Assembly (NCBI RefSeq): GCF_016616885.1
Contig: NZ_CP067102.1
Span: forward strand, 7,778,501-7,842,500
Source of the DNA: Bradyrhizobium diazoefficiens
Lineage (GTDB): Bacteria; Pseudomonadota; Alphaproteobacteria; Rhizobiales; Xanthobacteraceae
Direction: 5' to 3'
DNA length: 64,000 bases
Shown here: piece after piece, positions 1 to 64,000 of the stretch
Layout: each line of letters starts with the position of its first letter
Position numbering within the stretch: the stretch's first letter is position 1
Program-made: the position numbers and the translations under genes
Notes under the pieces: model-generated
Databases searched by the model: none
What the model saw: only the letters and a program-made list of their open reading frames with translations
Told to the model about the DNA's origin: nothing

Positions 1-345
1 GAATCGCGGCCGAATCGCTGACTCCCTGGTGAGTCCTGTTACGTTCACGCAACATGTCGCGGGGCTCTTGTTTCCATCGCACTAGATGGAGTTTTGGGCT
101 GTCGCACAAGCGACGATTTGGTGCCCGATTTCCTTAAGTTGGGGATGGCGCGGAGTCGAATCAGAATCGGCGAGGAGTCAAATGGATTCCGGGAAGCGGA
201 GGCCCGCTCAGCCCATTTCGCGAAAACAACCCCATGCACAGTAGCTAAGTCATTGATATCACTAAGGAGGCCGCAGCCAGCCGAATCTCGCTCGCCCGTC
301 GTCCCCGCGCAATGGCAAAAGCCATTGTCGCTGGAGGTGCGAGTG
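1..345. other. Gene-free start of window with dense GANTC sites
   Basis: I see no convincing gene. Open frames exist on both strands but match no family I know and have no ribosome binding site. The stretch holds ten GANTC sites, starting at 1, 12, 20, 31, 153, 158, 164, 175, 185 and 283; nine lie in the first 189 bases. GANTC is the target of the alphaproteobacterial cell-cycle methylase CcrM. Function is unknown, and the cluster may continue to the left of the window. Confidence 0.5.
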
Positions 346-370
346 GTGCGGTGCGTAGCATCGCGCCGGG

Positions 371-450
371 AGCCTCGAAGGATGGACGGCCCGGCTGAGG
401 GGCAGGCGCTGATGTCCTCGCGGGAACAGCCGGGCTGTCGTCCTTCGAGG
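371..450. repeat. Intergenic imperfect palindrome
   Basis: The left arm at 373-396 (CCTCGAAGGATGGACGG...) pairs with the right arm at 428-450 (...GTCGTCCTTCGAGG). This is the look of the dispersed palindromic repeats common between Bradyrhizobium genes. It could form a long RNA hairpin downstream of the DUF3108 gene, which ends at 513 on the minus strand. Confidence 0.6.
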
Positions 451-512
451 GCCGCCGAAGAGGCGGCCACCTCAGGATGACGGTCTGAGAGGGGAGTACG
501 CGGCCTCAGACT

Positions 513-1406
513 TTACTGCGTCTTCGCCACTCTTGGCGGCTGGGCGGTGGTGATGAAGCTGGTCGCTTCCAGCATGGCCGGCCCCAGTGGCGTCGGCACT
601 TTCAGCCAGAACGGAACCAGAATCCGCGTGCCGGCGACCGGCGCGAAGGCGATTTCGATGTTGCGCTGGGCGGCGAGGTATTTGATCACGGGGCGATCGG
701 GGATGTAGCCGGCGATCGGCACGAAATAGAGCGCGCAGACCACGACCGGGCCGCGATAGCCCTTCTCGGCCTTCACCGTCTCCATGCGCTTGAAATCGAG
801 CTTGAGCTCGTAGCGCATGCGGCCGTCGAACACGGGCGCGCTGCCATGGCAGGCCTCCGGCGACAGCGGATCGCCGGTGCCTGGCACGCGCACCAGTGAG
901 GCCGTCATCGGATCGAACACGCCGCGGCGATGGGCGTCCGTCACCACGATGCGGTCGGCATCGACAGGCGGTTCCGGAATGATGCCGAACTCCTTCACAT
1001 TGCCCTTGTCGAGGGTGATGTGGATCTCTTCGGTCTTCTTCGAGGTGGTGGTGGAGGCCTGGTAGGCCGACGCGACCAGCGCGCCATTGACGATGCGCCC
1101 CTGCGAGGCGCCGGTGCCGGACCCGCCCGCGAACGACTTCAAAATGCCTGTGGTGCCACCGGAGGCGGCGGCGGAAAACACGTCGTCCTGGATATCGATG
1201 TTCCAGGCGCCACGGCCGACCGGAATGCCTGATAGCGTCGCCTCATACTGCGCCTCGAGCTTGCCCTGCGCCGCCGCAGGCTCCGCCGCCCACGCCAGCA
1301 CCAGCCCGCCAACAGCGGCCAGCGCCAGCCGGACGACAACGGCCAGCCGGCCGGCCGAGCGCAGCCGGGGCGGAAGGAGGGGTGACGTGTGCACGAGACG
1401 ATCCAA
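513..1406 (-). CDS. DUF3108 domain-containing exported protein
   Basis: The 297-residue protein has an N-terminal hydrophobic segment (about residues 20-47) ending in AAAQG, a likely cleaved signal peptide, so it probably acts in the periplasm. The body starts with a beta-rich EAQYEATLSGIPVGRG segment and continues with GGTTGILKSFAGGSG-like and DPMTASL stretches, which fit the DUF3108 family. No enzymatic residues are recognisable and the function is unknown. It is divergent from rpmB with a long repeat-rich gap between them. Upstream in-frame starts are possible, but this one leaves a sensible signal peptide. Confidence 0.8.
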   Translation of the reverse strand: MDRLVHTSPLLPPRLRSAGRLAVVVRLALAAVGGLVLAWAAEPAAAQGKLEAQYEATLSGIPVGRGAWNIDIQDDVFSAAASGGTTGILKSFAGGSGTGASQGRIVNGALVASAYQASTTTSKKTEEIHITLDKGNVKEFGIIPEPPVDADRIVVTDAHRRGVFDPMTASLVRVPGTGDPLSPEACHGSAPVFDGRMRYELKLDFKRMETVKAEKGYRGPVVVCALYFVPIAGYIPDRPVIKYLAAQRNIEIAFAPVAGTRILVPFWLKVPTPLGPAMLEATSFITTAQPPRVAKTQ

Positions 1407-1587
1407 TCGGGAAGCGAGTGTCTGTTACTTAAGCCTGTTACGGCCACAAGCAATGCATCCGGGCGCTAAGAGCCGGGAACTCACCAGACTCTTTCGGCGG
1501 TGAATACGCCCTTTATGTGATGGTAAGACGCTTTAAACATTGCCATTTTGGTGATCGGCCCATGTCTTCGCCCCCGGGCTCCGACAC

Positions 1588-1662
1588 CTCTCCCGCTTGC
1601 GGGAGAGCATAGGCCGCCTTCGGCGGCCGTCCCTTTATAGGACGCCGAGGCGAAGCCTCGGC
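1588..1662. repeat. Three consecutive perfect hairpins
   Basis: CTCTCCCGC-TT-GCGGGAGAG (1588-1607), GGCCGCC-TTC-GGCGGCC (1612-1628) and GCCGAGGC-GAA-GCCTCGGC (1644-1662) follow one another. They lie in the 520-base gap between the DUF3108 gene and rpmB. They look like a composite dispersed repeat rather than a terminator, since no T-tract follows. I see no gene in this gap. Confidence 0.6.
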
Positions 1663-1806
1663 TATGCAAAGCGCGGGTGAGGGCTTTCTCCTCTAGGGGG
1701 CACCAACCGTGCTAGCATCTGTCCCAGCGTGGAGGCACCCTCTCCCCAACCCTCCCCGTAGGCGGGGGGGAGCGCACCGGGCGGCTCCAAATCCCCGCCC
1801 AAATCC

Positions 1807-1834
1807 TTGACTACCCGCCCCTTCCCCCTATACG
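1807..1834 (+). promoter_or_regulatory. Likely housekeeping promoter of rpmB
   Basis: A -35-like TTGACT (1807-1812) is followed after 16 bases by TATACG (1829-1834), close to the alphaproteobacterial sigma-70 pattern. Transcription would start near 1841, leaving a leader of about 90 bases before the rpmB ATG. Confidence 0.55.
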
Positions 1835-1929
1835 TCCGCCCGCTCCCTGCAAGGACAGAGAATTTGCCCCCGTGGCGCCCCGAATGGCGGCCGCAACTCG
1901 TTGGGGGCTTAGAACGAAGGATTTGTGAC

Positions 1930-2241
1930 ATGTCTCGCCGCTGCGAACTGACGGCCAAGGGTCCCCTCGTCGGCCACAAGGTCAGCCACTCCAACATCAA
2001 GACCAAGCGCCGCTTCCTGCCGAACCTCGTCAACGTGACGTTCATCAGCGAAGCCCTGGAGCGCAACGTGCGCCTGCGCGTCTCGACCAACGCGGTCAAG
2101 AGCGTCGACCACAATGGCGGCCTCGACGCCTTCCTGATCAAGGCCAAGGCCGACAATCTGTCGCCGCGTGCCCTCGAGCTGAAGCGCGCCATCCAGAAGA
2201 AGGTCGGCCCGACGCCTGCGCCGGTCAAGAAGGCCAGCTAA
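1930..2241 (+). CDS. rpmB: 50S ribosomal protein L28
   Basis: The protein is 103 residues and begins [20 protein letters not shown], the classic L28 N-terminus. [12 protein letters not shown] and a basic body follow. It is a structural protein of the large ribosomal subunit that binds 23S rRNA. The frame stays open upstream, but the ATG at 1930 is chosen because family members begin exactly there. The gene is monocistronic: it has its own promoter at 1807 and a strong intrinsic terminator at 2315. The zinc-binding cysteines of some L28 proteins are absent apart from Cys5. Confidence 0.97.
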
Positions 2242-2314
2242 GCGAATTTTGCAATCGGGCGGGGGCTAAGTTGCGTCGCGTGGCGTAGGCTTAGCCAAGT
2301 AGAGTTCTGCGTTG

Positions 2315-2350
2315 CGGCCGGATCGAAAGATCCGGCCGTTTTTTGTTTTG
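2315..2350 (+). terminator. Intrinsic terminator of rpmB
   Basis: CGGCCGGATC (2315-2324), loop GAAA, then GATCCGGCCG (2329-2338), followed by TTTTTTGTTTTG. The 10-bp stem is perfect, the loop is a GNRA tetraloop and the U-tract is strong. The AT-richer island begins immediately after it. Confidence 0.95.
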
Positions 2351-2453
2351 TGGTGCGGCAGCGCGAGTTTCTCCGACCGGTCCGCACTGCTCAGACAACA
2401 GCGAATCTGATAATCGTCGCACACATGAACCTCGCGGGCCTTCGATTCTACCG

Positions 2454-3506
2454 ATGCAGCGCGACCCTCCAAAAGCTCTATCGATCCTGAAACCGCTCTA
2501 CGGTCGGGGCAACGACGGACGCTATGGAATCCAGCATTTGGCAGTCGTTCCGCTTGCTGGGCGAGCGCAAGATGCGAGCGACTTCTTCCAAATTCAGAAT
2601 GATCTGCTGCACGCTCAGCCAAACTACGTAAGCACGGTCCTCGCAACGCTTGGGCAATCCCTTGTCCCCGTTGTTGCGGTAGTAAGAGGCGAGCGACTAA
2701 TCCGGTGCCTTGGCACTGGATTTTTTGTAAGTGCCAGTGGTCTGTTCATAACTGCGGCGCACGTAATCATCGATCCAATTGAGCGTAGTTATGGAGGAGC
2801 CCGCGAGATTGAAGAAATGACGTGGGCTTTCGACGAACTCGAGGTCGGCGTTCTTACGAGCACAAATCCAATTTTTGAGCCCGAGGGCTGGATCTTTAGG
2901 CCCATCGAGTGGGCCTCATTCTTAGCACAGCGAGCGGAGCACCCGCTCCCGATTCCGAACACGAGCCTGAAGCTAACGACCGATATTGCCATCTGTAAAG
3001 CACGCCAATCGACAACAGCATCGTTCTACCAACCTCTTTCCATCATCCAGCAAGGGATTCGAGGATTGGGATTGGCGATTGGGAAGCGGGCAACCGCAAT
3101 TGGTTACGCTGGAATGCAAGACGTCGCTTTTGAAGAGAATCAAGTCGGAGCGAGGATTGGCGACATCCGCTTTAATCTACACGTCGCTTCCGGATATGTT
3201 CTTGAGCACTTCCCCAATAATCTATCTGAAAGAGTAGTGCGCACTCCCGGAGCTTGCTTTGCTGCTGCACTTAAGCTGCCCGGCGGAATGAGTGGCAGCC
3301 CAGTCTTTGACGACGAGCACATGTATGTTCATGGAGTAGTCAGCAGCGGTTGGGAGGGTGAGGGCGGACCTATCAAACACGGATATGGCTCCATGCTTGG
3401 GCACTCACTGTCGATCCCCATCAGGCCGCTTAGCGGTAAGACTTTGACCGACTTAATCAGAGAGGGGGAACATGGCATGCCGCAAATCAGCATCGCAGGA
3501 GCTTGA
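2454..3506 (+). CDS. Trypsin-like serine protease (chymotrypsin fold)
   Basis: The protein is 350 residues from the ATG at 2454; the frame is open back to 2343, but that region overlaps the rpmB terminator tract. The trypsin fold is indicated by GTGFFVSASGLFITAAHV with the catalytic His near 103, a TTDIAIC Asp near 177, and PGGMSGSPVF with the nucleophile Ser near 280. It resembles bacterial trypsin-like peptidase-domain proteins. No signal peptide is obvious, so a cytosolic role is likely. It converges on the reverse transcriptase gene, whose stop lies 90 bases away. Base composition is clearly lower in G+C than the neighbouring core genes, suggesting transfer. Its target is unknown; a defence effector is one possibility. 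Confidence 0.8.
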   Translation: MQRDPPKALSILKPLYGRGNDGRYGIQHLAVVPLAGRAQDASDFFQIQNDLLHAQPNYVSTVLATLGQSLVPVVAVVRGERLIRCLGTGFFVSASGLFITAAHVIIDPIERSYGGAREIEEMTWAFDELEVGVLTSTNPIFEPEGWIFRPIEWASFLAQRAEHPLPIPNTSLKLTTDIAICKARQSTTASFYQPLSIIQQGIRGLGLAIGKRATAIGYAGMQDVAFEENQVGARIGDIRFNLHVASGYVLEHFPNNLSERVVRTPGACFAAALKLPGGMSGSPVFDDEHMYVHGVVSSGWEGEGGPIKHGYGSMLGHSLSIPIRPLSGKTLTDLIREGEHGMPQISIAGA

Positions 3507-3596
3507 TCTGCCTAACTACTCTCATGGACAATAGCTCGAACAACGGAACGGGCTGTGAAAGCTTACTGCACTCGCGCAGTCAAAGCTGGTCCAAAC

Positions 3597-5249
3597 TCAG
3601 AGTGTTGGGCTCACCATTGCCTTTGACATAAGCTTGTGCAGCCGCCCATGGCCACCCCAACTATCACGCGCGTTCTTGCGTTCAACTGAAGGCCAAGATC
3701 GAGAAGCAAAGTAAATCGCGAGCTGCACGTATTCGGAAACGCCCTTGTAAATCTCAAACAGCGCTTTTCTTCGGTCGTGATCTCCAAACCTACCGACCAG
3801 TATGGCGGCAACGGCACGAAGGCCATCATGGCGATTTGCATCCTGAAGCAACGACATCGCCACCTTTACAGCAAGTGAGCTAGCGCCTCGCCCCTGCAGA
3901 AGAGTTGCCAAAACCCACATCTTTTGCCAATCGAAGAAACCCTCGTCGCCAAGACTTTCGACTAGAGCGCTTTGAATGGCTTCACTACCATCTACAAATT
4001 TCCCTAGATATGCGGCGTAGATTTGCATCATTGAAGGACGGCGCGCCAACTGCTCTAGAACGTAGTCAACAGCGAAGTCGCTTTCAGCCTTCGTAAAAAG
4101 GGGGAGACAGAAGCGCTCAATCACTTCTTCTTGGCCAGGAAAGTCTTTGATAGATGCGAACAAAGCTTGGGTCGCCTTTAACTCAAGCTCCTTAGCTTTG
4201 TCACCTTCATCTTCTTCGTCGCTCTCGTCATCCCACTCTCGTTGAAATCCATAATCGGTATCAGAGCCCCCCTGCTCGAGCTGATCAGAGATTTCTTCGA
4301 CAGCACGGGAAAATAGTAGCTCCAGATCGGGCTCCTCCGCAAAGAGAGACGACTTGGGCATTACGATCGACTTAACTTCATTTAGATGCAGATCGTAAGA
4401 TCGCAAAAATGGAATAAGTTTTCTTAGTACATGATCCGCCTGATCGACGCTTTCTGCGAAAATGTACATGTCATCAACGTATCGCGCCGAAAGCAGACCC
4501 ATATCATCGAAGAAACGATCTACCGATGACATATAACAAGAGCCGAACAGATCTGACGGATAGATCCCCTGGAGAATCCCGCGTGAGCTTCGTTGGCCCG
4601 TATAACTAAGGAGAATCTTCTCCAGGCGATCTGACAGACGACCATCGAAACCATAACCTTGCAGAGTGTTGATGAGCGTGTGCTGATTGATCGAACCGAA
4701 ATAGTCCGCAACATCCAAGCGCAAAATGTACTTCGTCTGGCTTTCCGTCGCATGAAGTCTCAAGGCTTTTTGCAATTCACTCCAGCACTTCCGCGTTGGA
4801 AGAAACATTCCCTCCTCATCCTTCGCAGCTAGACGATGACTGAAGGAGCGTGTCGCATCGATATTGGCTTCAATTATTGGAGCAGCCTCGTCAGCTATCA
4901 CTTGGTAAAGCAAGCGATCTATGGGCGGCAATATACTGCCAGGCCGGCTAAAGGCAGGACCCAAACGCTGTGAATTTGGGCCACCGATCCTGATCCGAAA
5001 GAATTTCGGAACCTCAATGGTCAATGGAATCCCTGGATGAAATGTCCCGTTCTTCAACTCGGCCTGAAGTAATTTTACGAGGTCGTCCCCAGCATGCTTG
5101 TATAGGAATCGCAGATGGGGTGACCAGATAAAGTCAGATCGGAGATCGTGGATGACTCGTTTTAGAGCTCGATCCCAATCTAGCTGCCCCAACAACTTTG
5201 GATCCAAGCCGAACGATTGCTCAGTCTTTTTTTGACCGTTTTCCGCCAT
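3597..5249 (-). CDS. Unknown-group reverse transcriptase (candidate DRT-like)
   Basis: The 550-residue protein has a complete RT palm. It shows VPKFFRIRI near 80, a DRLLYQVI segment near 111, motif A RLDVADYFGSI (Asp179), motif B GILQGIYPSDLFG (about 224-236), motif C RYVDDMYIF (Asp259, Asp260) and a motif-D-like HLNEVKS near 288. A very acidic linker (about 337-352) leads to a helix-rich C-terminal 190 residues of HEAT-like look. No maturase X or HNH domain is present, which argues against a group II intron protein. The layout resembles unknown-group RTs used in phage defence, but the group cannot be assigned by eye. The gene is AT-rich relative to its surroundings. No retron-type RNA was recognised upstream (5250-5365). 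Confidence 0.88.
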   Translation of the reverse strand: MAENGQKKTEQSFGLDPKLLGQLDWDRALKRVIHDLRSDFIWSPHLRFLYKHAGDDLVKLLQAELKNGTFHPGIPLTIEVPKFFRIRIGGPNSQRLGPAFSRPGSILPPIDRLLYQVIADEAAPIIEANIDATRSFSHRLAAKDEEGMFLPTRKCWSELQKALRLHATESQTKYILRLDVADYFGSINQHTLINTLQGYGFDGRLSDRLEKILLSYTGQRSSRGILQGIYPSDLFGSCYMSSVDRFFDDMGLLSARYVDDMYIFAESVDQADHVLRKLIPFLRSYDLHLNEVKSIVMPKSSLFAEEPDLELLFSRAVEEISDQLEQGGSDTDYGFQREWDDESDEEDEGDKAKELELKATQALFASIKDFPGQEEVIERFCLPLFTKAESDFAVDYVLEQLARRPSMMQIYAAYLGKFVDGSEAIQSALVESLGDEGFFDWQKMWVLATLLQGRGASSLAVKVAMSLLQDANRHDGLRAVAAILVGRFGDHDRRKALFEIYKGVSEYVQLAIYFASRSWPSVERKNARDSWGGHGRLHKLMSKAMVSPTL

Positions 5250-5365
5250 AGCTTATCTTGCTGTGATCCGCCATTTTGTGAATGAATGTCCCACATAGCT
5301 CCGAACATGTCGATTCTATATCGAACGAGCAATCCATCCATCTGCTCCACTCAATTTTGGATTTT

Positions 5366-5960
5366 CCGCCAACTCGCTCCGGCAGCATCACGGGAGGGGC
5401 GTACTGTGGAGCACGGGCGCAAGGTCTGCGCCGAAAAACCTTGTCATCTGGCGTCGGAAACGAACCAGCGAGAACATCTCCACCGTCCTGAAGCTCTATC
5501 GCTGCCTGCGCAAGACGTACAAGACGCAGCCGCAATAGCCCGCTCCCCCTACCCCCGAAAATCAATACTCCGCAGCACGATCCCCGGCGGCGTGCCTTCG
5601 AACTCGGTCGCGCGGTACTTGCTCGCGGCGCGCGCTTCGATGCGGTCGCGCAGGCGGGTGAACTGGGCTTCGCGCTCGCTAGGGCGGGTTTGCGGGCCGC
5701 GTTCGAGATCGTCCATGGCGGAGGTCGAGATCGCGCAGGGGATTTCGTTCGCGCCGTCCTGCATCGAGAGCTGGACGATGCCGCGGTTCTGTTCGTGGCC
5801 GATGAAGCGGCCGCTGGTGAGAGTCGTGGGGTACTCCTGTTACGCGGGTTGCGCGATGATCGCCTGACGTCGTTCTGGCGGAAGCCAGGCCCCCCCGCGC
5901 GAGCGCCCCGCGACAGATGGTGCTCAGCGATACCGGGGTCGGCACGGTGACGGCACCGGT
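5366..5960 (+). pseudogene. Decayed DUF2235 gene copy split by a DUF1488 cassette
   Basis: Bases 5366-5535 align with the upstream region and first ~45 codons of the intact DUF2235 gene at 10687. Shared stretches include GCATCAC-GGGAGGGG, a GTG start at 5406, CTGAAGCT-TATCGCTGCC and CGCAAGAC. The copy has frame-breaking deletions. The alignment stops near 5535 and resumes at about 5893-5955 (CAGATGGTG, GGTCGGCACGGTGACGG), exactly where the intact gene continues. Roughly 355 bases carrying a minus-strand DUF1488 gene lie between the two pieces. The rest of the DUF2235 gene is missing. This is a relic of duplication, insertion and deletion, and no product is expected. Confidence 0.75.
5549..5827 (-). 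pseudogene. DUF1488-type paralogue with lost ATG start
   Basis: The encoded sequence closely matches the gene at 8882-9160: both share AMDDLERGP and end TPPGIVLRSIDFRG. At the position of the other copy's ATG, this copy has ACG (5825-5827), although the AGGAGTAC ribosome-binding region just upstream is kept. An in-frame TAA lies a few codons further upstream, so no other early start exists. The only ATG left is internal (5762-5764) and would give 71 residues. The gene is probably silent or makes a shortened protein. It sits inside the decayed DUF2235 copy. Confidence 0.6.
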
Positions 5961-5979
5961 AAACAGCATCGCGCGCGTG

Positions 5980-5994
5980 TTAACCATGCATTAA
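5980..5994. promoter_or_regulatory. CtrA-type box TTAA-N7-TTAA
   Basis: TTAACCATGCATTAA followed by CC is an exact match to TTAA-N7-TTAA(C), the full binding site of the cell-cycle regulator CtrA. It lies 82 bases upstream of the ATG at 6076, the first gene of the ftsZ-paralogue unit. A matching box flanks the other side of the cluster at 8795. Confidence 0.65.
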
Positions 5995-6075
5995 CCAACG
6001 CAGCCTAGCCTGCGGCAATCGTCCAGCCATCATTAGCCCGAAATGCCTTCCCGGTTCGCTCCAGGAGAAGCGCCG

Positions 6076-6588
6076 ATGCCTGTTGCGTTGTTGACGTATG
6101 CCGATCTGGGTGCCCGCCTCGATATCTCGCGCGAGGCCGCGCGGTCGCTGGCGAGACGTCGCCGCCTGCCGCGCTCGCGCTCGGAGGACGGCAAGGCCCT
6201 GGTGAGCGTTGATCTCTCCGCGCTCCGGTACACGCCCCGCCCCCGAAAGAGCCGCCGGGCAGACCCCGTCGATGTCTCCATGGCAAGGATCGAGGCCATC
6301 AAGATCGGGGCCTTCAAGGCGGAGATCACGCGGCTCGAAGACGTCGCAACCGCCTACAGGCAAGTGTTCGAGCGCGAGCGAGAGCGCGCCGAGCGCCTCG
6401 CCGTCGAGCTGCAGCAGGCGAGCGTCGAGGCCACGGCCGCCAATGCGTGGGCGGCACGACTGGAAAACGAGATGGCGGCGCTGCGGGCCGATCGCCGCCC
6501 TGGCGGCTCGCTCGCGGGACGCGCCGCGCTTCGCTTAGGACATCTGGCCGCTTCGATCGTGCAAGCAGACCGCGCGGCCCGCAGATAG
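6076..6588 (+). CDS. HTH and coiled-coil protein upstream of ftsZ paralogue
   Basis: The protein is 170 residues. The ATG at 6076 is preferred over an in-frame ATG at 6043 because AGGAGAAG lies just before it. Residues ~5-45 (LTYADLGARLDISREAARSL, then RRRRLPRSR) look like a helix-turn-helix with a basic wing. Residues ~75-145 are rich in Glu, Arg and Ala and should form a long coiled coil. The C-terminus is basic. I know no function. It lies 52 bases before the ftsZ-like gene in the same direction, so the two are likely co-transcribed from the CtrA-boxed promoter. A DNA-binding regulator or nucleoid/division adaptor would fit; this is inference. Confidence 0.7.
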   Translation: MPVALLTYADLGARLDISREAARSLARRRRLPRSRSEDGKALVSVDLSALRYTPRPRKSRRADPVDVSMARIEAIKIGAFKAEITRLEDVATAYRQVFERERERAERLAVELQQASVEATAANAWAARLENEMAALRADRRPGGSLAGRAALRLGHLAASIVQADRAARR

Positions 6589-6640
6589 CACTCGAGACTT
6601 TCTTTAATCCCCGGCTTGCCGGACTAATCGTGAGGGAAAA

Positions 6641-7900
6641 ATGGCTGGGAATATCGATATCCATGAAATGAAGGCCCGCATCGTCGTGTTCGGCGTCGGC
6701 GGCGCCGGCGGCAATGCCGTGAACAACATGATCACCGCCGGGCTACAGGGGGTCGAATTCGTCGTCGCCAATACCGACGCGCAGGCGCTAGCCATGTCGA
6801 AGGCGGCGCGACTCATCCAGCTCGGCACGAAGGTGACCGCGGGCCTCGGCGCCGGCTCGCAGCCGGAACTGGGACGCGCCGCGGCCGAAGAGGCGATCGA
6901 TACGATCCGCGATCAGTTGACCGGCGCGCACATGGTGTTCGTGACGGCCGGCATGGGCGGCGGCACCGGCACCGGGGCCGCACCCGTCGTCGCCAGGATC
7001 GCGCGCGAGCTCGGGATTCTCACCATCGGCGTGGTCACCAAGCCGTTCTACTTCGAGGGCCAGCGCCGCATGCGCGTTGCCGAAGCCGGCATCGAGGAAC
7101 TGCTGAAGACGGTCGATACCCTCTTGATCATCCCGAACCAGAACCTGTTCCGCGTGGCCAGCGAGAAGACCACATTCGCCGATGCCTTCGCCCTTGCCGA
7201 CCAGGTGCTCTATTCGGGCGTCGCCTGCATCAGCGACCTCATCGTCAAGGAAGGCCTGATCAATCTCGATTTTGCCGACGTCCTCTCCGTCATGAAGGAG
7301 AAGGGCAAGGCGATGATGGGACGGGGCGAGGCTTCGGGCGAGAAGCGCGTGCTCGCCGCCGCCGTGGCCGCGATCTCCAATCCGTTGATCGAGAATCCCT
7401 CGATCAAGCGCGCCAGCGGCCTCATCATCTCCATCACCGGCGGCAAGGATCTCATGCTGTACGAGGTCGACGAAGCCGCAACCCGCATTCGCGACGAGGC
7501 CGACCCGGATGCCAACATCATCGTCGGCGCGTCCTTTGACGAAAGCCTCGAAGGCATCGTCCGCGTCTCGGTGGTGGCGACCGGCATCGACAATCTCGAC
7601 GCGGAGGCGCAGGCCCAGCCGGTGGAAACCGCCCTCGCCCAACTCGCCGGAAGGCTGCGCAATGACGGCCGGCGCATCGCCGATCGCATCGAGCGCAGCG
7701 CACCCCTTCCGCAGGTGGAAAGCCCGCCGCTCCGCCCGCAGCCGCATCACCCCGTGGGGCCACCGGCAAGGCCGGGCCTGGACTATGCGCGCCACGCGGC
7801 GATCCAGCCGCTCCATCCCTCCGGCCGCGCGCCTGCGCGCAATGCGCCCGACGAGGCCCTTCTCGATATCCCGGCCTTCCTGCGCCGCGCCGCCAACTGA
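6641..7900 (+). CDS. ftsZ: FtsZ paralogue, tubulin-family GTPase
   Basis: The 419-residue protein has the full FtsZ core: [16 protein letters not shown] near 15-30, the tubulin signature GGGTGTG at 106-112, and the T7 catalytic loop NLDFAD at 208-213. It should bind and hydrolyse GTP and polymerise. The C-terminal linker is short (about 75 residues), proline-rich and low in acidic residues. It ends in [13 protein letters not shown], a good copy of the conserved peptide that binds FtsA and other ring partners. The usual neighbours ftsA, ftsQ, ddlB and lpxC are absent, so this is not the main division-cluster ftsZ. A GAGGGA ribosome binding site precedes the ATG. It probably modifies or supplements division, or builds another filament. 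Confidence 0.9.
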
Positions 7901-7920
7901 GCGGTGGCCCAACAACGGCT

Positions 7921-8049
7921 CGTCATCCCGGGGCGCGACAAAGTCGCGAGCTATGATGCGCAATTGCGCATCTGAGGATCCATTTAGCCGCAGGGACCGT
8001 TGAGGAATGGATTCCGGGTTCGCGCCAAGAGGCGCGCCCCGGAATGACG
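7921..8049. repeat. Dispersed palindromic repeat after ftsZ paralogue
   Basis: CGTCATCCCGGGGCGCG at the left pairs with GCGCCCCGGAATGACG at the right (about 8033-8049), with inner text containing GATGCGCAATTGCGCATC. This is the standard style of intergenic repeat in this group. It lies between the convergent ftsZ paralogue and the gene ending at 8076 and may act as a bidirectional transcription end. Confidence 0.65.
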
Positions 8050-8075
8050 GCGCAACTGCGCGGCGCGCCGATGCT

Positions 8076-8624
8076 TCACGCTGCCGTGCTGCGCGGGCTC
8101 TCTGCGGTTTCCTTCTTGTCCGCCTCCTTGTCACGGGACAGCCACGCCGGGAAGCGAAGCAGGCGCTCGTTGGTGTCGTTCGGCAGCTCGACGGGCGGGG
8201 CTTCATTGGCCGAACACGGCAGGTCCGGCACTGCCTGTCCTGCTCGCACCGCATCGGCGCGCTGATCCAGTTCGCGCAACAGGGGATCGAGCACGCTGTC
8301 GATCTCGCTCGCCACCGACACCAGGAAACTATTGAGCTCGCGCGCCTCGGGCACGACTGCCGTAGCCTGCTCGATCGCCCTGGAGAGACCGTCGACGACA
8401 GGTGCAAACGCGCCGGCGGCTTGCATGATTCGCGTCTTGATCGCTTCGATCTCGCCGAGGACGCGCTCACGCTCCCGCCTTTTCTTCTCCTCCGAAAGGC
8501 GGGCTTCGATTTCGGCGATCTGGGCCGTCAGGGTCGTGGCTTCGGAAGCGAGTGCATCGCGTCTTCCGCGCGCGCGATCGAGATCGCGGCTGAGATGGTC
8601 CACTAAGTCGTCCTTTCCGAACAT
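8076..8624 (-). CDS. Coiled-coil protein convergent with ftsZ paralogue
   Basis: The protein is 182 residues from the ATG at 8624 (MFGKDDLVDHLSRDLDRARG). The frame is open further upstream, and an ATG at 8756 with GGGGGATCACC before it lies just downstream of the CtrA-type box, so a 226-residue form is also possible. Residues ~10-65 are highly charged heptad-like sequence, an evident coiled coil. The middle (about 70-130) is an amphipathic helical region. The C-terminal ~50 residues are proline-rich and look disordered, apart from a RLLRFPAWL segment. The family is unknown to me. Its position and mirrored CtrA box suggest it works with the ftsZ paralogue. Confidence 0.65.
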   Translation of the reverse strand: MFGKDDLVDHLSRDLDRARGRRDALASEATTLTAQIAEIEARLSEEKKRRERERVLGEIEAIKTRIMQAAGAFAPVVDGLSRAIEQATAVVPEARELNSFLVSVASEIDSVLDPLLRELDQRADAVRAGQAVPDLPCSANEAPPVELPNDTNERLLRFPAWLSRDKEADKKETAESPRSTAA

Positions 8625-8794
8625 GGCTTTGCTCCGTAGGACAGGCGTTTTGCGCTGTAGGACGGCCCTGGCGCGTACCGCCAGCCTCACCACCGACCGG
8701 ATGGCCGGATCGGCCGAAACAGGCATCAACTTCGGTCGCGTCACATGGGCCGGCATGGTGATCCCCCCATCGCCAACATTAAGCGACCGCATGG

Positions 8795-8809
8795 TTAACA
8801 GATGGTTAA
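8795..8809. promoter_or_regulatory. Second CtrA-type box TTAA-N7-TTAA
   Basis: Read on the minus strand the site is TTAACCATCTGTTAACC, an exact TTAA-N7-TTAAC. A TTGACA at 8810-8815 (minus strand) abuts it, so the box would overlap or touch a -35 element, as is common at CtrA-activated promoters. It would drive the coiled-coil gene to its left. Confidence 0.65.
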
Positions 8810-8881
8810 TGTCAACAACCGATGCTGCCACGGGGCATCATGCCGGCGTGCCGAGTCACCTTCGACAAGGCAGCCTCTCCC

Positions 8882-9160
8882 CTACCCGCGAAAATCAATG
8901 CTCCGCAGCACGATCCCCGGCGGGGTGCCCTCGAACTCCGTTGCCTGATATTTGCGTCCCGCGCAGGCTTCGATGCGCTCGCGCAGGCGGATGAACTGGG
9001 CTTCGCGCTCGTTCGGCCGCGCGCGCGGGCCGCGTTCGAGATCGTCCATGGCGGAGGTCGAGATCGCGCAAGGAATCTCCCTCGCGCCGTCCTGCATCGA
9101 GAACTGGACGATCCCCCGGTCCTGTTCGTGGCCGACAAAGCGGCCGCTGGTGAGGGTCAT
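8882..9160 (-). CDS. DUF1488 family protein
   Basis: The 92-residue protein begins MTLTSGRFVGHEQDRGIVQF and contains an EIPCAISTSAMDDL core, then a conserved end TPPGIVLRSIDFRG. The layout fits the small DUF1488 family found in Rhizobiales and Burkholderia, whose function is unknown. The ATG at 9160 is chosen because AAGGAGTAC lies just upstream; an open frame extends to 9385 but lacks any supporting signal. A close paralogue with a lost start lies at 5549-5827. Confidence 0.75.
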   Translation of the reverse strand: MTLTSGRFVGHEQDRGIVQFSMQDGAREIPCAISTSAMDDLERGPRARPNEREAQFIRLRERIEACAGRKYQATEFEGTPPGIVLRSIDFRG

Positions 9161-9249
9161 GTGCGTACTCCTTTTACCGGCTCTTGGCTCGCAACGCTTG
9201 ACCCGAAACGCCCGGCGCGCATGCACGTTCCTTGCGACCGCGGCTTGCC

Positions 9250-9546
9250 TCAGCTGTCGCCGCTGAGCCTGGCGAAATCGTCGAACAGGGCGGCCACCAG
9301 CGCGCGGTGCCGCGTGTCCTCGGAGGGCAGGCTCGCGGCGTAGATGTTGAGCAGATAGCGCGCCTTCGCGGCCGCTTCCGGCCACGACGATGCGGGCACG
9401 GTGAGCAGCTGGTTCTCCAGCGCGGTCTCGCGCTCGCGCAGCTCCTTGAGATTGGTCTCGACCTCGGCCAGCGCGCGGCGCAGATCGGTGGCCTTCTGCG
9501 CGGCCATGCCGCGGTGCTTGTCGAGATCGACGGTATGGTCAGTCAT
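9250..9546 (-). CDS. Small helical protein of unknown function
   Basis: The 98-residue protein starts MTDHTVDLDKHRGMAAQKAT. Residues ~15-48 (LRRALAEVETNLKELRERET) should form a coiled coil, and the rest is helical (ARYLLNIYAASL). I recognise no family beyond a resemblance to small hypothetical proteins of Bradyrhizobium. It overlaps the end of the upstream gene (9539-9805) by 8 bases, so the two form a small operon. Confidence 0.6.
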   Translation of the reverse strand: MTDHTVDLDKHRGMAAQKATDLRRALAEVETNLKELRERETALENQLLTVPASSWPEAAAKARYLLNIYAASLPSEDTRHRALVAALFDDFARLSGDS

Positions 9547-9805
9547 TGGCGACGCTCGCGTCGGACGCTATCGCGTCCGCCAGGTCGGGCGCGCGGATCG
9601 ACAGCATCTCGACCGAACCGAGCACGCCCTCCACGGGCACGATGATCGAGGTGCCGACACGGCGCCAGGCCGAGAAGGTCTCGCTCTCGATCGTCTCCTC
9701 GTCGGCAATGACGGGATAGGCGCCCGCGGGCAGCAATCGATCGATGCCGTGGATGCGGAACGGATGGCGGAAGGTGACGGTTTCGCGCCGCGAACGGATG
9801 GTCAT
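9539..9805 (-). CDS. Small unknown protein, first gene of a two-gene operon
   Basis: The 88-residue protein begins MTIRSRRETVTFRHPFRI and continues with a DRLLPAGAYPVIADEETIES segment that reads as beta strands. It then has TSIIVPVEGVLGSVEM. No family is recognised with certainty. The frame is open to 9880, but the ATG at 9805 gives the natural protein start. The stop overlaps the ATG of the next gene, suggesting coupled translation. Confidence 0.6.
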   Translation of the reverse strand: MTIRSRRETVTFRHPFRIHGIDRLLPAGAYPVIADEETIESETFSAWRRVGTSIIVPVEGVLGSVEMLSIRAPDLADAIASDASVAND

Positions 9806-10091
9806 GCACGCCTGCCTTGCCTCTCGAGAGCGGCCCCAACCGACGCCAGCGATCGCGACCATGCGCTTGTCGCGCTGCAATAGCCAGCACTATCCTTGTC
9901 GCGGGCGGCGCGCGCCGAGGCCGCAGGCTACGTGCACGTTTTAGTCCTCGCTATTGATGTGACGCAGGCGTACGCTCGCCTGCATCACCGCGACTTTCGC
10001 TACGGCATCGACCGGTGACTGAGGGTCATGTGCGCTCCCGCCGAGAAACCAGTCACGAAGAGCACGCCTTCATCGTGCTCGGGAGCATGCG

Positions 10092-10460
10092 ATGGCCCGG
10101 CCGATCCGCGTGCCCTATCTCGTCTGGGCGACCGGTGAATATGGCAGCACCAATCACGGCCGCGGCAACGCGACCGTCGCGCTGCGGCTGGCACGAAAGC
10201 TGCTGCGTGACGGCTTCATGGACGTGCGCGTCTGCACGCCGCGCGGACGCGTGCTGCAATCGGACGAACTGGACGAACTCAAACCGCAAGACAAAGCTCA
10301 AGACAGATCTCAAGAGGAGACCGACGCCATGGCCAAGGGACAGCAACGTAGCAATCGCGAAGCCAAGAAGCCGAAGAAGGACAAGACCAAGGTGATCGCC
10401 GCGGCCCCGAGCCGCAAGGACGCATGGCAGCCGGAGATCGGTCAGGGGAAGAAGAAGTAG
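10092..10460 (+). CDS. Small basic protein, apparently two short genes fused in frame
   Basis: The frame encodes 122 residues with GGGAG before the ATG at 10092. The first ~60 residues (MARPIRVPYLVWATGEYGST ... VRVCTPRGRVLQSDEL) read as a compact domain. A low-complexity Gln/Asp/Lys stretch leads to MAKGQQRSNREAKKPKKDKT and a lysine-rich end. An AAGAGGAGA ribosome-binding sequence lies before the internal ATG at 10329, so the last 43 residues may be made as a separate protein. Either a stop codon was lost between two genes or the small gene is nested. Function is unknown. Confidence 0.6.
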   Translation: MARPIRVPYLVWATGEYGSTNHGRGNATVALRLARKLLRDGFMDVRVCTPRGRVLQSDELDELKPQDKAQDRSQEETDAMAKGQQRSNREAKKPKKDKTKVIAAAPSRKDAWQPEIGQGKKK

Positions 10461-10491
10461 GGGGCAAGAACGAACGCTTGCCGTAATCAGC

Positions 10492-10585
10492 CCGTCATGG
10501 CCGGGCTTGTCCCGGCCATCCACGTTCTTTCGGTGCCGATAGATTGTGAGAACGTGGATGCCCGGGACAAGCCCGGGCATGACGA
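10492..10585. repeat. Dispersed palindromic repeat
   Basis: GTCATGGCCGGGCTTGTCCC at the left mirrors GGACAAGCCCGGGCATGAC at the right, with CCACGTTCT and AGAACGTGG as inner arms. It is a classic Bradyrhizobium intergenic palindrome. It lies between the small basic gene and the DUF2235 gene. Confidence 0.75.
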
Positions 10586-10686
10586 GTTTGCGGCGCGATC
10601 ACGCGCCCAACTCTCACAGCCTTCTGGTTCCCCGTCGCGCTTTTCGGCTATACTCGCCCCGGTAGCATCACCGGGAGGGGCCCACC

Positions 10687-12009
10687 GTGGAGCACGAGCG
10701 CAAATCCGAACCGAAAAACCTCGTCATCTGCTGCGACGGCACCGGCAACGAGATCTCGGAAAACATCTCCAACGTCCTGAAGCTGTATCGCTGCCTGCGC
10801 AAGACGGACAAGACATCGCCGCGGCAGATGGTGTTTTACGATCCCGGCGTCGGCACGGTGACGGAGCCGTCGACGTGGAACAGGTGGAAAGCCAACATCA
10901 AGCTGGTGCTGGGGCTCGCCACCGGCTACGGGCTCGATGACAACGTGCTGGCGGCCTATGGCTTCCTGGTCGAGCATTACGCGCCGGGCGACAGGATCTA
11001 CCTGTTCGGCTTCTCGCGCGGCGCCTATACCGTGCGGGTGCTGGCGGGGCTGATCCACAAGGTCGGGCTGATCTCGCCGGAGCAGGCGAACCTCGCAGGC
11101 TCGGGCCTCGTCGCCTACAAGCAATATTCCGGGCTCGGGCGCGGCAACGACATCGAGGACCTCAAGGAAGGGTTCGACGAAGACGGGCCTACGCCTGAGG
11201 ACAAGTTCGATCTCGCCGCGCAATTCGCGCGCATCACCTCGTCGCGCTGGCCGACCATCCACTTCATCGGGGTGTGGGACACGGTTGCGAGCGTGATCGT
11301 GCCGCGCGCCGACCGGCTCTATTGGCCGAGCCTGGAGGAGCTGGCCTTCACGCTGCGCAATCCGAGCGTTCAGATCTTCCGCCAGGCAATCGCGATCGAC
11401 GAGCGGCGCTGCATGTTCCGCCTGAAGGCGTATGAGGAGCCGCAGGAGTATTGGCGCAACCGCTACGTGCCCGACGAGAAGAAAGAGCCGCAGGACATTC
11501 TGCAGGTGTGGTTCGCCGGCGTGCATTGCGACGTCGGCGGCGGCTTTCCCGAGGCCGAGAGCGCGGAATCGAAATACCCGCTGATCTGGATGATCGAGGA
11601 GGCGGCGAAGGCCGGGCTGAATTTCAACCCGCGCACCGTGAACCAGCTCGCCTGGGGCATCCAGCGCAAGAACTCGCCGTTCAGCTATGTCGCGCCCGCC
11701 TTCACCGGCAAGGCGGGCCAGCTGCACAATTCAATGAGCGTGGCCTGGCGCGTGCTGGAGTTTTTGCCGAAGAGCGCGACGTACAAGGAATGGCCGGAGC
11801 GGAAGGTTTTTCTCGGCTTCTACATCCCCGATTGCGAGCTGCGGCTGATTCCCGACGGCGCGCATGTGCATGAGAGCGTGTTGAAGCGGATGGCGGTGGA
11901 GCCCGGGTATCGGCCGGTGAATATGCCGAAGGACTATGTGACGGTGCCGATGCCGGTGGGGCCGGGAGTGGGGGTTGAGGCGGAGGCGGGGGAGATCGTG
12001 ACAGGGTGA
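10687..12009 (+). CDS. DUF2235 alpha/beta-hydrolase (Tle1-like catalytic domain)
   Basis: The 440-residue protein has a GTG start with GGGAGGGG upstream and a CTATAC -10-like element near 10648. It begins EPKNLVICCDGTGNEIS, holds the nucleophile elbow YLFGFSRGAY (GxSxG, about residues 100-109), and has IHFIGVWDTVAS and WFAGVHCDVGGGF. This is the pattern of the DUF2235 hydrolase family, which includes the Tle1 phospholipase effectors of type VI secretion. No T6SS genes are nearby, so a lipase or esterase role in the cell is only inferred. A decayed copy of its 5' end lies at 5366-5960. Confidence 0.85.
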   Translation: MEHERKSEPKNLVICCDGTGNEISENISNVLKLYRCLRKTDKTSPRQMVFYDPGVGTVTEPSTWNRWKANIKLVLGLATGYGLDDNVLAAYGFLVEHYAPGDRIYLFGFSRGAYTVRVLAGLIHKVGLISPEQANLAGSGLVAYKQYSGLGRGNDIEDLKEGFDEDGPTPEDKFDLAAQFARITSSRWPTIHFIGVWDTVASVIVPRADRLYWPSLEELAFTLRNPSVQIFRQAIAIDERRCMFRLKAYEEPQEYWRNRYVPDEKKEPQDILQVWFAGVHCDVGGGFPEAESAESKYPLIWMIEEAAKAGLNFNPRTVNQLAWGIQRKNSPFSYVAPAFTGKAGQLHNSMSVAWRVLEFLPKSATYKEWPERKVFLGFYIPDCELRLIPDGAHVHESVLKRMAVEPGYRPVNMPKDYVTVPMPVGPGVGVEAEAGEIVTG

Positions 12010-12200
12010 TGGATTGGGTAGGCTGGCGCCGCAAACTCCGGTGTCGTCCTGGCGAAAGCCCACCCCGCTACCGCCACTTTCCGCACTCGCCGCTACTTTT
12101 CATTAAAATTGTCCCGCCGACCTTAGTCGGATCGCATCAACTGCTCCGCCATCATCGAAGCCTGCCACCGCGTTGTCCGCGGTATTGGAGGAGAGTGCCA

Positions 12201-12446
12201 ATGCATCCGCGCCGACATGCCCGTGTGAAACCCGCCGGCCTGGTGTCCCGCCAGGCCAAGATCATCACCGACCCGCGCGCGCCTGTCATCGTCTGCACGC
12301 TGATCGACTATTCGCCGGGAGGCGCCTGCGTCGATCTCGGCGGGCAGGTGAAGATTCCTGATCGGTTCGAGCTGCTGCACGTCAACACCAAGAAGCGCTG
12401 CCGCATCGCCTGGAAGCGCGGCACGCGCGTGGGCGTGGTGTTTTAG
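12201..12446 (+). CDS. PilZ domain protein, candidate c-di-GMP receptor
   Basis: The protein is 81 residues from the ATG at 12201, preceded by GGAGGAGAG; the frame is open further upstream, but without signals. It carries the RxxxR motif (RRHAR, residues 4-8) and the D/NxSxxG motif (DYSPGG, near 37-42) that bind cyclic di-GMP. It ends with the strand CRIAWKRGTRVGVVF typical of PilZ domains. It is a stand-alone single-domain protein, so it probably relays c-di-GMP levels to an unknown partner. Confidence 0.85.
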   Translation: MHPRRHARVKPAGLVSRQAKIITDPRAPVIVCTLIDYSPGGACVDLGGQVKIPDRFELLHVNTKKRCRIAWKRGTRVGVVF

Positions 12447-12480
12447 GATTATTGCTTACCCTCCACTGGAGGGTCAGAAG

Positions 12481-12888
12481 CTACAACCGCATCCGCGCTT
12501 TCGCGCCCGCGACGATCTGCATCGCGACGCCGCCGATCCAGCCCAGCAGCACCAGCCAGGTCAGCGCGTCGTGCGGTTCGAGCCGCAGCACGATGACGGC
12601 GACTGACGCAAGCGCTGCAAGCGTGGCGCAGAGGGTGCCGGCGGAGCTCAAAAGTTCAGCGGCGTCGATCTGGCTGTGCGCGTCGTCGAAAGGCTGCTGC
12701 GGCGTGTCGATGCCGAGATAGAAGCCGATCACGCCGAGCAGCATCATCAGCAGCAGAAAGCCCTGCGTGGTGAGCGAGGCGATCGCCGATCCGACATAGG
12801 CGCCGACGAACAACCCGCACGCGGCGCCTGCCATCGCGAGGCCCAGGCGCTCGAAAACATGGGCAGTCTTGCGAACACGAAACCGCAT
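12481..12888 (-). CDS. Small integral membrane protein
   Basis: The 135-residue protein has four hydrophobic segments at about 17-37, 42-60, 82-102 and 107-127. A short acidic loop (QQPFDDAHSQIDAAE) lies between the second and third. The N-terminus is basic, suggesting it stays in the cytoplasm. No family or function is recognised. It converges on the PilZ gene. Confidence 0.65.
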   Translation of the reverse strand: MRFRVRKTAHVFERLGLAMAGAACGLFVGAYVGSAIASLTTQGFLLLMMLLGVIGFYLGIDTPQQPFDDAHSQIDAAELLSSAGTLCATLAALASVAVIVLRLEPHDALTWLVLLGWIGGVAMQIVAGAKARMRL

Positions 12889-13025
12889 GGCCGGCCTCCG
12901 TGACGCCCCCGGATGAGCGGAGGTTAGGCCAGTTTTGCGGCGGGCGGAAGGTGAGGAGGGTTACGGATGCGTGAGGTGCGCGGTGACTTCCTCTCCCCGC
13001 AAGCGGGGAGAGGTGAAGAAAGAAA

Positions 13026-14138
13026 TTACCGCGCCCCGAAACTGGTCTTGCCGAACAGCGCCTTCTGCGTCGAGGGCTGCGAGCGCCAGTATTGCGGCGG
13101 GGCTTCGACTTCGCCGCCGATCTCGGCTGCGGCGTGCCAGCCCCAGCGCGGGTCGTAGAGCATGCCGCGGGCGAGCGCGACCATGTCGGCCTTGCCGGAT
13201 GCGACGATCTCCTCGGCCTGCTTGCCTTCCGTGATCAGGCCCACCGCGATGGTCGGCAAGCCGGTCTCGCGCTTGATGGCGTCCGCAAACTGCACCTGAT
13301 AGCCGGGGCCGAGCGCGATCTTCTGCTGCGGCGAAACGCCGCCGGAGGAGGCATCGATCCAGTCGACCCCGCGCGCCTTCAGCGCCCTCGCGAATTCGAT
13401 GGTCTGCGCCAGATCCCAGCCGCCCTCGACCCAATCGGTCGACGACACCCGCATGCCGACAGGCTTGTCGTGCGGGAAAACGCTGCGCACCGCGTCGTAG
13501 ATCTCGAGCGGGAAGCGCATGCGATTTTCGAGCGAGCCGCCATATTCGTCGGTGCGCTTGTTCGAGATCGGTGACAGGAATTGATGCATGAGATAGCCGT
13601 GCGCGCCATGCAGCTCGATCGCGTCGATGCCGATGCGCTCGGCGCGCTTGGCGCTGTCGACGAACGCCTCGCGGATGCGCTTCAGACCGCTAGCATCGAG
13701 CGCGAGTGGCGCGGCCTCGCCCTCCTTGTGCGGCAGCGCCGACGGCGCCACCGTCTGCCAGCCGCCTTGATCGATCGGGATGAGCTGGCCGCCGTCCCAG
13801 GGCCGCGCGCTGGATGCCTTGCGGCCCGCATGCGCGAGCTGCATCGCGATCGCCGTGCTCGAATGTTTCCGCACCGAGGTGAGGATCTGCTTCAGCGCAG
13901 CCTCGGAGGCATCGCTGTAGAGCCCGAGGCAGCCCGGCGTGATGCGGCCGATCGCCTCGACATGGGTGGCCTCGATGCAGAACATCGCCGCGCCCGACAG
14001 CGCGAGATTGTTGATGTGGGTGAAGTGCCAGTCGGTGGGAACGCCGTCTTCGGCCGAATACTGGCACATCGGCGACACCACCAGGCGGTTCTTCAAAGTC
14101 AGGCCGCGCAGCTTGATCGGGGAAAACAGGGCGCTCAT
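13026..14138 (-). CDS. NADH:flavin oxidoreductase, old yellow enzyme family (YqjM/XenA type)
   Basis: The protein is 370 residues from the ATG at 14138 (MSALFSPIKLRGLTLKNRLV). The frame continues upstream, but the family starts here. It is an FMN-binding TIM barrel with VVSPMCQYSAEDG (the Cys of the YqjM class), a HAGRK active-site region, ELHGAHGYLMHQFLSP, RTDEYGGSLENR and the C-terminal ADMVALARGMLYDPRWGWHA. Such enzymes reduce the C=C bond of enals, enones or nitro compounds with NAD(P)H in the cytosol. The physiological substrate is not visible from context. Confidence 0.93.
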   Translation of the reverse strand: MSALFSPIKLRGLTLKNRLVVSPMCQYSAEDGVPTDWHFTHINNLALSGAAMFCIEATHVEAIGRITPGCLGLYSDASEAALKQILTSVRKHSSTAIAMQLAHAGRKASSARPWDGGQLIPIDQGGWQTVAPSALPHKEGEAAPLALDASGLKRIREAFVDSAKRAERIGIDAIELHGAHGYLMHQFLSPISNKRTDEYGGSLENRMRFPLEIYDAVRSVFPHDKPVGMRVSSTDWVEGGWDLAQTIEFARALKARGVDWIDASSGGVSPQQKIALGPGYQVQFADAIKRETGLPTIAVGLITEGKQAEEIVASGKADMVALARGMLYDPRWGWHAAAEIGGEVEAPPQYWRSQPSTQKALFGKTSFGAR

Positions 14139-14285
14139 GCGGAGATCCGGAGATGGAGGAATGGAAGCGATTGCATGAAGTTTAGTGAGCGAATCGCGAA
14201 TTGCCAGTTGCGCGGGCAGCATGGCGGCCCGCGGCGCCATGCATTGCAATGCGGGTTTGACGGGCGGCCTGGACGACAGCAGGGG

Positions 14286-15368
14286 CTAGTCCACCAGCGT
14301 GAACTGCAACAGCAGGGTGCGCTGGAGCAGCGAAAAATTGTCGTCCGACACCATCGTCAGCACGGTCTCGCCCTCCGCCGTGACATGGGCGTCGATGCCT
14401 TCCATGTTGTCGACCTCGTGGCCGAGATCGGCGTCGAACAGCACGGGGCCGTCGACCAATGCGCCGGGGGCGATCGTCCTCAACGGGATCGAGCGGATGC
14501 GGATGTTGATGCCGGTGAACCAGGAGAATTTGCGCTCGAGGATCAATAGCTCGCCCGACGGCAGCAGCACGGCGTCGCTGATGAACTGCTTGTCGGTGCG
14601 CTTGATGCTGAACTGGCCGGGCGTGGGACCGCCGATCAGGAAGCCGATCAGGTTGCCGTCGGCATCGAAGCCGCCTTCCGACAGGGCGATCAGCGTGCCC
14701 GCGAGCGGCTGGCCCTTCATATCCCTGGGCACGAACACCAGCGCCTCGAGCCCCTTGTTGTAAGGCAGCTTGCGCACAGCGGGCGGCGTCGGCACCACCT
14801 CGCCGCGGGCGCGGATGCCGCCTTTGGCGAAATCGAAGCGCATGATCTGGTTGACGCGCTCGAGCCCGACATAGACGAGCGAGCCGTCGCGCGCGAGCGA
14901 CTCGGTGTCGTACCAGAGCCGCTTCTCCGTGATCGGCCGGCCCTCGCTGTTGAGCATCGGCGCGGCCTCAACATCGTCGAGCCCGACCATCTTGCTGCCG
15001 GAATAGCGGATGGCGCCGGTGAACCAGGTGCCCTGGTCTGACAGCGCGAGAAAACGCGCGCCCTTGTCATCGAGGAAGCGGAAGCCGGACAGGCCGCCAA
15101 AGCCGCGATGCGGCGAGGTCAACACCAGACCGCTGCGATATTGCAACGCGCCGAAGCGCACGCGCGCGCGGTCGCGCGGCTCGAAATGGGGAATCGGCCG
15201 CGCGTTGACCTCGATGCCGGCGGGCTCGGTGACGGCGTGCTCGGCCCGCGCCGGCTTTGGCGCGGACTGCGCTTGCGCGAGCCGAGGGAGTGCGAGAGTG
15301 GAAAATCCCGCCGCCGCTTGGCCCAGAGAACTGGCAAGAAAGCTGCGGCGGGATGGAAGCGTGCTCAC
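14286..15368 (-). CDS. Tat-exported phytase-like esterase domain protein
   Basis: The 360-residue protein has an N-terminus with the twin-arginine signal [16 protein letters not shown] and cleavage near QAQSA. The body is a beta-propeller-type sequence of the esterase-like activity of phytase family, with [49 protein letters not shown] and NMEGIDAH segments. It probably acts in the periplasm on phosphate or ester substrates. It lies downstream of cobT and its start overlaps the cobT stop by 4 bases, so it is translationally coupled to a cobalamin gene, perhaps only by position. Confidence 0.87.
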
Positions 15369-17269
15369 GAATGCAGTTTGCGCCGCGGGCGACTGGCCGG
15401 TTGCGTGGGCGCCGTGTTGGTCTCGCTGAAGAGTTCGGCGAGCTTTTCGGTGATGGCACCGCCGAGCTCTTCGGCGTCCACGATCGTCACCGCGCGGCGG
15501 TAGTAGCGCGTCACGTCATGGCCGATGCCGATCGCGATCAGCTCGACCGGCGAGCGGGTCTCGATCTCCTCGATGATGTGGCGCAGGTGCCGCTCGAGAT
15601 AGTTGCCGGGATTGACCGACAGCGTGGAATCGTCGACCGGCGCACCGTCCGAGATCATCATCAGGATTTTGCGCTGCTCGGCCCTCGCCAGCAGGCGCTT
15701 GTGCGCCCAGTCCAGCGCCTCGCCGTCGATGTTCTCTTTCAGCAGCCCCTCGCGCATCATCAGGCCAAGGTTCTTTCGGGCACGACGCCACGGGGCGTCG
15801 GCCGACTTGTAGATGATGTGGCGGAGATCGTTGAGACGGCCGGGATTGGCCGGCTTGCCGGCGGCCAGCCAAGCTTCACGCGATTGCCCGCCCTTCCAGG
15901 CGCGCGTGGTGAAGCCCAAAATCTCGACCTTGACGCCGCAACGCTCCAGCGTGCGGGCGAGAATGTCGGCGCAGGTCGCGGCGACCGTGATCGGGCGTCC
16001 GCGCATCGAGCCGGAATTGTCGAGCAGCAGCGTCACCACGGTGTCGCGGAACGTCGCCTCCTTCTCGTGCATGAAGGACAGCGGGTGATGGGGATCGGTC
16101 ACCACGCGCGACAGCCGCGCGGGATCCAGAATGCCCTCTTCGAGATCGAACTCCCAGGCGCGGTTCTGCTGCGCCATCAGGCGGCGCTGCAGCCGGTTGG
16201 CGAGGCGGGCGACGATGCCCTGCAGATGCGCGAGCTGCTTGTCGAGATAGGCGCGCAGGCGCTCCAGCTCGTCATGGTCGCAGAGATCTTCGGCGGAGAT
16301 GACCTCGTCGAATTTCGGTGCGAAGGCGTGATATTCCGGTCCGCGCGGCTCGTTCTTGCCATGCGCGTTCGGACGCGTCGCCTCGCCCGGCGTCTCGTCG
16401 TCGCCGAGCTCGCCGTCATCGAACGTATCCGAGGTCGAGGCCTGCGCGCTTTCCATCGCGCTGTCGCTCATCTCTTCCGACGAGGCCTGCGCCTGGTCGG
16501 CGCTCATCTCCTGGGCGACATCGGAATCGGGCGAGCCATCGGCGCCGGACTGATCGTTGTCGCCGTCCTGGTTCTCGTCGTTGTCGTCATTGTCCTCGCT
16601 GTCGGCGCTGCGCTCGTCGCCGAGCTCGAGCGCGGTCAGCAGATCATGCACGGCATCGCCAAACCGGGTCTGGTCCTCGACCAGGCCATCGAGCCGGTCG
16701 AGCCGCTTGCCGATCTTGTCTTCAAGGATCGGACGCCAGAGATCGACCATCTTCTTCGCGGCCGTCGGCGGCGCCATGCCGGTCAGGCGTTCGCGCACCA
16801 GCATCGCCAGCGCGTCGGCCAGCGGCGCATCGGCGCGGTCGGTGATCTCGTCGAACTTGCCGCGATGGAAGTGGTCGTCGAGCATCGCGTTGAGATTCTT
16901 GGCGACGCCCGCCATGCGGCGCGCGCCGATCGCCTCGACGCGGGCCTGCTCGACCGCCTCGAACACGCCGCGCGCCTGCGGATTGCCGGGCATCAGCTTC
17001 CGATGCAGCTTTGCGTCGTGACAGGCGAGCTTCAGCGCGATGGAATCGGCGTGGCCGCGCACGATCGCAGCATCGCGCTTCGTCATTTTTCGCGCGGGTT
17101 CGGGCAAGCGGGCTTTGCCGGGCGCAAGGCCCGGACGCTCGGCGGCGAAGGAGACCTCAAGCTCAGGGGATTTCGCGATCGCCTTCAGGCAGGAGGCGAC
17201 CGAGCGCTTGAACGGCTCGGTCGGGGCTTCCTTGCTGTTGCGGAACTTGGAATTGGAGGGCGTGCTCAT
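15365..17269 (-). CDS. cobT: Cobaltochelatase subunit CobT
   Basis: The protein is 634 residues from the ATG at 17269 ([20 protein letters not shown]). It has an N-terminal helical domain and a long acidic linker of Asp, Glu, Ser and Asn (about residues 205-310). A von Willebrand A domain follows with the MIDAS-type motif [11 protein letters not shown]. CobT and CobS form the AAA+ chaperone rings that drive CobN to insert cobalt in the aerobic cobalamin pathway. cobS lies upstream on the same strand after a 141-base gap filled by a repeat; cobN is not in the window. Length and architecture are normal. Confidence 0.96.
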
Positions 17270-17280
17270 CTCGATCTCAC

Positions 17281-17398
17281 CGTCGTCCCTGCGAAGGCGG
17301 GGACCCATAGCCACCGACGGTTGGTGCGTCAGGGAAAACTATCAGCGTCGCTTCATCGAGAGACCTCGCGGTGGGTCCCGGCTTTCACCGGGACGGCA
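17281..17398. repeat. Dispersed palindromic repeat between cobS and cobT
   Basis: CGTCGTCCCTGCGAAGGCGG at the left pairs imperfectly with GGGTCCCGGCTTTCACCGGG at the right. It fills almost the whole cobS-cobT gap, so the mRNA would carry a long hairpin between the two cistrons. No cobalamin riboswitch features were seen. Confidence 0.6.
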
Positions 17399-17410
17399 CA
17401 CCGCGAGAGA

Positions 17411-18409
17411 TCAGCTCAGCGCCACGTTGACTGCCGATTCCGGCAGCTCGGCGTTGAAGCAGCGCTGGTAGAACTCGGCGACCAGGGGACGCTCGAGCTC
17501 ATCGCACTTGTTGAGGAAGGTGACCCGGAACGCGAAACCGATATCGCCAAAAATGTCGGAGTTTTCGGCCCAGGTGATCACCGTGCGCGGGCTCATCACC
17601 GTCGACAGATCGCCGTTGGCGAAGGCGTTGCGGGTGAGATCGGCAAGGCGCACCATCTTGTTGACGATGTCGCGGCCTTCCTGGGTGCGATAGTGCTTGG
17701 CCTTCGCCAGCACGATCTCCACTTCCTCGTCATGGCTGAGATAGTTGAGCGTGGTGACGATCGACCAGCGGTCCATCTGACCCTGGTTGATCTGTTGGGT
17801 GCCGTGATACAGGCCGGAGGTGTCGCCGAGGCCAACGGTATTGGCGGTCGAAAACAGGCGGAACGACGGGTGCGGCTTGATCACCTTGTTCTGATCCAGG
17901 AGCGTCAGGCGTCCCGAGACTTCCAGCACGCGCTGGATCACGAACATCACGTCCGGGCGGCCGGCGTCGTATTCGTCGAACACCAGCGCGACGTTGTTCT
18001 GCAGCGCCCAGGGCAAAATGCCGTCACGGAATTCGGTGACCTGCTTGCCGTCGCGGACCACGATCGAGTCCTTGCCGACGAGGTCGATACGGCTGATGTG
18101 GCTGTCGAGGTTGACGCGCACGCAGGGCCAGTTCAGGCGCGCCGCGACCTGCTCGATATGGGTGGATTTGCCGGTGCCATGATAGCCGGTCACCATCACG
18201 CGGCGGTTGCGGGCGAAGCCGGCGAGAATGGCGAGCGTGGTGGCGCGGTCGAAGCGATAATCGGAATCGACTTCAGGCACGTGAGGATCGACTTCGGAAT
18301 AGGCCGGCACTTCGAGGTCGCTGTCGATCCCGAACACCTGGCGCACCGACACCTTCATGTCGGGCATACCGGAAACTTCCTCAACTTTGGACATGGCGGC
18401 GGTCGTCAT
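17411..18409 (-). CDS. cobS: Cobaltochelatase subunit CobS (AAA+ ATPase)
   Basis: The protein is 332 residues from the ATG at 18409, which has a strong GGAGG site before it. It contains Walker [11 protein letters not shown], Walker B-like [14 protein letters not shown], sensor segment RLFSTANT and [14 protein letters not shown]. It is the ATPase ring of the aerobic cobalt chelatase CobNST, converting hydrogenobyrinic acid diamide into its cobalt form. An ATG six codons further in (MSKVEE) is an alternative start. It is first in the cobS-cobT-esterase unit. Confidence 0.97.
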
Positions 18410-18703
18410 CAATCCTCCGAGGTCCCGGGCGGTCCCGAAACCAGTTATTTGCACGTTGGCTGCGGCTGGGTGCGGGTGCGAACCTATCAGAGACAACGTT
18501 CCGGCAGAAGCCCGCGAGCCGATCAAAGTTCCGTTGTCTTTTCATTTAGATAGGCAAGGAACGCGATTTTTGGAAGGCTGCCCTGCAAATCTCGCCCGAA
18601 TTTCCAGCGGGACAGGTCGGCTGCCCCGGTGAATGGCACTTTTCCCGCCTCTTCTTACTTATAGGGTCTGAACCCGAATGCCCGCCGCCAACACAGAGAC
18701 GAC

Positions 18704-19360
18704 GTGACGTCCTTCCTTGATCCCCTGATATCCTTCGTCTCGGCCCATGCGTGGCTGGCCTATCTGACCCTGTTCCTGGCAGCGCTTCTCGAAGCCGTCC
18801 CGGTGGTGGGGTCGGTGATCCCGGGCTCGACCATCATCCTGGCGTTGAGCGCGCTGGTCCCGGGCGGCGATCTGAAACTGCAATGGGTGCTGCTGGCAGC
18901 AGCGATCGGCGCGGTGCTGGGCGATGGCTCGGCCTACTGGCTCGGGCACCGGCAGCAGCGCAAGATCCTCAACACCTGGCCGCTGACCAATTATCCGCGC
19001 GTGGTCGAGGAGAGCGAGACCTTCTTCCATCGCTTCGGCACCTGGGCCGTGTTCTTCGCCCGCTTCGTGCCGCCGATCCGCGCCTTCGTGCCTGTCACTG
19101 CCGGCGCGCTCGGCATGGCGCCGGCGAGGTTTTATGCCGTGAACATCCCCGCGATCCTGGTCTGGGCACCGGCCCATGTGCTGCCGGGCGTGCTGGCGGT
19201 ATCGGCCCTGCACGAATATGCCGGACTGCCGCACCACGGGCATCCCTACAAGCACATGTGGATTCTAACTGTGGTCGGCGTGGCGATCGCGGTGGGCGTG
19301 GCGGTCTGGATCTATCGCCGCCGGAACGGCGCCGTCGCGGCGGCGAAGCCGAGGGGTTAG
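18704..19360 (+). CDS. DedA/SNARE-associated family membrane protein
   Basis: The 218-residue protein starts at GTG 18704. It contains the conserved DedA signature: an early LLEAVPVVGSVIPG re-entrant loop, then FFARFVPPIRAFVPVTAGALGMAPARFY and NIPAILVWAP. About four or five membrane segments are visible, and a basic tail follows the last. DedA proteins are inner-membrane proteins now linked to undecaprenyl-phosphate or phospholipid flipping and membrane homeostasis. The 294-base gap between it and cobS shows nothing else recognisable. Confidence 0.9.
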   Translation: MTSFLDPLISFVSAHAWLAYLTLFLAALLEAVPVVGSVIPGSTIILALSALVPGGDLKLQWVLLAAAIGAVLGDGSAYWLGHRQQRKILNTWPLTNYPRVVEESETFFHRFGTWAVFFARFVPPIRAFVPVTAGALGMAPARFYAVNIPAILVWAPAHVLPGVLAVSALHEYAGLPHHGHPYKHMWILTVVGVAIAVGVAVWIYRRRNGAVAAAKPRG

Positions 19361-19382
19361 TCCTTACCCTCCCCCCTCCAGG

Positions 19383-20652
19383 TGTTCAGACCGGGGACAT
19401 GGTGGACGGGTGTTCGGAGACATCGTGGACACTTTCGAGCCTGCCGTCGAGAGGCCGAATATCGACGGTTGCAATTGTCTGGGTTCGGAAGACGACGTCG
19501 AAGAGGCCGTCCTGTGTGGTTGGCCGGAAGGCGATCGCCTTTCCGCGGAAGGCCTTGGGGACTTTGATGGCACGGCCGAGGAAGCTGACGTGACCACCCT
19601 GCTGGACGCGGCGCACGATGTCGCCCGGGGCGTATTCGAAGGGCGCGATGGTCTCGACATAGGCGCGCTGGCTCGGCTGATAGCGGCTGGCCGGGACGGC
19701 CAGCTCGATAGCCTCGTGTGGTCGCTGCGTGTTGTAGACGTTGCGCCAGTGCTCGAAGGCGCGCGCGGCGGCGGCGAGATCGGCGAAGGGCGGAGCGGAC
19801 AGCACTTCGGCCTTGAGGCTGCGGTGGAAGCGTTCGTCCTTGCCCATGGTCTGCGGATGATAGGGCCGCGAATGGCTGATCCTGATGCCAAGCTCGATCA
19901 GCCAGACGCCGAGCGGGGTGAACGGGCTGCCCGGGCCATCGCCCCAGGGCGAACCGTTGTCGGTAATCAGCCTCTCGGGCAGGCCGTAGCGGCGGAATGC
20001 GGTGATGAGTTGCTGCTGGACCGTTTCGGTCTGCTCGTTGGCGCAAGCCGCAAGCACCACGGAAAAGCGCGAGTGATCGTCGAGCACGGTCAGCGGATGA
20101 AGCCGGCCGGCGTGCATGGCCACATGGCCCTTGAAGTCCATCTGCCACAACTCGTTCGGCCGCCCGCGCTCGAAGCGGGTGAAGGGGGCCTGACCACCGC
20201 CGAATGTGCCGAGCTCGATACCATGCCGCTTCAGGATGGCCGTCACCGTGGAGGGCGCCGGAACTTCATCGTGGCCGAGATCCTTCAGCCGCCTGGCAAT
20301 CTTGCGGCCGCCCCAGGCCGGATGCTCCGTGCGGACCGAAAGCACCGCATCCTCTGTCGCCGCAACGCTGCGCAGCGGCGAATGCTGCGGCCGCCGCGAC
20401 TGCTCCTGAAGCCCCGTCGTCCCGCTTGTCCGCCAACGCTCCAACCACTTGTAGCCCGTCGTCGGACTGATCCCGAACCGACGGCACAATTGCCGAACGT
20501 TGGCTCCCTCTGCCGAGGCCAACATCACAAACTCCAATCTCGCGTCCATCCGAGACACCTCGCGGAACGGCATCCGACAGCCTCCTTGATTCGCTGTCGA
20601 AAGTGTCCACGATGTCTCCGAACACCCGTCCACCATGTCCCCGGTCTGAACA
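19383..20652 (-). mobile_element. Intact IS481-family insertion sequence (1270 bp)
   Basis: The element is bounded by perfect 56-bp terminal inverted repeats (19383-19438 and 20597-20652) starting TGTTCAGACC. Each end contains two related subunits, TGTTC...GACATGGTGGAC and TGTTC...GACATCGTGGAC, probably a doubled transposase site. The 5-base direct repeat CCAGG flanks it (19378-19382 and 20653-20657). It carries one intact transposase gene. It landed in a CTTACCCTCC...GAGGGTAAG palindrome between the DedA gene and the citrate synthase gene. Perfect ends and an intact gene suggest a recent, possibly active insertion. Confidence 0.93.
19386..20573 (-). CDS. IS481 family transposase
   Basis: The protein is 395 residues from the ATG at 20573, preceded by AAGGAGG; the frame extends into the terminal repeat, but this start is much better. 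An N-terminal HTH (VRQLCRRFGISPTTGYKWL) binds the ends. The DDE catalytic core has MDFKGH, LITDNGSPWG and KDERFHRSL. A C-terminal beta-rich domain follows. The stop codon lies within the left terminal repeat. This is a complete IS481-type enzyme with no frameshift. Confidence 0.95.
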   Translation of the reverse strand: MPFREVSRMDARLEFVMLASAEGANVRQLCRRFGISPTTGYKWLERWRTSGTTGLQEQSRRPQHSPLRSVAATEDAVLSVRTEHPAWGGRKIARRLKDLGHDEVPAPSTVTAILKRHGIELGTFGGGQAPFTRFERGRPNELWQMDFKGHVAMHAGRLHPLTVLDDHSRFSVVLAACANEQTETVQQQLITAFRRYGLPERLITDNGSPWGDGPGSPFTPLGVWLIELGIRISHSRPYHPQTMGKDERFHRSLKAEVLSAPPFADLAAAARAFEHWRNVYNTQRPHEAIELAVPASRYQPSQRAYVETIAPFEYAPGDIVRRVQQGGHVSFLGRAIKVPKAFRGKAIAFRPTTQDGLFDVVFRTQTIATVDIRPLDGRLESVHDVSEHPSTMSPV

Positions 20653-20675
20653 CCAGGCGAGGGTAAGAGCGCTGC

Positions 20676-21890
20676 TTATTCGTGCGTCCGCCGTCCCGGC
20701 GCCGGTCCCACATACCTTGCCCGCGGCCTGATCAGCTTGCCGAACTGCAATTGCTCGCTGGCATGCGCGATCCAGCCGACACTGCGGGCCATCGCGAACA
20801 GCGCGAGCTCGCTGCCTCCCGGCAGGCGCAGCGCGTGCACCAGCACGGCGAGCACATAGTCGATATTGACGAACTCTCCGGTCGCCTCCGCAATCCGCTC
20901 CGGCACTTCTTTCGTGAATTTGCGCGGCGCGCCGGCGCGCGCCAAGGCATTCAGCAGCGATTGCGCACGGGGATCGCCGCGCTTGTAGACACCGTGGCCA
21001 AAGCCCGGGAAACGCTCGCCGAGCGCAACGCGCTCGCGCACCATCGGCTCGACGTCGCGGTCGACCAGAGTCTTGACGAGCTGCGAGGCCAGCACGCCGG
21101 CGCCGCCATGCTTCGGGCCTTTCAGCGCGGCGAGGCCGGCGATGACCGAGTCATAAAGATTGAGCCCGGTCGAGGCCGCGCACCGCGCGGTGAAGGTCGA
21201 GGCATTCAGTTCATGATCCGCCAGCAGCACCAGTGCGCGGCGGATGAGATCGGGCGCGTGCTTGTTGTCGGGGGCCCAGGCGCGCGCGATCTGCTGATGC
21301 AGCGGCTCGGCTGACGGCTCGGCATTGAGCATGGTCGCGACCAGCAGGCGGACGATGCGCGCCCCGACCAGCGCGCGGCCATCGGGCGCGCGGGTGAAGG
21401 CGCGGGGATCGGCGCTCGCTGCAAGCGCGAGCACCGCGATGGCGCGATCGATCGGAGCTGCGCGGCGCGCGGCTTCCGCAATCGCGCGCATCTCGTCGGA
21501 CATCGCAGGCTGATTGTCCGGCGCAAAGGGATCGACGTCGGAGACGTCCCAGAGCAGCGTTGCAGTGTGCTCCAGCGTGTCGTTCTCGGCGAGATCAATG
21601 CAGTTGACGCCGCGGTAGATCGCGCCCTCCTCGGTGATGGTCGAGATCTCCGTGTCCATGACAGGCAGATCGGCATCGAAGCTGCGCAGGCCGCGCGGCT
21701 CCGGCGACGGTACCCGGCGCTCCTTCAGGGCGCGGACGTCCTCGGCGCGATAGCGATTTTTGCGCGAATCCGGGGTCGGCTCGGAGTGGATCAGGCCGCG
21801 GCTGACATAGGCGTAGAGCGAGGCCGGCGAGATCGCGAGCTCGGCCGCGGCTTCGCGCGCAGACAGGTAGAGCCTTTCAGAATTTTTCAT
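20676..21890 (-). CDS. Citrate synthase family protein with N-terminal HTH domain
   Basis: The protein is 404 residues from the ATG at 21890; a TTG at 21908 would lie inside the palindromes. Residues ~6-60 (LYLSAREAAAELAISPASLY ... YRAEDVRALKERR) form a MerR/excisionase-like winged helix-turn-helix. The rest is citrate-synthase fold: DHELNASTFTARCAAST, GPKHGGAG, GFGHGVYKRGDPRA and NIDYVLAVL. Where citrate synthases read GFGHRVY, this protein has Gly instead of Arg, so catalysis may be altered. Divergence from a second citrate synthase gene across palindromes suggests it could be a metabolite-sensing regulator as well as, or instead of, an enzyme. Confidence 0.88.
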   Translation of the reverse strand: MKNSERLYLSAREAAAELAISPASLYAYVSRGLIHSEPTPDSRKNRYRAEDVRALKERRVPSPEPRGLRSFDADLPVMDTEISTITEEGAIYRGVNCIDLAENDTLEHTATLLWDVSDVDPFAPDNQPAMSDEMRAIAEAARRAAPIDRAIAVLALAASADPRAFTRAPDGRALVGARIVRLLVATMLNAEPSAEPLHQQIARAWAPDNKHAPDLIRRALVLLADHELNASTFTARCAASTGLNLYDSVIAGLAALKGPKHGGAGVLASQLVKTLVDRDVEPMVRERVALGERFPGFGHGVYKRGDPRAQSLLNALARAGAPRKFTKEVPERIAEATGEFVNIDYVLAVLVHALRLPGGSELALFAMARSVGWIAHASEQLQFGKLIRPRARYVGPAPGRRTHE

Positions 21891-21891
21891 A

Positions 21892-21921
21892 TTGATTAAT
21901 GTAATCAAGATTGATCAATCT
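21892..21921. promoter_or_regulatory. Palindromic operator candidates in divergent promoter
   Basis: TTGATTA-ATG-TAATCAA (21892-21908) is a perfect 7-3-7 inverted repeat. It is followed at once by the perfect 14-base palindrome AGATTGATCAATCT (21908-21921). TTGAT half-sites recur. The stretch lies between the two citrate-synthase-family genes, immediately before the HTH-fusion gene. It is a natural binding site for that protein's own HTH domain. Confidence 0.6.
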
Positions 21922-21971
21922 GTCGAGAGGCCCGATTTTTCTCCTAGTGCAGTGCCAAGGAGATTTGAGCC

Positions 21972-23066
21972 ATGAACATCCACCTCACCAAAAGCCAGAT
22001 CGGGCTGGACGGCGTTCCCGCGGCCGAGACCGTGCTGAGCCATGTCGACGGCGAGCGCGGCGAGCTCATTATCGCCGGCGAGCATGTCGGCACCCTCGCC
22101 GCCAAATCGAGCTTTGAGGGCGTCACCGCCCGGCTCTGGAACGGCGCGAGCCAAGCCACCCTCACCGAAGCCAATGTCCGGTCGAGCCTGGGCGCGGCGC
22201 GCGAACGCGCCTTCGCGCGGCTCTCCGAGCTGCTGCCGGCGACCCGGAGCATGGGCATCATCGACGGATTTCGCGCCGCGGTCGCGGGCCTGCGCGCCGA
22301 GCACGGGCTGGAACACGAAGCGACCATCGTCGGCGCGTTTCCGGTCATCGCAGGTGCCCTGGTCCGGCGCGCAAAAGGGCTCGATTCGGTCGCTCCGGAT
22401 CCGACTGCGAGCCATGCCGCCGATACGCTGCGCATGCTGCATGGACGCGCGCCCGCCGCGCGCGAGGTCACTGCGTTAGATGCCTATCTCGTCACCGCCA
22501 GTGACCACGGCATGAACGCCTCGACCTTTACCGCGCGCGTGGTGGCTTCGACGCAGGCCGATCTGTTCGCCGCCGTCACCGCGGGCTATTGCGCGCTGAC
22601 CGGACCGCTGCATGGCGGCGCGCCGGAGCCGGTGCTGGAAATGCTGGACGCGATCGGCTCGCGCGAACGGATCCAGCCCTGGGTGGATGCGGCGCTGGCG
22701 CGCGGCGAGCGGATGATGGGCTTCGGCCATCGTGTCTATCGCGTGCGCGATCCGCGCGCCGACGTGCTCAAGACCGCAGTCGAGGCGCTCGCCTCCAACG
22801 GCACCGACCTGCCATTTGCCGGCGAGGTCGAGGCCTATATCCGCGCCGCGCTGCGCAAGAAGAATCCGGAGCGGCCGCTGGAAACCAATGTCGAGTTCTT
22901 CACCGCGATCCTGCTCGATGCGCTGGCGATTCCGAGGCAGGCGTTCACGCCGATCTTCGCGGTGGCACGCGCAGCAGGCTGGACAGCGCATGCGCGCGAG
23001 CAGCAGCGGACGGGACGGTTGATCCGGCCGAGCTCGTCGTATGTGGGGGCGATGCCGGAGGGGTGA
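21972..23066 (+). CDS. Citrate synthase/2-methylcitrate synthase family protein
   Basis: The 364-residue protein has CCAAGGAG before the ATG. It carries SDHGMNASTFTAR (His179), GPLHGGAPE, GFGHRVYRVRDPRA (His253) and NVEFFTAILLDAL. The expected catalytic aspartate of citrate synthases (NVDF) is Glu308 here, which may be a family variant or a change in activity. Citrate synthase condenses acetyl-CoA (or propionyl-CoA) with oxaloacetate. The main TCA-cycle enzyme is normally longer and elsewhere, so this is likely a secondary paralogue. It is divergent from the HTH-fused paralogue and probably controlled by it. Confidence 0.88.
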   Translation: MNIHLTKSQIGLDGVPAAETVLSHVDGERGELIIAGEHVGTLAAKSSFEGVTARLWNGASQATLTEANVRSSLGAARERAFARLSELLPATRSMGIIDGFRAAVAGLRAEHGLEHEATIVGAFPVIAGALVRRAKGLDSVAPDPTASHAADTLRMLHGRAPAAREVTALDAYLVTASDHGMNASTFTARVVASTQADLFAAVTAGYCALTGPLHGGAPEPVLEMLDAIGSRERIQPWVDAALARGERMMGFGHRVYRVRDPRADVLKTAVEALASNGTDLPFAGEVEAYIRAALRKKNPERPLETNVEFFTAILLDALAIPRQAFTPIFAVARAAGWTAHAREQQRTGRLIRPSSSYVGAMPEG

Positions 23067-23100
23067 GGCGTAGCGGGGATGTCGCCGCGATTCCGAAATC

Positions 23101-23192
23101 GTAGGGTGGGCAAAGGCGCGCTTGCGCCGTGCCCACCATCGATCCGAAACTGCAACAGAAGTGGTGGGCACGCTTCGCTTTGCCCACCCTAC
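23101..23192. repeat. Dispersed palindromic repeat
   Basis: GTAGGGTGGGCAAAG at the left mirrors CTTTGCCCACCCTAC at the right, with inner GTGCCCACC and GGTGGGCAC arms. It is a standard intergenic palindrome, positioned between the convergent citrate synthase and J-domain genes. Confidence 0.75.
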
Positions 23193-23245
23193 GATACAGT
23201 TGTCCCGGCGAAGACAGGGACGACACCAGAGAATGCCGCGAGGCC

Positions 23246-23881
23246 TTACGCCTCTCGCACCACGGTCTTCAGATAATTATACGCCTTGATGATCTCGATC
23301 AGGCGATCTTCGGTCGAGCGGTCGCCGCCATTGGTGTCGGGGTGGTGCTGCTTCGCCAGGGCCTTGTACTTGGCCTTGACGTCGGCGAGCGTGGCGTCGG
23401 GGCCGAGGCCCATGACCTGGAGCGCCTTGCGCTCGGCGTTCATGATCTTGCGCGTCTCGGCCTTGGGCTGGGCGTCCGGGCCCTTCCGCCAGCCGGTGCG
23501 GCCGTTGAGCTCCTGGAACATGCTGAAGGGATCGAAGGCGCCGTCGATCCCGGCTTCCGCGCCCTTCTTGACGCCGCCATTGGCGCCCATCTTCCAGGTC
23601 GGACGGTGGCCGGTCAGAGCATCCTTCTGATAGCGCGCGACGGCGTCGGCATTCATGCCGGAGAAGAAATTGTAATTCTGATTGTACTCGCGGACGTGGT
23701 CCAGGCAGAAGTGCCAGTACTCGCGCTGGTTATCGCGTCCCTTCGGCGCGCGGTGCGCGCCCTTGTTCTGGCACCCGGTCCATTCGCAGGCGACCACGGT
23801 ATCGCGCGGCTTCACCTCGGGCTGCTTGCCCCGCGGCTTCACGCGGATGGAGTCGAAGAACTTTGATGAATCGATCGGCAT
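23246..23881 (-). CDS. J-domain (DnaJ-like) cochaperone protein
   Basis: In this 211-residue protein the J domain is at the C-terminus (about 148-211), with helix II, the invariant HPD inside KQHHPDTNGGD, and a following EDRLIEIIKAYNYLK helix. The N-terminal part has CEWTGCQNKGAHRAPKG and a conserved WHFCLDHVREYNQNYNFF segment with Cys and His residues that could bind a metal. J-domain proteins stimulate the ATPase of DnaK; the client of this one is unknown. It is divergent from bolA with about 155 bases between. Confidence 0.9.
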   Translation of the reverse strand: MPIDSSKFFDSIRVKPRGKQPEVKPRDTVVACEWTGCQNKGAHRAPKGRDNQREYWHFCLDHVREYNQNYNFFSGMNADAVARYQKDALTGHRPTWKMGANGGVKKGAEAGIDGAFDPFSMFQELNGRTGWRKGPDAQPKAETRKIMNAERKALQVMGLGPDATLADVKAKYKALAKQHHPDTNGGDRSTEDRLIEIIKAYNYLKTVVREA

Positions 23882-24037
23882 GGCTGACTTTGACTACGCA
23901 ATGCAAAAACCTTCAAGTCTTGACATTGCAATTAGCTTGAAACCCGTCGCCGAAGTTTCACTTCGGCGGTTTTAGGACGGCCGCCAGAGGCAGCCTATGG
24001 TGTTGACGGAGTGCGATCGCGGACTTTAATGGCAGTC

Positions 24038-24307
24038 ATGGTTATGAAAGACACTATCAGCAACAAGTTGCAGGAAGCTTTCACGCCGGAAAGCCTGCAA
24101 GTCGTCGACGAGTCGCACTTGCATGAGGGCCATTCCGGCCATCGGCCGAGCGGCGAGACGCACTTCCTCGTTTATATCGTATCTCAAGCCTTCAAAGGGA
24201 AGAGCCGGGTCGACCGTCACCGCATGATAAATGCGGCGCTGGCCGCGGAACTCTCGGGTAGCGTGCATGCGCTGGCAATCCACGCGCAGGCGCCGGGGGA
24301 AGGCTGA
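24038..24307 (+). CDS. bolA: BolA family protein
   Basis: The protein is about 89 residues. Starts at 24029, 24038 and 24044 are in frame and none has a clear ribosome binding site; 24038 (MVMKDTISNKLQEAF) best matches family length. It contains the class-II KH-like fold with DESHLHEGHSGH and THFLVYIVS, then the nucleotide-binding-like FKGKSRVDRHRMINAAL. BolA proteins bind monothiol glutaredoxins and iron-sulfur clusters and influence morphology and stress responses. The J-domain gene lies divergently, an arrangement common in Rhizobiales. Confidence 0.93.
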   Translation: MVMKDTISNKLQEAFTPESLQVVDESHLHEGHSGHRPSGETHFLVYIVSQAFKGKSRVDRHRMINAALAAELSGSVHALAIHAQAPGEG

Positions 24308-24312
24308 TCTCG

Positions 24313-24351
24313 CTTACCCTCCCCTGGAGGGTCCCTCCAGGGGAGGGTAAG
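24313..24351. repeat. Perfect 39-base palindrome between convergent genes
   Basis: CTTACCCTCCCCTGGAGGG, a single T, then the exact reverse complement. A 19-bp perfect stem with a one-base centre sits between bolA and the CorC-type gene, five bases after the bolA stop. It may end transcription from both sides. A related sequence at 19363/20658 has been split by the IS481 element, and a partial copy is at about 12454. Confidence 0.85.
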
Positions 24352-24354
24352 AAA

Positions 24355-25659
24355 TCAAAACGACTTCCCGGCCCGGCGCGGCTTGGCCTCTTCCAGCTCC
24401 GCGTCGCGTGGCACCGGTGAAATACGGAGCGCGGTGATCCGGTTGCGTTCGCGGCGGAGGACGCGGAAGCGGAAGCCGTGGAACGTAAAGCTTTGGCCGC
24501 GGTCGGGGATGGACCGCGCCTCGTGAATGACGAGGCCGGCAACCGTGGTCGCCTCTTCGTCGGGCAGGCGCCAGTCCATGGCGCGGTTGAGGTCACGGAT
24601 CGGCACCGAGCCGTCGACCACGACGGAGCCGTCCGGCTGGGCGCGCACGCCGGCGACCACGACGTCGTGCTCGTCGGAGATGTCGCCGACAATCTCTTCC
24701 AGAATGTCTTCCAGCGTCACGAGACCTTCGACTTCGCCGTACTCGTCGACGACGAGCGCGAAATGGGTCTTGCGGCGTCGGAACGCCTTGAGCTGCTCTG
24801 ACACGGGCCGCATCTCCGGCACGAACCAGGGCGGCAGCGCGATGGTGGAGACGTCGATCCGCGAGGTGTCGCCGTCAGAGGCACGGATGGCGCGCAAGAG
24901 ATCCTTGGCATGGAGCACGCCGATGATGTTTTCGGGCTTCTCGCGCCACAGCGGAATGCGGGTATATTCGGTCGCCAGCACCTCGCGCACCAGCTCCTCG
25001 GGCGGCAGGTCGGCGTTGATCATCATCATCTCGGTGCGATGGATCATGACGTCGGAGACCTGGAGCTCGCGGAGATCAAGTAGGCCGCCGAGCATGTCGC
25101 GGTCCTGCTTCTCGAACTTGCCCTCGTGATGCAGCAGGTCGACCGCGCCGCGCAGGCGCTCGGTCGGCGACAGGATCGCCTGGTGCTCGCCGGCCAGGCC
25201 GAACAGGCGCAGTAGCAGGCGCACGATGATTTCCACGATCCGCAGCAGCGGCCCCAGCACGTACATCGTGATCCGCATCGGGCGTGCGACCGCCAGCGCC
25301 ATGCGGTCGGGCGCGTTGATGGCAATGGTCTTGGGCAGGACTTCCGCGAAAATCACCACCAGCGCGGTCATCACGCCGGTGGCATAGAGCACGCCGACAT
25401 CGCCGAACCAGGCGGTGAAGATGCTGGTGGCCAGCGCCGACGCGCTGATGTTGGCGATGTTGTTGCCGAGCAGCAGCGCGCCGATCAGGCGCTCGCGCAT
25501 GTCGAGCAGTTGCGAGACCACGTCGGCGTCGCGGTTACCCTGCTTGGAGAGCCGCAGCATGCTGGCGCGCGAGGCGCCGGTCAGCGCGGTCTCGCTCGCG
25601 GCGAAGAAGCCGGAGACGAGCAGGCAGATAATGACGATGGTGAAGCCGAGCCAGTCCAT
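24355..25659 (-). CDS. CNNM/CorC (HlyC) family transporter-like protein with CBS pair
   Basis: The 434-residue protein has an N-terminal DUF21/CNNM domain (about 1-180) with four hydrophobic segments, including CLLVSGFFAASETALTGAS and a GNNIANI motif. A CBS pair (about 205-330) contains DVMIHRTEM, and a C-terminal CorC_HlyC domain (about 345-425) follows. The family is linked to Mg2+/Co2+ efflux or resistance in the inner membrane. The old name hemolysin is misleading. It follows aroB by 42 bases on the same strand and is likely part of the aroK-aroB unit. Confidence 0.93.
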   Translation of the reverse strand: MDWLGFTIVIICLLVSGFFAASETALTGASRASMLRLSKQGNRDADVVSQLLDMRERLIGALLLGNNIANISASALATSIFTAWFGDVGVLYATGVMTALVVIFAEVLPKTIAINAPDRMALAVARPMRITMYVLGPLLRIVEIIVRLLLRLFGLAGEHQAILSPTERLRGAVDLLHHEGKFEKQDRDMLGGLLDLRELQVSDVMIHRTEMMMINADLPPEELVREVLATEYTRIPLWREKPENIIGVLHAKDLLRAIRASDGDTSRIDVSTIALPPWFVPEMRPVSEQLKAFRRRKTHFALVVDEYGEVEGLVTLEDILEEIVGDISDEHDVVVAGVRAQPDGSVVVDGSVPIRDLNRAMDWRLPDEEATTVAGLVIHEARSIPDRGQSFTFHGFRFRVLRRERNRITALRISPVPRDAELEEAKPRRAGKSF

Positions 25660-25701
25660 GAACCACTCTGGTTTCTTGTTTTAGCGCCGTTCAGCCGCGT
25701 C

Positions 25702-26850
25702 TCACGCCTTGAGGGCGAGCTTGTCCTTCAGAAAGTCGCGCACCGGCGCCGGCTCGACATCCTTGGCGATGATGGCACGCCCCACGGCCTCCAGCAGGAT
25801 GAAGGTGAGCTTGCCGCGCTTGACCTTCTTGTCCTGTGCCATCAGCGCCATCAGCGCGTCGGCGTCCGCCAGGCCTTCCTGCGTGAAGCCGGCGATGTCC
25901 TGCAGGCGGGTCGGCAGGCCGGCTTCGATGAGATGGCGCTCGACGCGAGCCGCATCGGCCTCGCCGATCATGCCGAGCCTGGCCGAGAACTGCGCCGCCA
26001 GCGTCATGCCGATCGAAACGCCCTCGCCGTGGAACAGGCGATCGGAGAAGCCGGTGGCGGCTTCCAGCGCATGACCGAAGGTGTGGCCGAGATTGAGCAG
26101 CGCGCGTTCGCCGGTCTCGCGCTCGTCGCGCGAGACGACGCCGGCCTTGGCGCGGCAGGAGGTCGCGATGGCGTGCTCACGCGCCGAGCCTCCCTTGAAG
26201 ATGTCCGCGTGGTTCTTCTCCAGCCAGGCGAAGAAGGCCTCGTCGCCGAGCACGCCGTATTTGGCGACCTCGGCATAGCCGGCGCGGAACTGCCGCGGCG
26301 ACAGCGTGTCGAGCACGGCGGTGTCGGCAATCACCAGCACCGGCTGATGGAAGGCGCCGAGCAAATTCTTGCCTTGCGGCGAGTTGATGCCGGTCTTGCC
26401 GCCGACGGATGAGTCGACCTGCGCCAGCAGCGAGGTCGGCACCTGCACGAAATCGACGCCGCGGCGCAGGATCGCGGCGGCAAAGCCGGCGAGATCGCCG
26501 ACCACGCCGCCGCCGAGCGCGATGACGAGATCGTTGCGTTCGATTTTTGCGGCGATCAGGGCCTCGCTGACCTGTTCCAGGCCGGCATAGGTTTTGGAGA
26601 TCTCGCCTTCCTCGACGACGACACGCGACGTCGGAATGCCGGCAGCCGCAAGCGAGGCTTCAGCAGGCTCGAGCCAGTATTTCGCGACGGTGCGGTCGGT
26701 GACGATGGCGGTGCGCACGCCGGGGCGCAACGCGGCAACGCGTTCGCCGAGCGAGGACAGCACGCCGCGGCCGATGACGATGTCGTAGGCGCGATCACCG
26801 AGCGCGACGTCGACATTGACAGGATCGGAATGCTTCAGGGGCGCGGTCAT
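25702..26850 (-). CDS. aroB: 3-dehydroquinate synthase
   Basis: The 382-residue protein has ERNDLVIALGGGVVGDLAGFAA (NAD binding), PTSLLAQVDSSVGGKTGIN and LNLGHTFGHALEAATG with metal-binding histidines. It converts DAHP to 3-dehydroquinate, the second step of the shikimate pathway, in the cytosol using NAD and a divalent metal. Its ATG overlaps the aroK stop codon (26847-26850), so translation is coupled, matching consecutive roles in aromatic biosynthesis. Confidence 0.98.
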   Translation of the reverse strand: MTAPLKHSDPVNVDVALGDRAYDIVIGRGVLSSLGERVAALRPGVRTAIVTDRTVAKYWLEPAEASLAAAGIPTSRVVVEEGEISKTYAGLEQVSEALIAAKIERNDLVIALGGGVVGDLAGFAAAILRRGVDFVQVPTSLLAQVDSSVGGKTGINSPQGKNLLGAFHQPVLVIADTAVLDTLSPRQFRAGYAEVAKYGVLGDEAFFAWLEKNHADIFKGGSAREHAIATSCRAKAGVVSRDERETGERALLNLGHTFGHALEAATGFSDRLFHGEGVSIGMTLAAQFSARLGMIGEADAARVERHLIEAGLPTRLQDIAGFTQEGLADADALMALMAQDKKVKRGKLTFILLEAVGRAIIAKDVEPAPVRDFLKDKLALKA

Positions 26851-27470
26851 CGAACGGCACTCGCGATGTCGGCTGGAGGTTGGGACGCGCTCTCGCCGCA
26901 GAGATGCGCATGCAGCGTCTCAAGGGTCTCATCGACGATTCTGTCGTGCGGCACGTCGCGCGAGGCGATGGTGAGATCGGCATGGCTGTAGACCGGCTCG
27001 CGCTCGGTGAGCAGGCGCGTCACGGTCCCCTCGGGATCAGCGGTCTGCAGCAGTGGCCGGTCGGCGCGGCGACGGACGCGGCGCATGATGACGTCGTGGT
27101 CCGCCTTGAGCCAGATCGAGATCGCTTTCGCCGCAATGCGGCTGCGCGTCTCCTCGCGCATGAAGGCGCCGCCGCCGGTCGCCAGCACCACCGGTCCGCC
27201 GTCCAGCAGGCGGGCGATCACCCGCGCCTCGCCGTCGCGGAAATGCGGCTCGCCGTGGCGCTCGAAAATCTCCGGTATGGTCATGCCGGCCGCCGCCTCG
27301 ATCTCGGTGTCGGCGTCGACGAAGGGCAGCTTGAGCCGCGCCGCAATGCGGCGGCCGATGGTCGACTTGCCGACGCCCATCATGCCGACCAGCACGATCG
27401 AACGCGTCCCCAGCGCCGACAGGATGTCGGCCTCAGGGCTCGCTTGTGCTGGCAACGCGGCGTCGGACAT
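26847..27470 (-). CDS. aroK: Shikimate kinase
   Basis: The protein is 207 residues from the ATG at 27470. It shows the P-loop VGMMGVGKSTIGRRIA, VDADTEIE (shikimate and Mg binding), GEPHFRDGEARVI and GGGAFM, then an RRRADRPLLQ lid. It phosphorylates shikimate with ATP. The N-terminal ~20 residues are a loose extension usual in this group. It is first in the aroK-aroB-CNNM unit and is divergent from the small membrane protein and xerD. Confidence 0.97.
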   Translation of the reverse strand: MSDAALPAQASPEADILSALGTRSIVLVGMMGVGKSTIGRRIAARLKLPFVDADTEIEAAAGMTIPEIFERHGEPHFRDGEARVIARLLDGGPVVLATGGGAFMREETRSRIAAKAISIWLKADHDVIMRRVRRRADRPLLQTADPEGTVTRLLTEREPVYSHADLTIASRDVPHDRIVDETLETLHAHLCGESASQPPADIASAVR

Positions 27471-27616
27471 TGGATCTTGCTCAATTTGCCGCCAAAGGCG
27501 GCATCTGGGCCACGTATACGACCCCATTGGGGCCCTCGCCAGAGGACTCTTGCCACGAAACGGCGAACATGTTGGATGATTTCATTGGTTAATTTGGACG
27601 CCCGAGACCTTTCCCG

Positions 27617-27763
27617 ATGCCCAGCCTGTTCCGCTTCCTGACGGTCGTCGCCGTGATCGCGGGCATCGTCTATGGCGTGGTGTTCGCGCTGGCCAACTTC
27701 GTCAATCCGAAGCCGCGAGAAATGACGGTGACGATCCCGCCGGATAAATTTCTCAAGAAATAG
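27617..27763 (+). CDS. Small single-span membrane protein upstream of xerD
   Basis: A 48-residue frame begins MPSLFRFLTVVAVIAGIVYG. One hydrophobic segment (about 5-27) is followed by a polar tail NPKPREMTVTIPPDKFLKK. It lies just 17 bases before xerD, and the reading frame fills the available gap neatly. I recognise it as the type of tiny conserved hypothetical protein found beside xerD in Rhizobiales, with no known function. Confidence 0.7.
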   Translation: MPSLFRFLTVVAVIAGIVYGVVFALANFVNPKPREMTVTIPPDKFLKK

Positions 27764-27780
27764 GAGCTAGCCTCCAGGGC

Positions 27781-28761
27781 ATGCGCAAATCCTCCGCCAG
27801 CACGCCGTCCGACGCCAAGCTCACCGGCCTGTTCCTCGACATGCTCGCGGCGGAACAGGGCGCCGGCCCCAACACGCTCGATGCCTATCGCCGCGACCTC
27901 ACCGATTTCTCCGAGTTCCTCGGCCGCGCCGGCCACAGCTTTGTGGACGCGGAGACGCAAACGCTGCGCGACTATCTTGGCGATCTCGATGCGCGTGGCT
28001 TCAAATCCTCCAGCGTCGCGCGGCGGCTGTCGGCGATGCGGCACCTGTTCCGCTTTCTCCTGAATGAACGCATCCGAACCGAAGATCCCGCGGCGATCCT
28101 GTCCGGCCCCAAGCGCGGCCGCGGCCTGCCAAAGGTGCTGTCGATCGCCGATGTCGACCGCATGCTTCGCCGCGCCAAGGAGATGAGCGAGGCGGCGAAC
28201 GCCTCGCCGTCACAGCGACTGCGCGCTCTGCGGCTCTATTGCCTGCTCGAGGTGCTCTACGCCACCGGCTTGCGCGTCTCCGAGCTGGTGTCGCTGCCGC
28301 GCTCGGCCGCCAAGCGCGACGCCCGCATGATCGTGGTGCGCGGCAAGGGCGACAAGGAACGGCTGGTGCCGCTCAACGAGGCCTCGCGGCAGGCGATGGC
28401 GGATTATCTTGCGGCAACGGAAGCTGCCAAAGAAAACAATAAGGGCGAGAAGAAGGGCAGCGTCGCCGCCTCGAAATGGCTGTTTCCCTCGTTCGGCGAG
28501 AGCGGGCACCTGACGCGGCAGCATTTTGCCCGCGACTTGAAGGAGCTCGCGGTCGCATCGGGGCTTCAGGCCCGCCTGGTCTCCCCGCACGTGCTGCGGC
28601 ATGCCTTTGCCAGCCACCTCCTGCACAACGGCGCGGACTTACGCATCGTGCAGACCCTGCTCGGCCACACCGACATCTCGACGACCCAGATCTATACCCA
28701 TGTGGTCGAGGAGCGGCTGAAGAGCCTGGTGCGCGACCTGCACCCGCTGGCGGAGAAGTAG
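27781..28761 (+). CDS. xerD: Site-specific tyrosine recombinase XerD
   Basis: The 326-residue protein has an N-terminal SAM-like core-binding domain (about 10-100). The catalytic domain carries the tetrad: Arg in YATGLRVSELVSL, HVLRHAFASHLL, LLGHTDISTTQIYTHV with His and the nucleophile Tyr. It acts with XerC at dif to resolve chromosome dimers, controlled by FtsK. A small insertion rich in Lys, Glu and Asn (near 215-230) precedes SKWLFPSFG. Context is not mobile; it is the housekeeping copy. Confidence 0.94.
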   Translation: MRKSSASTPSDAKLTGLFLDMLAAEQGAGPNTLDAYRRDLTDFSEFLGRAGHSFVDAETQTLRDYLGDLDARGFKSSSVARRLSAMRHLFRFLLNERIRTEDPAAILSGPKRGRGLPKVLSIADVDRMLRRAKEMSEAANASPSQRLRALRLYCLLEVLYATGLRVSELVSLPRSAAKRDARMIVVRGKGDKERLVPLNEASRQAMADYLAATEAAKENNKGEKKGSVAASKWLFPSFGESGHLTRQHFARDLKELAVASGLQARLVSPHVLRHAFASHLLHNGADLRIVQTLLGHTDISTTQIYTHVVEERLKSLVRDLHPLAEK

Positions 28762-28782
28762 CCGCCGCCGCGCGGCGGCGGC
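28761..28782. terminator. GC-only 22-base palindrome after xerD
   Basis: GCCGCCGCCGC followed directly by its reverse complement GCGGCGGCGGC, beginning at the last base of the xerD stop codon. There is no T-tract, so it may work as a pause or mRNA-end stabiliser rather than a strict intrinsic terminator. Confidence 0.5.
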
Positions 28783-28949
28783 CGAAACCGCCTTGACTTC
28801 GGCCACATCTCCGCAGAAAGAGCCGTGGCCTCATTCGTGATTTGCCGCGCCCCCGGGAGCGCACAGGTCAACCCTTTGAAGAAACTACACTTCTTTACAA
28901 GAAGCCAACCTCGCTTCGCCTCTTCGCCCCGTCCCCCTATACTGAGTTG

Positions 28950-29912
28950 ATGCCAGACCAGATGCGCAGCTATCTCGACTTCGAAAAGCCCGTCGCCGAG
29001 CTCGACTCCAAGGTCGACGAGCTCAGGACGTTAGCTGCCTCCGGCACCGACATCGCCGAGGAGATCGGTCGGATCGAGGACAAGGCGGCGCAGGCGCTGG
29101 CCGACCTCTATCAGAACCTGACGCCGTGGCAGAAGACGCTGGTCGCGCGGCATCCGCAGCGGCCGCATTTCAACGACTTCATCAAGGGCCTGATCACCGA
29201 ATTCACCCCGCTCGCTGGCGACCGCAAGTTTGGCGAGGACGAGGCGCTGGTCGCGGGCTTCGGCCGCTTCCGCGGCGAAGCGATTTGCGTGATGGGCCAG
29301 GAAAAGGGCGATTCCACCGAGAGCCGCATCAAGCATAACTTTGGCATGGCGCGGCCGGAAGGTTACCGCAAATGCGTGCGGCTGATGGAGATGGCCGAAC
29401 GGTTCGGCCTGCCGGTGCTGTCGCTCGCCGATTCCGCCGGCGCCTATCCCGGCATCGGTGCCGAAGAGCGTGGCCAGGCCGAGGCGATCGCGCGCTCGAC
29501 CGACGCCTGCATGGCGCTGACCGTACCGAACGTCGCCATCATCACCGGCGAGGGCATGTCGGGCGGCGCCATTGCCATCACCACCGCCAACAGGGTGCTG
29601 ATGCTGGAGCACGCGATCTACAGCGTGATTTCGCCCGAGGCCGCCTCCTCCATCCTCTGGCGCGACGGCAGCAAGGCGCAGGAAGCCGCCAACAACATGA
29701 AGATCACCGCCCAGGACATGCTGCGCTTCGGGGTGATCGACAGCATCTTGAAGGAGCCGGTCGGCGGCGCCCATCGCGACCCCACAGCCATGATCGCGAC
29801 CACGGGCGACGCCATCGCCAAGGCTTTTGACGAGATGCGCGGCCTGGACGGCGAGGCCATCCGCAAGCAGCGCCGGCAGAAATTCCTCGATATCGGCCGG
29901 AAACTGGGCTGA
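28950..29912 (+). CDS. accA: Acetyl-CoA carboxylase carboxyltransferase subunit alpha
   Basis: The protein is 320 residues from the ATG at 28950 (MPDQMRSYLDFEKPVAELDS). The crotonase-fold carboxyltransferase has RPHFNDFI, GRFRGEAICVMGQEKG, LADSAGAYPGIGAEERGQAE and GEGMSGGAIAITTANRVLML. With AccD it transfers the carboxyl group from biotin to acetyl-CoA to make malonyl-CoA for fatty acid synthesis. No ribosome binding site is visible. A CTATAC -10-like element (28937-28942) lies so close that the transcript may start at or near the ATG. Confidence 0.97.
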   Translation: MPDQMRSYLDFEKPVAELDSKVDELRTLAASGTDIAEEIGRIEDKAAQALADLYQNLTPWQKTLVARHPQRPHFNDFIKGLITEFTPLAGDRKFGEDEALVAGFGRFRGEAICVMGQEKGDSTESRIKHNFGMARPEGYRKCVRLMEMAERFGLPVLSLADSAGAYPGIGAEERGQAEAIARSTDACMALTVPNVAIITGEGMSGGAIAITTANRVLMLEHAIYSVISPEAASSILWRDGSKAQEAANNMKITAQDMLRFGVIDSILKEPVGGAHRDPTAMIATTGDAIAKAFDEMRGLDGEAIRKQRRQKFLDIGRKLG

Positions 29913-29944
29913 TTCGGGCGGTTTTGGTGCGGCAACGGAGGTGC

Positions 29945-30055
29945 GCTCCCTCTCCCGCTTGCGCGGGAGGGTCAGGGTGGGGGGTATCTCCACGGGCGAC
30001 ACTCCCAATGCGGCACGAGCCCTCTCCCGGCCTCCCGCAAGCGGGAGAGGAGAAG
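29945..30055. repeat. Pair of CTCTCCCGC hairpin repeats
   Basis: CTCTCCCGCTTGCGCGGGAG (about 29950-29969) and a CCTCCCGCAAGCGGGAGAGG hairpin (about 30031-30050) lie in the 398-base gap between accA and the L,D-transpeptidase gene. They resemble the hairpin at 1588. The rest of the gap shows no gene. Confidence 0.55.
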
Positions 30056-30310
30056 AGCCCCCGGTAACCCCGCATTAACCCTTTTTTTGCCCAAATCGGC
30101 GATCTCAGTACCGGTTTGGCCGCAAAGCCCAATTGAGTCCCAAGTTCCGGCCCAGTTTAAGTCTCTGTTGACCACGCCTGTCGGCCAACGGGCTCGTGAT
30201 CCCCGGTTGGGTTGCGACCCCCAGGCGCGGACGTTAGAATTTTAATCAATGGCTTCAGGGCATAAGCGCTGGGGCTTGGTCTGAATAAGGTGCGGAGTTC
30301 CGGTCAGGCC

Positions 30311-31879
30311 ATGCCCGAGAGATTGGGGTACGCGCTCCTTGCCCGGCACGTTGTGGGGTCCATCTTGAATTCTCGTTCGCTTGCCCGTGCGCTCTTGGCT
30401 TCGGTCGCGCTTGCCGCCAGCATTGTGCTCGCCGGCTGCGATACCGATCAGGTGTCGCTCGCGACCAACGCCAAGGCCAACCAGCCGGTCTCGCCCAAGC
30501 TCGTCGCCGCGATGGGCGAGAAGGACATGGATCTGCAATCGCCGATCCTGATCCGCCTGTTCAAGCAGGAGGCCGAGCTCGAGATCTGGAAGCAGACCCG
30601 CTCCGGCCAGTTCGCGCTGCTCAAGACCTATCCGATCTGCCGCTGGTCGGGCGACCTCGGTCCGAAGGTGCGCGAAGGCGACCGTCAGGCGCCGGAGGGA
30701 TTCTACTCGATCAATCCGAGCCAGATGAATCCGCAGTCGGCCTACTATCTCTCGTTCAACACCGGCTTCCCCAACGCGTTCGACAAGGCGCTCGGTCGCA
30801 CCGGCTCGCAGCTGATGGTGCATGGCGATTGCTCGTCGCGTGGCTGCTACGCGATGACGGACGAGCAGATCGCGGAGATCTATTCGTTGGGGCGCGAGTC
30901 CTTCTTCGGCGGCCAGAAGGCGTTCCAGTTCCAGGCGTATCCTTTCAAGATGACGCCGGTGAACATGGCCAAGCACCGCAACAATCCGAACATGGCCTTC
31001 TGGAAGATGATCAAGGAAGGCTATGATCATTTCGAGGTGACACGACAGGAGCCGAAGGTCGACTTCTGCGAGAAGAAGTACGTGTTCGACGCGGCGAAGG
31101 CGCCCGATGCCAAGCGCGATCCCGTGTTCGACGCTTCGGCCAAGTGCCCGGCCTATGTGATCCCCGAGGACATCGCCAGCGCCGTGCGCGAGAAGGAGCA
31201 GCGCGACGAAGCCGAGTACAACAAGCTCGTCACCAAGGGCACGCCGGTGGCGCGCATGAACACCGGCATCGACGGCGGCATGAACAAGATCTTTGCCGCG
31301 AAGATTCCGGAAGGCTCGACTGGCCTGTCGGAAGGCGCCGAAGGCAATACGCTGCAGATGCTGGCGATGTCGAAGGCGCCGGGCACGATCCCCGGCACCG
31401 TCAACCCGCCGAAGCCGAATCTCGAGCCCGCCGCGGCCGCGCCGCGGGAAGAGCCCGTCGTTGCGGTCGCCGCACCCGCGACCAGCACCCGCGTCGCCTC
31501 GGCCGAGAAGTCCGGCGGCTTCTTCTCCAATCTCGGCCGCAAGATGGGCCTCGGCACTGCCGACACGACAGCGACCACGCCGCCGCCGCAAGCGACCGCA
31601 TCGGTGTCCCCCGCGCCCGCCACGCCGAGCACGGCCTCCAGGCTGAAGGCCGCAGTGACGCGCTTCGTCCCGGGCCACCACGATGCCTCGAAGGACAAGC
31701 CGGCAGTTGCCGCGAAACCCACGGAGCCGGCGAAGCCGACCGAGACCAAGGTCGCGGCAACGCGGCCCGCGCTAAAACCGTCGGTGAACGATGGTGCGGG
31801 TGACGGCACGCAGATCGCCGGTGCCGCACCGGTGGTGTCATCGAACTCGTTCGACAGCCGGTTTGGCGCGGTGAAGTAG
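30311..31879 (+). CDS. L,D-transpeptidase (YkuD) lipoprotein with long Pro/Ala tail
   Basis: The protein is about 522 residues from ATG 30311. A GTG at 30290 and a TTG at 30365 are alternatives; the TTG would give a compact 25-residue lipoprotein signal ending LAGC, so the mature form is probably anchored through that Cys. The catalytic domain has ICRWSGDLGPK and the YkuD motif HGDCSSRGCYAM, with the nucleophile Cys in SRGC. A long C-terminal tail (after ~330) is rich in Pro, Ala, Thr and Lys and looks disordered. It probably forms 3-3 cross-links or attaches proteins to peptidoglycan in the periplasm. Confidence 0.85.
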   Translation: MPERLGYALLARHVVGSILNSRSLARALLASVALAASIVLAGCDTDQVSLATNAKANQPVSPKLVAAMGEKDMDLQSPILIRLFKQEAELEIWKQTRSGQFALLKTYPICRWSGDLGPKVREGDRQAPEGFYSINPSQMNPQSAYYLSFNTGFPNAFDKALGRTGSQLMVHGDCSSRGCYAMTDEQIAEIYSLGRESFFGGQKAFQFQAYPFKMTPVNMAKHRNNPNMAFWKMIKEGYDHFEVTRQEPKVDFCEKKYVFDAAKAPDAKRDPVFDASAKCPAYVIPEDIASAVREKEQRDEAEYNKLVTKGTPVARMNTGIDGGMNKIFAAKIPEGSTGLSEGAEGNTLQMLAMSKAPGTIPGTVNPPKPNLEPAAAAPREEPVVAVAAPATSTRVASAEKSGGFFSNLGRKMGLGTADTTATTPPPQATASVSPAPATPSTASRLKAAVTRFVPGHHDASKDKPAVAAKPTEPAKPTETKVAATRPALKPSVNDGAGDGTQIAGAAPVVSSNSFDSRFGAVK

Positions 31880-31902
31880 GCGAGCGTTCCGCCCGCGAAT
31901 AC

Positions 31903-32598
31903 CTACGGCGCCAGGTACCGCATCAGCTCCGGATTGCCCCTCACCTCGCCTGCGGCGCCCTGCAGCGCAACGCGGCCGCGGTCGAGCACGTAGGCGTAAT
32001 CGGCCACGCGGAGCGCGAGGTCGAGGTGCTGCTCGACGATGATGACGGCGATGTTTTTCGCGAGCTCGATCAGGCGCTCGGTGATCTCCTCGATCACGCC
32101 AATCCAGACGCCTTCGGTCGGCTCGTCCAGCAGCAGCAATTTAGGATCACCCAGCATGGCGCGGCCGATGGCGAGCATCTTGCGCTCGCCGCCGGAGAGC
32201 GTGCCGGCGGGCTGGTCGAGGCGCTGGCCGAGTTTCGGGAAGATGGTCAGCACGCGGTCGACCGCGGTGGTATCCTTGTTGAAAAGCGAGCCGACGGCGA
32301 GATTGTCGCGCACCGACAGGCGCGCGAACACAGAATGCTCCTGCGGCACGTAGCCGATGCCGGCGCGAACGCGCTCTTCGGGCCGGCGGCGGCTGATGTC
32401 GCGGCCGTCGAAGCCGACCTCGCCCTTCCATGCCGGCAGCTCGCCGATGATGGTCTTCATCAGCGTGGTCTTGCCGGCGCCATTGCGCCCGAGCACCGCA
32501 ACGCCGCCGCGCCAGGGAATGCCGAGATTGAGGTCGAACAGGACTTGGCTGCGGCCATAGCCGGCGTCGAGATGCTTGATGTCCAAAAATTCAGGCAC
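31903..32598 (-). CDS. ABC transporter ATP-binding protein (LivF/UrtE type)
   Basis: The 231-residue protein has Walker A GRNGAGKTTLMK, signature LSGGERKMLAIGRAML, Walker B LLLLDEPTEG and the H-loop VIIVEQHLDL. The ending VALQGAAGEVRGNPELMRYLAP is typical of the LivF/UrtE branch. It is the last gene of a five-gene amide/urea-type importer and overlaps the preceding ATPase gene by 8 bases. Within the LivF/UrtE branch, the surrounding amidase context favours short-chain amides or urea rather than branched-chain amino acids. Confidence 0.92.
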   Translation of the reverse strand: MPEFLDIKHLDAGYGRSQVLFDLNLGIPWRGGVAVLGRNGAGKTTLMKTIIGELPAWKGEVGFDGRDISRRRPEERVRAGIGYVPQEHSVFARLSVRDNLAVGSLFNKDTTAVDRVLTIFPKLGQRLDQPAGTLSGGERKMLAIGRAMLGDPKLLLLDEPTEGVWIGVIEEITERLIELAKNIAVIIVEQHLDLALRVADYAYVLDRGRVALQGAAGEVRGNPELMRYLAP

Positions 32599-33322
32599 GG
32601 CGCAGATAAATCTCCTGGACGGATGTGTTGGCCTGGATCTCGGACACGGTGCCCGATGCCAGCACCTTGCCCTGGTCGAGCACGGTGAGGCGATCGCAGA
32701 TGTCGCGGATGAAATCGAGGTCGTGCTCGACGATGACGAGCGAGCAATGTTGTTTGATCGGCTGGAGCAGTTCGCCGGTGACGCGGCGCTCCTCCAGGCT
32801 CATGCCGCCGGTCGGCTCGTCGAGCAAAAGGAGTTTGGGTCTGCCCGCGAGTGCCATCGCGATCTCCAGCCATTGCTGCTGGCCGTGCGACAGCGCGGCC
32901 GCCGCATCGAAGGCGCGGTCGGCGAGACGGAATTGCGTCAGCATGGTCATGACCTGATCATGCAGCGCAGCTCTCGTGCGCGAAAACACGAGATCGAGCA
33001 GCGAGGACTGCGCCTGCAGCGCGAGCAGGATGTTGTCGTAGAGCGTCAGCGACGGCAGCACGCTGGTGATCTGGAATTTCAGGCTCATGCCCGCCCGCGC
33101 CCGCTCGGTCGGCGTGTACGCGGTGATGTCGGTATTGACGAAGGAGACCTTACCCTGCGTCGGCACTTCGGCGCCGGCGATGCACTTCATCAGCGTGCTC
33201 TTGCCGGAGCCGTTGGGGCCGATCAGGCCGTGAAACTCGTTCTCGCCGACGGTGAGCGCGGCGCCGTCGAGCGCGGTGAGCTTGCCGAAGATCTTTGAGA
33301 TGCCCGCGGCTTCAAGGAGCAT
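32591..33322 (-). CDS. ABC transporter ATP-binding protein (LivG/UrtD type)
   Basis: The protein is 243 residues from the ATG at 33322, preceded by AAGGAGAAG. It contains GPNGSGKSTLMKCIAG, a LSHGQQQWLEIAMAL signature (SHGQ in place of SGGQ, as in UrtD proteins), LLLLDEPTGGMSLEE and VIVEHDLDFI. The SHGQ signature and GGMS after Walker B point to the urea/amide UrtD type rather than LivG. It overlaps the permease gene upstream by 11 bases. Confidence 0.93.
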   Translation of the reverse strand: MLLEAAGISKIFGKLTALDGAALTVGENEFHGLIGPNGSGKSTLMKCIAGAEVPTQGKVSFVNTDITAYTPTERARAGMSLKFQITSVLPSLTLYDNILLALQAQSSLLDLVFSRTRAALHDQVMTMLTQFRLADRAFDAAAALSHGQQQWLEIAMALAGRPKLLLLDEPTGGMSLEERRVTGELLQPIKQHCSLVIVEHDLDFIRDICDRLTVLDQGKVLASGTVSEIQANTSVQEIYLRRA

Positions 33323-34403
33323 TTTGCTTCTCCTTGCGTGTAGCACCGAAGCTGCCGACCCGCTCGCGTTCGCCAAGCACAAAACTGATCAGGCCGAGCG
33401 GCCGGAACAGGATCACGAGCAGCAGCAGCAATCCCAAAATGATCGGCCAGATGTCGCGGTAATTGTCCGACAGCCAGAAGCTGACGCCCTCGACGATCAC
33501 GGTGCCGATGACGGCGCCGATCAGCGTACCGGAGCCGCCGAATAGCACGTAAAGCACCACTTGCGTCGAGACCACGACGCCGACCATGTTGGGCCACACA
33601 AAGCCTTCGTGGAACGCATAGAGACTGCCGGCCAGGCCTGCGATGGCGCCGCCGATCGCGAAGATGATCGCCTTCAGGTGCTGCGCCTTGTAGCCGAAGA
33701 AGGCAATGCGCTGCTCGTTCTCGCGCAGGCCGGCGAGCGCGAGACCAAACTGCGAGCGCACCAGGAAGCGGCAGAGCAGGTAGACCACGACGAGGATGCC
33801 GAGCACGAGATAATAGAACGGTGGTCCCTCGGAGAACTCGTAACCCCCGAGCGTCATTGACGAGATCGAGGGAATGCCGTTCTGGCCGCCGAGATAGTAC
33901 CAGCCGCGCGCGAGGCGATCGGCCGCGTAGGAGCCGGTCAGCGTACCCAGCGAGACGAAGATCACGCTGGAGGGATGCCGGCCCAGCAGCAGGAAGCCGC
34001 CGAGCAGCAACGCGAAGGTGAGGCCGATCAGCGTGCCGGCCGGCAGCACCAGAAAGATGTTGGTGATGTCGAGGTCGCGCGCGAGCAGCGCGACGCCATA
34101 GCCGGCCGAGCCGAAGAACAGCGCCTGGCCAAAGCTCATGATGCCGGCATAGCCCCACACCAGATCGAACGACAGCGCAAACAGTGCGAGGATGATCACG
34201 CGCGTTGCGAACACCGTGAGGTAATCCTGCAGCACCAACGGCGCGACCAGCGCGGCGACGAGCACCACGCCCTCTACGATCGGCAGGACTTTTCGTCCCG
34301 CGACAGCTTGGGTCGCAGTTCTGCGTTCAGCCATTGCGACGTCCGTCTCCCCGCCGATCTCGGCGGGGATCGCCTGTTTCACTGCGCCCATCGACTTCGG
34401 CAT
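33312..34403 (-). CDS. ABC transporter permease (LivM/UrtC type)
   Basis: The 363-residue protein has about ten hydrophobic segments. It contains SFDLVWGYAGIMSFGQALFF, ALAGLRENEQRIAFFGY and AIAGLAGSLYAFHEGFV, the usual signature of the LivM/UrtC inner-membrane permeases. The extended N-terminus (about 40 residues) is polar. It pairs with the LivH/UrtB-type permease at 35629. It is co-transcribed with the binding protein gene, whose stop lies 7 bases upstream. Confidence 0.93.
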   Translation of the reverse strand: MPKSMGAVKQAIPAEIGGETDVAMAERRTATQAVAGRKVLPIVEGVVLVAALVAPLVLQDYLTVFATRVIILALFALSFDLVWGYAGIMSFGQALFFGSAGYGVALLARDLDITNIFLVLPAGTLIGLTFALLLGGFLLLGRHPSSVIFVSLGTLTGSYAADRLARGWYYLGGQNGIPSISSMTLGGYEFSEGPPFYYLVLGILVVVYLLCRFLVRSQFGLALAGLRENEQRIAFFGYKAQHLKAIIFAIGGAIAGLAGSLYAFHEGFVWPNMVGVVVSTQVVLYVLFGGSGTLIGAVIGTVIVEGVSFWLSDNYRDIWPIILGLLLLLVILFRPLGLISFVLGERERVGSFGATRKEKQNAP

Positions 34404-34409
34404 TTGACC

Positions 34410-35624
34410 TTAGCATTCCTTGGGATCGACGAGACCGTCGCTGCGTCCGACGATCTCATAGTTCCCGGCCTTGGCGACGGCGGTGTACATTTTCATCTTG
34501 CAGTGCCGCTTGCCCGGCACCATCTCGGCCGGTCCACCCGGACCTTCGGCGATCTTGGCATGGTCGAGCGCAGTGGCAACCGAGTCACGGTCGACCTTGC
34601 CGGCTTCCTTGACCGCGGCTTCCCACAGCTTGAGGCCGCGATAGGTGCCGGTCGCCGCACTGCCGGCGGCGAACAGGAAGTTGCCCGGAAAATCCTTCTC
34701 GTAGGCCGCCTGGATTTTTGCGTCGAACGGATTCTCCTTGGTCAGCACCTTGAAATAGTCGAGACAGCTCGCGAGGCCCTCGATCTCGGCGGCCTGATTG
34801 ATGTTGAGCGTGTTCTCGTCGTAGTAGACGCACGCCAGGCGGCCGCCGTTCTTGAGGAAGCCCGCTTCATAGAGCTGCTTGAAGAACGGGCCGACACCCG
34901 GCGGGATGACGGTATTGAAGACGACATCGACCTTGTTGGAGATGATGCGGTTGACGGTTGCTGAGAAGTCGACCTGGTCGAGCGGGTAATACTCTTCGAA
35001 CACGACCTCGCCGCCATTGGCTTCGATCACCTTGCGCGCATAGACGTTGAGCGTGTGCGGCCAGACATAATTGGCGCTCGGCAGCGCGAACTTCTTGCCG
35101 CCGTTCTTGATCAGCCAGGGAATGAAGTCGTCGCATTGCTGCGCCGGCGTCGGTCCGGTGCAGAACAGATAGGGCGTGCATTCCTTGCCCTCATAGAGCT
35201 GCGGATAGATGTAGAGCGTCTTGCCGCGCGCCACGATCGGATCCTTGATCGCGTTGCGCATCGACGAGGTGATGCCACCGAGCACCATGTCGACCTTGTC
35301 GCGCTGGATCAGCTTGCGCACGTTGCCGACCGCGACGGATTCGTTGGAGGCGGTGTCCTCGATGTAGAGCTCGAGCGGACGGCCGAGCAGACCGCCCGAG
35401 GCGTTGATCTCCTTGATCACCATTTTTGCGACGTTGGCGTCGGCATTGCCGGCGTAGGCGATCGGACCGGTGAGATCGGTGGCGATACCGACCTTGATCG
35501 GGGCTTCGGCCGCGTTGGCCCAGGGCGCCGGGATCACCCAGCTCCCAACCCCGGTCGCGACCGCACCGGATGCGAAAGCGAAATTGGACAAAAAGCGGCG
35601 GCGTGAGAGCTGACGATCAAACAT
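34410..35624 (-). CDS. ABC transporter substrate-binding protein, Tat-exported, amide/urea type
   Basis: The protein is 404 residues from the ATG at 35624 (MFDRQLSRRRFLSNFAFASG). The twin-arginine motif SRRRFLSN and a hydrophobic stretch ending ANAAE indicate Tat export. The mature protein is a type I periplasmic binding fold: KVGIATDLTGPIAYAG, EINASGGLLGRPLELYIEDTASN, then TNxV-like and Cys-containing segments. It resembles UrtA/AmiC relatives. It sits between the two permease genes of the operon, an order typical of such amide transporters in Bradyrhizobium. Confidence 0.92.
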   Translation of the reverse strand: MFDRQLSRRRFLSNFAFASGAVATGVGSWVIPAPWANAAEAPIKVGIATDLTGPIAYAGNADANVAKMVIKEINASGGLLGRPLELYIEDTASNESVAVGNVRKLIQRDKVDMVLGGITSSMRNAIKDPIVARGKTLYIYPQLYEGKECTPYLFCTGPTPAQQCDDFIPWLIKNGGKKFALPSANYVWPHTLNVYARKVIEANGGEVVFEEYYPLDQVDFSATVNRIISNKVDVVFNTVIPPGVGPFFKQLYEAGFLKNGGRLACVYYDENTLNINQAAEIEGLASCLDYFKVLTKENPFDAKIQAAYEKDFPGNFLFAAGSAATGTYRGLKLWEAAVKEAGKVDRDSVATALDHAKIAEGPGGPAEMVPGKRHCKMKMYTAVAKAGNYEIVGRSDGLVDPKEC

Positions 35625-35628
35625 GTGA

Positions 35629-36486
35629 CTAAACCCCTTTTCCAGCGATGAGGCCCTGCGGGCGGAATTTGATGAAGGCAATGGCGAGAACGAAGACGAG
35701 GACATCGGCGACCACGGGAGCCATGACCCAGGGCAGCGCGGCGCTGAGCGTGCCGATCACACCGGCGCCGGCGACCGGACCGATAAAGGAGCCGACACCG
35801 CCGACCATGACGGCGACAAAGCCCTGGATCAGGAAGCGGATGCCGAGATCGGCATAGAGGCTGAACACCGGCACGATCAGCGCCCCGGCGAGGCCGGCAA
35901 GCGCCGACCCAAAGGCAAAGGTGGCGCCGTACATCAAAGGCGTGGAAATGCCCGACGCGCGCGCCAGCGACGGGTTCTCCAGCGTCGCGCGCATGCGAAG
36001 ACCAAAGCTCGTGCGCGACAACAGGAGATAGCAGCCCACCATGACCAGCAGCGTGATGACAATGATGGTGAAGCGCCAGGCCGAGATATGCATGGTGCCG
36101 ATATCGATCGAGCCGCCGATCGGCTCGGGCACGGTGAGATAGAAACCGCCGATCAGGCCGCGCACGGATTCGCGGATGATCAGGCCGAGCGCGTAGGTGC
36201 CGAGCATGGCGACGATCGGCGCGGCGTAGAAGCGGCGGATGATCAGCGCTTCCAGCACGAAGCCGAGTGCGCCAACGACGAAGGGCGCAGCGACCATGCC
36301 GGCCCAGATCGGCAGGCCCTTGGCATAAGCGAGGTAGGTAATGTAGGCCCCGAGCAGGACGAACTCGCCCTGCGCAAAGTTGAAGATGCCCATCATGCTG
36401 GCGATGATCCCAAGCCCCAGCACGATCAGGACGATGATCGCGCCAAAGCTCAGGATTTCGAACGCCGCGACGAACGCGTTAGCCAT
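35629..36486 (-). CDS. ABC transporter permease (LivH/UrtB type)
   Basis: The 285-residue protein is strongly hydrophobic, with about eight membrane segments. It includes SMMGIFNFAQGEFVLLGAYI, TSFGLRMRATLENPSLARASGIS and GGVGSFIGPVAGAGVIG, the standard LivH/UrtB markers. It is the first transporter gene of the unit and follows the amidase gene by 36 bases, so the amidase and transporter probably share one mRNA. Confidence 0.93.
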   Translation of the reverse strand: MANAFVAAFEILSFGAIIVLIVLGLGIIASMMGIFNFAQGEFVLLGAYITYLAYAKGLPIWAGMVAAPFVVGALGFVLEALIIRRFYAAPIVAMLGTYALGLIIRESVRGLIGGFYLTVPEPIGGSIDIGTMHISAWRFTIIVITLLVMVGCYLLLSRTSFGLRMRATLENPSLARASGISTPLMYGATFAFGSALAGLAGALIVPVFSLYADLGIRFLIQGFVAVMVGGVGSFIGPVAGAGVIGTLSAALPWVMAPVVADVLVFVLAIAFIKFRPQGLIAGKGV

Positions 36487-36522
36487 GCGATGCTGTTCCG
36501 TCCGTCTGCATCAATGCCTCGC

Positions 36523-38037
36523 TCACATCTTCTTCCAGTCGCCGATCTGCTCGAAGGCGTGCGCGGCACGGTAGATGGTGGATTCCTCGAACATCCGGCC
36601 GACCAGCATCAGGCCGACGGGCAGGCCGTCGACCATGCCGCACGGCAGCGACATCGCGGGATGATGGGTGATGTCGAACGGCGCGGTGTTGGAGATCATC
36701 TCCAGCGCACGCGCGACGTAGTCCTCGCGGCTGGCCGTGGGTTCCGGCAGCTTGGTCGCCTTCATCGGCGTCGTCGGCAGCAAGAGAAGATCGTAATCCC
36801 CAAAGGCCTTGTCATAGGCCGCGGTCAGGCGCCGCGAGATGTTGAGCGCCTTGCCGTAGTAGCGGGGGCCAAAGGTGTTGTTGATGTAGGTGCCCAGCAT
36901 CAAAAACAGCTTTGTCGTCTCGGACAGCGAGTCCGCCTGCCGGCGCCAGCCGCGGTGGAAATCCATCAGCGTGGTCGAGTAGAGGTCGGCGCGGCTAAGA
37001 CCATAGCCATCGCCATACATCATGGTCTGGGTCATGCCCTCTGTGCCGATCGGCGTCCATATCGCGGGGCCGACGAGATGCATCGGGATCGAAACGGTCT
37101 CGACCGTCGCACCCAGATCCTTGAAGCGCTTGGCGGCCTCGCGCACGCTTTCATTGACGGCGGCCTCGGCCGTCGCCTGCTCGAAACCTTCCTTCAAAAT
37201 GCCGATCTTCATACCCCTGACGCCCTGGCCGAGCGCCTTGGTGTATTCCTCGACCTTCGGCGCCTTGATGCGGGGATCGTAGCCGTCATCGCCGGCGAGC
37301 ACTTCGAGCAGCAGCGCGTTGTCGGCGACGGTCGCCGTCATCGGGCCGGTATGATCGACGAAAATCTCGATCGGCATGATGCCGGTGTAGGGTACGAGAC
37401 CCCAGGTCGGCTTCATGCCGTAGGTGCCACAGAACGAGGACGGCATGCGGATCGAACCGCCCTGGTCGCCGCCCATCGCCATGTCGACTTCGCCCAAGGC
37501 GACGACGACGCCTGAGCCGGAGGACGAGCCGCCGGCGGAATAGCCCATCTTATGGGGATTATGAACGGCGCCGACCGCTCCGGTGTGGCTGCCGCCGGAC
37601 ATGCAGAAGGATTCACAGTGAGTCTTGCCGCGGATTTCCCCGCCGGCGTCCAGGATGCGCGTGACGACGGTGGCGTCGAAATCGGGAACATAGCCTTCGA
37701 GCGTCGCCGAGCCGTTCATCATGGGCACGCCGGCGAGCATGATGTTGTCTTTCAGCGCGACGGTCTTGCCCTTGAGCTTGCCGCTGGCGGCGCCTTTGAC
37801 CGTCGATTTGCGGTACCAGGCGTTGCGTGGGTTCTCTTCCGCCGAGGGCCGGTAGCCCGGCGTGCGCGGATATTTGACCTCTGGCACCTCGTCCGGCATC
37901 GCGCCGACAAGATTGTAGGCATCGATCGAGCCCTGCATCAGGCCGCGGAACGAGGCGACGTCGTCGTCGGTCAGCGCGAGGCCGCACTGCTCGGCGATGC
38001 TGCGAAGTTGGGCTGGCGTGGGAAGGACAACTGTCAC
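36523..38037 (-). CDS. Amidase (amidase signature family)
   Basis: The protein is 504 residues from a GTG at 38037, chosen because AGGAGAG lies just before it; the frame is open to 38148 without signals. The Ser-cisSer-Lys triad is visible: Lys in VALKDNIMLAG, the Ser-rich YSAGGSSSGSG, and DQGGSIRMPSSFCGTYG with the nucleophile Ser. It should hydrolyse an amide to a carboxylate and ammonia in the cytosol. It precedes an amide/urea-type ABC importer, so the likely role is use of an imported amide as nitrogen source. The substrate is not identifiable from sequence. Confidence 0.93.
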   Translation of the reverse strand: MTVVLPTPAQLRSIAEQCGLALTDDDVASFRGLMQGSIDAYNLVGAMPDEVPEVKYPRTPGYRPSAEENPRNAWYRKSTVKGAASGKLKGKTVALKDNIMLAGVPMMNGSATLEGYVPDFDATVVTRILDAGGEIRGKTHCESFCMSGGSHTGAVGAVHNPHKMGYSAGGSSSGSGVVVALGEVDMAMGGDQGGSIRMPSSFCGTYGMKPTWGLVPYTGIMPIEIFVDHTGPMTATVADNALLLEVLAGDDGYDPRIKAPKVEEYTKALGQGVRGMKIGILKEGFEQATAEAAVNESVREAAKRFKDLGATVETVSIPMHLVGPAIWTPIGTEGMTQTMMYGDGYGLSRADLYSTTLMDFHRGWRRQADSLSETTKLFLMLGTYINNTFGPRYYGKALNISRRLTAAYDKAFGDYDLLLLPTTPMKATKLPEPTASREDYVARALEMISNTAPFDITHHPAMSLPCGMVDGLPVGLMLVGRMFEESTIYRAAHAFEQIGDWKKM

Positions 38038-38212
38038 GGCGCTCTCCTGAAGTTTCTTGAAACGGGTCTCTTGAAACGCTCTCTTTGAACGTTGGGCGCG
38101 GCCGCCCCGGCACGACGCACGCACCACCGGCCTCGCCCAAACATTCAAAACGGAAATATTTTCCTTTTCAAGTATTATTTTGCAATGTCGAGCACAACGA
38201 TTGCCGCGCCTA

Positions 38213-39397
38213 TCAGATCGGCTTGATCAGCTTGAAGTCGAGACCATCGGCCGCGGCGAGATGCATCGGCATTCGCGCGTGCCCGTTGCGGACGGTAACC
38301 GGTCCGCGGGCGCCGCTGTAGACGATGTTGCGGCCGGCTGCGACCATCGGCCCCAACGCCAAGGTGCCGGCCTTGTTGGCGACCGCTTCGAGAAAGCGCA
38401 GGCCTTCGTAGCTGGATTGTCCGACCGAGCCGATCGGCGGCGCATTCGGCCCGAACATCGCGCAATAGCGGCTTTGGAAGTCGTCATTGGCGCGCGCGCC
38501 GGTGCCGGTGAAATAGCCGGAGGCGCAAAACATGTTCTCGCTGTTGTCGGCGCCGATGCCGAGCAGCACGGTCTCGTCCATGGCGCCCGCAAGCCGCAGC
38601 GTGGTGGCACCCAAGCCGCATTCGCCGAAGGCGCGATTGAACGCGCTGCTGTCGGTGCCGATCAGCGAGATCAGCACGACGTCGGGCCTCGCGGCACGGA
38701 TGCGCGCCAGATGCGGCTCGTGATTGTCTTCGCCGAGGGGAACGAACTCCTCGCCGACGACGTGGCCGCCGGTTTCCTTGATGTAGCTCTTGACGGCGCG
38801 GTGCGATTGCCAGGGCCAGACGTAATCGCTGCCGATCAGGTACCAGCGCGAGGCCTTCTTGACGTCCGCGAGCCAGTGGATCGACGGCCGACTCTGCCAG
38901 CGCGGCGTCTCGCCGATCGCCATGACACCGGGCGTGCGCTCGCCGCCTTCATAGACCGGGGTATAGATATAGGGGATGCGATGACGCGTGGTGACGTCGC
39001 GCAGGCCGACGCGGACGGCGCTGGTGTGCAGCCCCACGATGAGGTCGACCTCGTCGAAGGCGATCGCCTGCTCGGCGCGGTTCAGCACCTCGTCGAGCGG
39101 GCCGCCGGCGTCGTAAACGGACAGCTCGACCTCGCGGCCGAGAATGCCGCCGCGCTTGTTGATCTCGGCGACGGCGAGTTGCGCACTGTTGGTCGCGCAG
39201 GGCCCCCAGACGCCGGGCGATCCCGTGCAGCAAATGAAGCCGCCAATGCGCAGCCTGTTCGCGCCGCGTCGCTTGAAGAAGGCGTGATCGCTCGGCGACA
39301 ACGCACCGTCAGCCGCCGATGACGACAGATTCCTGAACAGCAGGGACGGCGGCAACGCCGGACCGCCGTGAGCCGGGAAGTTTACCGTCGCGCGCAC
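38213..39397 (-). CDS. AmiC/UrtA-like ligand-binding protein without signal peptide
   Basis: The protein is 394 residues from a GTG at 39397, preceded by AGGAG; other in-frame starts at 39433 and 39472 lack this. The type I periplasmic-binding fold is close to AmiC: FICCTGSPGVWGP, ELSVYDAGGPLDEVLN, PYIYTPVYEGGERTPGV and YLIGSDYVWPWQSHRAVKSY. No clear export signal is present, which fits a cytosolic amide sensor like AmiC rather than a transporter subunit. The transporter already has its own binding protein (34410). It lies upstream of the amidase on the same strand, 175 bases away, and is divergent from a MarR gene. Confidence 0.85.
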   Translation of the reverse strand: MRATVNFPAHGGPALPPSLLFRNLSSSAADGALSPSDHAFFKRRGANRLRIGGFICCTGSPGVWGPCATNSAQLAVAEINKRGGILGREVELSVYDAGGPLDEVLNRAEQAIAFDEVDLIVGLHTSAVRVGLRDVTTRHRIPYIYTPVYEGGERTPGVMAIGETPRWQSRPSIHWLADVKKASRWYLIGSDYVWPWQSHRAVKSYIKETGGHVVGEEFVPLGEDNHEPHLARIRAARPDVVLISLIGTDSSAFNRAFGECGLGATTLRLAGAMDETVLLGIGADNSENMFCASGYFTGTGARANDDFQSRYCAMFGPNAPPIGSVGQSSYEGLRFLEAVANKAGTLALGPMVAAGRNIVYSGARGPVTVRNGHARMPMHLAAADGLDFKLIKPI

Positions 39398-39482
39398 GCC
39401 AACTCCTGTCTGGTACCAGACCTGAAAGCACATTGAGCAGGCGGCCGCGGCATCCGCCCTTTTGTTGTGCAATCATCCTATT

Positions 39483-39503
39483 TTGAAAATATTGTATATT
39501 CAA
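39483..39503. promoter_or_regulatory. Candidate MarR operator
   Basis: A 21-base imperfect palindrome: TTGAA-n-ATA-nnn-TAT-n-TTCAA, in a notably AT-rich patch. It sits in the 180-base divergent promoter between the AmiC-like gene and the MarR gene. The size and symmetry fit a MarR dimer site. A similar but weaker AT-rich patch lies before the amidase (about 38150-38185). Confidence 0.55.
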
Positions 39504-39576
39504 GAATTGAAGTGCATATAGAAGCAGCATTGATTGCAAGACATTCACTCATTTGGGTCAAGACGAAGTCTTAGCC

Positions 39577-40011
39577 GTGGCAAAACCGAACGCTCCAATC
39601 ACCGAACACCTCGCTTATCTGCTCGCGCAAGCTAACCGGGAGATCAACCGGCAGCTCGAACTGCGGTTGAGCAAAGAGGGGGTTCCCGTCGAGCAGTGGC
39701 GCATCCTGAAAGTGCTGTCGGACGGCGATGGCCATTCGATGGGCGAGCTTGCAGACGCCGTGCTGCTCAACCACCCGACGCTGACCAAGATGATCGACCG
39801 CATGGTCTCCGACACGTTGGTCTATCGCGTGCAGGACCCGAACGACCGTCGCAAGGTGCTGATGTTCATCTCCGACCGCGGCAAGGTGCTGTGTCGGAAA
39901 CTCAACTCGCTCGCGGTCGACCAGGAAGAGCACATCCTGGAGAGCTACGGTGACAAGTCGACGAGCGAGCTGAAGCGGCTGCTGGAGAGCTTGATCGATA
40001 GCTCGAACTAA
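39577..40011 (+). CDS. MarR family transcriptional regulator
   Basis: The protein is 144 residues from a GTG at 39577 (second residue Ala, then KPNAPITEHLAYLLAQ). A TTG at 39553 is the longer option; neither has a strong ribosome binding site. The winged HTH has VEQWRILKVLSDGDGHSMGELADAVLLNHPTLTKMIDRM and the wing DPNDRRKVLMFISDRG. MarR proteins are usually repressors relieved by small ligands. It is divergent from the AmiC-amidase-transporter set, with a palindrome between, so it probably controls that regulon. Confidence 0.93.
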   Translation: MAKPNAPITEHLAYLLAQANREINRQLELRLSKEGVPVEQWRILKVLSDGDGHSMGELADAVLLNHPTLTKMIDRMVSDTLVYRVQDPNDRRKVLMFISDRGKVLCRKLNSLAVDQEEHILESYGDKSTSELKRLLESLIDSSN

Positions 40012-40060
40012 GGGGGCGCCTTTGCGCTTTCTCGCCGACGCGATAGCTGCACACCACACA

Positions 40061-40183
40061 CTCAGCCGTCGTCGCCCGATTTAATCGGGCGATCCAGTAT
40101 TCCAGAGACCGTCGTTGTTGAATCGAAAGGCCGCGGCGTACTGGGTCGCCCGGTCAAGCCGGACGACGACAGTGGAGGCTGAG
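40061..40183. repeat. Dispersed palindromic repeat
   Basis: CTCAGCCGTCGTCGCCCG at the left mirrors CGGACGACGACAGTGGAGG at the right, with the inner GGGCGATCCAGTATTCC and GTACTGGGTCGCCC arms. It is a very typical Bradyrhizobium repeat. It lies between the convergent MarR and secA genes. Confidence 0.75.
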
Positions 40184-40225
40184 GCGAGCGCTCAGCGCCT
40201 CACGTGCATGACAGCGCAGCTAACC

Positions 40226-43066
<2,841 letters not shown>

Positions 43067-43417
43067 GCCTAGTTCCTGTGTTCGCGATTTAACCGCGTTG
43101 CAGCCAAGAAGTTGTCACCCATCTGCCTATCAACACACCGTGACGCCTGTTGGCGTCAGAGCCCGGACTGCGGGGGTCATCCGCCATATGGGTGGGAATT
43201 GGGCTAGTCTGGGTTCAACGGCCAAAAACGCAGCAAAACAAACGCCCTCGCCATGGTCGCGACCGGGCAGAGATATGGCCCGGTCAGGGCCTTGTCAACG
43301 GCGGGCGCATTGCGGCTAATTCATCATTTTGACAGACTTTTCGCGTTGCCAAGCCCCCCTGAATTGGGCGAGTGTCCGCCCGGCTTAAGCAGCCCTGCTT
43401 CAACATAAGGATTTTGC
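43067..43417. other. secA-parvulin divergent intergenic region
   Basis: No gene seen. It contains a small perfect hairpin TGACGCC-TGTT-GGCGTCA at 43141-43158 and a TTGACA at 43329-43334 that may serve the parvulin gene. The hairpin lies in the likely 5' leader of secA and could affect its translation, but there is no recognisable SecM-like arrest peptide. Confidence 0.4.
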
Positions 43418-44332
43418 ATGACCACCTCGTTCCCGGTAACCACCGGCCAGCGTTTCCGCCACGCGTCCGCCCTGGCTGGCTGCTTTGCCCTGGCGCTGTC
43501 CCTGGCGGTCGCCGGCCCGCTCCGGGCGGCCGACGATCCCGTTCTGGCCAAGGTCAATGGCGTTGAAATCAAGAAGAGTGACGTCGCCATGGCCGAGGAG
43601 GAGCTTGGACCGAGCCTCGCCCAGATGGACCCGGCGACCAAGGACGAGAACGTCCTGTCGTTCCTGATCGACATGAAGATCGTGGCCAAGGCCGCCGAGG
43701 ACAAGAAGGTCGCCGACGGCGAGGAATTCAAGAAGCGGATGGCGTTCGCCCGCAACCGCCTGCTGATGGACAGCCTGCTGGCCCAGGAGGGCAAGGCCGC
43801 GACCAACGACGACGCCATGAAGAAGGTCTATGAGGAGGCCTCCAAGCAGATCACCGGCGAGCAGGAAGTGCGCGCCCGCCACATCCTGGTCGAGACAGAG
43901 GACGAGGCCAAGGCGGTGAAGGCCGAGCTCGACAAGGGCGCGGATTTCGCCGAGCTGGCCAAGAAGAAGTCGAAGGATCCGGGCTCCGCCGACGGCGGCG
44001 ATCTCGGCTTCTTCACCAAGGAACAGATGGTGCCCGAATTCTCGACCGTCGCGTTCGCGCTCGAGCCGGGCAAGATCTCCGATCCCGTGAAGTCGCAGTT
44101 CGGCTGGCACGTCATCAAGGTCGAGGAAAAGCGCAATCGCAAGGCGCCGGAGTTCGACCAGGTCAAGCCCCAGATCGAGCAGTACGTCACCCGCAAGGCC
44201 CAGGCCGACTACGTCGCCAAGCTGCGTGCCGAAGCCAAGGTCGAGCGGACGGACCAGCCGGCGGCAGACGCCAAGCCGGCCGATGCGGCGAAGCCCTCCG
44301 ACAGCAAGATGGCTCCTCCGGCCAAGAAGTAA
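43418..44332 (+). CDS. Parvulin-type peptidyl-prolyl isomerase, exported
   Basis: The 304-residue protein has a signal peptide (hydrophobic ~20-36, cleavage near LRAAD). An N-terminal chaperone-like helical region contains ADDPVLAKVNGVEIKKSDVA. The parvulin domain (about 145-240) has RARHILVETEDEAKAV, SADGGDLGFF, FALEPGKISDPVKSQFGWHV and IKVEE. A charged Ala/Lys/Pro tail follows. It should assist folding of outer-membrane and periplasmic proteins, like SurA or PrsA. Its location beside secA makes functional sense, with export followed by folding. Confidence 0.94.
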   Translation: MTTSFPVTTGQRFRHASALAGCFALALSLAVAGPLRAADDPVLAKVNGVEIKKSDVAMAEEELGPSLAQMDPATKDENVLSFLIDMKIVAKAAEDKKVADGEEFKKRMAFARNRLLMDSLLAQEGKAATNDDAMKKVYEEASKQITGEQEVRARHILVETEDEAKAVKAELDKGADFAELAKKKSKDPGSADGGDLGFFTKEQMVPEFSTVAFALEPGKISDPVKSQFGWHVIKVEEKRNRKAPEFDQVKPQIEQYVTRKAQADYVAKLRAEAKVERTDQPAADAKPADAAKPSDSKMAPPAKK

Positions 44333-44378
44333 AAATCTGCTGTCACTTCGGTGACGCCAAGAGTATCTAAGCATCGCA

Positions 44379-44426
44379 ATGGCCGGGCCTAAAGTGCGCA
44401 GCACGTCGCACTGGAGGCCCGGCCAT
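44379..44426. repeat. Nested inverted repeat upstream of argJ
   Basis: ATGGCCGGGCCT (44379-44390) pairs perfectly with AGGCCCGGCCAT (44415-44426). Inside, AGTGCG (44393-44398) pairs with CGCACT (44407-44412). A long two-part hairpin therefore forms between the parvulin stop and the argJ ATG, 32 bases before the start. A smaller GTCAC-TTCG-GTGAC hairpin lies at 44343-44356. It may terminate parvulin transcription or control argJ. Confidence 0.7.
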
Positions 44427-44458
44427 CTGCATATCCAGACCTCACCAAGGCACAAGCG

Positions 44459-45700
44459 ATGTCCTCATCCGTCTCCCCGCTCGCCCCGAAGAACGTTCCC
44501 GACATGCCCGTGATCGCGGGCGTCCGTCTCGCGACGGCCGAGGCCGGCATCCGCTACAAGAACCGCACGGACGTGCTGCTGGCGATCATGGACAAGGGCA
44601 CGGCGGTGGCCGGCGTCTTCACCAAGTCGAAGTGCCCGTCCGCCCCGGTCGAATGGTGCCGCGCCAAGCTGAAGGGCGGCAAGGCACGCGCGCTGGTCGT
44701 CAATTCCGGCAATGCCAATGCCTTCACCGGCAAGACCGGCCGCGGCTCCACCGCCCTGACCGCGAAGATCGCGGCCAAGGCCGTCGGCTGCAGCGAGAGC
44801 GAGATCTTCCTGGCCTCGACCGGCGTGATCGGCGAGCCGCTGGACGCGACCAAGTTCGACGGCGTGCTGGGACGCCTCGCCGAGACCGCCGAGGCCGGCG
44901 ATTACCTCGCCGCCGCCAAGGCGATCATGACCACCGACACCTTCCCCAAGGTCGCGACCGCGACCGTGAAGCTCGGCAAGGCCAAGATCACCATCAACGG
45001 CATGGCCAAGGGCGCCGGCATGATCGCCCCCGACATGGCGACAATGCTGTCCTTTATCTTCACCGACGCGCCGATCGCGCCCGCCGCGCTGCAGGCGCTG
45101 CTCAAGGCCGGCGTCGAGGACACTTTCAATGCGGTGACGATCGACGGCGACACCTCGACCTCGGACACGCTGCTGGCGTTTGCGACCGGCGCCGCCGCCG
45201 CGCACGGCGCACCAAAGATCAGCCGCGCCACCGATCCGCGCCTGAAGGCCTTCACCAAGGCCTTCAACCAGATCCTCGCCAACCTCTCCGAGCAGGTCGC
45301 CCGCGACGGCGAAGGTGCGCGCAAGCTGGTCGAGATCACCGTCGAGGGCGCCAAGACCAAGGTCTCCGCGCGCAAGATCGCGATGTCGATTGCCAACTCG
45401 CCGCTGGTGAAGACCGCAATCGCCGGCGAGGACGCCAATTGGGGTCGCGTGGTGATGGCGGTCGGCAAGGCCGGCGAGCCGGCCGATCGCGACAAGCTGT
45501 CGATCGCCTTCAACGGCATCCGCGTCGCCAAGAGCGGCGCACGCGATCCGTCCTATGACGAGGCCCAGGTGTCGGAAGCGATGAAGGCCCCGGAGATCGC
45601 GATCAAGGTCTCCCTCGGCCTGGGCAAGGGCCGCGACCGCGTGCTGACCTGCGACCTCACCAAGGAATATGTCGCGATCAACGGGGATTACAGGTCTTAA
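44459..45700 (+). CDS. argJ: Bifunctional glutamate N-acetyltransferase/N-acetylglutamate synthase
   Basis: The 413-residue protein has [21 protein letters not shown] and the self-cleavage site [16 protein letters not shown], where cleavage before the Thr of ATML yields alpha and beta chains. [20 protein letters not shown] and a C-terminal [17 protein letters not shown] follow. It recycles the acetyl group from N-acetylornithine to glutamate in arginine biosynthesis. mutT follows after only 9 bases, so they likely share a transcript. Confidence 0.98.
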
Positions 45701-45709
45701 GCGGAGCCG

Positions 45710-46120
45710 ATGGCCGATCTCAAGCTGACACTGGTGGTGGCGTGTGCGCTGGTCGACGCCGACAAGCGCGTCCTGATCGCGCAGCGCCCCGAAGGCAAGA
45801 CGCTCGCGGGACTCTGGGAATTTCCCGGCGGCAAGTGTGAACCCGGTGAGCGGCCGGAGCAGAGCCTGATCCGCGAGCTCCATGAGGAGCTCGGCATCAC
45901 CGTCGCCGAGCCCTGTCTGGCGCCGCTGACCTTTGCGAGCCACGGCTACGAGACCTTTCATCTCTTGATGCCGCTCTACATCTGCCGGCGCTGGGAAGGG
46001 ATCGTCGAAGCCCGCGAAGGCCAGAATCTCGCCTGGGTCCGCGCCAACAAGCTGCGCGACTATCCAATGCCGCCCGCGGACATTCCGCTGATCCCGCATT
46101 TGATTGATTTGCTGATGTGA
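45710..46120 (+). CDS. mutT: MutT-type Nudix hydrolase (8-oxo-dGTP diphosphatase)
   Basis: The 136-residue protein has the complete Nudix box GKCEPGERPEQSLIRELHEELG, preceded by TLAGLWEFPGG. The VALVDADKRVLIAQRPEGK strand start and LAWVRANKLRDYPMPPADIP end are typical of MutT. It hydrolyses 8-oxo-dGTP to prevent mutagenic incorporation. The order secA/parvulin/argJ/mutT is a common alphaproteobacterial arrangement. Confidence 0.95.
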   Translation: MADLKLTLVVACALVDADKRVLIAQRPEGKTLAGLWEFPGGKCEPGERPEQSLIRELHEELGITVAEPCLAPLTFASHGYETFHLLMPLYICRRWEGIVEAREGQNLAWVRANKLRDYPMPPADIPLIPHLIDLLM

Positions 46121-46134
46121 CGATGCTCTTGCAT

Positions 46135-46185
46135 CGTCATCCCGGGGCGCACGAAAGCGCGAACTACGCATCGCCCCGGAATGAC
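46135..46185. repeat. Short dispersed palindrome
   Basis: CGTCATCCCGGGGCGCACG at the left pairs with TCGCCCCGGAATGAC at the right. It is the same type as the repeat at 7921-8049. It sits between the convergent mutT and methyltransferase genes. Confidence 0.7.
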
Positions 46186-46188
46186 CAA

Positions 46189-47037
46189 CTACTTCTCCCC
46201 CGCCTTCTTCACCGCCTCCGCCATGCTCGCTTTCGCCGATCCCGGCTTCAGCGGCTGCTGCTGGCTTGCATGCGGCGCCCAGCCCGAGAGCCAGATGATG
46301 TCGAAGGTCGCGCGGATGCGGCCGTCGGCATCGGCAAAGCGCTCGGCGTAGATTTCGGCCATGCGCAGCAGCGTCGCGCGCCGGCTCGGCGCACGCCGCC
46401 GCTCGATCAGCACATTGGCCGCGCCCATGCGGCGGATATCCTGCATCAGGGCGAACGCGGTGCCATAGCGCACCACGACGCGATCGATGTCGGTGACCGG
46501 CAACGCAAAGCCTGCCCGCTGCAACAGTGCGCCGATGTCGCGTAAGTCGGCGAACGGCGCCACGCGCGGCGACACGCCGCCTTCGCATTCGGCCTCTGCC
46601 GCGGCAAAGGCCTGGCGCAGCTCGGTGAGGCTATCGCCGCCGATCATCGCGGCGAGCAGCAGCCCGTCCGGCTTCAGCGCGCCGCGAACCTGCGCGAGCA
46701 CGCCGGGAAGATCGTTGACGAATTGCAGCGCCAGCGCGGAAACGACAAGATCGAGGCTCTCCGGCGCGAACGGCAATTTCTCCGCACCCGCTGCATCGAG
46801 CGCGATCCGTTCGATGGAAGGCAGCCGCGCCCGCAGCCCCGCGAGCCCCTCACCGGGCGTCCAGAGATCGACCGGGGCGTGAAACTCGCGCATCACCGCA
46901 GCCAGCCGGTCGGACATGTCCTCGGCGACCCGATCGAGCAGGAAGGAGGCCGGCCCCTGCGCCTGCGCGCGCTGCTGCCGCGCATGCAGCAATGCGCGAT
47001 CAAACAAGGCGGGCGGGGTCTGCGGGTTCTGGGCCAT
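46189..47037 (-). CDS. SAM-dependent methyltransferase (BioC/NDUFAF5-like)
   Basis: The protein is 282 residues from the ATG at 47037 (MAQNPQTPPALFDRALLHAR). The frame is open a little upstream, but family proteins begin with FDRALL. It has a class I methyltransferase fold with an unusual, poorly glycine-rich first motif (ERIALDAAGAEKLPFAPESLDLVVSALAL). LLLAAMIGGDSLTELRQAFAAAE and a C-terminal EIYAERFADADGRIRATFDIIWLSGWAPH, as in the mitochondrial complex I assembly factor NDUFAF5, follow. The substrate is uncertain: arginine hydroxylation of complex I is the eukaryotic role, and BioC in biotin synthesis is the alternative. Confidence 0.87.
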   Translation of the reverse strand: MAQNPQTPPALFDRALLHARQQRAQAQGPASFLLDRVAEDMSDRLAAVMREFHAPVDLWTPGEGLAGLRARLPSIERIALDAAGAEKLPFAPESLDLVVSALALQFVNDLPGVLAQVRGALKPDGLLLAAMIGGDSLTELRQAFAAAEAECEGGVSPRVAPFADLRDIGALLQRAGFALPVTDIDRVVVRYGTAFALMQDIRRMGAANVLIERRRAPSRRATLLRMAEIYAERFADADGRIRATFDIIWLSGWAPHASQQQPLKPGSAKASMAEAVKKAGEK

Positions 47038-47101
47038 GCTGCTGGTTACGCCGATCACGACGGTTCTGGCAATCCGGTGCATGCGGCGCTAGCCTCCCGC
47101 C

Positions 47102-47899
47102 ATGGACGCCAACGCCGCCCCCACCCGCTCCATCGCCGCACCCTTGCGAGCCGCATGGACGGCTGGCCGCCACGCGCTGTCGCGCGCGGCGCGGCTGGCG
47201 CTCGACATTGCGCTGCCGACCTTGTGCGTGTCCTGCCGCGAGCCGGTCGATGGTGAAGGCGTGTGCGCGGCCTGCTGGTCGCGGCTGTCCTTCATCGAGC
47301 GGCCCTATTGTCCGCGGCTCGGCATTCCCTTCGTCTATGATCCCGGCCCCGATATGCTGTCGATGGAGGCGATCGCGAGTCCGCCGGCTTATCAGCGGGC
47401 ACGCGCGGCGGTGCGCTATGACGATGTCGCGCGCACGCTGGTGCATGCACTGAAATACCAGGATCGCACGGATCTGGCGCCCGCCATGGGCCGCTGGATG
47501 GCGCGCGCGGGCGGCGAGCTGCTTGCCGGCGCCGACATGCTGGTGCCGGTGCCCCTGCATTGGCGCCGGGCCTGGCGCCGCCGCTACAACCAGTCCGGCG
47601 CGCTGGCGCACATCATCGCGCGGCAGAGCGGGATCAAGGTGCGTGGCGAGGTGCTGCGCCGGGTGCGCGCCACCGAGCAGCAGATCGGCCTATCGCGGGC
47701 CCAGCGCGCCACCAATGTGCAGGGCGCATTCCAGGTATCCCCCGACCGTCAGGCCGAGATCCAGGGCCGGCGTATCATCCTTGTCGATGATGTCCTGACC
47801 TCAGGTGCGACCTTGGATGCCTGCGCACGCGCTTTGCTTCGCGCAAAGGCAGCCCAGGTCGACGTGCTGGTCTTTGCCCGGGTTGTCGAGAGCCGGTAA
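47102..47899 (+). CDS. ComF family phosphoribosyltransferase-like protein
   Basis: The 265-residue protein has an N-terminal zinc-ribbon-like Cys pair (LCVSCREPVDGEGVCAACW). The phosphoribosyltransferase fold has ADMLVPVPLHWRRAWRRRYNQSGALA and the PRPP loop IILVDDVLTSGATLDACARAL. ComF proteins help DNA uptake in competent bacteria and also occur widely elsewhere with unclear roles. It leads a ComF, GrxC, nitrilase, DUF1178 run of genes seen in many Rhizobiales. Confidence 0.93.
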   Translation: MDANAAPTRSIAAPLRAAWTAGRHALSRAARLALDIALPTLCVSCREPVDGEGVCAACWSRLSFIERPYCPRLGIPFVYDPGPDMLSMEAIASPPAYQRARAAVRYDDVARTLVHALKYQDRTDLAPAMGRWMARAGGELLAGADMLVPVPLHWRRAWRRRYNQSGALAHIIARQSGIKVRGEVLRRVRATEQQIGLSRAQRATNVQGAFQVSPDRQAEIQGRRIILVDDVLTSGATLDACARALLRAKAAQVDVLVFARVVESR

Positions 47900-47946
47900 A
47901 CTCCCATATAATTCAATAAATTCATGACATGAGAGCGCTGGACGCC

Positions 47947-48222
47947 ATGACCGCTGCTGTCGAGATCTACACCAGGCCGGGATGCGGCTATTGTTCCGCG
48001 GCCAGGTCGCTTCTGAACCGCAAGAAGGCGACCTTCGCGGAATTCGACGTCGCCAAGAACCCGTCCTGGCGCGAGGAGATGTACGACCGCGCCGGCGAAG
48101 GCTCGACCTTCCCGCAGATCTGGATCGGCGGAACCCATATTGGCGGCTGCGACGACCTCTACGCGCTCGATCGCGAAGGCAAGCTCGACGGCCTGCTCGA
48201 AAGCATCAAGGCGGTCTCATGA
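47947..48222 (+). CDS. grxC: Glutaredoxin 3
   Basis: The protein is 91 residues from the ATG at 47947 (MTAAVEIYTRPGCGYCSAAR); a start at 47929 is possible. The dithiol active site is CGYC rather than the common CPYC. It has the glutathione-binding TFPQIWIGGTHIGGCDDLYAL. It reduces disulfides and glutathionylated proteins with glutathione. The stop codon overlaps the ATG of the downstream amidase gene (ATGA), so translation is coupled. Confidence 0.95.
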   Translation: MTAAVEIYTRPGCGYCSAARSLLNRKKATFAEFDVAKNPSWREEMYDRAGEGSTFPQIWIGGTHIGGCDDLYALDREGKLDGLLESIKAVS

Positions 48223-49097
48223 GCGACAACAGGACCTTCACTGCCGCCATGGTGCAGATGCGCACCGGGCTGGTGCCCGAGCCGAGCCTCGCACAGGCAA
48301 CAAAACTGATCCGGCAGGCCGCGGCCAGCGGCGCCGACTACGCGCAGACGCCCGAAGTCAGCAACATGATGCAGGTGAACCGCAAGGCGCTGTTCGAGCA
48401 TCTCCAGAGCGAAGAGAACGACGCCTCGCTGAAGGCGTATCGCGCGCTCGCGGCCGAGCTGAAGATCCACATCCATGTCGGCTCGCTGGCGCTGCGCTTC
48501 TCGCCGGAGAAGGCGGTCAACCGCTCCTTCCTGATCGGGCCCGAGGGCAATGTGCTCGCGAGCTACGACAAGATTCACATGTTCGACATCGAGCTGCCGG
48601 ACGGCGAGAGCTATCGCGAATCCGCCAACTACCAGCCGGGCGAGACCGCCGTGATCTCCGACCTGCCCTGGGGCCGCGTCGGGCTGACGATCTGCTACGA
48701 CGTGCGCTTCCCCGCGCTCTACCGCGCACTGGCCGAGAGCGGCGCCTCGTTCATCACCGTGCCCTCGGCCTTCACCCGCAAGACCGGCGAGGCGCATTGG
48801 CACATCCTGCTGCGGTCGCGCGCGATCGAGACCGGCTGCTTCATCTTCGCGGCTGCCCAGGCAGGCATCCACGAGAACAAGCGCGAGACCTATGGCCACT
48901 CGCTGATCATCGATCCCTGGGGCGAGATCCTCGCCGAGGGCGATGTCGAGCCCGGCATCATCATGGCCACGATCGATCCGGCCAAGGTCGAGACCGCGCG
49001 CCGCGCGATCCCCTCGCTCCAGCACGGCCGCCGCTTCGGCGTCTCCGATCCCAAGGCCGGGCCGGATCATCTGCATCTGGTGCGGGGATCGGCATGA
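48219..49097 (+). CDS. Carbon-nitrogen hydrolase (Nit1/deaminated-glutathione amidase type)
   Basis: The protein is 292 residues from the ATG at 48219. The nitrilase-fold catalytic residues are Glu in [11 protein letters not shown], Lys in [19 protein letters not shown], and Cys in [44 protein letters not shown] is the Nit1 pattern. Such enzymes repair deaminated glutathione by removing the alpha-ketoglutaramate-like amide. The coupling to glutaredoxin supports a glutathione role. It overlaps both neighbours by 4 bases. Confidence 0.93.
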
Positions 49098-49576
49098 TCC
49101 GCTACGCGCTCCATTGCGACCGCGACCACCAATTCGAGAGCTGGTTCCAGAGTTCGTCGGCTTACGATTCGCAGGTGAAGCGCAAGCTCGTGACCTGCCC
49201 GATCTGCGGCTCCACCAAGATCGACAAGGCGATCATGGCGCCGCGCATCGTCGGCAAAAAGGGGCGTGGACCCGCAACACCGCCGCCGGAGCCGGCAACG
49301 ACCACCGCGCCCGAGGCTGCGCCGTCCGGATCGACCTCGCTGATGATGGCGCAGGAGCGTGAGCTCCGCGCCAAGCTGAAGGAACTGCGGGATCACATCG
49401 TGAAGAACGCCGACAATGTCGGCGAGCGCTTTGCGAACGAAGCCCGTGCAATGCATTACGGCGACAAGGAGCACCGCCCGATCTACGGCGAGGCCTCGCC
49501 CGACGAGGCCAAGTCGCTGATCGACGAGGGTATCGAAGTGTCGCCGCTGCCGACATTGCCGGAAGACCGGAACTAG
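49094..49576 (+). CDS. DUF1178 family protein
   Basis: The protein is 160 residues from the ATG at 49094, overlapping the previous stop. It starts [21 protein letters not shown] and has a CPICGSTKIDKAIMAPRI zinc-ribbon half. A Pro/Ala/Thr-rich spacer follows. The conserved REELKELRDHIVKNADNVG-like helix precedes FANEARAMHYGDKEHRPIYGEAS. It is a conserved alphaproteobacterial family of unknown function. It converges on the permease gene with a 4-base overlap. Confidence 0.92.
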   Translation: MIRYALHCDRDHQFESWFQSSSAYDSQVKRKLVTCPICGSTKIDKAIMAPRIVGKKGRGPATPPPEPATTTAPEAAPSGSTSLMMAQERELRAKLKELRDHIVKNADNVGERFANEARAMHYGDKEHRPIYGEASPDEAKSLIDEGIEVSPLPTLPEDRN

Positions 49577-50472
49577 GCCCCCACCAGCACCGCAACGCCG
49601 AAAATGATCAGCGCGATGCCGGCAAGCTCGCGCGGCGCGATCGGCTGCTTGAACGAGTAGTACGCCACTGCTTGCGCGAACAGCACCTCGATCAGCGCGA
49701 GCGTGCGGACATTAGCGGCGGCCGTCAGCGCGAAGGCCAGGAACCAGAATTGCGACGAGAAGGCGCCCATGAAGCCGGCAAACAGCGACGGCTTCCACAG
49801 GCCGAGGATCGCCTGGAGCACCTTCGGCGCGCGCCAGAGCAGATAGATCGTCAGAATCGCCGTCTGCGCGAGCAGGCCCAGCACCAGCGTGAACGAGGCC
49901 GCCGTCACAAAGGACACGCCGGGCACGGTGATGATGGCGCCGCGGAAGCCGACCGCGGACAGGGCGAACGCCGCGGCCGCCACGAGTCCCAGGATGGTCG
50001 GCTTCAATTCCGCAAAACTCTTCTCGCCGCCGGGCCGCAGCGCGGTGATGACGACGCCGACGGTCGCGACCACGATGGCCAGCACCTTGAGCCAGGTGAG
50101 GTGATCGCCGAGGAAGACGAAGCCGAAAATCGCGGTCTGGATCGCCTCGGTCTTGAGATAGGCGGTCGTCACCACAAAGGAGCGGTCGTTCATCGCGAGC
50201 AACATGAGGCCCGTCCCGACAATCTGGCTGAGTGCCCCGAGCAGCAGCCACGGCCAGAACACCGTCGGCGGCATGTCGAGATGGTCGCCGGTCGCGACCA
50301 GCACAACGGCTAAAAACAGCAGCGAGAACGGGAAGCCGAACAGGAAGCGGATATTGGTCGCGCCCCAGGTCCCCAGCGGCTTCGTGAGCGACCGTTGCAT
50401 CGCATTGCGCGCGACCTGGCCGAGCGCAGCAATGACGGTGAAGGGAATCCAGAGGCTGGTGATGGTGAGCAT
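49573..50472 (-). CDS. EamA/DMT family transporter
   Basis: The 299-residue protein has about ten hydrophobic segments in two repeated halves, with the second half reading FALTAAANVRTLALIEVLFAQAVAYYSFKQPI and ending RELAGIALIIFGVAVLVGA. It belongs to the drug/metabolite transporter superfamily of inner-membrane permeases. The substrate cannot be told from sequence or context. Confidence 0.9.
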   Translation of the reverse strand: MLTITSLWIPFTVIAALGQVARNAMQRSLTKPLGTWGATNIRFLFGFPFSLLFLAVVLVATGDHLDMPPTVFWPWLLLGALSQIVGTGLMLLAMNDRSFVVTTAYLKTEAIQTAIFGFVFLGDHLTWLKVLAIVVATVGVVITALRPGGEKSFAELKPTILGLVAAAAFALSAVGFRGAIITVPGVSFVTAASFTLVLGLLAQTAILTIYLLWRAPKVLQAILGLWKPSLFAGFMGAFSSQFWFLAFALTAAANVRTLALIEVLFAQAVAYYSFKQPIAPRELAGIALIIFGVAVLVGA

Positions 50473-50573
50473 GGGTGGGGGCTACTACAGAAGTGTCGAT
50501 GCAAACTGCCGATGGCGTGGCGGCAGGTCAATCATGCTCACGTCATAGGAGCGATGCTCCCGCAACAAACTCC

Positions 50574-50712
50574 GCCGTCGTCCTGGACAAGCGAAGCGCA
50601 GATCCAGGACCCATTACCCCAGGGAGCAGTATTGCGTAGGCTCATGGTTGCGAGCTTCGCGCTTCAACTTCTCTCTGAGGTAATGGGTCCTGGCTTTTCG
50701 CCAGGACGACGC
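50574..50712. repeat. Dispersed palindromic repeat
   Basis: GCCGTCGTCCTGGACAAGCG at the left mirrors TTCGCCAGGACGACGCC at the right, with inner ATCCAGGACCCATTACCCC and GTAATGGGTCCTGG arms. It fills most of the gap between the DMT permease and ubiG genes. Confidence 0.75.
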
Positions 50713-50753
50713 CTTTGGTGGTGAAGCGGCGGAGCCCTGCAGGCCGCAGGCCC

Positions 50754-51527
50754 TCACACCATCCCTTCCGCCACCACCATGTAGTTCACGTCCATATCCG
50801 ACGAGAGCATCCATTTGTCGGCGAAGGGGGAGTAGACGACGCCGGTCTGCTCGGTGATGACGAGGCGGCTGTCGAGGAGATATTTCGTCAGCTCGTCGGG
50901 GGTCACGAACTTGTTCCACTCATGAGTGCCGCGCGGCAGCCAGCGCAGGACGTATTCGGCGCCGACGATGGCGAGCGCAAAGCTTTTCCAATTGCGGTTG
51001 AGGGTGGACACGACCATCAGGCCGTTGGGCTTCAGCATCGAGGCGCAGCGCTTGAGGAAGACGCCGACGTCGACGACGTGCTCGATCACCTCCATCGCCA
51101 GCACGATGTCGAAGCGCTCGCGCGGGTCGATCTCCTCCACCGTGGTGCAGCGATAGTCGATCGACAGATGGCTCTTGCCGGCATGCAGCTTCGCCGCGGC
51201 GATGTTGCTGGCCGACGGATCGACGCCGATGACCTGTGCGCCCAGCCGCGACAGCGGCTCGCACAGCAGGCCGGCACCGCAGCCGATGTCGAGCACGCGC
51301 AGGCCGCCGAGGCAATTGAGGCTGCGCACATTGCGCTCGAACTTGCGGCAGGCGGCGTCGCGGATATAGCCGAGCCGCAGCGGATTGATCCGGTGCAGCG
51401 GCGCCATCCTGCCCTTGGGATCCCACCACTCGGCCGAGAGCTTTGAGAATTTGGCGATCTCGGCGGCGTCGACGGTCGAGCCCGGCGGGGGGCTTACTGA
51501 TGCGGAAGTATCTTGCTGCATGCTCAT
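50754..51527 (-). CDS. ubiG: 3-demethylubiquinol/2-polyprenyl-6-hydroxyphenol O-methyltransferase
   Basis: The 257-residue protein has KFSKLSAEWWDPKGRMAPLHRINPLR, the SAM site LRVLDIGCGAGLLCEPLSRLG, VDPSASNI and FLKRCASMLKPNGLMVVSTLNRN. The end matches UbiG with PRGTHEWNKFVTPDELTKYL. It carries out both O-methylations in ubiquinone biosynthesis at the inner membrane face. It lies downstream of the PH-domain gene on the same strand by 14 bases. Confidence 0.97.
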   Translation of the reverse strand: MSMQQDTSASVSPPPGSTVDAAEIAKFSKLSAEWWDPKGRMAPLHRINPLRLGYIRDAACRKFERNVRSLNCLGGLRVLDIGCGAGLLCEPLSRLGAQVIGVDPSASNIAAAKLHAGKSHLSIDYRCTTVEEIDPRERFDIVLAMEVIEHVVDVGVFLKRCASMLKPNGLMVVSTLNRNWKSFALAIVGAEYVLRWLPRGTHEWNKFVTPDELTKYLLDSRLVITEQTGVVYSPFADKWMLSSDMDVNYMVVAEGMV

Positions 51528-51541
51528 GGTGACGCGCGGTC

Positions 51542-52009
51542 CTACCGCGTGGTGATCGAACTACGGAAGGCCAGCGGCGAGGCGATGGTCTTGATCGTCT
51601 CGATCCCCTCGCCGACGCCGCGAATGGTCACGTCGCCGTAGTTGAGAATTCGTCCAAGAATCGTCTGATCGACGTCGACACTCTCGACCTTGTCCAGCGC
51701 CATTTCAAACGTGCGGCGCTTGATGAAGCCGGTCTTGTGGACAACCCGGAGGTTGGTGACGTCGGTCTCGGTGGTGAAGCGATGGAACCAGCCCTTCACG
51801 GTCCAGAACATGGCGGCCAGCGCCACCAGGCCGGAGCCGAACAGGCAGATGATCATCACGCTGTAGATGTCGCTCTGGCGAGAAAGGACAAATAAGGCCA
51901 CGGCCACGATCCAGGCCAGAATCGCCGGCAAATAGAAGATCCAGTGCGCATTGGTCGAATACAGCACCCGCTCGCCCGGTTGCAGGATCTCGTCAATATA
52001 GCGCGCCAT
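51542..52009 (-). CDS. PH domain-containing membrane protein
   Basis: The protein is 155 residues from the ATG at 52009 (MARYIDEILQPGERVLYST). The frame continues upstream without support. Two membrane segments (about 25-45 and 50-72) are followed by a bacterial PH domain: RFTTETDVTNLRVVHKTGFIKRRTFEMAL, KVESVDVDQTILGRILNYGDVTIRG. It resembles YdbS/YdbT-type proteins of unknown function. It lies between ubiG and the divergent lysC. Confidence 0.9.
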   Translation of the reverse strand: MARYIDEILQPGERVLYSTNAHWIFYLPAILAWIVAVALFVLSRQSDIYSVMIICLFGSGLVALAAMFWTVKGWFHRFTTETDVTNLRVVHKTGFIKRRTFEMALDKVESVDVDQTILGRILNYGDVTIRGVGEGIETIKTIASPLAFRSSITTR

Positions 52010-52160
52010 AACCTCGATTAACCCATTGCCCGGATTGGACCCCGCAGGAACCCGCTTGCCCCCGGCCCCGCCCCTCTGTATACGCGCGGTCGGAATCCGC
52101 GAGGCGTCCGTCCAGCGCGGGTCACCATACTGATCCTTATGAAGGAATGCACGCGTCGTC

Positions 52161-53417
52161 ATGAGCCGCCTCGTGATGAAATTCGGCGGCACGTCCGTCG
52201 CCAACATCGAACGTATCCGCAACGTCGCACGCCATGTGAAGCGTGAGGTCGACGCCGGCCACGAGGTGGCCGTGGTCGTCTCCGCGATGTCCGGCAAGAC
52301 CAACGAGCTGGTGGCCTGGTGCACCGAGGCCTCGCCGATGCACGACGCGCGCGAATATGACGCCGTCGTCGCCTCCGGCGAACAGGTGACCTCGGGCCTG
52401 CTGGCCATCGTGCTCCAGGGCATGGGTATCCAGGCCCGCTCCTGGCAGGGCTGGCAGATCCCGATCAAGACCAGCGACGCCCATGCCTCGGCCCGGATCG
52501 AGGACATCGACGGCAGCGAGATCATCATTCGTTTCAGGGATCGCAAGGAGGTCGCGGTCATCGCCGGCTTCCAGGGCATCGATCCCAAGACCAACCGGAT
52601 CACCACGCTCGGCCGCGGCGGCTCCGACACCTCGGCCGTGGCGATCGCGGCCGCCGTCAAGGCCGACCGCTGCGACATCTACACCGACGTCGACGGCGTC
52701 TACACCACCGACCCGCGAATCGTGCCGAAGGCCAAAAGGCTCGACAAGATCGCGTTCGAGGACATGCTGGAACTGGCCTCCCAGGGCGCGAAAGTGCTCC
52801 AGGTGCGCTCGGTGGAACTCGGCATGGTCCACAACATGCCGATCTTCGTCCGCTCGAGCTTCGACAAGCCCGAGGATATCGACCCGCATGCCAACCAGCC
52901 GCCCGGCACGCTGATCTGCAGCGAGGAGGAGATCATGGAAAGCCACGTCGTCACCGGCATCGCCTTTTCAAAGGACGAGGCCCAGATCTCGGTGCGCCAG
53001 ATCGAGGACAAGCCCGGCGTGGCCGCGTCGATCTTCGGCCCGCTCGCGGAAGCCAATATCAACGTCGACATGATCGTTCAGAACGTGTCCGAGGACGGCA
53101 AGACCACCGACCTCACCTTTACGGTGCCGGCGGCCGACTACAACCGCGCCAAGGACACGATTACCGCCGCCAAGGCCACGATCGGCTATATCAGGCTTGA
53201 TACCGCGACCGACGTCGCCAAGATCTCGGTGATCGGCAGCGGCATGCGCAGCCATGCCGGCGTCGCCGCCCAGGCGTTTTCGGCCCTCGCCGGACGGAAC
53301 ATCAACATCCGGGCCATTACAACCTCCGAGATCAAATTCTCGGTTCTGATCGACGCCGCCTATACCGAGCTTGCGGTGCGCACCCTGCACACGCTCTACG
53401 GCCTCGATCAGACTTAG
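52161..53417 (+). CDS. lysC: Aspartate kinase
   Basis: The 418-residue protein has the N-terminal kinase motif LVMKFGGTSVANIERI, VSAMSGKTNELVAW, TLGRGGSDTSAVAIAAAVKADRCDIYTDVDGVYTTDPRIV and two C-terminal ACT domains (about 265-410) for feedback by lysine and threonine. It phosphorylates aspartate, the first step towards Lys, Met, Thr and Ile. A long hairpin pair follows the stop. Length and architecture are standard. Confidence 0.98.
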   Translation: MSRLVMKFGGTSVANIERIRNVARHVKREVDAGHEVAVVVSAMSGKTNELVAWCTEASPMHDAREYDAVVASGEQVTSGLLAIVLQGMGIQARSWQGWQIPIKTSDAHASARIEDIDGSEIIIRFRDRKEVAVIAGFQGIDPKTNRITTLGRGGSDTSAVAIAAAVKADRCDIYTDVDGVYTTDPRIVPKAKRLDKIAFEDMLELASQGAKVLQVRSVELGMVHNMPIFVRSSFDKPEDIDPHANQPPGTLICSEEEIMESHVVTGIAFSKDEAQISVRQIEDKPGVAASIFGPLAEANINVDMIVQNVSEDGKTTDLTFTVPAADYNRAKDTITAAKATIGYIRLDTATDVAKISVIGSGMRSHAGVAAQAFSALAGRNINIRAITTSEIKFSVLIDAAYTELAVRTLHTLYGLDQT

Positions 53418-53442
53418 ACTAATTTTCTCTTAGCGGTTGCAG

Positions 53443-53497
53443 CAAACGCGAAGGTGTACACACCTTCGCGTTTGGCAGGCGTTTTGCTTGGCAAAAC
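53443..53497. terminator. Tandem hairpins after lysC
   Basis: CAAACGCGAAGGTG (53443-53456), loop TACA, then CACCTTCGCGTTTG (53461-53474) form a perfect 14-bp stem. A second hairpin GTTTTGC-TTG-GCAAAAC lies at 53481-53497. There is no long U-tract after the first, so termination may be imperfect. The following stretch up to the ptsP start (53704) shows no gene. Confidence 0.65.
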
Positions 53498-53703
53498 AAG
53501 CCTCAATTCGCTATACGGCGAACAGGGTGGGCTGCCGCAGACTGTGTCCCAGTTCAGGCTGCTGATTCGGTGCAAGCGCAAAATCTTGAGCAGATTTGAG
53601 TTTGCGCCTGGGCCGGACAGACAATTTGATTGTTTTTCTGGAATTTTGGGCCAGCCGCCGGCCAATATCGCCGGGCCGGGCAGACGGAGGAGATTGACGG
53701 TTC

Positions 53704-55971
53704 ATGCGGAGCGCGTCGGGAGGTCCCCGCGTCTTGTTGAGACGGCTCCGCGAAACCATGGCGGAGCAGGTCTCGGCCCAGGAGCGGCTGGACAAGATCG
53801 TGGTGCTGATCGCCGCCAACATGGTGGCCGAGGTGTGCTCGGTCTATGTGCTGCGCATCGACAACACCCTCGAGCTCTACGCCACCGAAGGCCTCAACCG
53901 CGAGGCCGTGCACCATACCGTGCTGAGTGCCCATGAGGGCCTGGTCGGCCTCGTCGCCAGCGAGGCGACGCCGCTCAATCTGAACGACGCCCAAAGCCAT
54001 CCGGCCTTCTCGTTCCGCCCCGAAACCGGCGAAGAGATTTACCACTCGTTCCTCGGTGTGCCGATCCTGCGCGCCGGCAATACGCTCGGCGTGCTGGTGG
54101 TGCAGAATCGCGCCAAGCGCACCTATGTCGAGGAAGAGCTCGAAGCGCTGCAAACCACCGCCATGGTGCTGGCGGAGCTGATCGCCTCGGGCGAATTGTC
54201 CGCGCTCGCCCAACCCGGCGCCGAGCCCGCAGCGCGCCATTCCACCCAGAAGGCCGGCGCGATCCTCTCGGAAGGCATCGCGCTCGGCCATGTCGTGCTG
54301 CACGAGCCGCGCGTCGTCATCAAGGACTACATCGCCGAGGATCTGCCGAAGGAGATCAAGCGGCTCGACACCGCGCTCGCCAAGCTGCGCTCGGATCTCG
54401 ACCGCATGCTGGAGCGTGGCGATGTCGCCGAGGGCGGCGAGCATCGCGACGTGCTCGAAGCCTACCGCATGTTCGCCAACGACCAGGGCTGGTCGCACAA
54501 GCTGCACGAGGCGGTCGCCACCGGCCTCACCGCGGAAGCCGCGGTCGAGCGCGTCCAATCCGACACCCGCGCCCGCATGCTGCGCGTGACCGATCCTTAC
54601 TTGCGCGACCGGCTGCACGATCTCGAGGATCTCGGCTATCGCCTGATGCGGCAGCTGGTCGGCCAGGACCATGCGCCCTCACGTGAGCAGATGCCCGACA
54701 ACGCCATCGTCATCGCACGCGCGATGGGACCGGCGGCGCTGCTCGACTATGACCGCAAGCGCCTGCGCGGCATCGTGCTGGAGGAAGGCACCGCCAACTC
54801 CCACGTTTCGATCGTGGCGCGCGCGCTCGGCATTCCCGCCGTCGGCGAGGTCCCGAACGCGCCCGGCATCGCCGACCCCGGCGACGCCATCATCGTCGAC
54901 GGCACCTCGGGCGCGATCTATGTGCGGCCCTCGCAGGAAGTCGAGGCCGCCTACGCCGAGCGCGTGCGCTTCCGTGCCCGCCGCCAGGCGCAATATCTGG
55001 CGCTGCGTGACCGGCCCTGCGTTACCAAGGACGGCCAGAAGGTCGAGCTCCTGATCAACGCGGGCCTTGCGATCGATCTGCCGCATATCGAAGACACCGG
55101 CAGCGCCGGCATCGGGCTGTTCCGCACCGAGTTGCAATTCATGGTCGGCCAGAGCCTGCCGCGCACCAGCGACCAGCTCGCGCTCTACCGCGCCGTGCTG
55201 GATGCCGCAGGCACCAAGCCCGTCACCTTCCGCACCCTCGACATCGGCGGCGACAAGGCGCTGCCCTATATGGAGACGGTGATCGAGGAGAATCCTGCGC
55301 TCGGCTGGCGCGCGATCCGGCTCGGACTCGACCGTCCCGGCCTGTTGCGTGGCCAGATCCGCGCGTTGCTGCGCGCCGGCGGCGGCCGCGCGCTGCGTAT
55401 CATGTTCCCGATGATCTCGGAGGTCGCCGAGTTCGATTCGGCAAAGGCATTGGTCGAGCGCGAGCTGACTTATCTGCGCCAGCACGGCCACACGCTGCCG
55501 GAGCGCATCGACATCGGCACCATGGTCGAGGTGCCGGCGCTGCTCTACCAGCTTGACGAACTACTGAAGAAGGTCGACTTCATCTCGGTCGGCTCCAACG
55601 ATCTGTTCCAGTTCCTGTTCGCGGTCGACCGTGGCAATCCCAAGGTCTCCGAACGCTTCGACACCATGTCGACGCCGATCCTGCGCGCGCTGCGCGACGT
55701 GGCGCGCAAGTCCCTGGCGGCGCAGAAGTCGCTGTCGCTTTGCGGCGAGATGGCCTCGAAGCCGATCGGCGCGCTGGCGTTGATCGCGATGGGCTACCGT
55801 TCGTTGTCGCTGTCGGCGACCGCGCTCGGCCCGGTCAAGGCGATGGTGATCGACCTCGACGCCAAGAAGGCCGAAGCGATGCTTGGGCCGCTGCTGGATG
55901 CGCCTGCGGGGAGCGTCTCGATCCGGCAGAAGCTGACGGAATTTGCCGAGACCGAAGGCCTGGCGTTGTAG
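53704..55971 (+). CDS. ptsP: Phosphoenolpyruvate-protein phosphotransferase, nitrogen PTS enzyme I
   Basis: The 755-residue protein has an N-terminal GAF domain (about 20-160), the mark of the nitrogen-related PTS. An HPr-binding helical region follows, then the phosphohistidine domain with [17 protein letters not shown]. The C-terminal PEP-binding TIM barrel has [13 protein letters not shown] ([14 protein letters not shown]), [24 protein letters not shown] and [17 protein letters not shown]. It takes phosphate from PEP and passes it to NPr, a signal for nitrogen, potassium and carbon status. It is followed by prfA in the same direction. Confidence 0.97.
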
Positions 55972-56029
55972 CGGGCCTGCCGTCCGTCTTCGCCGCCTCG
56001 CCTCCCTCCACTTTTTTGAGACCAAACCG

Positions 56030-57115
56030 ATGTCGTCACTCCCCGAAGCCAAACTTGACGTCCTGCTCGCGCATCACGCCTCGCTCGAGGCCGAATCGCT
56101 GGGACAGCTCTCCTCCGAGCGCTATGTGCAGGTCACGCGCGAGCTCGCCGAGATCACCCCGCTGATCGAGGCGGTGAAGGCCTATCGTGCCGCCGTCAAG
56201 GAACTCGCCGACACCGAGGCGCTGATCGCCGATCCTGCGACCGACGCCGAGATGCGCAGCATGGCGGAGGCCGAGCGCGACGAGCTCAATCCGAAGATCG
56301 AGGACCTGGTCCAGAAGATCCGCGTCGCGCTGCTGCCGAAGGACGCCATGGACGACCGCAACGTCGTGCTGGAAATCCGCGCCGGCACCGGCGGCGACGA
56401 GGCCTCGCTGTTCGCCGGCGATTTGTTCCGGATGTACGAGCGCTTTGCCGCTTTGCAGGGCTGGAAGGTCGAGGTGATCTCGGCGAGCGAAGGCACGGTC
56501 GGCGGCTTCAAGGAAATCATCGCGGAGGTGCAGGGCCGCGGCGCATTCTCCAAGCTGAAGTTCGAGTCCGGCGTGCACCGGGTGCAGCGCGTGCCTGACA
56601 CGGAAACGCAGGGACGCATCCACACATCCGCTGCAACTGTCGCCGTGCTGCCCGAGGTCGAGGAGGTCGACGTCGAGATCAAGAACGACGATCTGCGCAT
56701 CGAGACCATGCGTGCGCAAGGCGCCGGCGGCCAGCACGTCAACAAGACGGAATCGGCGATCCGCATCACCCACATCCCGACCGGCATCGTGGTGATGATG
56801 CAGGATAGCCGCTCGCAGCATAAGAACCGAGCCTCCGCCATGAACATCCTGCGCTCGCGCATCTATGATGCCGAACAGCAGCGCGTCGACGCCGCGCGCT
56901 CGGCCGAGCGCAAGGAGAAGGTCGGCTCCGGCGACCGCAGCGAGCGCATCCGCACCTACAATTTCCCGCAGGGGCGCGTCACCGACCACCGCATCAATCT
57001 GACGCTCTACAAGCTGCCGCAGGTGATCGCGGGAGAATCGCTCGGCGAATTGACCGATGCACTGACCACCGAGCACCAGGCCGCACAGCTCGCCGCGCAA
57101 GGCGCGGCGGCGTAA
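56030..57115 (+). CDS. prfA: Peptide chain release factor 1
   Basis: The protein is 361 residues from the ATG at 56030 ([20 protein letters not shown]). It has the PCRF domain, the RF1 anticodon-like region and the GGQ loop in [16 protein letters not shown]. The domain 4 end includes [20 protein letters not shown]. It reads UAA and UAG and triggers peptide release. In many alphaproteobacteria the next gene is prmC, which methylates this GGQ glutamine; here it is not next, since the following genes are on the other strand. Confidence 0.98.
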
Positions 57116-57129
57116 CGAGACTGTGCCGC

Positions 57130-57603
57130 TCAGACCCCGCCGGACTGCCTGAACGATTTCAGCAGCCGGCTCAAGGCCGGGCTCGCCGCGCGACGGAGCT
57201 CCTCCAGATTTTTCCGCGAGAGCGCCCGCAGCTTTTGCTCGCCCTTCCCTGTCAGCTTGAGATGCACGCGCCTGGCATCCTCGGGATCGGCAACCTTGCG
57301 GATCAGTCCGACCTTGGCCATGCGATTGAGCAGCTCGACGGCGGAGTGATGCCGGATCAGGAGAAATCGCGCGATATCGCCGACCGTCGCAGGCTGCGGA
57401 TGAACAAAACCCTTGATCCCGAGCAGCGCCTGATGCTGTTGCGGCGTCAATCCCTGATCCTTCGCGGCTGCCTCGCTGAACGCCAGGAAGCTCCGAATCT
57501 GATAGCGGAATTGCGCCAGTGCTGCGTAGTCGGCCTCGCGCATCGCGCCGGCCTTCGAGGGCACGGCACGCACAGGACCTGTCTTCCGCTTTGAGTCGGC
57601 CAT
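57130..57603 (-). CDS. MarR family transcriptional regulator
   Basis: The protein is 157 residues from the ATG at 57603, preceded by AAGGCAGGG. The winged HTH has LTPQQHQALLGIKGF, TVGDIARFLLIRHHSAVELLNRMAKVGLI and the wing DPEDARRVHLKLTGKGEQ. The C-terminal RRAASPALSRLLKSFR helix supports dimerisation. It lies downstream of the alpha-CTD-like gene on the same strand, near an ABC transporter unit with paired palindromes in the promoter, so it may regulate that unit. Confidence 0.92.
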   Translation of the reverse strand: MADSKRKTGPVRAVPSKAGAMREADYAALAQFRYQIRSFLAFSEAAAKDQGLTPQQHQALLGIKGFVHPQPATVGDIARFLLIRHHSAVELLNRMAKVGLIRKVADPEDARRVHLKLTGKGEQKLRALSRKNLEELRRAASPALSRLLKSFRQSGGV

Positions 57604-57723
57604 TCCCTGCCTTCGACGCCCCGCTCTCGACGGTGCGGGCGCTGCCGAGATTAGCAAGAAAGGCACGGTGCAACCAACCGACGGTCACCGGGATGCACAC
57701 ATATCGGCGGCCTCGCGGGCCGC

Positions 57724-58338
57724 CTATTCGAAGCTCGACAGCAGGATCTTCACCAGGATGATTTGAAACGCGATCGGAATGCGGACGCTCTTTCGCCGGA
57801 TCGAGCGCTGCAGCGCACCGGCGATCTCCGCACTGGTCAGGGCGCCGGCCGACGCGTTGGCGATCAGCTCGGCCCACATCTGCGACAGCGAGCCGCCGGG
57901 CGGAATCACCGGCTTGATGGTCACGCCGCAGCCCTGCGCCCAGTCGACGATCTCCCGCATCGTATGCGGACCGCAGTTGCGGGCGGTCGCGAGGCGCTCG
58001 GCGGTCAACATGCGCAGCAGCTCGCGCGAGGGCGACCAATTCCCCTTCGGCGGCTGCTCCCCGGTGAGCTCGACCGCGAGCTCCTTCAGCACATTCTGGG
58101 CCCGCACGCTCAGTCGCTTCATCGGCCCCGGCGCGCGCTTCGCTTGGGCGGAGCCGATAGCCGGTCCCCGCTCGCCAGTCGGCCGATTGCGTGGCTCGGG
58201 CGTGCGGGAGGTCTCGCCGGACTGCGGCGCCATACGCTGGTCGTCGCCTTCCGCGGGCCACGCCACCTCAGGCCGCTCCGCGTGCTGCGGCCATGATCGT
58301 CGCTTCCGGACACCTGCCACTGTCGTCTGCCGCGCCAT
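57724..58338 (-). CDS. Protein with RNA polymerase alpha-CTD-like HhH domain
   Basis: The protein is 204 residues. The first ~70 are polar, proline-rich and probably disordered. Residues ~76-139 read LSVRAQNVLKEL, then LLRMLTAERLATARNCGPHTMREIVDWAQGCGV. This echoes the RpoA C-terminal domain, whose paired motifs are LSVRAYNCLK and ELLKTRNFGRKSLNEIKEVL. The core basic and helix-hairpin-helix positions line up. The C-terminal part (about 140-204) is helical. A stand-alone alpha-CTD-like domain could bind DNA UP elements or other transcription factors. It is divergent from the second ABC transporter and upstream of a MarR gene. Function is unknown. Confidence 0.65.
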   Translation of the reverse strand: MARQTTVAGVRKRRSWPQHAERPEVAWPAEGDDQRMAPQSGETSRTPEPRNRPTGERGPAIGSAQAKRAPGPMKRLSVRAQNVLKELAVELTGEQPPKGNWSPSRELLRMLTAERLATARNCGPHTMREIVDWAQGCGVTIKPVIPPGGSLSQMWAELIANASAGALTSAEIAGALQRSIRRKSVRIPIAFQIILVKILLSSFE

Positions 58339-58383
58339 TTATCTCGCCGAACCCGCCAGCCTCGTACTCACAAAGACTAATAT

Positions 58384-58425
58384 ATATCGTGATCCGATAT
58401 GTTTTCACGACATAATTTTTGTCGT
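58384..58425. promoter_or_regulatory. Two adjacent palindromes in AT-rich divergent promoter
   Basis: ATATCG-TGATC-CGATAT (58384-58400) is a perfect 6-5-6 inverted repeat. ACGACA-TAATTTT-TGTCGT (58407-58425) is a perfect 6-7-6 one. TCGTGA and TCACGA also pair across them. They lie between the alpha-CTD-like gene and the binding-protein gene at 58590. They are natural sites for the nearby MarR protein. A -35-like TTGACA is at 58442. Confidence 0.6.
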
Positions 58426-58589
58426 TCGACCAAAGGCGAAATTGACAGACGGCCTTCACAAGCAATGCTTACGTCCAAGAGCTACACGCGGATGTGACGT
58501 GCCCGGCGCGGGCAGGCCTACGAGGCCGGCCGCCGCCGGACAAGTCGTGTTTTGCCTGCAAACAAGAACGATGTTCGGAGGAAACGACC

Positions 58590-59924
58590 ATGACTGACGA
58601 TCTCATCCGCCGCGGCCTCTCGCGCCGAGGCCTGCTCCAGACCACAGCGGGCCTTATCGGCGGCTCGGTGCTGCCGGCGATGCCGGCGTTTGCCGAAGAC
58701 AAGCCCGCGATCGGCTCCTATCCCGCGGGCGTGTCGGGTTCCACCGCCTTCATCGGAATCTCGGTGCCGCGCACCGGCACCTATGCCGTGCAGGGCGAGG
58801 ACGAGCTCAAGGGCTATCAGCTCGCGATCGAGCACATCAATGAAGGCCACGAGCTGATCAAGAAGATCTCGCCGAAGACCAGCAAGGGCGTGCTCGGCAA
58901 GGAGCTGAAATTCGGCGTCGCGGATTCCGCGGCCAAGCCGAACGAGGCGGTGCAGGCGCAGCAACGCTTCATCAGCGAGAACAAGGCGATCATGATCACC
59001 GGCGGCACATCGAGCGCGGTTGCGGTCGCGCTGAACAAGCTCGCCCAGCGCGAGCACGTGCTGTTCGTGTGCGGCATCTCCGGCTCGAACGACACCACCG
59101 GCAAGGACTGCGTGCGTTACGGCGTTCGTCAGAATTTCTTCGGCCAGACCGCCGCGGCCGCGATCGGCCCGGTGATGGTGCGGGAGTTCGGCAAGGGCAA
59201 GAAGGCCGCGTATCTCACTCCGGACTACACCTACGGTCACACCGTCACCAAGTCGATGCAGGACTTCCTCGCGACCGCCGGCTGGACCACCGTGACCAAC
59301 CAGGTCGCCCCGCTCGGCGCGCCCGATTATTCCTCGTATCTGCTGAACGTCGCCAACTCCGGCGCCGACGTGCTCATCAACGTCAATTGGGGCCACGACG
59401 CCGTGCTCTCGACCCAGCAGGCCAAGCAGTTCGGCGTGCTCGACAAGATGAAGCTGGTGGTTCCCTACCAGGTGCCTTTCATCGCGCGCGAGACCGGCGG
59501 CCTGATGCAGGGCGTCTATGCCGCCACCGACTATTGGTGGACGATCGAAGACAAGTTCCCGCTGGCCAAGATGTTCAACGAGGCCTTCGAGAAGAAGTAC
59601 GGCTACAAGCCGGAATGGGGCGCAGAAAACGCCTATGTCAGCTTCGCGCACTGGGCCCATATGTGCGAGGAGGCCGGCAGCTTCAATCCGCCCGACGTGA
59701 TCAAGGTCTATGAGAAGGGCGAGACGATCCCCTCCCTCGTCGGCGACGTGCATTACCGGCCCGAGGATCACCAGTGCATTCGTCCGGTGATCATCGTCAA
59801 GGGCAAGCAGCAGAAGGACATGAAGAACAAGGAAGACTGGTACGACGTCGTGGAGATCGTCCCGGGTGAAGGCCTGATGCAGAAGCCGGACGCTTTCGGC
59901 TGCCATCTCGGCGACTACACCTGA
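58590..59924 (+). CDS. Branched-chain-type ABC transporter substrate-binding protein, Tat signal
   Basis: The protein is 444 residues from the ATG at 58590, preceded by CGGAGGAAA. The signal has the twin-arginine motif SRRGLLQTTAGLIGG and ends near PAFAED. The mature protein is a type I periplasmic fold: AFIGISVPRTGTYAVQGEDELKG and KELKFGVADSAAKPNEAVQ, then FVCGISGSNDTTG and PDYTYGHTVTKSM. It has the length and features of binding proteins for urea, amides or aromatic compounds; the ligand cannot be assigned. A terminator-like hairpin separates it from the permease genes, so it may be made in excess. Confidence 0.92.
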   Translation: MTDDLIRRGLSRRGLLQTTAGLIGGSVLPAMPAFAEDKPAIGSYPAGVSGSTAFIGISVPRTGTYAVQGEDELKGYQLAIEHINEGHELIKKISPKTSKGVLGKELKFGVADSAAKPNEAVQAQQRFISENKAIMITGGTSSAVAVALNKLAQREHVLFVCGISGSNDTTGKDCVRYGVRQNFFGQTAAAAIGPVMVREFGKGKKAAYLTPDYTYGHTVTKSMQDFLATAGWTTVTNQVAPLGAPDYSSYLLNVANSGADVLINVNWGHDAVLSTQQAKQFGVLDKMKLVVPYQVPFIARETGGLMQGVYAATDYWWTIEDKFPLAKMFNEAFEKKYGYKPEWGAENAYVSFAHWAHMCEEAGSFNPPDVIKVYEKGETIPSLVGDVHYRPEDHQCIRPVIIVKGKQQKDMKNKEDWYDVVEIVPGEGLMQKPDAFGCHLGDYT

Positions 59925-59940
59925 GTCCGCGCTAACCCCT

Positions 59941-59984
59941 GTGACGCCGTAGGCCTTGCTCTGGACCTGCGGCGTCACCTTTTT
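59941..59984 (+). terminator. Terminator/attenuator after the binding-protein gene
   Basis: GTGACGCCG (59941-59949) pairs with CGGCGTCAC (59970-59978), with a CTTTTT run after it. The loop is 20 bases long. Partial termination here would lower expression of the downstream permease genes relative to the binding protein, a common design in ABC importers. Confidence 0.75.
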
Positions 59985-60022
59985 GACGCAAGCCCTGCGC
60001 GCGTCACAACAGCGATCGTTGC

Positions 60023-60898
60023 ATGATTAGTTGGCCAAATCTCGTTTCGCAGCTTTTCAATGGGCTCGCGCTCGGCGCCCTGCTCGCGCTGATCAGCTCC
60101 GGCCTGACCATCATCTACGGCACGCTCGGCGTGCTCAACCTCGCGCATGGCGCGATGTTCATGATCGGCGGCTATGCCGGCTTCGTCACCTACCAGTACA
60201 CGGAATCGTTCATCCTCGCCATCATCGCGGGCTCACTGTTCGTGATGCTGCTCGGCGTCGTGATGGAGCGAACCATCATCCGCCATTTCTATCACCGCCC
60301 GCACGAGGACCAGCTGCTCGTCACCTTCGGGCTCGGCATCTGCTTCGTCGAGATCATCCGGCTGATCTTCTCCAGCCAGTCGCAGCTGGTGCCGCCGCCG
60401 GCGATATTCCAGGGCATCACCAATCTCGGCTTCATGTTCTATCCGACCTACCGGCTCGCCGTGGTCGGTATCGTCGCGGTCGCACTCGGCGCGCTGTTCA
60501 TCATCCTCTACCGGACCCGGCTCGGCATGATCGTGCGCGCCGGCATCGAGGATTCGGTGATGGTCGATTCGCTCGGCATCAACGTCTACCGCGTCTTCAT
60601 GGTCGTGTTCGGCATCGGCGCAATGGCCGCCGGCTTTGCCGGCATCGTCAACGCGCCGGTGGTGTCGCTGACGCCGGGCATCGGTGACGACATCCTGGTC
60701 CAGACCTTCGTGGTCGTGGTGATCGGCGGTGTCGGCTCGTTCCCCGGCGCGATCCTCGGCGGCCTGATCGCCGGTGAGATCATCAGCGTCACCTCCATGT
60801 TCAACCCCGGCTACGCCTATGTGATGCTGTTTGCGGCGATGACGCTCGTGCTCGTGGTGCGACCGCATGGCCTGCTCGGCGTCCAGGGCCGCGAATAA
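60023..60898 (+). CDS. Branched-chain-type ABC transporter permease (LivH type)
   Basis: The 291-residue protein is strongly hydrophobic, with about eight membrane segments. It contains LINGLALGALLALI-like text (QLFNGLALGALLALISSGLT), GVLNLAHGAMFMIGGYAGFV, TRLGMIVRAGIEDSVMVDSLGIN and GGVGSFPGAILGGLIAGEI. These are the usual LivH markers. It begins 98 bases after the binding-protein stop and ends 11 bases before the fused permease-ATPase gene. Confidence 0.93.
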   Translation: MISWPNLVSQLFNGLALGALLALISSGLTIIYGTLGVLNLAHGAMFMIGGYAGFVTYQYTESFILAIIAGSLFVMLLGVVMERTIIRHFYHRPHEDQLLVTFGLGICFVEIIRLIFSSQSQLVPPPAIFQGITNLGFMFYPTYRLAVVGIVAVALGALFIILYRTRLGMIVRAGIEDSVMVDSLGINVYRVFMVVFGIGAMAAGFAGIVNAPVVSLTPGIGDDILVQTFVVVVIGGVGSFPGAILGGLIAGEIISVTSMFNPGYAYVMLFAAMTLVLVVRPHGLLGVQGRE

Positions 60899-60909
60899 GT
60901 GATCGCCTG

Positions 60910-62751
60910 ATGCTCAAGCAACGCCCGTTCCTGATCGAGACACTGACGGCCATCGGCCTGATCGTGGCTCCCTTCGTGCTGCCTCATCTCGGTTTCGCGC
61001 CGAACACGGTGAACCGGATCCTGGTCTGGGGCCTGTTCGGCCTCGGCTTCGACATCCTGTTCGGCTTCACCGGGCTGCTGTCGTTCGGCCAGTCCGCGTT
61101 CTACGGCACCGGCGGCTTCGTCGCCGCCTACCTCTTGACCCGCGCCGGCTTCAGCAACGTGCTGGGCGCGCTGGTCATCGGCATGATCGCGGCGGCGGCA
61201 ACCGGCTATCTGATCGGCCTGATCGCGCTGCGACGCACCGGCATCTACTTCGCCATGATCACGGTCGCGATCGCGGAAGTGTTCTTCTTCGTCGAGTTCA
61301 ATCCGCTCTCCGACTTCACCGGCGGCGAGAACGGCCTGCCGGGCGTGCCGACCCCGAGCTTCAATCTCGGCTTCACCACCATCCACTTCACCAATGGCTG
61401 GTCGCTCTATCAATTCATCGCGCTGTGCTATTTCGTCGGCGTCATCATCGCGCTCAGGATCGTGCGCTCGCCGGTCGGGGCGATACTCAGCGCGATCCGG
61501 GACAATCCGCTGCGGGCCACCGCCGTCGGCCACAACATCCACGGCTACAAGCTGACCGCCTTCGTGATCGCCGCCGCATACGCGGGCTTCGCCGGTGGTT
61601 TGCTGGGCGTGCTCCAGGCCTTCATGCCGCCCGACGCCTTCACCTTCGACACCTCCGGCCAGCTCGTGATGCAGACCGCCATCGGCGGTAGGGGCACGCT
61701 GTTCGGCCCGCTGGTCGGCGCAACCGTCTGGCTGTTCCTGCAGGATTTCCTCCAGTCCGCGCTGGGGCTGGGAGCCGCCTGGAAGCTCGTGCTCGGCGTT
61801 GTGTTCGTGCTGCTGGTCTGCTTCCTGCGTGGCGGCATTGTCGGCGGCCTCGTCGATCTCTATGGCCTCGTCTCCGGCAAGCGCGCGCCGAAGACTGCAG
61901 AGACAGAGGAGCTTGACGTCGGGACACCACAGCAGGCGCCACCCGCGCCGATGCAGGCCAAGGAGGTCGAGCACCCCGCCTATTCCGGGCCAGTCCTGAA
62001 AGCCACCGGTCTCACCAAGCGCTACGGCGGCCTCGTCGCCAACAGCGACATCGATTTCAGCGTCAATCAGGGCGAGCTGCGCGGCATCATCGGCCCCAAC
62101 GGCGCCGGCAAATCGACCTTCTTCAAGATGCTGACCTGCGAGGTCCCGCCAACCTCGGGCCGGATCGTGTTCGAGGGACGCGACATCACGGGATTGAAGA
62201 TCACTGAAGTCTGCCAGCTCGGGCTGACCAAGAGCTATCAGGTCAACCAGCTCTTCACTGGCCTGACGGTACGGCAGAACCTGACAATCGCCGCGCTCGC
62301 CGAGCTGCGTGGCAAGTTCCGGCTCGACCTGTTCCGTTCGCTCTCTGGCGTCAGAGGCCTGACGGAGCAGGTGGAGCACACGCTCGCGCTGGTCAATTTG
62401 ACCCTCCGCGCCGACACGCCCGTATCAGAGCTCGCCTATGGTGAGAAGCGCCGGCTCGAAATCGGGCTCGCGCTGGCGACGTCGCCGCGCCTGTTGCTGC
62501 TCGACGAACCGCTTGCGGGCATGAGCCCGCGCGAGCGGGTCGAAACCGTCCAGTTGCTCAAATCGATCGCGCGCGGCCGCACCATGATCATCATCGACCA
62601 CGACATGGATTCGCTGTTCGAGCTGGTCGAGCGCGTGACGGTGCTGCAGGAGGGCCGCGTGCTGGTCTCCGGCACGCCTGAGGAAATCAAGACCAACGCC
62701 GCAGTGCAGGAAGCCTATCTCGGCGGCGTGCACGGAGAGATCGCCGCATGA
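60910..62751 (+). CDS. Fused LivM permease and LivG ATPase
   Basis: In this 613-residue protein, residues ~1-330 are a LivM permease with FDILFGFTGLLSFGQSAFYG and AIRDNPLRATAVGHNIHGYK. A Pro/Glu-rich linker (about 330-360, TETEELDVGTPQQAPPAP-like) leads to an ATPase of ~250 residues. That domain has GPNGAGKSTFFKML, the signature LAYGEKRRLEIGLAL, LLLDEPLAGMSPRER and MIIIDHDMDSL. The signature is AYGE rather than SGGQ. Joining permease and ATPase keeps their ratio fixed. It overlaps the next ATPase gene by 4 bases. Confidence 0.94.
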   Translation: MLKQRPFLIETLTAIGLIVAPFVLPHLGFAPNTVNRILVWGLFGLGFDILFGFTGLLSFGQSAFYGTGGFVAAYLLTRAGFSNVLGALVIGMIAAAATGYLIGLIALRRTGIYFAMITVAIAEVFFFVEFNPLSDFTGGENGLPGVPTPSFNLGFTTIHFTNGWSLYQFIALCYFVGVIIALRIVRSPVGAILSAIRDNPLRATAVGHNIHGYKLTAFVIAAAYAGFAGGLLGVLQAFMPPDAFTFDTSGQLVMQTAIGGRGTLFGPLVGATVWLFLQDFLQSALGLGAAWKLVLGVVFVLLVCFLRGGIVGGLVDLYGLVSGKRAPKTAETEELDVGTPQQAPPAPMQAKEVEHPAYSGPVLKATGLTKRYGGLVANSDIDFSVNQGELRGIIGPNGAGKSTFFKMLTCEVPPTSGRIVFEGRDITGLKITEVCQLGLTKSYQVNQLFTGLTVRQNLTIAALAELRGKFRLDLFRSLSGVRGLTEQVEHTLALVNLTLRADTPVSELAYGEKRRLEIGLALATSPRLLLLDEPLAGMSPRERVETVQLLKSIARGRTMIIIDHDMDSLFELVERVTVLQEGRVLVSGTPEEIKTNAAVQEAYLGGVHGEIAA

Positions 62752-63446
62752 GCCTGATCGAGGTCACCGGCCTGAACAGCTATTACGGGGATTCCCACAT
62801 CCTGTTCGACGTCGCCATGCATGTCGAACGTCACGAGGTGGTGGCGCTGCTCGGCCGCAACGGCGCCGGCAAGAGCACCACGCTGAAGAGCCTGATGGGC
62901 GTGGTGACGCCGCGCAGCGGCAGCGTGAGGTTCGACGGCATCGATATCGCCGGCCGCAGGAGCCACAAGATCGCGCAGGCGGGCATGCAGCTCGTGCACG
63001 AGGAGCGGCGCATCTTCGGCAGCCTGTCGGTGGAGGAGAACATCGTCCTCGCCGGCATCACCGCGCCAAAGCGCTGGCCGCTCGGGCGCATCTACGAGAT
63101 GTTTCCGCGACTGAAGGAGCGGCGCAGCAATCGCGGCACCGAGCTCTCCGGCGGCGAGCAGCAGATGCTCGCCATCGCGCGGGCGCTGGTGCGCGATCCC
63201 AAGATCGTGCTGCTGGACGAGCCGTTCGAGGGCCTCGCCCCCGTCATCGTTCACGATCTCGTCAAGGCCTGCCGCGAGCTCGCGGTCGCCGGCCAGACCA
63301 TCGTGCTGGTCGAGCAGAATCTTGCGGCAACGCTGGCGTTGGCGACGCGGATCTACATCATCAACAACGGCCACATCGTCCACGAGGGTCCGGCGCGGGA
63401 GCTCAAGGCCCAGCCGGAGCTGCTCCAGCGCTATCTCGGCGTTTAG
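62748..63446 (+). CDS. Branched-chain-type ABC transporter ATP-binding protein (LivF type)
   Basis: The 232-residue protein has GRNGAGKSTTLKSLMG, signature LSGGEQQMLAIARALV, IVLLDEPFEGLAPVIV and IVLVEQNLAATLALA. It is a canonical LivF partner for the fused LivM-LivG upstream, whose stop codon overlaps its ATG. With these two, the LivH permease and the binding protein at 58590, the importer is complete. Confidence 0.95.
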   Translation: MSLIEVTGLNSYYGDSHILFDVAMHVERHEVVALLGRNGAGKSTTLKSLMGVVTPRSGSVRFDGIDIAGRRSHKIAQAGMQLVHEERRIFGSLSVEENIVLAGITAPKRWPLGRIYEMFPRLKERRSNRGTELSGGEQQMLAIARALVRDPKIVLLDEPFEGLAPVIVHDLVKACRELAVAGQTIVLVEQNLAATLALATRIYIINNGHIVHEGPARELKAQPELLQRYLGV

Positions 63447-63456
63447 ATTATTGTTT

Positions 63457-63505
63457 GAGCATGATCTCTTCGGAAATCCACTGCACACTTTTCCGGATCA
63501 TGCTC
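63457..63505. repeat. Dispersed palindromic repeat after LivF gene
   Basis: GAGCATGATCTCTTCGGAAA pairs with TTTTCCGGATCATGCTC across a short centre. It is one of the commonest intergenic repeats in Bradyrhizobium. It lies at the end of the transporter unit and reaches the stop codon of the convergent HIT gene. Confidence 0.8.
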
Positions 63506-63930
63506 TAGCCACCAATTGCCGCGATCATCCGCCTGGCGTGATCGGCGAGCACGGCCATGTCTTCCTTGCGCGTCTGCGCCGGCAGCAGCGCGACGCCGGC
63601 CCTGACCGGCATGACGTGCAGGTGCAGGTGAAACACCACCTGCCCGCTGGCCGGCTCGCTGAACTGCTGCAGGATGATCCCCTCGGCGTCGAACGCCTTC
63701 ATCGCCGCGACCGCAATCCGCTTGGCGGTCCGGGCGACCGCGGCGAGATCGTCGTCCGCAATGTCGAGAATGCCGCGCGCCGGGGCCCTCGGAATCACCA
63801 GCGTGTGCCCCGGCGAGCGCGGCATGACGTCCAGGAAGGCGAAGCTGCGGTCGTCCCTGTACACCTCTAAGCAGGGAATCTCGCCGCGCAGGATCTTTGC
63901 GAAGACGTTCTGATCGTCATAGGCCGTCAT
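63505..63930 (-). CDS. HIT family nucleotide hydrolase
   Basis: The protein is 141 residues from the ATG at 63930, preceded by AAGGAGGAC. It reads DDQNVFAKILRGEIPCLEVYRDDRSFAFLDVMPRSPGHTLVIPR and then the histidine triad QVVFHLHLHVMPV, with HLHLH as the catalytic core. HIT proteins hydrolyse or transfer nucleotides from AMP-linked substrates. The extra C-terminal helix KEDMAVLADHARRMIAAI is common in the group. It converges on the transporter genes. The remaining 70 bases of the window show no gene. Confidence 0.94.
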   Translation of the reverse strand: MTAYDDQNVFAKILRGEIPCLEVYRDDRSFAFLDVMPRSPGHTLVIPRAPARGILDIADDDLAAVARTAKRIAVAAMKAFDAEGIILQQFSEPASGQVVFHLHLHVMPVRAGVALLPAQTRKEDMAVLADHARRMIAAIGG

Positions 63931-64000
63931 GGATGTCCTCCTTCGCTGCGCGGTGCGATCAAACGCGCTCCTTTCCGTTGACGCAAGCAATGCCGCCGAT

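Follow-up and report, generated by a model that had tools for sequence, protein, structure and literature searches.

In TubZRC partition systems, an HTH adaptor gene adjoins a gene of the tubulin/FtsZ family. SlmA is a protein of the TetR family. It has been described as a DNA-bound regulator that binds the FtsZ tail, according to the extracts used from that account (PMC4117426). Agrobacterium possesses three FtsZ homologues, and in the available portions of the report only the essential FtsZ has a linker and tail peptide (PMC13170164). Most CtrA-activated promoters of Caulobacter carry the CtrA site over the -35 region (PMC11264516). CtrA of B. abortus binds the rpoD and minC promoters, though not that of ftsZ (PMC2877005), and in S. 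meliloti minCD is repressed by CtrA (PMC4433202), all three statements being taken from excerpts of the respective papers.

Here we describe a locus of Bradyrhizobium diazoefficiens that has features of several of these systems. Taken singly, the elements are of known kinds (additional FtsZ copies, CtrA boxes, proteins with a winged helix and coiled coil); their combination, together with an FtsZ-tail-like motif, was not seen described in the literature searched. That search covered titles, the starts of abstracts and passages, with few subscription papers, and within this scope returned no description of the module.

Organisation of the locus

The window is the whole stretch of DNA that was analysed (64,000 nucleotides, 64 kb), at positions 7,778,501-7,842,500 of a genome that consists of one 8.09 Mb contig. 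Two boxes, an HTH gene, an FtsZ paralogue and a convergent coiled-coil gene (CC) together span positions 5980-8809, and 283-base direct repeats flank the module. The gene order given in the preliminary description (HTH/coiled coil, ftsZ, convergent coiled-coil gene) was borne out by the open reading frames, the profile match and the strands. The features are as follows.

5980..5996, plus strand: CtrA-type box of the HTH-ftsZ unit, TTAACC-ATGCA-TTAACC; exact TTAA-N7-TTAA at 5980-5994, TTAACCATGCATTAA
6004..6011, plus strand: -10-like element CCTAGCCT of the HTH-ftsZ unit, 18 bases past the first TTAACC
6076..6588, plus strand: HTH gene, ATG at 6076, 170 aa; predicted winged helix, 76-residue coiled coil and C-terminal helix
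6641..7900, plus strand: FtsZ paralogue of 419 aa; GTP loop and T7 loop present, linker short
7859..7888, plus strand: codons of the FtsZ C-terminal peptide core, 10 residues
8076..8624, minus strand: CC gene (182 aa with the start revised), predicted to form two long helices and to have a disordered tail
8133..8168, minus strand: codons of the FtsZ-tail-like motif ERLLRFPAWLSR of CC, with a substitution pattern indicating selection
8777..8784, minus strand: GCTTAATG, the -10-like element in the promoter of CC; most aligned relatives have CCTAAT
8793..8809, minus strand: CtrA-type box of CC, TTAACC-ATCTG-TTAACC; exact TTAA-N7-TTAA at 8795-8809, minus strand TTAACCATCTGTTAA

A longer CC frame, from GTG 8831, was rejected. 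Its first 45 codons had no coding signal, with changes at codon positions 1, 2 and 3 of 0.123, 0.083 and 0.118 (omega 0.79); the CC core gave 0.065, 0.059 and 0.176 (omega 0.26). Since these codons lack a coding signal and relatives L153-L156 start CC at the equivalent of 8624, CC most likely runs from 8624 to 8076 (182 aa), with the box about 170 bases upstream.

CtrA-type boxes in the window and genome

The preliminary description had reported an exact TTAA-N7-TTAA in both outer promoters. Both are real and are the only two exact matches in the 64-kb window (5980-5994 and 8795-8809); dinucleotide shuffles of the window (n=100) contained 0.01 matches on average and none contained two. Read toward their gene, both boxes have the fuller form TTAACC-N5-TTAACC, that is, direct TTAACC repeats eleven bases apart. 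The 8-base TTAA-N7-TTAA was not enriched genome-wide, occurring at 46 places versus 49 for the reversed control in 8.09 Mb. The 12-base TTAACC-N5-TTAACC was found at 7 exact sites in the 8.09 Mb genome, two of them in the module, versus 2 for the reversed control, and with one mismatch allowed it was weakly enriched (31 versus 20). When the first 30 of the 265 listed Bradyrhizobium genomes were searched, it gave 159 matches versus 9 for the reversed motif. The two boxes stand above chance because of their position, their fuller form and their conservation (see below). A chance origin was ruled out by the conservation and the enrichment of the 12-base motif.

The five other exact 12-base sites precede minC, rimP and a Fis-type regulator gene, all assigned by Pfam, as well as a flgB-like and a lytic-transglycosylase-like gene, which were assigned by reading and had no Pfam match at 1e-5. 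One-mismatch sites precede genes of the ftsW, flagellin, flhA and rpoD families (Pfam), a PodJ-like gene (by reading) and, twice, the second ftsZ paralogue; plausible targets were named at 7 of the 24 one-mismatch places, the other 17 being unsorted. Several of the genes behind 12-base sites are CtrA targets in other species.

CtrA is encoded at 2,125,600 and is 96% identical to the query sequence. Since the fuller motif also lies before minC and the flgB-like gene, it behaves as a CtrA-type box. Control of the module by CtrA, whose binding is putative, is well supported by the motif, the co-targets and the conserved -10-like element.

Conservation of the boxes and promoters

The preliminary description had named a lack of box conservation as a ground for refuting its proposal, and the loci compared did not refute it on that ground. 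The box was present upstream of HTH in 42 of 42 loci (full TTAACC-N5-TTAACC in 38) and upstream of CC in 43 of 43 (full form in 40), loci that are not all independent since those added may repeat species among the 36. These sets consisted of the 36 one-per-species loci, further genomes and the window, after three repeats had been dropped (L028, L030 and L033, from the same assemblies as L052, L066 and L081). The CC count leaves aside L036 and L038, where the match falls short of the long N-terminus and which both carry the box. The N7 centres varied, with 18 different sequences among the HTH boxes and 17 among the CC boxes, and the distance from box to gene was nearly constant. Across the 36 loci (551,285 bases), exact TTAA-N7-TTAA occurred 71 times, every time as one of the two module boxes.

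A more diverse set included 36 HTH genes beside ftsZ, and 34 of them had an exact box. The boxes of L150 and L156 each had one decayed half, and their HTH genes were lengthened by an internal repeat (L150) or reduced to a fragment (L156). Among four HTH relatives without ftsZ in the fetched stretch, one had the box. The promoter comparison of the diverse set leaves aside L136, L138 and L158, which are near copies, and L137, which had no HTH match at its start. A -10-like element followed the box in most rows, as CCTAGCC for HTH and CCTAAT for CC, with L144, L148 and L197 deviating. Given this element 3′ of the box, CtrA would cover the -35 region.

The suggestion that CtrA switches the three genes together can be upheld in part: both boxes are conserved and of CtrA type, but co-switching is something we infer, and CC occurs with its box alone in L036-L038.

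Distribution

A scan of one genome per species recovered 36 loci, all from Bradyrhizobium. The three genes were found in 35 of them, the stretch of L079 ending before HTH and FtsZ. The two units are in a different order in L055, and a frame break precedes the FtsZ tail in L072. Among 265 Bradyrhizobium genomes, CC was detected in 76 (E 1e-20) and HTH in 124 (1e-10). CC lay no more than 6 kb from an HTH gene at 68 of 77 places, in 67 of 76 genomes, and the linkage in other genomes that the preliminary description required was likewise not refuted. An HTH fragment lies next to intact FtsZ and CC in L155 and L156. In L036-L038, CC has its box, but the 19 kb read contained no HTH or FtsZ. As for the remaining CC places away from HTH (nine in all), the contigs of G162 are broken, and G199, G201 and G171 were left out of the reading.

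Family-wide, 46 of 391 genomes, belonging to 5 of 47 genera, had HTH. Two other genera (L189, L190) possess HTH, FtsZ with a tail, and the box; two more with HTH (L191, L192) had no FtsZ in the stretch read. Among plasmids, five records matched HTH, and seven Bradyrhizobium records matched FtsZ. Three plasmid copies were opened: L136 and L138 kept the box and had FtsZ without a tail, and L137 had a degraded HTH, no FtsZ tail and no box. Most of the ftsZ-paralogue copies examined were chromosomal.

The FtsZ paralogue

The paralogue scored 393.5 bits against TIGR00065 (curated cut-off 295.2) and keeps the GTP loop GGGTGTG (residue 106), the T7 loop (208) and the C-terminal peptide (407 on). It is 419 aa long, versus 598-607 aa for the housekeeping FtsZ in four relatives. 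The gene had been described as a second ftsZ. It is indeed an FtsZ paralogue, but the genome contains three FtsZ genes and not two: the module copy, one at 1,539,092 and the housekeeping gene at 6,418,519. The copy at 1,539,092 is 85% identical to the module FtsZ and lacks the tail. It sits between duplicated genes, in a region that on reading resembles an integrated element.

The median omega of the module FtsZ against 41 relatives was 0.145, indicating purifying selection. In the FtsZ tree (47 rows), the 32 paralogues formed a single clade (100/100), which grouped with five housekeeping Bradyrhizobium rows (96/89) apart from the other families sampled. As a sister clade of the housekeeping Bradyrhizobium FtsZ, the paralogues therefore stem from a duplication within this lineage. 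Genome G058 has two additional FtsZ copies (L175, L176), which fell far outside the paralogue clade; G058 probably belongs to Rhizobiaceae, because its main FtsZ paired with Rhizobium FtsZ.

The HTH and CC proteins

The HTH protein is predicted to consist of a winged helix, a 76-residue coiled coil and a C-terminal helix, the N-terminal winged helix being its best conserved DNA-binding part. The predicted succession of winged helix and long coiled coil resembles the architecture of RacA. The best fold matches of the DNA-binding domain included BldC, RacA and pSK1 Par, the similarity to RacA and Par being weak and confined to this small domain. Foldseek with CC found generic helical bundles only (best E 0.3); both fold lists leave room for families absent from them. 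A search of PDB sequences with the HTH profile gave nothing relevant. Neither HTH nor CC had a match above the curated cut-offs in Pfam and NCBIfam, and PADLOC had no match at all.

The motif ERLLRFPAWLSR is nearly frozen among close relatives, within the drifting linker of the CC tail, its first, second and third codon positions having 8, 2 and 180 changes of 504, respectively. In sequence it resembles the FtsZ C-terminal peptide. The idea of a polymerising GTPase with two elongated partners fits the sequence and the predicted structures. Distant CC relatives (26-34% identity; 10 examined) were not used as support. Only the one in L039 adjoins HTH-FtsZ; it lies downstream on the same strand and is without the tail motif.

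Association with nodulation

nodA was detected in 65 of 76 CC carriers versus 74 of 189 non-carriers (Fisher p 2e-12, uncorrected for shared ancestry, with 24 weak PF02474 matches of 163 scored negative), leaving 11 CC carriers without nodA. Extracts of a study of B. arachidis report that two FtsZ genes, including WN72_03170, rise in swollen peanut bacteroids (PMC9927569). The tag of the second gene is printed there in two spellings; WN72_03170 may or may not correspond to the module FtsZ. The same paper cites work on FtsZ2 in symbiosis (doi 10.1094/MPMI-10-20-0299-FI). In terminally differentiating bacteroids of S. meliloti, CtrA and its regulon fall, as stated in the part of the source used (PMC6454206), and this would argue against a rise driven by CtrA in such cells. 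A bacteroid role is a candidate one, drawn from the kinship-uncorrected nodA association and the expression change of an FtsZ gene in B. arachidis (PMC9927569, in excerpt).

Possible function and alternative explanations

We suggest that the locus is a CtrA-timed accessory-FtsZ module that tunes division, an explanation to which we give roughly even chances; division is the likely process affected, and a part in polar growth would be conjectural. CtrA would bind both boxes over the -35 regions and switch the HTH-ftsZ unit and CC with the cell cycle, the binding, its sign and its timing all being putative. Judging from its sequence, in which the GTPase site is intact, the linker short and the tail of the standard kind, the extra FtsZ may enter the ring alongside its housekeeping counterpart or compete with it there, and its tail could recruit the same tail-binding partners. 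The HTH protein might be a DNA-bound tether that couples the extra FtsZ to the chromosome in the manner of RacA or SlmA, as likeness of fold and architecture suggests. CC would be a coiled-coil adaptor whose tail motif fills the pocket in which a divisome protein (FtsA, for example, as the presumed partner) receives the FtsZ tail, or it may dock on the ring in some other way. The net effect would be to adjust the time or place of constriction. The full module is missing from most species of the genus, and so it must serve as a non-essential adjustment. Switching by CtrA has strong indirect support, and the later steps are ones we infer.

It is unlikely, though in keeping with several observations, that HTH-ftsZ is a cassette of plasmids or integrated elements that modulates host division for the benefit of the element at a time set by CtrA, the chromosomal module being a domesticated copy that gained CC. 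HTH-FtsZ pairs with the box occur on conjugative plasmids, the copy at 1,539,092 lies between duplicated genes in its integrated-element-like region (by reading), and the 283-base direct repeats surround the module. Against this, the chromosomal copies keep the tail, synteny and purifying selection. Of the three plasmid copies, two are tailless yet still carry the box, and the third lacks the tail, an intact HTH and the box. Alternatively, HTH could be an ordinary winged-helix transcription factor for its own unit and CC, with FtsZ a redundant spare. We consider this decidedly improbable. Transcription factors (BldC) are among the best fold matches and the N-terminal winged helix is the best conserved DNA-binding part of HTH, but the CtrA-type box with its -10-like element is the only strongly conserved upstream element common to both promoters, the CC box is kept where HTH is absent (L036-L038), and a small regulator would not need a coiled coil of 76 residues plus another helix.

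We give very little credence to a TubZRC-like partition system in which the FtsZ paralogue is the segregation filament and HTH its DNA adaptor. Most copies examined are chromosomal, and a repeat search of 5200-10500 (minimum length 20) reported no centromere-like repeat arrays. The paralogue is a genuine FtsZ with a divisome-binding tail, and in a tree without a TubZ row it is sister to the housekeeping Bradyrhizobium FtsZ. In favour of such a system are the position of HTH directly upstream of a tubulin/FtsZ-family gene, plasmids included, and the presence of the pSK1 Par DNA-binding domain among the HTH fold matches.

A more far-reaching version of the CtrA-timed accessory FtsZ, which we regard as doubtful, is that Bradyrhizobium has a second FtsZ system, timed by CtrA and equipped with a DNA tether of its own, in which CC mimics the tail of FtsZ and so captures the proteins that anchor the housekeeping ring; division would be coupled to chromosome and cell cycle in an undescribed way, and nodulating lineages would favour the system. 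How CtrA drives division outside Caulobacter is an open question, and two conserved CtrA-type boxes that enclose an additional ftsZ and two coiled-coil genes offer a direct route, open to testing, in a major nitrogen-fixing group. The FtsZ-tail-like motif of CC would, if its proposed role is true, represent tail mimicry inside a normal division system. The module also bears on the old question of why several FtsZ proteins are kept in some bacteria.

Comparison with known systems

Like the extra FtsZ proteins of Agrobacterium, which belongs to the same bacterial order, the paralogue is encoded by an ftsZ additional to an essential housekeeping copy. Unlike them, as far as the extracts of that account go, it has a linker and tail peptide, and the partners and boxes of the Bradyrhizobium module are absent from the same extracts (PMC13170164). 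The module differs from TubZRC in its FtsZ-clade GTPase, tail peptide, other gene order and CtrA box. With Bacillus RacA and pSK1 Par, the HTH protein is predicted to share the order of winged helix then long coiled coil; however, the likeness of the small domain is weak, and the neighbours of HTH are FtsZ and a coiled-coil gene. The resemblance to SlmA is one of idea, a DNA-binding protein acting on FtsZ via its tail being proposed for HTH, whereas the HTH protein has another fold and its contact with FtsZ is putative. The TTAA-N7-TTAA box, the encoded CtrA and minC as a co-target are shared with the alphaproteobacterial CtrA regulon as set out in the portions of those papers used (PMC4433202, PMC2877005). 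Unlike in the CtrA regulon of S. meliloti, an extra ftsZ would here be a direct target.

Flanks of the FtsZ module

The segment that holds the HTH gene, the FtsZ paralogue and the convergent coiled-coil (CC) gene is bordered on each side by one copy of a direct repeat, and remains of a phospholipase gene lie further to the left.

Features flanking the module (window coordinates; strand where assigned)
2343-3506, + strand, trypsin-like gene adjoining the reverse transcriptase gene; weak RT-protease matches
3597-5249, - strand, defence-type reverse transcriptase, class UG20 (PADLOC RT_UG20, E 2e-218)
5422-5523, left of the module, Tle1-like phospholipase gene remnant (65% identity over 37 residues)
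5546-5828 and 8879-9161, direct repeat of 283 bases, 87% identity between copies
10687-12009, right of the module, intact Tle1-like phospholipase gene (PF09994)

Each repeat copy contains a DUF1488 gene, the left one having the shorter frame. These flanking repeats suggest that the module segment was duplicated or inserted. The second FtsZ paralogue of the same genome (358 aa, without the C-terminal tail; L045, G000:C1:1530000-1549000) was flanked by two copies of a duplicated stretch, and its locus carried a shortened HTH gene and two box-like sites. Among the loci of relatives that were read, Tle1-like phospholipase remnants were again found next to the HTH gene in many cases. The UG20 reverse transcriptase and trypsin-like gene pair lies immediately to the left of the module.

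Variation in the HTH gene and a further coiled-coil gene

In many HTH orthologues (L048, L053, L062, L075 and others), about 35 additional residues with the sequence EPFPFRxxRNGAxDSYSDAFSxREPVSTSLENA were inserted in frame; the insert is probably a small repeated element that entered the coding sequence. Internal coiled-coil repeats lengthened the HTH proteins of L072 / L195 and L150 (287 aa and a 296-aa frame). Downstream of HTH-FtsZ in one lineage (L142, 6499-7449), and adjoining the lone CC gene in another (L036, 8789-9658), was a gene for a coiled-coil protein that includes a hydrophobic stretch; it is a possible further partner.
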